From Alphaproteobacteria bacterium (GTDB lineage Bacteria > Pseudomonadota > Alphaproteobacteria > RF32 > CAG-239), in NCBI GenBank assembly GCA_017964705.1, contig JAGCRL010000051.1, positions 1 to 13,816 on the forward strand: a stretch of DNA of 13,816 nucleotides, in the 5' to 3' direction. The notes beneath the pieces are model-generated. The model was not told the origin of the DNA and ran no database searches. It saw only the letters and a list, made by a program, of their open reading frames with translations. Shown here one piece after another: positions 1-13,816 of the stretch (positions are counted from its first letter, which is position 1; the number at the start of each line of letters is the position of its first letter). Position numbers and translations under genes: made by a program.

Positions 1-546
1 AATCTATTAGTTGTTCAAAAGGCTCCTTATGATGTTTTGGCGGCAGGAACTAAATTAGTTACAGCTTATGATACACCGGCATTAGGTGGTGTTTTTAAAA
101 CTAAACAATATCTAAACAGCCCCAGAATAAAAATTGCAGAAGGTAAGACCACCGTTCCTGGTGCAACAAATGTTTTACGTATCGTTCGCCAAGGTAAATA
201 TGAGGGAGATATTATCTATAAAGCAACTGATACAAATTTTATTAGTCATGGTAAGCTTGCGCGTGATGTTACTTCTTATACCCTCAATAGTTTAAATGGT
301 ACTTTTGTTAAATTTAAGGCTGGAGAAACAGCCTATTCTTTATTACAACCTGTTGTGAAAAATGGAAAAATTATTCAAAAACCGGAACTTGATTTATATA
401 AATTGCGGCAACGAGCACAAGATAATTTGAATAAGCTTGATTGTTCTTATAGGCGTTTAGCTAATTCTCATATTTATGGAGTTGGTTTGGAAAAAAGTCT
501 GTTTGATCTACAACATCATTTAATTCAAGAACATGTGGGGAGATGA
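1..546 (+). CDS. pncB: Nicotinate phosphoribosyltransferase, C-terminal part (5' end outside the window)
   Basis: The reading frame is open from base 1, so only the last 181 codons are present; TTG or ATG codons near the left edge are internal. The enzyme joins nicotinate to PRPP to make nicotinate mononucleotide, the first step of NAD salvage through the Preiss-Handler route, in the cytoplasm. The recognisable part is a stretch near the start reading GTKLVTAYDTPALGGVFK, which matches the conserved late-barrel segment of bacterial NAPRTases, followed by a KTTVPGATNVLRIV segment of the family type. The C-terminal part (LDLYKLRQRAQDNLNKLD) also fits. The next gene is NAD synthetase and begins within or two bases after the stop codon, so the two are almost certainly one transcript with coupled translation. 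No truncation other than the window edge is visible. The identity is secure; the phosphoribosyl-binding N-terminal half cannot be checked. Confidence 0.9.
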   Translation, partial: NLLVVQKAPYDVLAAGTKLVTAYDTPALGGVFKTKQYLNSPRIKIAEGKTTVPGATNVLRIVRQGKYEGDIIYKATDTNFISHGKLARDVTSYTLNSLNGTFVKFKAGETAYSLLQPVVKNGKIIQKPELDLYKLRQRAQDNLNKLDCSYRRLANSHIYGVGLEKSLFDLQHHLIQEHVGR

Positions 547-548
547 AA

Positions 549-1328
549 ATGAAACGACTTTGGAATAAATTGCAAACAGGGCTTAAAACTTATTGCAAAA
601 AAAATGGTTTTAATAATGTTATCTTAGGACTTTCCGGTGGCTTAGATTCTGCTATAACTACTGTTTTGGCGGCAGATGCCTTGGGTGGAGAAAATGTAAC
701 CGCATTAATGATGAAAACAAAATATACCTCTGATTTAAGTTTAAAAATTGCAAGAGAAATTGCTGAGCTTAATCATATAAACTATCAAGAACTTGATATT
801 GAACCATTGGTTGAAGCAGAAATCCAATTCTTAAGTCAGTCTTTTGCTGCTGAGGTTAAAGGGATTGTTATTGAAAACCTGCAAGCACGTTTGCGGGGGC
901 AAATTTTAATGGCCTATTCCAATCAAAAGGGCGGCTTAGTGCTTGCTTGCGGTAACAAATCTGAAATTTATACCGGTTATTGCACGCTTTATGGAGATAC
1001 TTGCGGCGGCTTGGCACCTATTGGTAATCTTTATAAAACAACTATTTTTGATCTGGCTAAATGGCGTAATAGCTTAGGTTATGTGTTACCTGAAGCAGTT
1101 ATTACTCGTGCACCGTCAGCCGAGTTAGCAGAGGGACAAAAAGATGAAAACAGTCTTCCACCCTATCCTGTGTTGGATGCTATTCTAAAAAAACTGGTAG
1201 ATGAAAAAGAAAGCATTGCCAATGTTATTGCTGCCGGTTTTGACAAAGCGACTGTGGAACGTGTTAATAAACTTATCATTCATTCTGCCTTTAAACGCAA
1301 GCAAATGGCAGAAAAGATTGAAGTGTAG
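549..1328 (+). CDS. nadE: Stand-alone NAD(+) synthetase (ammonia-dependent type)
   Basis: It adenylates nicotinate adenine dinucleotide and amidates it to NAD, the last step of the pathway served by the upstream pncB. The PP-loop motif SGGLDSA lies at about residues 29-35. The later block ENLQARLRGQILMAYSN, then LACGNKSE and GYCTLYGDTCGGLAPI, are hallmark NadE segments. The protein is about 260 residues and has only the synthetase domain, with no N-terminal nitrilase-type glutaminase, so ammonia must come free or from another subunit. Two in-frame ATGs exist. The one at 543 overlaps the pncB stop, but the Shine-Dalgarno GGGGAG (537-542) touches it directly. The ATG at 549 sits 6 bases after that SD and is preferred. 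No convincing terminator follows: only a 4-bp GTAG/CTAC hairpin with T-rich sequence at 1325-1348. Confidence 0.95.
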   Translation: MKRLWNKLQTGLKTYCKKNGFNNVILGLSGGLDSAITTVLAADALGGENVTALMMKTKYTSDLSLKIAREIAELNHINYQELDIEPLVEAEIQFLSQSFAAEVKGIVIENLQARLRGQILMAYSNQKGGLVLACGNKSEIYTGYCTLYGDTCGGLAPIGNLYKTTIFDLAKWRNSLGYVLPEAVITRAPSAELAEGQKDENSLPPYPVLDAILKKLVDEKESIANVIAAGFDKATVERVNKLIIHSAFKRKQMAEKIEV

Positions 1329-1365
1329 TTTGACAGTCTACTTTTGTTTAAATTTGAAAAAACGC

Positions 1366-1394
1366 TTGACTTTGCGAAAATTTTCGTCTATATT
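1366..1394 (+). promoter_or_regulatory. Sigma-70 type promoter for the 1500-2135 gene
   Basis: The -35 box TTGACT (1366-1371) and -10 box TATATT (1389-1394) are separated by exactly 17 bases. Each box differs from consensus at one position. Transcription would begin near 1401, leaving a leader of about 100 bases before the next start codon. Confidence 0.75.
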
Positions 1395-1430
1395 CTAGTT
1401 TCTCAACTATATTATGAAGATATTTTCAGG

Positions 1431-1448
1431 TTCTTGCAACAGCAAGGA
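1431..1448 (+). promoter_or_regulatory. Leader hairpin covering an SD-like sequence
   Basis: TTCTTGC (1431-1437) pairs with GCAAGGA (1442-1448) around the loop AACA, giving 7 bp with one G-U. The 3' arm contains AAGGA (1444-1448), which lies 14 bases before the ATG at 1463 and would be hidden when the hairpin forms. It lies inside the leader predicted from the promoter at 1366-1394. Any regulatory role is inference. Confidence 0.35.
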
Positions 1449-1462
1449 TTATTATTAACTTA

Positions 1463-1498
1463 ATGTTCGCCGCGCTCGTTAAAGCCGAGAAAAATTAA
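1463..1498 (+). CDS. Possible 11-codon leader ORF upstream of the 1500 gene
   Basis: The ORF reads MFAALVKAEKN and stops at TAA 1496-1498, one base before the ATG at 1500, which suits translational coupling. The body is clearly more GC-rich (CGCCGCGCTCG) than the AT-rich leader around it, as coding sequence would be. Against it: the nearest SD-like AAGGA is 14 bases upstream, a little far, and partly paired in a hairpin. The GAG at 1487-1489 within the ORF is the only SD-like sequence for the ATG at 1500. It could be chance; there is no homology evidence. Confidence 0.3.
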   Translation: MFAALVKAEKN

Positions 1499-1499
1499 A

Positions 1500-2135
1500 A
1501 TGAATCAAAGAATCTTTAACATCTTCAAAGCCTTACGCCATTTCGGTGTAATGCCTAGAGAAGCATTTGGTATCGCAAATGCATACCAATGGTGGTTTGA
1601 AAATCAGGTTGAAAAATTTCCATCTTTTGGAACAGCTTACCTGTTATCTGGGACGATATATTCCATGCCCTATAATATGGGACCTAAAAATCGTCTTATA
1701 GGAATTGAAATCGACGGAACAATCTATCTTGCCGGTTACTTACAAAAAGTTCGTCTTGACCAGCTAGAAACCAAAATTAGCACGTACAAAGCTAAGCTTC
1801 TTGAGAAGTTCGCATCTCTCAATGGATTTGACCTCAGATTACCCACAAGGGAAGAGGTTAAAAAATTGGTAGAAATAGTGGAATTTATTCCTAATTGCTT
1901 CACCCAAAGTGGAGATGTGTGGATAACCCCGCCTTCGGATCAGCCTGATAAAAAATTCGTTTCTGTTAACGGTCGTAATGTCCGCATTTGTCGTCGTCTG
2001 TCGAATAAAACCTGTGCCACTCTATATTTGGTCGTGCGCCCGGAGGAAAACTTTATCAAAGGTAAAGTCGATGAATATGGCAAGCCAACAGAAGAGACTT
2101 TGGCTCATTACGAAGACCTAAGGAAGAATCAATAA
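1500..2135 (+). CDS. Unrecognised 211-residue cytoplasmic protein, possible Lcl/DUF1566-like region
   Basis: I do not recognise this gene. It has no signal peptide or membrane segment, so it is probably soluble and cytoplasmic. Residues 1-35 are amphipathic with several aromatics. Residues 85-107 are Lys/Leu-rich and may form a helix. Residues 113-120 read RLPTREEV, followed by WITPPS (141-146), a short NGRNVRICRR segment and LVVRP (177-181). The order R-L-P-T-R-E-E, W-x-(T/S)-x-x-S, ...NG..., (L/V)-V-R resembles the Lcl/DUF1566 pattern of bacterial surface and fimbrial-associated proteins, but the match is weak and is inference only. It is transcribed alone: a near-consensus promoter at 1366-1394 and a strong terminator at 2160-2193 flank it. 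The start has only a poor SD (GAG, 10 bases upstream). The isolated, well-regulated layout suggests a functional gene. Confidence 0.8.
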   Translation: MNQRIFNIFKALRHFGVMPREAFGIANAYQWWFENQVEKFPSFGTAYLLSGTIYSMPYNMGPKNRLIGIEIDGTIYLAGYLQKVRLDQLETKISTYKAKLLEKFASLNGFDLRLPTREEVKKLVEIVEFIPNCFTQSGDVWITPPSDQPDKKFVSVNGRNVRICRRLSNKTCATLYLVVRPEENFIKGKVDEYGKPTEETLAHYEDLRKNQ

Positions 2136-2159
2136 GGATCTTCATCAAATAAAAAAATC

Positions 2160-2193
2160 CGCTTAAGGCTAATAACCTTAGGCGATTTTTTTT
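2160..2193 (+). terminator. Intrinsic terminator after the 211-residue protein gene
   Basis: CGCTTAAGG (2160-2168) pairs with CCTTAGGCG (2176-2184), 9 bp with one G-U, around a 7-base loop. After one A comes a run of eight T (2186-2193). Confidence 0.9.
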
Positions 2194-2224
2194 GCAAAGC
2201 ATATTTCCTCTTTATAAAATCATA

Positions 2225-2252
2225 TTGACTTTTTACAAACATATATTATAAA
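2225..2252 (+). promoter_or_regulatory. Promoter for the CNNM-family gene
   Basis: TTGACT (2225-2230) is followed after 16 bases by TATAAA (2247-2252). It lies between the preceding terminator and the ATG at 2300, giving a leader of about 40 bases. Confidence 0.65.
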
Positions 2253-2299
2253 ATGTTTTGTATGTTTAATAGATTGAGGTAAAAAATAATATAACAGAC

Positions 2300-3637
2300 A
2301 TGAGTCCGATATATAGTTATGTAATCAACTTATTGTTGGTTTTATTTCTTGTTTTTTGTAATGCTTTTTTTGTAATTTCAGAATTTTCTATTGTTAAAAT
2401 CCGTCGTACACGATTGGAAGAGCTTGCTCATGATGGTAATAAACGTGCTAAAATTGCACTACATATTAATGAACACTTAAATACATATTTGAGCGCGACA
2501 CAGCTTGGTGTTACGTTGGCTTCCCTTGGTTTAGGTTGGTTGGGCGAGCCGGCAGTGGCACGACTTTTAGAAGATATTTTCGGTGATTTTTTTGTTGGAA
2601 ACAGAGTGTTGTTGCATTCTCTTTCTTTTGGTATTGCTTTTACTTTTATTACACTTTTACATGTCGTTTTAGGTGAACTTGTGCCAAAGTCTATGGCCAT
2701 TCAGGATACTGAGCGCTATGCTATGTTGGTTGCTGTGCCGCTTTATTCTTTTGATAAGATTTGCCGCCCGATCATTTGGTGTTTTGACCACGTTTCAATT
2801 TGGATTTTAAAATTAATGGGTATCCAACAAGCAGATGAAAATGAAGATGCTCATTCGGAAGAAGAAATCAAACTTATTATTGATGCCTCTCAAAAAGGCG
2901 GTGTGATTGATGATACAGAAAGTGAAATTATTCAAAATGCTATTTGTTTTTCAGAAATTTTTGCTCATGAAATCATGATTCCTCGGCAAGATATGAAATG
3001 TATTTATCAAAACAGTAGCTTTGAAGAAGTTATGGATTTTGTTAAACAACATAAACATACGCGTTTTCCCTTATGTGCAGGAGATAAAGACCAAATTTTG
3101 GGTATGATACATATTCGTGACTTGCTGGAATGCAACGAAATGCAACATAAGGATATTTTGAATCATATTGTTCGAAAAATTTTGTTTGTACCGGAAAATA
3201 AATCTATTTCTGAAGTTTTACATGAAATGATGAAAAAGCGTATTCATTTGGCTATTGTGGTTGATGAATATGGTGGTACTGCCGGTTTGCTTTCTATGGA
3301 AGATATTTTGGAAGAGCTAGTAGGTGATATTCGTGATGAGCATGATGATGTAGTTGAAGAACCGGTTAAACAAATTAATGAAAAAGTTTGGGAATTTGAT
3401 GGTATCTACTTAGTTGAGGATGCGTGTGAAATTCTTAATATTCCATATGAGGAACATGAAGAAAGTACAATCGGCGGGTATGTATTTAACCTCTTAGGAA
3501 GAGAGCCGAAGGTTGGTGATATTGCCGAAGATGATTATTGCATCTATGAAGTAATTAAGGTTTACAATATGCGTATTACTCGTGTTAAAACGACTTTAAA
3601 AGAACGTCTGATTGATGAAGATGAGATAGATTTATAG
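2300..3637 (+). CDS. CNNM/CorB-type membrane protein with CBS pair and CorC_HlyC domain (hemolysin family)
   Basis: This is an inner-membrane protein of the family linked to magnesium and divalent-cation efflux or homeostasis, often mis-named hemolysin. The domain order is standard. The DUF21/CNNM transmembrane domain covers about residues 1-175, with helices near 5-28, 105-130 and 140-172 and the family motifs NAFFVISEFSIVKIRR, GVTLASLGLGWLGEP (70-84) and GELVPKS (125-131). A CBS pair spans about 225-345, including VDEYGGTAGL at 321-330. The CorC_HlyC domain runs from about 355 to 435. At 445 residues the length is normal. It has its own promoter and shares a terminator with the convergent gene. 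The start is slightly odd: the nearest SD-like GAGGT (2276-2280) is 19 bases upstream, and no other in-frame ATG, GTG or TTG lies between the upstream stop and 2300. The family is certain; the exact ion is not. Confidence 0.93.
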   Translation: MSPIYSYVINLLLVLFLVFCNAFFVISEFSIVKIRRTRLEELAHDGNKRAKIALHINEHLNTYLSATQLGVTLASLGLGWLGEPAVARLLEDIFGDFFVGNRVLLHSLSFGIAFTFITLLHVVLGELVPKSMAIQDTERYAMLVAVPLYSFDKICRPIIWCFDHVSIWILKLMGIQQADENEDAHSEEEIKLIIDASQKGGVIDDTESEIIQNAICFSEIFAHEIMIPRQDMKCIYQNSSFEEVMDFVKQHKHTRFPLCAGDKDQILGMIHIRDLLECNEMQHKDILNHIVRKILFVPENKSISEVLHEMMKKRIHLAIVVDEYGGTAGLLSMEDILEELVGDIRDEHDDVVEEPVKQINEKVWEFDGIYLVEDACEILNIPYEEHEESTIGGYVFNLLGREPKVGDIAEDDYCIYEVIKVYNMRITRVKTTLKERLIDEDEIDL

Positions 3638-3684
3638 TTCTCTTTTTTGTTTTATAGAGTTGATGTTTAACTTTTAATTTATAT

Positions 3685-3719
3685 AAAAAAGAAGCGAGGA
3701 ATGAGACCTCGCTTCTTTT
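3685..3719. terminator. Bidirectional terminator between convergent genes
   Basis: AAAAGAAGCGAGG (3687-3699) and CCTCGCTTCTTTT (3707-3719) form a perfect 13-bp stem around a 7-base loop. T-runs lie on the 3' side for both strands (A 3685-3690 on +, T 3716-3719 on +), so it can end the CNNM gene on + and the orphan membrane-protein gene on -. Confidence 0.92.
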
Positions 3720-3733
3720 GATTTTGTAGCAGA

Positions 3734-4393
3734 TTATTCTTCTAATAATGAAGAAGTATATAGCAATGCAGGATCTGTTGTGTTTGAAACAAAACTCAAG
3801 CTATTGTCTGCATTAAGCGATACATTTTCTACCTGATAAAACTCATATTTAGTAAAATCACTTAAATCTGCCTTTTGCGATCCAGCCATATAAATATCTC
3901 TGATGGTTACTTTACCTGCTTTGTCAGAGAAATTTAACCGAAACCGTGCAATTTTTTTAACAGGAAGAATAATGCTGTATTTATTCATACCAGCTTGTCC
4001 GGGATAAGTAACAGAGTGTTCTTCATCAAACTCTGATTCATTATCTTCTGTATAATAAACTTTATAATTAAAATTCTTCTCTGTTGTTGTGATAAAGCTG
4101 ATAACCACTTTGTCCATCGAATCTTCGATTTTCTTTACTTTTTCTATTGCAGCTTCAACGCTATCTTCTTTAAGAATATTTTTCTCACTTGCAACAGCCT
4201 TTTGATTGAATGTTGTATTTATTTCTTTTGATAGTATCTTATTACTTTCTTGAATTTTCTCTTGTTTATTACAGAACGAGAGAGACAGTAATAATATCGC
4301 CGTCAATAAAATAATAATTCCTAAAACCAATTGCTTTAGATCAATATTAAACTTTTCTAATTTGCTTTTAATATTTTCTACCCATTTTTTCAT
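3734..4393 (-). CDS. Unrecognised single-pass membrane protein with an exported beta-rich domain
   Basis: The start is taken at 4393 because AAGGAG (4401-4406 on the opposite strand) lies 7 bases before that ATG; an in-frame ATG at 4417 has no such SD. The 219-residue product has a basic N-terminus, one strong membrane helix at about 21-40, a charged linker (about 42-95) and a C-terminal domain of about 120 residues. The positive-inside pattern puts this domain in the periplasm. The residue before Cys41 is Phe, so it is not a standard lipobox. The domain has alternating strands (YKVYYTEDNESEFDEE, YSIILPVKKIARFRLNFSD, KVTIRDIYMAG) and ends in ...LSFVSNTTDPALL. This order recalls the galactose-binding-like accessory region (R-L-D-P type) of some polysaccharide glycosyltransferases, which is my inference. 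It lies 69 bases after pyrG with no clear terminator between, so it may be the last gene of that operon. Confidence 0.85.
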   Translation of the reverse strand: MKKWVENIKSKLEKFNIDLKQLVLGIIILLTAILLLSLSFCNKQEKIQESNKILSKEINTTFNQKAVASEKNILKEDSVEAAIEKVKKIEDSMDKVVISFITTTEKNFNYKVYYTEDNESEFDEEHSVTYPGQAGMNKYSIILPVKKIARFRLNFSDKAGKVTIRDIYMAGSQKADLSDFTKYEFYQVENVSLNADNSLSFVSNTTDPALLYTSSLLEE

Positions 4394-4462
4394 CGAAATT
4401 CTCCTTATTAATACCAATGCGATAGTAATACGCTTTTTTTATTTTACAACTTTAATTACAAA

Positions 4463-6106
4463 TTAAACCAATCTACTTTGTTTGATGGAGGCTTTTACAA
4501 ATTCCACAAACAACGGATGCGGAGCAAAAGGCTTTGACTTTAATTCTGGATGGAATTGTACACCAATAAACCACGGATGATCCGGTCTTTCAATAATTTC
4601 CGGCAGTTTACCGTCCGGAGATGTTCCAGAAATAAGCATTCCACCTTGGGCTAATTGACTTTTATATTTGATATTAACCTCATAACGATGGCGATGACGT
4701 TCTGAAATTTTGGTTGTACCATAAACTTCTGCTGCTTTGGAACCTTCTTTTAAAACAGCATCGTATGCGCCAAGACGCATGGTTCCGCCTAAGTCTCCAT
4801 CTTTATGACGAATCTGCTTAGCTCCATCTTTATCCCATTCTGTCATCAAACCTATTACAGCTTCACAATTTTCATCTAATTCTGTTGTATTGGCATTCTT
4901 AATACCTAAAACATTGCGCATTGTTTCGATTACGGCCATTTGCATCCCGAAACAAATACCTAAGAAAGGTATGCGATGCTCACGAGCATATTTGACTGCG
5001 GCTATTTTTCCGGCGGTTCCTCTTAGACCAAAACCACCAGGAACCAAAATACCGCTTACATCCGACAACCAATCATCAACGTTGCCTTTTTCCAGCTCTT
5101 CAGCATCTATCCATTTAACTTTAACCTTATATTTATTGGCTATTCCTCCATGGGCTAAAGCTTCTCCTAAAGATTTATATGCTTCCAATAATTTTACATA
5201 TTTTCCGACAACGGCTATTCTTACTTCTCCTTCCGGAGCCCTAATTGTATCTACAATTTTTTCCCAACGGCTTAAATCAGCATCTGGACAAGGCAATTTG
5301 AAGTACCGACAAACTGATTTATCCATGCCTTCTTTGGAATATGCTAAAGGAACTTGATAAATGTTGCTAACATCTAAGGCGGCAATTACATTTTCTTCTT
5401 TAATGTTACAGAATAAAGCAATTTTCTTACGTTCATTTTCCGGTATCGGCATTTGCGAACGACATAACAGCATATCCGGCTGAATACCATATTCTTGCAA
5501 TTTTTTAACAGAGTGTTGCGTTGGTTTGGTTTTTAATTCTCCTGCTGTCGGAATATACGGCAAGAGAGTGAGATGAATAAACATTGTGCGATCACGCCCT
5601 AAATCATATGCCAATTGACGAATCGCCTCCAAATACGGTTGCCCTTCTATATCACCAACGGTTCCTCCTATTTCGCATAATACAAAATCTTCATCTTCTA
5701 AGTCACTCACAATAAAATTTTGAATTTCATTGGTTACATGAGGGATAACTTGTATGGTTGAACCAAGATAATCACCATGACGTTCTTTATCTATTACCAA
5801 TTGATAGATTTTTCCGGTTGTAGTGCTGTCACTTCTTTTGGCAGAGACTCCTGAAAATCTTTCATAATGCCCCAAATCCAAATCAGCTTCTGTTCCGTCA
5901 TCTGTTACAAATACTTCCCCATGTTGAAACGGACTCATCGTTCCAGGATCAACATTCAAATACGGATCTAACTTTCTTAAACGAACTTTAAAACCGCGAC
6001 TTTGTAAAATTGCCGCCAAAGATGCCGATGCTAATCCTTTTCCTAAGGATGAGACAACACCACCTGTTATAAAAATAAATTTCGTTTTTGGATTTAGTTC
6101 AGACAT
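4463..6106 (-). CDS. pyrG: CTP synthase (glutamine-hydrolysing)
   Basis: It makes CTP from UTP, ATP and glutamine in the cytoplasm, the last step of de novo pyrimidine nucleotide synthesis. The protein is 547 residues, the usual length. The N-terminal amidoligase domain shows the P-loop [10 protein letters not shown] at 15-24, then [15 protein letters not shown] and [23 protein letters not shown], and ends near residue 265. The C-terminal class I glutaminase domain carries the nucleophile Cys385 in GICFGMQ, the oxyanion segment PGGFG (356-360) and His519/Glu521 in FHPE. All catalytic residues are intact. An AAAGGG-type SD precedes the ATG by about 7 bases. It lies third in the tpiA - secG - pyrG string. 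A hairpin terminator (6138-6167) sits just upstream, with no credible promoter in the 30 bases between it and the start, so expression probably depends on readthrough. Confidence 0.98.
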
Positions 6107-6137
6107 TTTTATACCCTTTTACCTTAATTTTACAGTG

Positions 6138-6167
6138 AAAAAGGCACCTCCTTGAAAAGGTGCCTTT
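6138..6167 (-). terminator. Hairpin terminator or attenuator between secG and pyrG
   Basis: AAAGGCACCT (6140-6149) and AGGTGCCTTT (6158-6167) form a perfect 10-bp stem with an 8-base loop. Read on the - strand it is followed by a T-run (A 6138-6142 on +). The - strand loop and stem contain the uncommonly perfect SD sequence AAGGAGGTG, with no start codon at a useful distance after it. Confidence 0.8.
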
Positions 6168-6191
6168 ATGTAGTTTGTTTTATGCATTTCT

Positions 6192-6710
6192 TTATTCCGC
6201 TGTGGCTTCTTCTACCTGTGGCTCAGATGCCTCCGGAGAGGCCTGTTCCGTTTCCGGCTCTGTAGCTGTTGGGACATCAGGAGTTTCTACTTCTGGCTCT
6301 GTAGCTGCTGGGGCATCAGGAGTTTCTGCTTCTGTTGCAGCCTCTGCTTCAGATGCTACTGGAGCCGGATTGCTTTCAGCTGGTGTTGCTTCTGCAGTTG
6401 TTGCATTAGGAACGGCTGGAGTAGCCGGTTCTGCCTGAGACAACGGAGCTATATCCGTAACGGACTCTACTTTCTTAGAATCACCTTTATAATACAAGTC
6501 TAAAGCCAAAGCCAAAATGAACATTAAGGTTGCTAAAACGGCTGTTGTGCGTGTTAACAAATTTCCTTTACCACGGGCAGATAAAAAGCTGTCTGCACCA
6601 TTACCGCCGCCTAAACCACTTAGTGCATTACCGGAATTACGTTGTGCTAAAATTAATACCACCAACAAAATGATTACCATCAAATAAATAACTAACAATA
6701 CTGATCCCAT
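6192..6710 (-). CDS. secG: SecG subunit of the Sec translocon with a long acidic tail
   Basis: SecG stimulates protein export through SecYEG in the inner membrane. The start is taken at 6710 (MGSVLLVIYL...), since AAGGA (6719-6723 on the opposite strand) precedes it by 8 bases; the frame is open further upstream, but that part reads as an unrelated Asn/Arg-rich stretch overlapping tpiA. The two expected membrane helices lie at about 3-22 and 52-72, linked by the family loop QRNSGNALSGLGGG and LLTRTT. Residues 78-172 form a tail of Ala, Pro, Thr and Glu with repeats such as ETPD(A/V)P(A/T)ATEPE, much longer than the short end of E. coli SecG. Extended tails occur in alphaproteobacterial SecG. 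With both termini of SecG normally periplasmic, the tail should face the periplasm. It lies 19 bases after tpiA, so the two are co-transcribed. Confidence 0.93.
   Translation of the reverse strand: MGSVLLVIYLMVIILLVVLILAQRNSGNALSGLGGGNGADSFLSARGKGNLLTRTTAVLATLMFILALALDLYYKGDSKKVESVTDIAPLSQAEPATPAVPNATTAEATPAESNPAPVASEAEAATEAETPDAPAATEPEVETPDVPTATEPETEQASPEASEPQVEEATAE
6256..6333 (-). repeat. 39-bp tandem repeat inside secG
   Basis: Two adjacent 39-base units (6256-6294 and 6295-6333) differ at only a few positions. Each encodes a 13-residue unit of the type TPDxPxATEPExE in the SecG tail. A decayed third unit may continue toward 6360. Confidence 0.85.
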
Positions 6711-6729
6711 TTTTTTATTCCTTCTATGA

Positions 6730-7491
6730 TTATTGTTTACTTGCAGCCGCAATGGCCATAAAATCAGCTGCTTTTAAGCTGGCACCGCCGATTAAGCCAC
6801 CATCAACATCTGGCAATGCCAGTAATTCTTTTGCATTACTTGGTTTCATACTGCCACCGTAAAGCAAGCGCATTTTATTGGCATTTGCTTTTCCTAATTT
6901 TTGAGCAATAACTTTGCGAATAGCAGCGTGTACTTCCTCAACTTCTGCAGTTGTCGGGGTTCTGCCAGTGCCAATTGCCCAAACAGGCTCATAGGCAATT
7001 ACTGTATTTGCACCGGTGGAAACAGATGGTACAGAGCCTTTAATTTGTGCTGTGCAAACGGATATCGTTTTACCAGCATCACGTTCTTTTTCTGTTTCAC
7101 CAATACAGATAATTACTTTTAACCCTGCTTTAATTGCTGCTTCTGCTTTTTGTGCTATCAGTTCATTTGTTTCTTTATGATTTGTACGACGTTCAGAATG
7201 CCCTACAATAACATATTGACAGCCTAGGTCTTTTAACATAACAGGACTAATATCTCCTGTATGAGCACCCTTTTCTGCATAATGACAATCTTGTGCGCCC
7301 AACATAACCTTTGAGCCCCTAATTGCTTTTTTGCATAAAGCTACCAATGTAAATGGAGGACAAATCAAAAACTCACAATCTTTACGTGCTGCTTTTTTAA
7401 CTTCTTGAGCAATCGTTTTTGCTAAAGCAACACCTTCGGCTGACAATTCATTCATTTTCCAGTTGCCGGCAAATAAAGTTTATCTTATCAT
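6730..7491 (-). CDS. tpiA: Triosephosphate isomerase with an in-frame TAA at codon 4
   Basis: It interconverts dihydroxyacetone phosphate and glyceraldehyde 3-phosphate in glycolysis and gluconeogenesis. The barrel is complete: GNWKMN near the start, catalytic His in VGHSERR (about residue 98) and Glu in YEPVWAIGTG (about 168, with flexible loop 6), then LLYGGSMKPSN and GGLIGGASL. The natural start is the ATG at 7489-7491, 9 bases after AAGGA (7501-7505 on the opposite strand). Read from there the protein is M-I-R-stop-T-L-F-A-G-N-W-K-M-N, with TAA at 7480-7482 where the family often has Lys (AAA). No ATG, GTG or TTG lies between this stop and the catalytic Asn and Lys. The next start, ATG 7453-7455, gives 241 residues but begins just after the catalytic Lys. 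Everything downstream is intact, so this is a sequence error, a recent nonsense mutation or readthrough. It heads the tpiA-secG string. Confidence 0.93.
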
Positions 7492-7528
7492 CTTAATCTT
7501 TCCTTAAAATTATAACAATTATCTTTTT

Positions 7529-7556
7529 ATCATAAGCATTTTTATTGTCCAGCCAA
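7529..7556 (-). promoter_or_regulatory. Promoter for the tpiA-secG operon
   Basis: On the - strand TTGGCT (7556-7551) and TATGAT (7534-7529) are 16 bases apart. Transcription from about 7522 would leave a leader of some 30 bases before the tpiA RBS and ATG at 7491. A TATAAT closer to the gene (7513-7508) would start transcription at the RBS itself and is less likely. Confidence 0.5.
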
Positions 7557-7614
7557 AAATGAAGTTGTTTACAGAAAAAATGATAAAAAAATGTTGAACA
7601 TGTTTATATATAGA

Positions 7615-7642
7615 TTGCATAAATTTTTTTGGTATCTATAAT
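7615..7642 (+). promoter_or_regulatory. Promoter for ppiD-fmt
   Basis: TTGCAT (7615-7620) and a perfect TATAAT (7637-7642) are separated by 16 bases. It lies in the divergent intergenic region, about 30 bases before the ppiD start. Confidence 0.75.
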
Positions 7643-7678
7643 AGTGAACAATCTGATTATTTTTTAGGGATGAAAAAC

Positions 7679-9562
7679 ATGATAACTAAATTAGCTAAAG
7701 CAAAAGACAATTGGTTTTTTAAAATTATTTCCGCTGCGGTTGCCGTCAGCTTTATCTCGTTATTCGGGGTTACTGGATATATCAGTAGTGCAAGTCAGAA
7801 CCAAACCGTTGTTAAAGTCGGTAAAAAAAGCATTTCTCAAAGTGAATACAATTATCGTTTGCAAAAAGAGCTTAATGCCGTTAAAAATCTTGCCGCTGAA
7901 GATTTTGAAATTTCTGATGAAATGAAAACAGCTATTACGGAAAATGTTTTAAAACAACTGGTTAATGATAGCGTGCTAGATCAGGCTATGATTAAGTATG
8001 GTGTTTATTTTCCTAAAGCTTTTATTACTCAAGTTATCACTAACCAACCTGAATTTAAGAATCCTGCAAACGGACAATTTCATCCCGAATTGTTTAAACG
8101 TTATCTTTCATCTGCAGGTTTAAGTGAACAAGAGTATGTTGCTAATATTGAAAGAGCCATGGCTCGGAAAATGATGGTGATGGATTTGGTGCAGCCATTT
8201 GCTATTCCAAATGTTTTAAGCCAAGCTGTGCATAAGATGGATAACTTACGTAAATCCTTCAAATATACTGTTGTATCTCCTAAAGATATTAAAATTGAGA
8301 GACAAATCACTGATGATGAAATTAAACAATATTTTGAGGATTTTAGCGAAACATTCATGCTGCCTGAATTACGAGAAGCAAAAGTTGTATTTATCCCAAA
8401 TGATGTTATTATTCGTAAATATGCAGCAAATGATGAATTAGCTGAAGATTATTTTAAGCAAAATAAGGCTGAACTGGATCAACCGGAAAAAAGAGAAATT
8501 GATCAACTGGTATTTATGGATAAAGAAAATGCCGAAAAAGCTTTGGAAGCCGTGAAAAACGGTCAGAGTTTTGCTGATATTGCTTCAGACTTAAAAGCCG
8601 AGAATGCATCTAATCCTTCTTTAGGGATTGTAGCTCAAGATGAACTTGCCGAAGATTTGGCTGAGCCGGTATTTGATATGCAGTCAGGCGAAATTAAACT
8701 TTTACCTGTTGCTGATACATACCAAGTTGTAAGGGTAAAAAACATTATTCCTGCTAAAGAAGCTGTGTTTGATGAAGTAAAGGCTCAAATTATGGAAAGA
8801 CTGGCTAATGAAAATATGTATGATGCTTTACGAGAAGCCAGAGCGACAATTGATGATACAGTTAATGGTGGTAAAGGTTTAGACGAAGTGGCGAATTTGT
8901 TTGGAGTTGAACCTTTTGTAGTATCTGATATTGCAGAAGAAACTTTAATTTCTCAGGTTCCTGACTTTGCAAAGGATTTATCTGCTTCGTTAGAATTTAA
9001 TGATTTGATTTACTCTTATGGACTTGATGAAACAACATCTGCTGAAGAATTTGATAACGGTATTATGGTTGCTCAAATTACCAAAATTACTGATGCTCAT
9101 ATGCCAGAAATAGAACAAGTTCGTGATCAAATTATCGCGTTGTGGACCGTACAAGAAAAGAATGCTCTTGCAAAAGAGATTGCCGATAATATTGTTACCG
9201 ATGTGGAAGATGGAAGCGAACTTGCAGATGCCGCAAAGGCTCGTGATTTAGAAGCTTTTCGTTCGGCACCAATTAATCGTAATGAAACATTTGCTAACCT
9301 TAGCCATATGGAGATTAATGAACTGTTTTTAGCGGAACAAGATACCGTTAAACTATTTGAACATCCTGATAACAGCTATATTATAGCTAGACCTTTTGAA
9401 ACTATTAATTTTGAGGATGAATTAACAGAAGATAGTTTGAAAGAAGTTCAAACCAGAGCACAAACTTATTGGTTCTCTGATATGGTTCAGGCGGCACTGG
9501 ATAGTTACGCTAATGACTTCAAAATTAAAATTGACTATAAAAAAGCTGGATTTGAAGAATAA
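7679..9562 (+). CDS. ppiD: Membrane-anchored peptidyl-prolyl isomerase of the PpiD/SurA type
   Basis: This is a periplasmic folding factor anchored in the inner membrane, which in studied bacteria sits at the exit of the SecYEG channel. A single helix lies near residues 14-34 after a basic N-terminus. A SurA-N-like chaperone region (about 42-195) opens with VVKVGKKSISQSEYNYRLQ. A parvulin-like domain (about 270-360) has REIDQLVF, FADIASDL, LGIVAQDEL, PVFDMQSGEI and YQVVRVKNI. A C-terminal SurA-like helical part follows. The usual catalytic parvulin signature is weak, as in many PpiD proteins. There are two in-frame ATGs: AGGG touches the first (7670), while the second (7679) is 8 bases past AGGGA and is preferred. 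At about 627 residues the length is normal. It is divergent from tpiA-secG, a typical alphaproteobacterial neighbourhood, and its stop overlaps the fmt start by one base (TAATG). Confidence 0.93.
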   Translation: MITKLAKAKDNWFFKIISAAVAVSFISLFGVTGYISSASQNQTVVKVGKKSISQSEYNYRLQKELNAVKNLAAEDFEISDEMKTAITENVLKQLVNDSVLDQAMIKYGVYFPKAFITQVITNQPEFKNPANGQFHPELFKRYLSSAGLSEQEYVANIERAMARKMMVMDLVQPFAIPNVLSQAVHKMDNLRKSFKYTVVSPKDIKIERQITDDEIKQYFEDFSETFMLPELREAKVVFIPNDVIIRKYAANDELAEDYFKQNKAELDQPEKREIDQLVFMDKENAEKALEAVKNGQSFADIASDLKAENASNPSLGIVAQDELAEDLAEPVFDMQSGEIKLLPVADTYQVVRVKNIIPAKEAVFDEVKAQIMERLANENMYDALREARATIDDTVNGGKGLDEVANLFGVEPFVVSDIAEETLISQVPDFAKDLSASLEFNDLIYSYGLDETTSAEEFDNGIMVAQITKITDAHMPEIEQVRDQIIALWTVQEKNALAKEIADNIVTDVEDGSELADAAKARDLEAFRSAPINRNETFANLSHMEINELFLAEQDTVKLFEHPDNSYIIARPFETINFEDELTEDSLKEVQTRAQTYWFSDMVQAALDSYANDFKIKIDYKKAGFEE

Positions 9563-10470
9563 TGAAAATTGTTTTTATGGGAACGCCTGATTTCGCAGTT
9601 CCTATTTTGGATAAATTAGTTAAAGAGCATGTTATTTTAGCTGTTTATACTAGAGCTCCTAAAGTTAGTGGTCGTGGTAATCGCATTAATAAGACACCTG
9701 TACATTTGTGGGCTGAGGCACATCAGATTCCGGTACATACTCCCAAAAGCCTAAAAAGTGAGGAGGAGCAAGCAATTATGCGCTCCTATCAGGCAGATTT
9801 GGGCATTGTTGCCGCATATGGTTTATTGTTACCACAAGCGGTTTTGGATATGTATCCTAAAGGGTGTATTAATGTTCATGCTTCATTACTACCACGTTGG
9901 CGCGGGGCAGCCCCTATTCAACGTGCTATCGAAGCCGGAGATAAACAAAGCGGTATTTCTATTATGCAAATGGCTTTAGAATTAGATGCTGGAGATGTAT
10001 TGGCCCAAGAGGCAACACCGATTAATAAAAACACAACCGGCGGTGATTTGCATGATACTTTAGCTGATATCGGGGCAAATTTGCTATGTCATACTTTAGC
10101 CAATTTAGATACTATTACCCCTATCAAACAAGATGAAAGCTTGGTTACATATGCTGAAAAGCTTGATAAAACCGAATGTCTGATTGATTTTAAGATGGCA
10201 GCTGAAAAACTTGTGGCAAAAATTCGCGCATTCAATCCCTACCCAGCAATGTATTTTATGTATAAAGGCGAACGATTTAAGGTTTATGAAGCAGAGGTTT
10301 GTGATATGTCCGACACGCCAGGAAAAATTATTGACGGGAAAAAACGATTAGTTATAACCACAGGAGATAATGCTATTAATATTACCAAAATTCAGCGTGA
10401 GGGGAAGCAACCTATGTTAATTAATGATTTGCTTCGTGGTTTTCAATTTGATAATGGAACCCTTATATAG
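9562..10470 (+). CDS. fmt: Methionyl-tRNA formyltransferase
   Basis: It transfers a formyl group from 10-formyl-THF to Met-tRNA(fMet) to make the bacterial initiator tRNA. The N-terminal formyltransferase fold starts MKIVFMGTPDFAVPIL and carries the catalytic set Asn104 and His106 in NVHASLLPRWRGAAPIQ and Asp142 in ELDAGDV. The SGRGNR...TPV loop near 36-46 is the usual tRNA-contacting segment. The smaller C-terminal OB-like domain begins near 205, with AFNPYPAMYF as its landmark. At 302 residues it is slightly short but complete. The start overlaps the ppiD stop by one base with no real SD, so translation is probably coupled to ppiD. The usual partner def (peptide deformylase) is not adjacent. 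Confidence 0.97.
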   Translation: MKIVFMGTPDFAVPILDKLVKEHVILAVYTRAPKVSGRGNRINKTPVHLWAEAHQIPVHTPKSLKSEEEQAIMRSYQADLGIVAAYGLLLPQAVLDMYPKGCINVHASLLPRWRGAAPIQRAIEAGDKQSGISIMQMALELDAGDVLAQEATPINKNTTGGDLHDTLADIGANLLCHTLANLDTITPIKQDESLVTYAEKLDKTECLIDFKMAAEKLVAKIRAFNPYPAMYFMYKGERFKVYEAEVCDMSDTPGKIIDGKKRLVITTGDNAINITKIQREGKQPMLINDLLRGFQFDNGTLI

Positions 10471-10490
10471 AAGAGTTTGAGGCTCTTTTT
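10471..10490 (+). terminator. Weak terminator after fmt
   Basis: AAGAG (10471-10475) pairs with CTCTT (10483-10487) around a 7-base loop, running into T 10486-10490. The stem is only 5 bp, so termination may be partial. The following 10491-10574 is AT-rich with no feature I can support. Confidence 0.45.
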
Positions 10491-10574
10491 AATATATTAA
10501 TTATGCTATTTATAGACTTTATACCAATTTGAATGCTAATTTATGGTAAAGCTCAACTCTTACCTATTTTTTAC

Positions 10575-10602
10575 TTGATTATATAAAAATCTCGGTTATA
10601 CT
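10575..10602 (+). promoter_or_regulatory. Promoter for tRNA-Leu (and probably tig)
   Basis: TTGATT (10575-10580) and TATACT (10597-10602) are spaced by 16 bases and lie about 25 bases before the tRNA 5' end. No other promoter fits between the tRNA and tig. Confidence 0.6.
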
Positions 10603-10626
10603 TCTGCCAAATTTATTGTGCAATCC

Positions 10627-10711
10627 GCGGATATGGTGGAATTGGTAGACACGCTGGATTTAGGTTCCAGTGGCGAAAGCTGTAAGAGTTCGAGTCTCTT
10701 TATCCGCACCA
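10627..10711 (+). tRNA. tRNA-Leu, anticodon UAG
   Basis: The acceptor arms GCGGATA (10627-10633) and TATCCGC (10701-10707) pair perfectly, followed by ACCA (10708-10711), so the CCA end is encoded. The anticodon stem CTGGA/TCCAG (10654-10658, 10666-10670) encloses TTTAGGT with TAG at 10661-10663, reading CUN leucine codons. A long variable arm (TGGCGAAAGCTGT) marks a class II tRNA, and the T arm is AAGAG-TTCGAGT-CTCTT. tRNA-Leu immediately upstream of tig is a known alphaproteobacterial arrangement. Confidence 0.98.
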
Positions 10712-10735
10712 TCTTTAACCAGATGGATTTTTTTT
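10709..10735 (+). terminator. Terminator or attenuator that uses the tRNA CCA end
   Basis: CCATCT (10709-10714) pairs with AGATGG (10721-10726) around TTAACC, followed by A and eight T (10728-10735). The 5' arm begins with the CCA of tRNA-Leu. The tig SD (AAGAG, 10736-10740) starts directly after the T-run. Confidence 0.75.
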
Positions 10736-10747
10736 AAGAGATGACAA

Positions 10748-12076
10748 ATGAAAATTAAGGAATTAAAATCTGAAGGCTTAAGCCGTGAATATAACGTAAC
10801 TATCAGCGCTAAAGATTTTGCTGCTGAAGTTGAGAAGAAGTTAAACCATATTGCTAAGACGGTCAGCATGGCCGGATTCAGAGCCGGTAAAGTGCCTTTT
10901 GCGATGGTTAAAACAAAATATCAAGCAAATGCAATGAGTGAAGCTCTTGATGATCTTTTGCGTGACGGGGTTAACCATCTTTTAGAAGAAAAGAAATTGC
11001 GTCCGGTATTTACACCAGATGTTGATCTTAAAAAATTTGAAGAAGGAAAAGATGTTGAATTTACTGTTTCAATGGAAGTTATGCCTGAAATTGAACTTAA
11101 AGACTTTTCTACGATCAAACTTGAAAAAGTTGTAGCTGATGTTCCGGATGAAGAAGTTGAAAAGGCTTTAAATTATATGGTTGAAAGCCGTCGCGACTCG
11201 GTTAAAGTAGAAAAAAATCGTGCAACAAAAAAAGGTGATATTGCCGTTATTGATTTTGTGGGCTCTATTAACGGAGTTGAATTTCCCGGCGGAAAAGGCG
11301 AAGCTTATCCTTTAGAAATTGGTTCAAATTCATTTATTCCCGGTTATGAAGATCAGCTTATCGGTAAGAAAGTTGGTGATGTGGTTGATGTTAAAGCAAC
11401 TTTCCCTGAAAATTATCATGCTAAAGATTTGGCCGGCAAAGAAGCTTTGTTTGTTACAACCATTAAAGAAATTCGTGAAATTAAAAAATCCGAAATTAAT
11501 GATGAGTTTGCCAAATCTATGGGAAAAGATAACTTAGAAGATCTTAAAAAAGACGTAAAAGAGAGAATTGCTCAAGATTATGTTAATGCTTCTAAGATGA
11601 AGTTAAAACGTGCTCTTTTAGATGTTTTAGATAAAAACTATAACTTTGAAGTTCCAGCTAAATTAGTTGATATGGAATATGATTCTATTGTTAAACAATA
11701 TGAAGCTGCAAAAAAGAATAATCAACTTGATGAAGACGAGAAGAAAAAGAAAGAAAAAGATTTGCTTAAAGAATATAAGGAAATTGCTGTTCGTAGAGTT
11801 AAACTCGGTCTTCTTTTGGCTGAAGTAGGCAACCAGGCTAAGGTTGAGGTTAAACAAGAAGATATTAATAAAGCTATTATGAATGAAGCTCAACGTTACC
11901 CGATGCAAGCAAAGGCTATTTTTGATTTCTATTTGAAAAATAAAGAGGCTGTAGAACGTTTGCGTACTCAGGTTTATGAAGAAAAAGTTATCGATTACGT
12001 GCTTTCTAAGGTGCAGACCAAAGAAAAGAAAGTTACAGTGGAAGAGCTTTATAACTTTGATGAGAAAGCCGCTTAA
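10748..12076 (+). CDS. tig: Trigger factor, ribosome-bound chaperone and prolyl isomerase
   Basis: It binds at the ribosomal tunnel exit and shields nascent chains. The N-terminal ribosome-binding domain contains the docking signature GFRAGKVP at residues 43-50. The FKBP-type isomerase domain spans about 155-245 (KKGDIAVIDFVGSINGVEFPGGKGEAYPLEIG, FIPGYEDQLIGKKVGD). The helical, Lys/Glu-rich C-terminal arm domain runs from about 255 to 430. The 442-residue length is normal. The start follows AAGAG by 7 bases. A nearby ATG at 10741 is out of frame and stops after five codons. The gene lies 36 bases after the tRNA with no room for its own promoter, so it is probably read through from the tRNA promoter past the attenuator. 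The clpP-clpX genes that often follow tig in alphaproteobacteria are absent here. Confidence 0.97.
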   Translation: MKIKELKSEGLSREYNVTISAKDFAAEVEKKLNHIAKTVSMAGFRAGKVPFAMVKTKYQANAMSEALDDLLRDGVNHLLEEKKLRPVFTPDVDLKKFEEGKDVEFTVSMEVMPEIELKDFSTIKLEKVVADVPDEEVEKALNYMVESRRDSVKVEKNRATKKGDIAVIDFVGSINGVEFPGGKGEAYPLEIGSNSFIPGYEDQLIGKKVGDVVDVKATFPENYHAKDLAGKEALFVTTIKEIREIKKSEINDEFAKSMGKDNLEDLKKDVKERIAQDYVNASKMKLKRALLDVLDKNYNFEVPAKLVDMEYDSIVKQYEAAKKNNQLDEDEKKKKEKDLLKEYKEIAVRRVKLGLLLAEVGNQAKVEVKQEDINKAIMNEAQRYPMQAKAIFDFYLKNKEAVERLRTQVYEEKVIDYVLSKVQTKEKKVTVEELYNFDEKAA

Positions 12077-12096
12077 AAAACTTTTTTTAAGTCTTG

Positions 12097-12126
12097 AAAA
12101 GAGCTCTTTATTGAGCTCTTTTTTTT
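12097..12126 (+). terminator. Intrinsic terminator after tig
   Basis: AAAAGAGCTC (12097-12106) and GAGCTCTTTT (12113-12122) form a perfect 10-bp stem with a 6-base loop, running into eight T (12119-12126). Confidence 0.92.
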
Positions 12127-12222
12127 ATAGTATAAAGTCTAGGTTTAAATTTCTTTATTTGTGTTTATTTTATTAGGCGATTGCTTTTATTGTTATACAG
12201 TAGTTTAGGCTGTTGTATATGT

Positions 12223-12343
12223 TGTTATGGGAGGGTTTGGGGGCAATCACCCTGAGATCATAACATCTTGTCAGGTGGAAGGTTTAACTTTGAGATACTT
12301 TGTTGTATTCTCTTGGTCTTGAGCCTTCCACTTTTATTTTTTT
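12223..12343 (+). ncRNA. Candidate structured RNA with two hairpins and a terminator-like 3' end
   Basis: This gene-free stretch shows two adjacent strong hairpins. The first has TGTTATG (12223-12229) pairing with CATAACA (12259-12265). Nested inside it, AGGGT (12232-12236) pairs with ACCCT (12249-12253), and TTG pairs with CAA around a GGGG loop. The second has a 13-bp arm GTGGAAGGTTTAA (12275-12287) pairing with TTGAGCCTTCCAC (12319-12331) with two G-U, and an inner stem GAGATAC / GTATTCTC (12292-12298, 12305-12312). A T-rich tract (12332-12343) follows, as in an intrinsic terminator. I compared it with SRP RNA, 6S RNA, TPP and yybP-ykoY motifs and none fits. It could be a free small RNA or an attenuating leader of the metal exporter downstream. 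I found no convincing promoter for it. Confidence 0.45.
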
Positions 12344-12354
12344 GTTGCAAAACA

Positions 12355-12360
12355 TATAAT
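12355..12360 (+). promoter_or_regulatory. Possible -10 box for the metal exporter gene
   Basis: A perfect TATAAT lies just after the T-rich end of the structured element. The sequence 16-17 bases upstream (TTTTAT/TTTATT) is a poor -35. An alternative is TTGCAA (12345-12350) with TACAAG (12368-12373) at 17 bases. Either would start a transcript without the upstream hairpins. Confidence 0.35.
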
Positions 12361-12406
12361 TATTTGCTACAAGTATCGCCAGTTCAATTTTGTTGAGGAT
12401 AAAAGC

Positions 12407-13270
12407 ATGTTGACTGCCGGAATGGATATTTTAGTTGATGCTCTCTATGAAACATTATCACTTATTCCTTATCTGTATTTGACTTATTTATTGCTCGAAT
12501 ATTTGGAGCATAGACTTAGTCGCAGGAGTATGATTTATATTCGGAAAGCTAAAAAATATGGTCCTATAGCCGGTGGATTTTTAGGTCTTATTCCTCAATG
12601 CGGTTTTTCTATTGCGGCGGCTAACCTTTATGCTACCGGGTTGATTACTCTGGGAGCACTTATGGCTGTTTTTCTTTCTACTTCTGATGAAATGGTTCCT
12701 CTATTAATTTCCGGAGGCATCGGTATTGGTTTAATTACACAAATTTTATTACTTAAGCTTTCTTTTGCCATTGTGAGCGGAATTTTGATAGATGCTTTTT
12801 TACCAGATAAATTTATTACTCGTAAAAATGATCCTAATATTGGGGCTTTTTGTCAGCGTGAAAAATGCAAATGCGGTGATAGAGAAAATATATGGAAATC
12901 TGCGTTAAAACATACCGAGCGGATTAGTTTGCTTATATTCTTCTTTTCTTTGGTTATTAATGTCGTATTTATGTTTGGTGGGCAAAATACTGTTAATACA
13001 GCGCTTACAAGTATGCCGATATTAAGCAAGTTTATTGCTGCTTTAGTGGGGCTTATTCCAAGTTGTTATCCATCTGTTTTATTAACACAGCTTTATTTGG
13101 AGCATACTATCTCGCTAGGAACAATGATGGCCGGAACTTTGAGCAATGCCGGTTTAGGTTTTTTGGTGCTTTATCGGGTTAATGCCAACACTAAAGAAAA
13201 TTTACGTATTTTGGGACTTCTTTATGTTCTTGGTGTTTTCTTTGGTATCGTTTCAGAAATTTTCTTTTAA
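12407..13270 (+). CDS. Putative heavy-metal (manganese-type) exporter of the ArsP_2/DUF2899 family
   Basis: This is a polytopic inner-membrane protein of 287 residues. It has two halves with related motifs, suggesting an internal duplication: GLIPQCGFS (60-68) followed by TLGALMAVFLSTSDE (81-95), and GLIPSCYPS (215-223) followed by SLGTMMAGTLSNAG (236-249). Helices are clear near 15-35, 76-92, 103-130, 172-192, 207-225 and 264-287. The central cytoplasmic or periplasmic loop holds Cys149, Cys154 and Cys156 (C-x4-C-x-C), a possible metal site where relatives often have His-rich segments. The family is described as putative manganese or heavy-metal exporters; the substrate here is unproven. The start follows GAGGA (12395-12399) by 7 bases. 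Its stop codon overlaps the stop of the convergent nfo gene. Confidence 0.82.
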   Translation: MLTAGMDILVDALYETLSLIPYLYLTYLLLEYLEHRLSRRSMIYIRKAKKYGPIAGGFLGLIPQCGFSIAAANLYATGLITLGALMAVFLSTSDEMVPLLISGGIGIGLITQILLLKLSFAIVSGILIDAFLPDKFITRKNDPNIGAFCQREKCKCGDRENIWKSALKHTERISLLIFFFSLVINVVFMFGGQNTVNTALTSMPILSKFIAALVGLIPSCYPSVLLTQLYLEHTISLGTMMAGTLSNAGLGFLVLYRVNANTKENLRILGLLYVLGVFFGIVSEIFF

Positions 13271-13816
13271 TCAAGTTTATAATTTTTGCGCAGAATCGAT
13301 ATTTCCGAAGCATATCCGGGAAGTTCGTTCGGTGTTTCCAAATTAATAGGTATTCCTTTTAATGCCGGATGATTGATAAACCTAATTAACCCATCTAAGC
13401 CTAAGCTTCCTTTTCCTATTTGTTCGTGTCTATCTTTATGCGAATTAAACTCTGTCATGCTGTCATTTAAATGTATTGCATGAAGACGATTTAACCCTAT
13501 TACCTTATCAAATTCTGTTAAAACATCATCGAGACGATTGATAATATCATATCCAGCGGAATAGACATGACATGTATCTAAACATACCCCCAGTTGATTG
13601 GGAGAATTATGCTTGGTTTTAGAGATAATTTCTGCTAACTCTTCAAAAGTGGAGCCTACTTCACTGCCTTTTCCGGACATGGTTTCCAGAAGGACTGTTG
13701 TATTTTTTGCTTCCGGCATGACATCATTTAATATTTCTACAATTATAGGAATAGCTACATCTGTCCCCTGCCCGACATGTGAGCCGGGATGAAAATTATA
13801 TAAATTTCCGGGAATA
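13267..13816 (-). CDS. nfo: Endonuclease IV (AP endonuclease), C-terminal part; 5' end outside the window
   Basis: It cuts DNA at abasic sites and repairs damaged 3' ends in base excision repair, using three zinc ions. The frame is open to the right edge of the window, so about 182 C-terminal codons are present; the ATG at 13719 is internal. The edge segment reads IPGNLYNFHPGSHVGQGTD, the conserved strand with the metal-ligand His. Further ligands follow in order: Glu in LLETMSG, Asp and His in GVCLDTCHVYSAGYD, His in IHLND, Asp and His in KDRHEQIGKG, and Glu in INLETP. The C-terminus is complete. It converges on the metal-exporter gene with stop codons overlapping in a shared TTAA and no terminator between. 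Confidence 0.95.
   Translation of the reverse strand, partial: IPGNLYNFHPGSHVGQGTDVAIPIIVEILNDVMPEAKNTTVLLETMSGKGSEVGSTFEELAEIISKTKHNSPNQLGVCLDTCHVYSAGYDIINRLDDVLTEFDKVIGLNRLHAIHLNDSMTEFNSHKDRHEQIGKGSLGLDGLIRFINHPALKGIPINLETPNELPGYASEISILRKNYKLD

Follow-up and report, generated by a model that had tools for sequence, protein, structure and literature searches.

A tpiA gene, encoding triosephosphate isomerase (TIM), in an alphaproteobacterial metagenome-assembled genome (MAG; GTDB RF32, CAG-239) is interrupted at its fourth codon by an in-frame TAA, which separates the apparent ribosome-binding site and start codon from an otherwise complete coding frame. This raises the question of whether the living cell carries a broken glycolytic gene, makes the enzyme in spite of the stop, or has an ordinary gene that was recorded wrongly. 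Here we examine the 13,816-nucleotide stretch of contig JAGCRL010000051.1 (assembly GCA_017964705.1) that contains the gene, hereafter the window, together with homologous genes from relatives and other genes of the same MAG; positions are those of the window.

The interrupted start of tpiA

A letter-by-letter check of the minus strand places the tpiA ATG at 7491-7489 and the codon-4 TAA at 7482-7480, in frame with one another and preceded by a Shine-Dalgarno-like sequence, exactly as the first-pass annotation had read them (Table 1). The codons 3' of this TAA are ACT TTA TTT GCC GGC AAC TGG AAA ATG, and the frame stays open from 7479 down to its own TAA at 6732-6730. Six of the 17 genus relatives likewise carry TATAAT in the 51 bases that precede the start.

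Table 1. Features at the tpiA locus of the window.
Feature	Position	Strand	Basis
Candidate -10 element TATAAT	7509..7514	-	By eye, just 5' of the Shine-Dalgarno-like sequence
Shine-Dalgarno-like AAGGA	7501..7505	-	Read directly
tpiA start ATG ATA AGA with in-frame TAA (codon 4)	7480..7491	-	Direct reading; DNA of relatives
Phe codon TTT at codon 7, the other private change	7471..7473	-	Ile in all covering aligned homologues
Perfect small inverted repeat ATAAA-C-TTTAT	7473..7483	-	Read by eye, no significance test
Intact remainder of the TIM frame (249 sense codons, then TAA)	6730..7479	-	PF00121, translation
241-aa ORF, probable annotator choice, lacking Asn-x-Lys	6730..7455	-	ORF reading

The identity of the gene is clear from the frame that follows the stop, which matches PF00121 with 313.4 bits against a curated cut-off of 20.1. 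The active-site residues of TIM, given as Lys12, His94 and Glu164 in PMC7022633, all lie in the tpiA frame, within GNWK, VGHSERR and AYEPVW. They are not united in one product, however, because the lysine sits between the codon-4 stop and the next in-frame ATG. By direct reading there is no in-frame ATG, GTG or TTG between the stop and N-W-K, as had been claimed from the sequence at first pass, and the near-cognate codons ATT, ATC, ATA, CTG, ACG, AAG and AGG are likewise missing from that interval of the frame. The next ATG, at 7455, opens an ORF of 241 aa that starts immediately past the catalytic lysine, which bears out the earlier expectation of a product lacking this residue. Taken as it stands, the message would encode a stub of three residues; the most that could follow is a 241-aa protein with weak initiation that lacks the catalytic lysine.

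Conservation of the start and translation of the message

We read the DNA of the tpiA start in 29 relatives, 17 from the same genus and 12 from the family. Codon 1 is ATG in all 29; codon 4, at which the first-pass annotation had expected a lysine codon, is AAA in 27 and AAG in 2; and codon 7 is ATT in 26, ATC in 2 and ATA in 1. The same picture emerges from a protein alignment of the best 120 of 670 matches, in which the first codons are covered by 117 homologues (the exceptions being P0085 and P0096, whose listed start is the Met that follows the lysine, and P0095, with a start still deeper in the protein). Every one of the 117 has Lys at codon 4 and Ile at codon 7, where the window alone has Phe. 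Judged from these alignments, the departure of the codon-4 stop from the TIM family is far beyond chance. On a broader scale, a tpiA match was found in 147 of 152 genomes of the family (the window's genome included), in 6 of the 147 as fragments only. Among the 141 with a near-full-length gene, only the window's genome has an open frame of 249 codons, the other 140 having at least 252, a result that comes mostly from frame lengths and not from DNA letters. A family trait is thus ruled out (0 of 29 relatives by DNA, 0 of 140 other near-full-length frames), and across the genomes compared the lesion is private to this one.

Could the cell nevertheless make a working enzyme from this message? Translation from the ATG at 7455 into a 241-aa protein with some function is, in our view, very improbable: the ORF exists, and an equivalent start is given for two database proteins, P0085 (241 aa) and P0096 (240 aa; longest contig 43,425 bases). 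The product would, however, lack the first strand as well as the active-site lysine, a longer start is the rule among the aligned homologues (117 of 120), and for P0085 and P0096 the short start may have been picked by the gene caller, the alternative being similar lesions of their own.

Equally hard to credit is that the codon-4 TAA is read through or recoded and full-length TIM made. The frame 3' of the TAA is intact and under purifying selection, which counts in its favour. The mean pN/pS of the window's tpiA against genus relatives of equal length is 0.173, inside the range of 0.098–0.183 for 13 others (with pS near saturation), so that the remainder of the gene shows no relaxation of selection, although a very recent lesion would be invisible to this measure. 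On the other hand, TAA and TAG terminate the window's other genes; of 12 tabulated genes, nine end in TAA (tpiA included) and three in TAG, in agreement with the first-pass view that TAA is a normal stop here and that the code has not been reassigned. Nor does any of the 19 tRNA genes typed by ARAGORN, among 20 tRNA matches in the genome, have a stop-reading anticodon, though these matches lack roughly half of a full tRNA set, and a suppressor may lie outside them. The remaining match (L277, 1501-1586, minus strand; 40.7 bits) was left untyped by ARAGORN at its usual threshold, and at a lowered threshold stop-anticodon candidates appeared among 11 and 13 weak matches, which we take as noise. 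Finally, the relatives have no stop at codon 4, so a conserved recoding site is absent.

Codons 4 to 7 and the closest known copy

The closest database protein among the matches listed, P0002 (253 aa; three member sequences from two contigs, the longest 12,725 bases), is free of the lesion: its N-terminus reads MIRKSLIAGNWK where the window has MIR-stop-TLFAGNWK. The two are the same at 250 of 253 codons, and all three differences fall within codons 4-7, with Lys, Ser and Ile in P0002 against stop, Thr and Phe in the window at codons 4, 5 and 7, respectively. Under random placement, the chance that all three would fall in four adjacent codons, leaving the remaining 249 unchanged, is 2.8e-4. 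The first-pass annotation had held that a single T/A change explains the anomaly; this does not survive the comparison, as the window carries two private changes, at 7482 (the stop) and at 7473 (codon 7), nine bases apart, with the third difference from P0002 (codon 5) lying between them. Both the codon-7 change and the intact P0002 are additions to that earlier account. At columns that are otherwise at least 99% uniform, the codon-7 Phe is the sole private change of the window; of the 121 aligned proteins 97 have none at these near-invariant columns, 20 have one and four have two or three.

The same codons set the window apart from CALXWH010000006.1, a contig of the uncultured Alphaproteobacteria MAG BRZ_CV__bin18 and the nearest named relative among the matches listed (86% identity), which appears to be the same contig as locus L003 of our genome set. 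Gene order around tpiA, the ATG and its frame, and the sequence past codon 7 are common to both, whereas in this relative the window's stop and Phe are replaced by a lysine codon (AAA) and Ile, at codons 4 and 7, respectively. DNA closer to the window was not found, with nothing above 86% in public genome contigs among the 80 loci listed and no match in viral contigs; both collections may omit entries from this genome itself or from very close ones.

That the anomaly is a cluster of changes points to a local sequence problem, and the second private change alongside the stop, together with the intact near-identical copy, makes a sequence or assembly error the most likely explanation. We thus consider it probable that the codon-4 TAA reflects clustered errors and is not carried by the living cell. 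A small group of wrong or badly resolved bases in codons 4 to 7 (7482-7471) would have arisen in a fragmented MAG, where coverage at the tpiA start was probably thin, and the reads would be expected not to support the TAA. On this view the true gene would be a normal tpiA that starts at the usual place, with the fault in the record and not in the cell. One observation at this site fits less well. The Ser at codon 5 of P0002 is unique among the 117 covering proteins, differing from the window and from the relatives alike, so independent errors in the window do not account for it; P0002 may come from another strain, in which case the comparison would not be one within the same organism.

The slow decay of a pseudogene is ruled out by the identity with P0002 outside codons 4-7 together with the normal pN/pS. 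A real and recent loss-of-function allele, which would leave a strain without active TIM, is a different matter, for its recent origin would agree with that same identity. Such an allele might have arisen in one multi-base event at the inverted repeat: the private bases at 7482 and 7473 fall one in each arm of ATAAA-C-TTTAT, and by eye they turn into pairs the two mismatches that the relatives' letters would leave in this site. A one-way template switch at the repeat does not fit, with one change in each arm. We nonetheless regard a real allele as unlikely, as TIM is near-universal in the family (147/152 genomes), the genome search for another tpiA that had been proposed at first pass found no second PF00121 match in this 81.87% complete genome, and two rare states so close together are also what a cluster of errors resembles.

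Internal stops elsewhere in the source genome

If errors of this kind are present in the MAG, other genes might show them. The assembly (G000) comprises 1,228,036 bases in 283 contigs, with 81.87% completeness and 3.15% contamination. Low-coverage or low-quality reads can lead to spurious internal stops, and with low quality stops outnumber frameshifts, according to the portion of the source available to us (PMC11017572). As reference we took G006, the genome with the closest tpiA among those searched. ORFs drawn from 1,111,332 of its bases were compared with 80 of the 283 contigs (358,491 bases, the window's included), a survey that covered 132 genes and 38,895 codons. The forward run (G006 ORFs on G000) gave 11 in-frame stops in the 132 genes. 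Seven were set aside for lying in the first 11 codons of the longest G006 ORF, mostly over-extended past the likely start; tpiA was kept despite the position of its stop because the 29 relatives fix both the start and codon 4. This leaves tpiA and three other conserved genes. The reverse run gave nine stops in seven of 126 G006 genes, all in the first 30 or last seven codons and set aside, leaving no internal stop. To produce four stops in 38,895 codons, random substitution would need a frequency of about 7e-4 per base. The surplus of internal stops in G000 relative to G006 falls short of significance (Fisher p 0.067 when tpiA, a gene chosen beforehand, is counted).

No frameshift was found in the 132 compared genes. 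Two forward genes matched in two pieces were rejected as frameshifts: at L165 the match spans two tRNA genes on contig C217, and L230 is an over-extended ORF overlapping another gene.

The three further genes each contain a lone internal stop. A gene we take to be GlyA-like (L165, contig C217, position 2440, plus strand) has TGA in place of a Gly codon; another, presumably cytidine-deaminase-like (L240, contig C109, 4029, minus strand), has TAA for Glu; and the gene for pyruvate phosphate dikinase (PPDK; L222, contig C16, 9235, minus strand) has TGA for Arg at codon 754 of 899. Among 18 genomes of the genus, G000 was the only one to show the PPDK and GlyA stops, with some others giving partial, split or weak matches; for the deaminase gene one TAA is also present in G010 and no match was found in G003.

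The pre-stop piece of PPDK is identical to the database protein P0242, which is exactly 753 aa long and comes from an 11,147-base contig, the G000 copy being on a contig of 13,132 bases. The stop is thus present in a second assembly record, which perhaps derives from one and the same sample, and could represent a true allele. Its recurrence indicates that not every stop of G000 is an error of one assembly, which keeps a real nonsense mutation in tpiA a serious rival.

As a group, these cases are like the spurious pseudogenes described in the part of PMC11017572 available to us in having lone internal stops in conserved genes, no frameshifts and a fragmented assembly. They are unlike them, within the same part of that source, in that the window's changes are clustered within nine bases and in that the coverage of this MAG is presumed to be low.

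Next to tpiA lies a divergent ppiD/SurA-like gene (7670-9562). A near-identical fragment of its protein, P0187, has one difference in 401 residues, begins at an internal Met (window 8357) and comes from a 1,644-base contig; no near-identical full-length copy is present among the 120 matches listed. That such a copy is found only as a fragment on a short contig fits a poorly assembling stretch. A chimeric contig has no support, the gene order being the same as in G006.

The Ser at codon 5 of P0002, the recurrence of the PPDK stop and the non-significant excess of internal stops count against a sequence error. Of the three explanations left open at first pass, an error nonetheless gains from the clustering of changes, a nonsense mutation stands as its rival, and readthrough is unsupported, with none of the 19 typed tRNAs reading a stop. 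In its most specific form, the rival has one hairpin-linked event altering two bases and silencing the organism's only TIM, in a host-associated population that either lives without the enzyme or reads through the stop, and in which PPDK is broken as well; we consider this somewhat less likely still than a real allele in general.

For the MAG itself, a clustered error would mean that any annotated tpiA would be a false short form without the catalytic lysine. The locus also illustrates how a conspicuous stop can be judged when no reads are at hand: an adjacent private change and an intact near-identical copy mark the problem as local. If the stop is real, this would be a natural TIM-null strain and moderately interesting with regard to how host-associated bacteria organise their metabolism.
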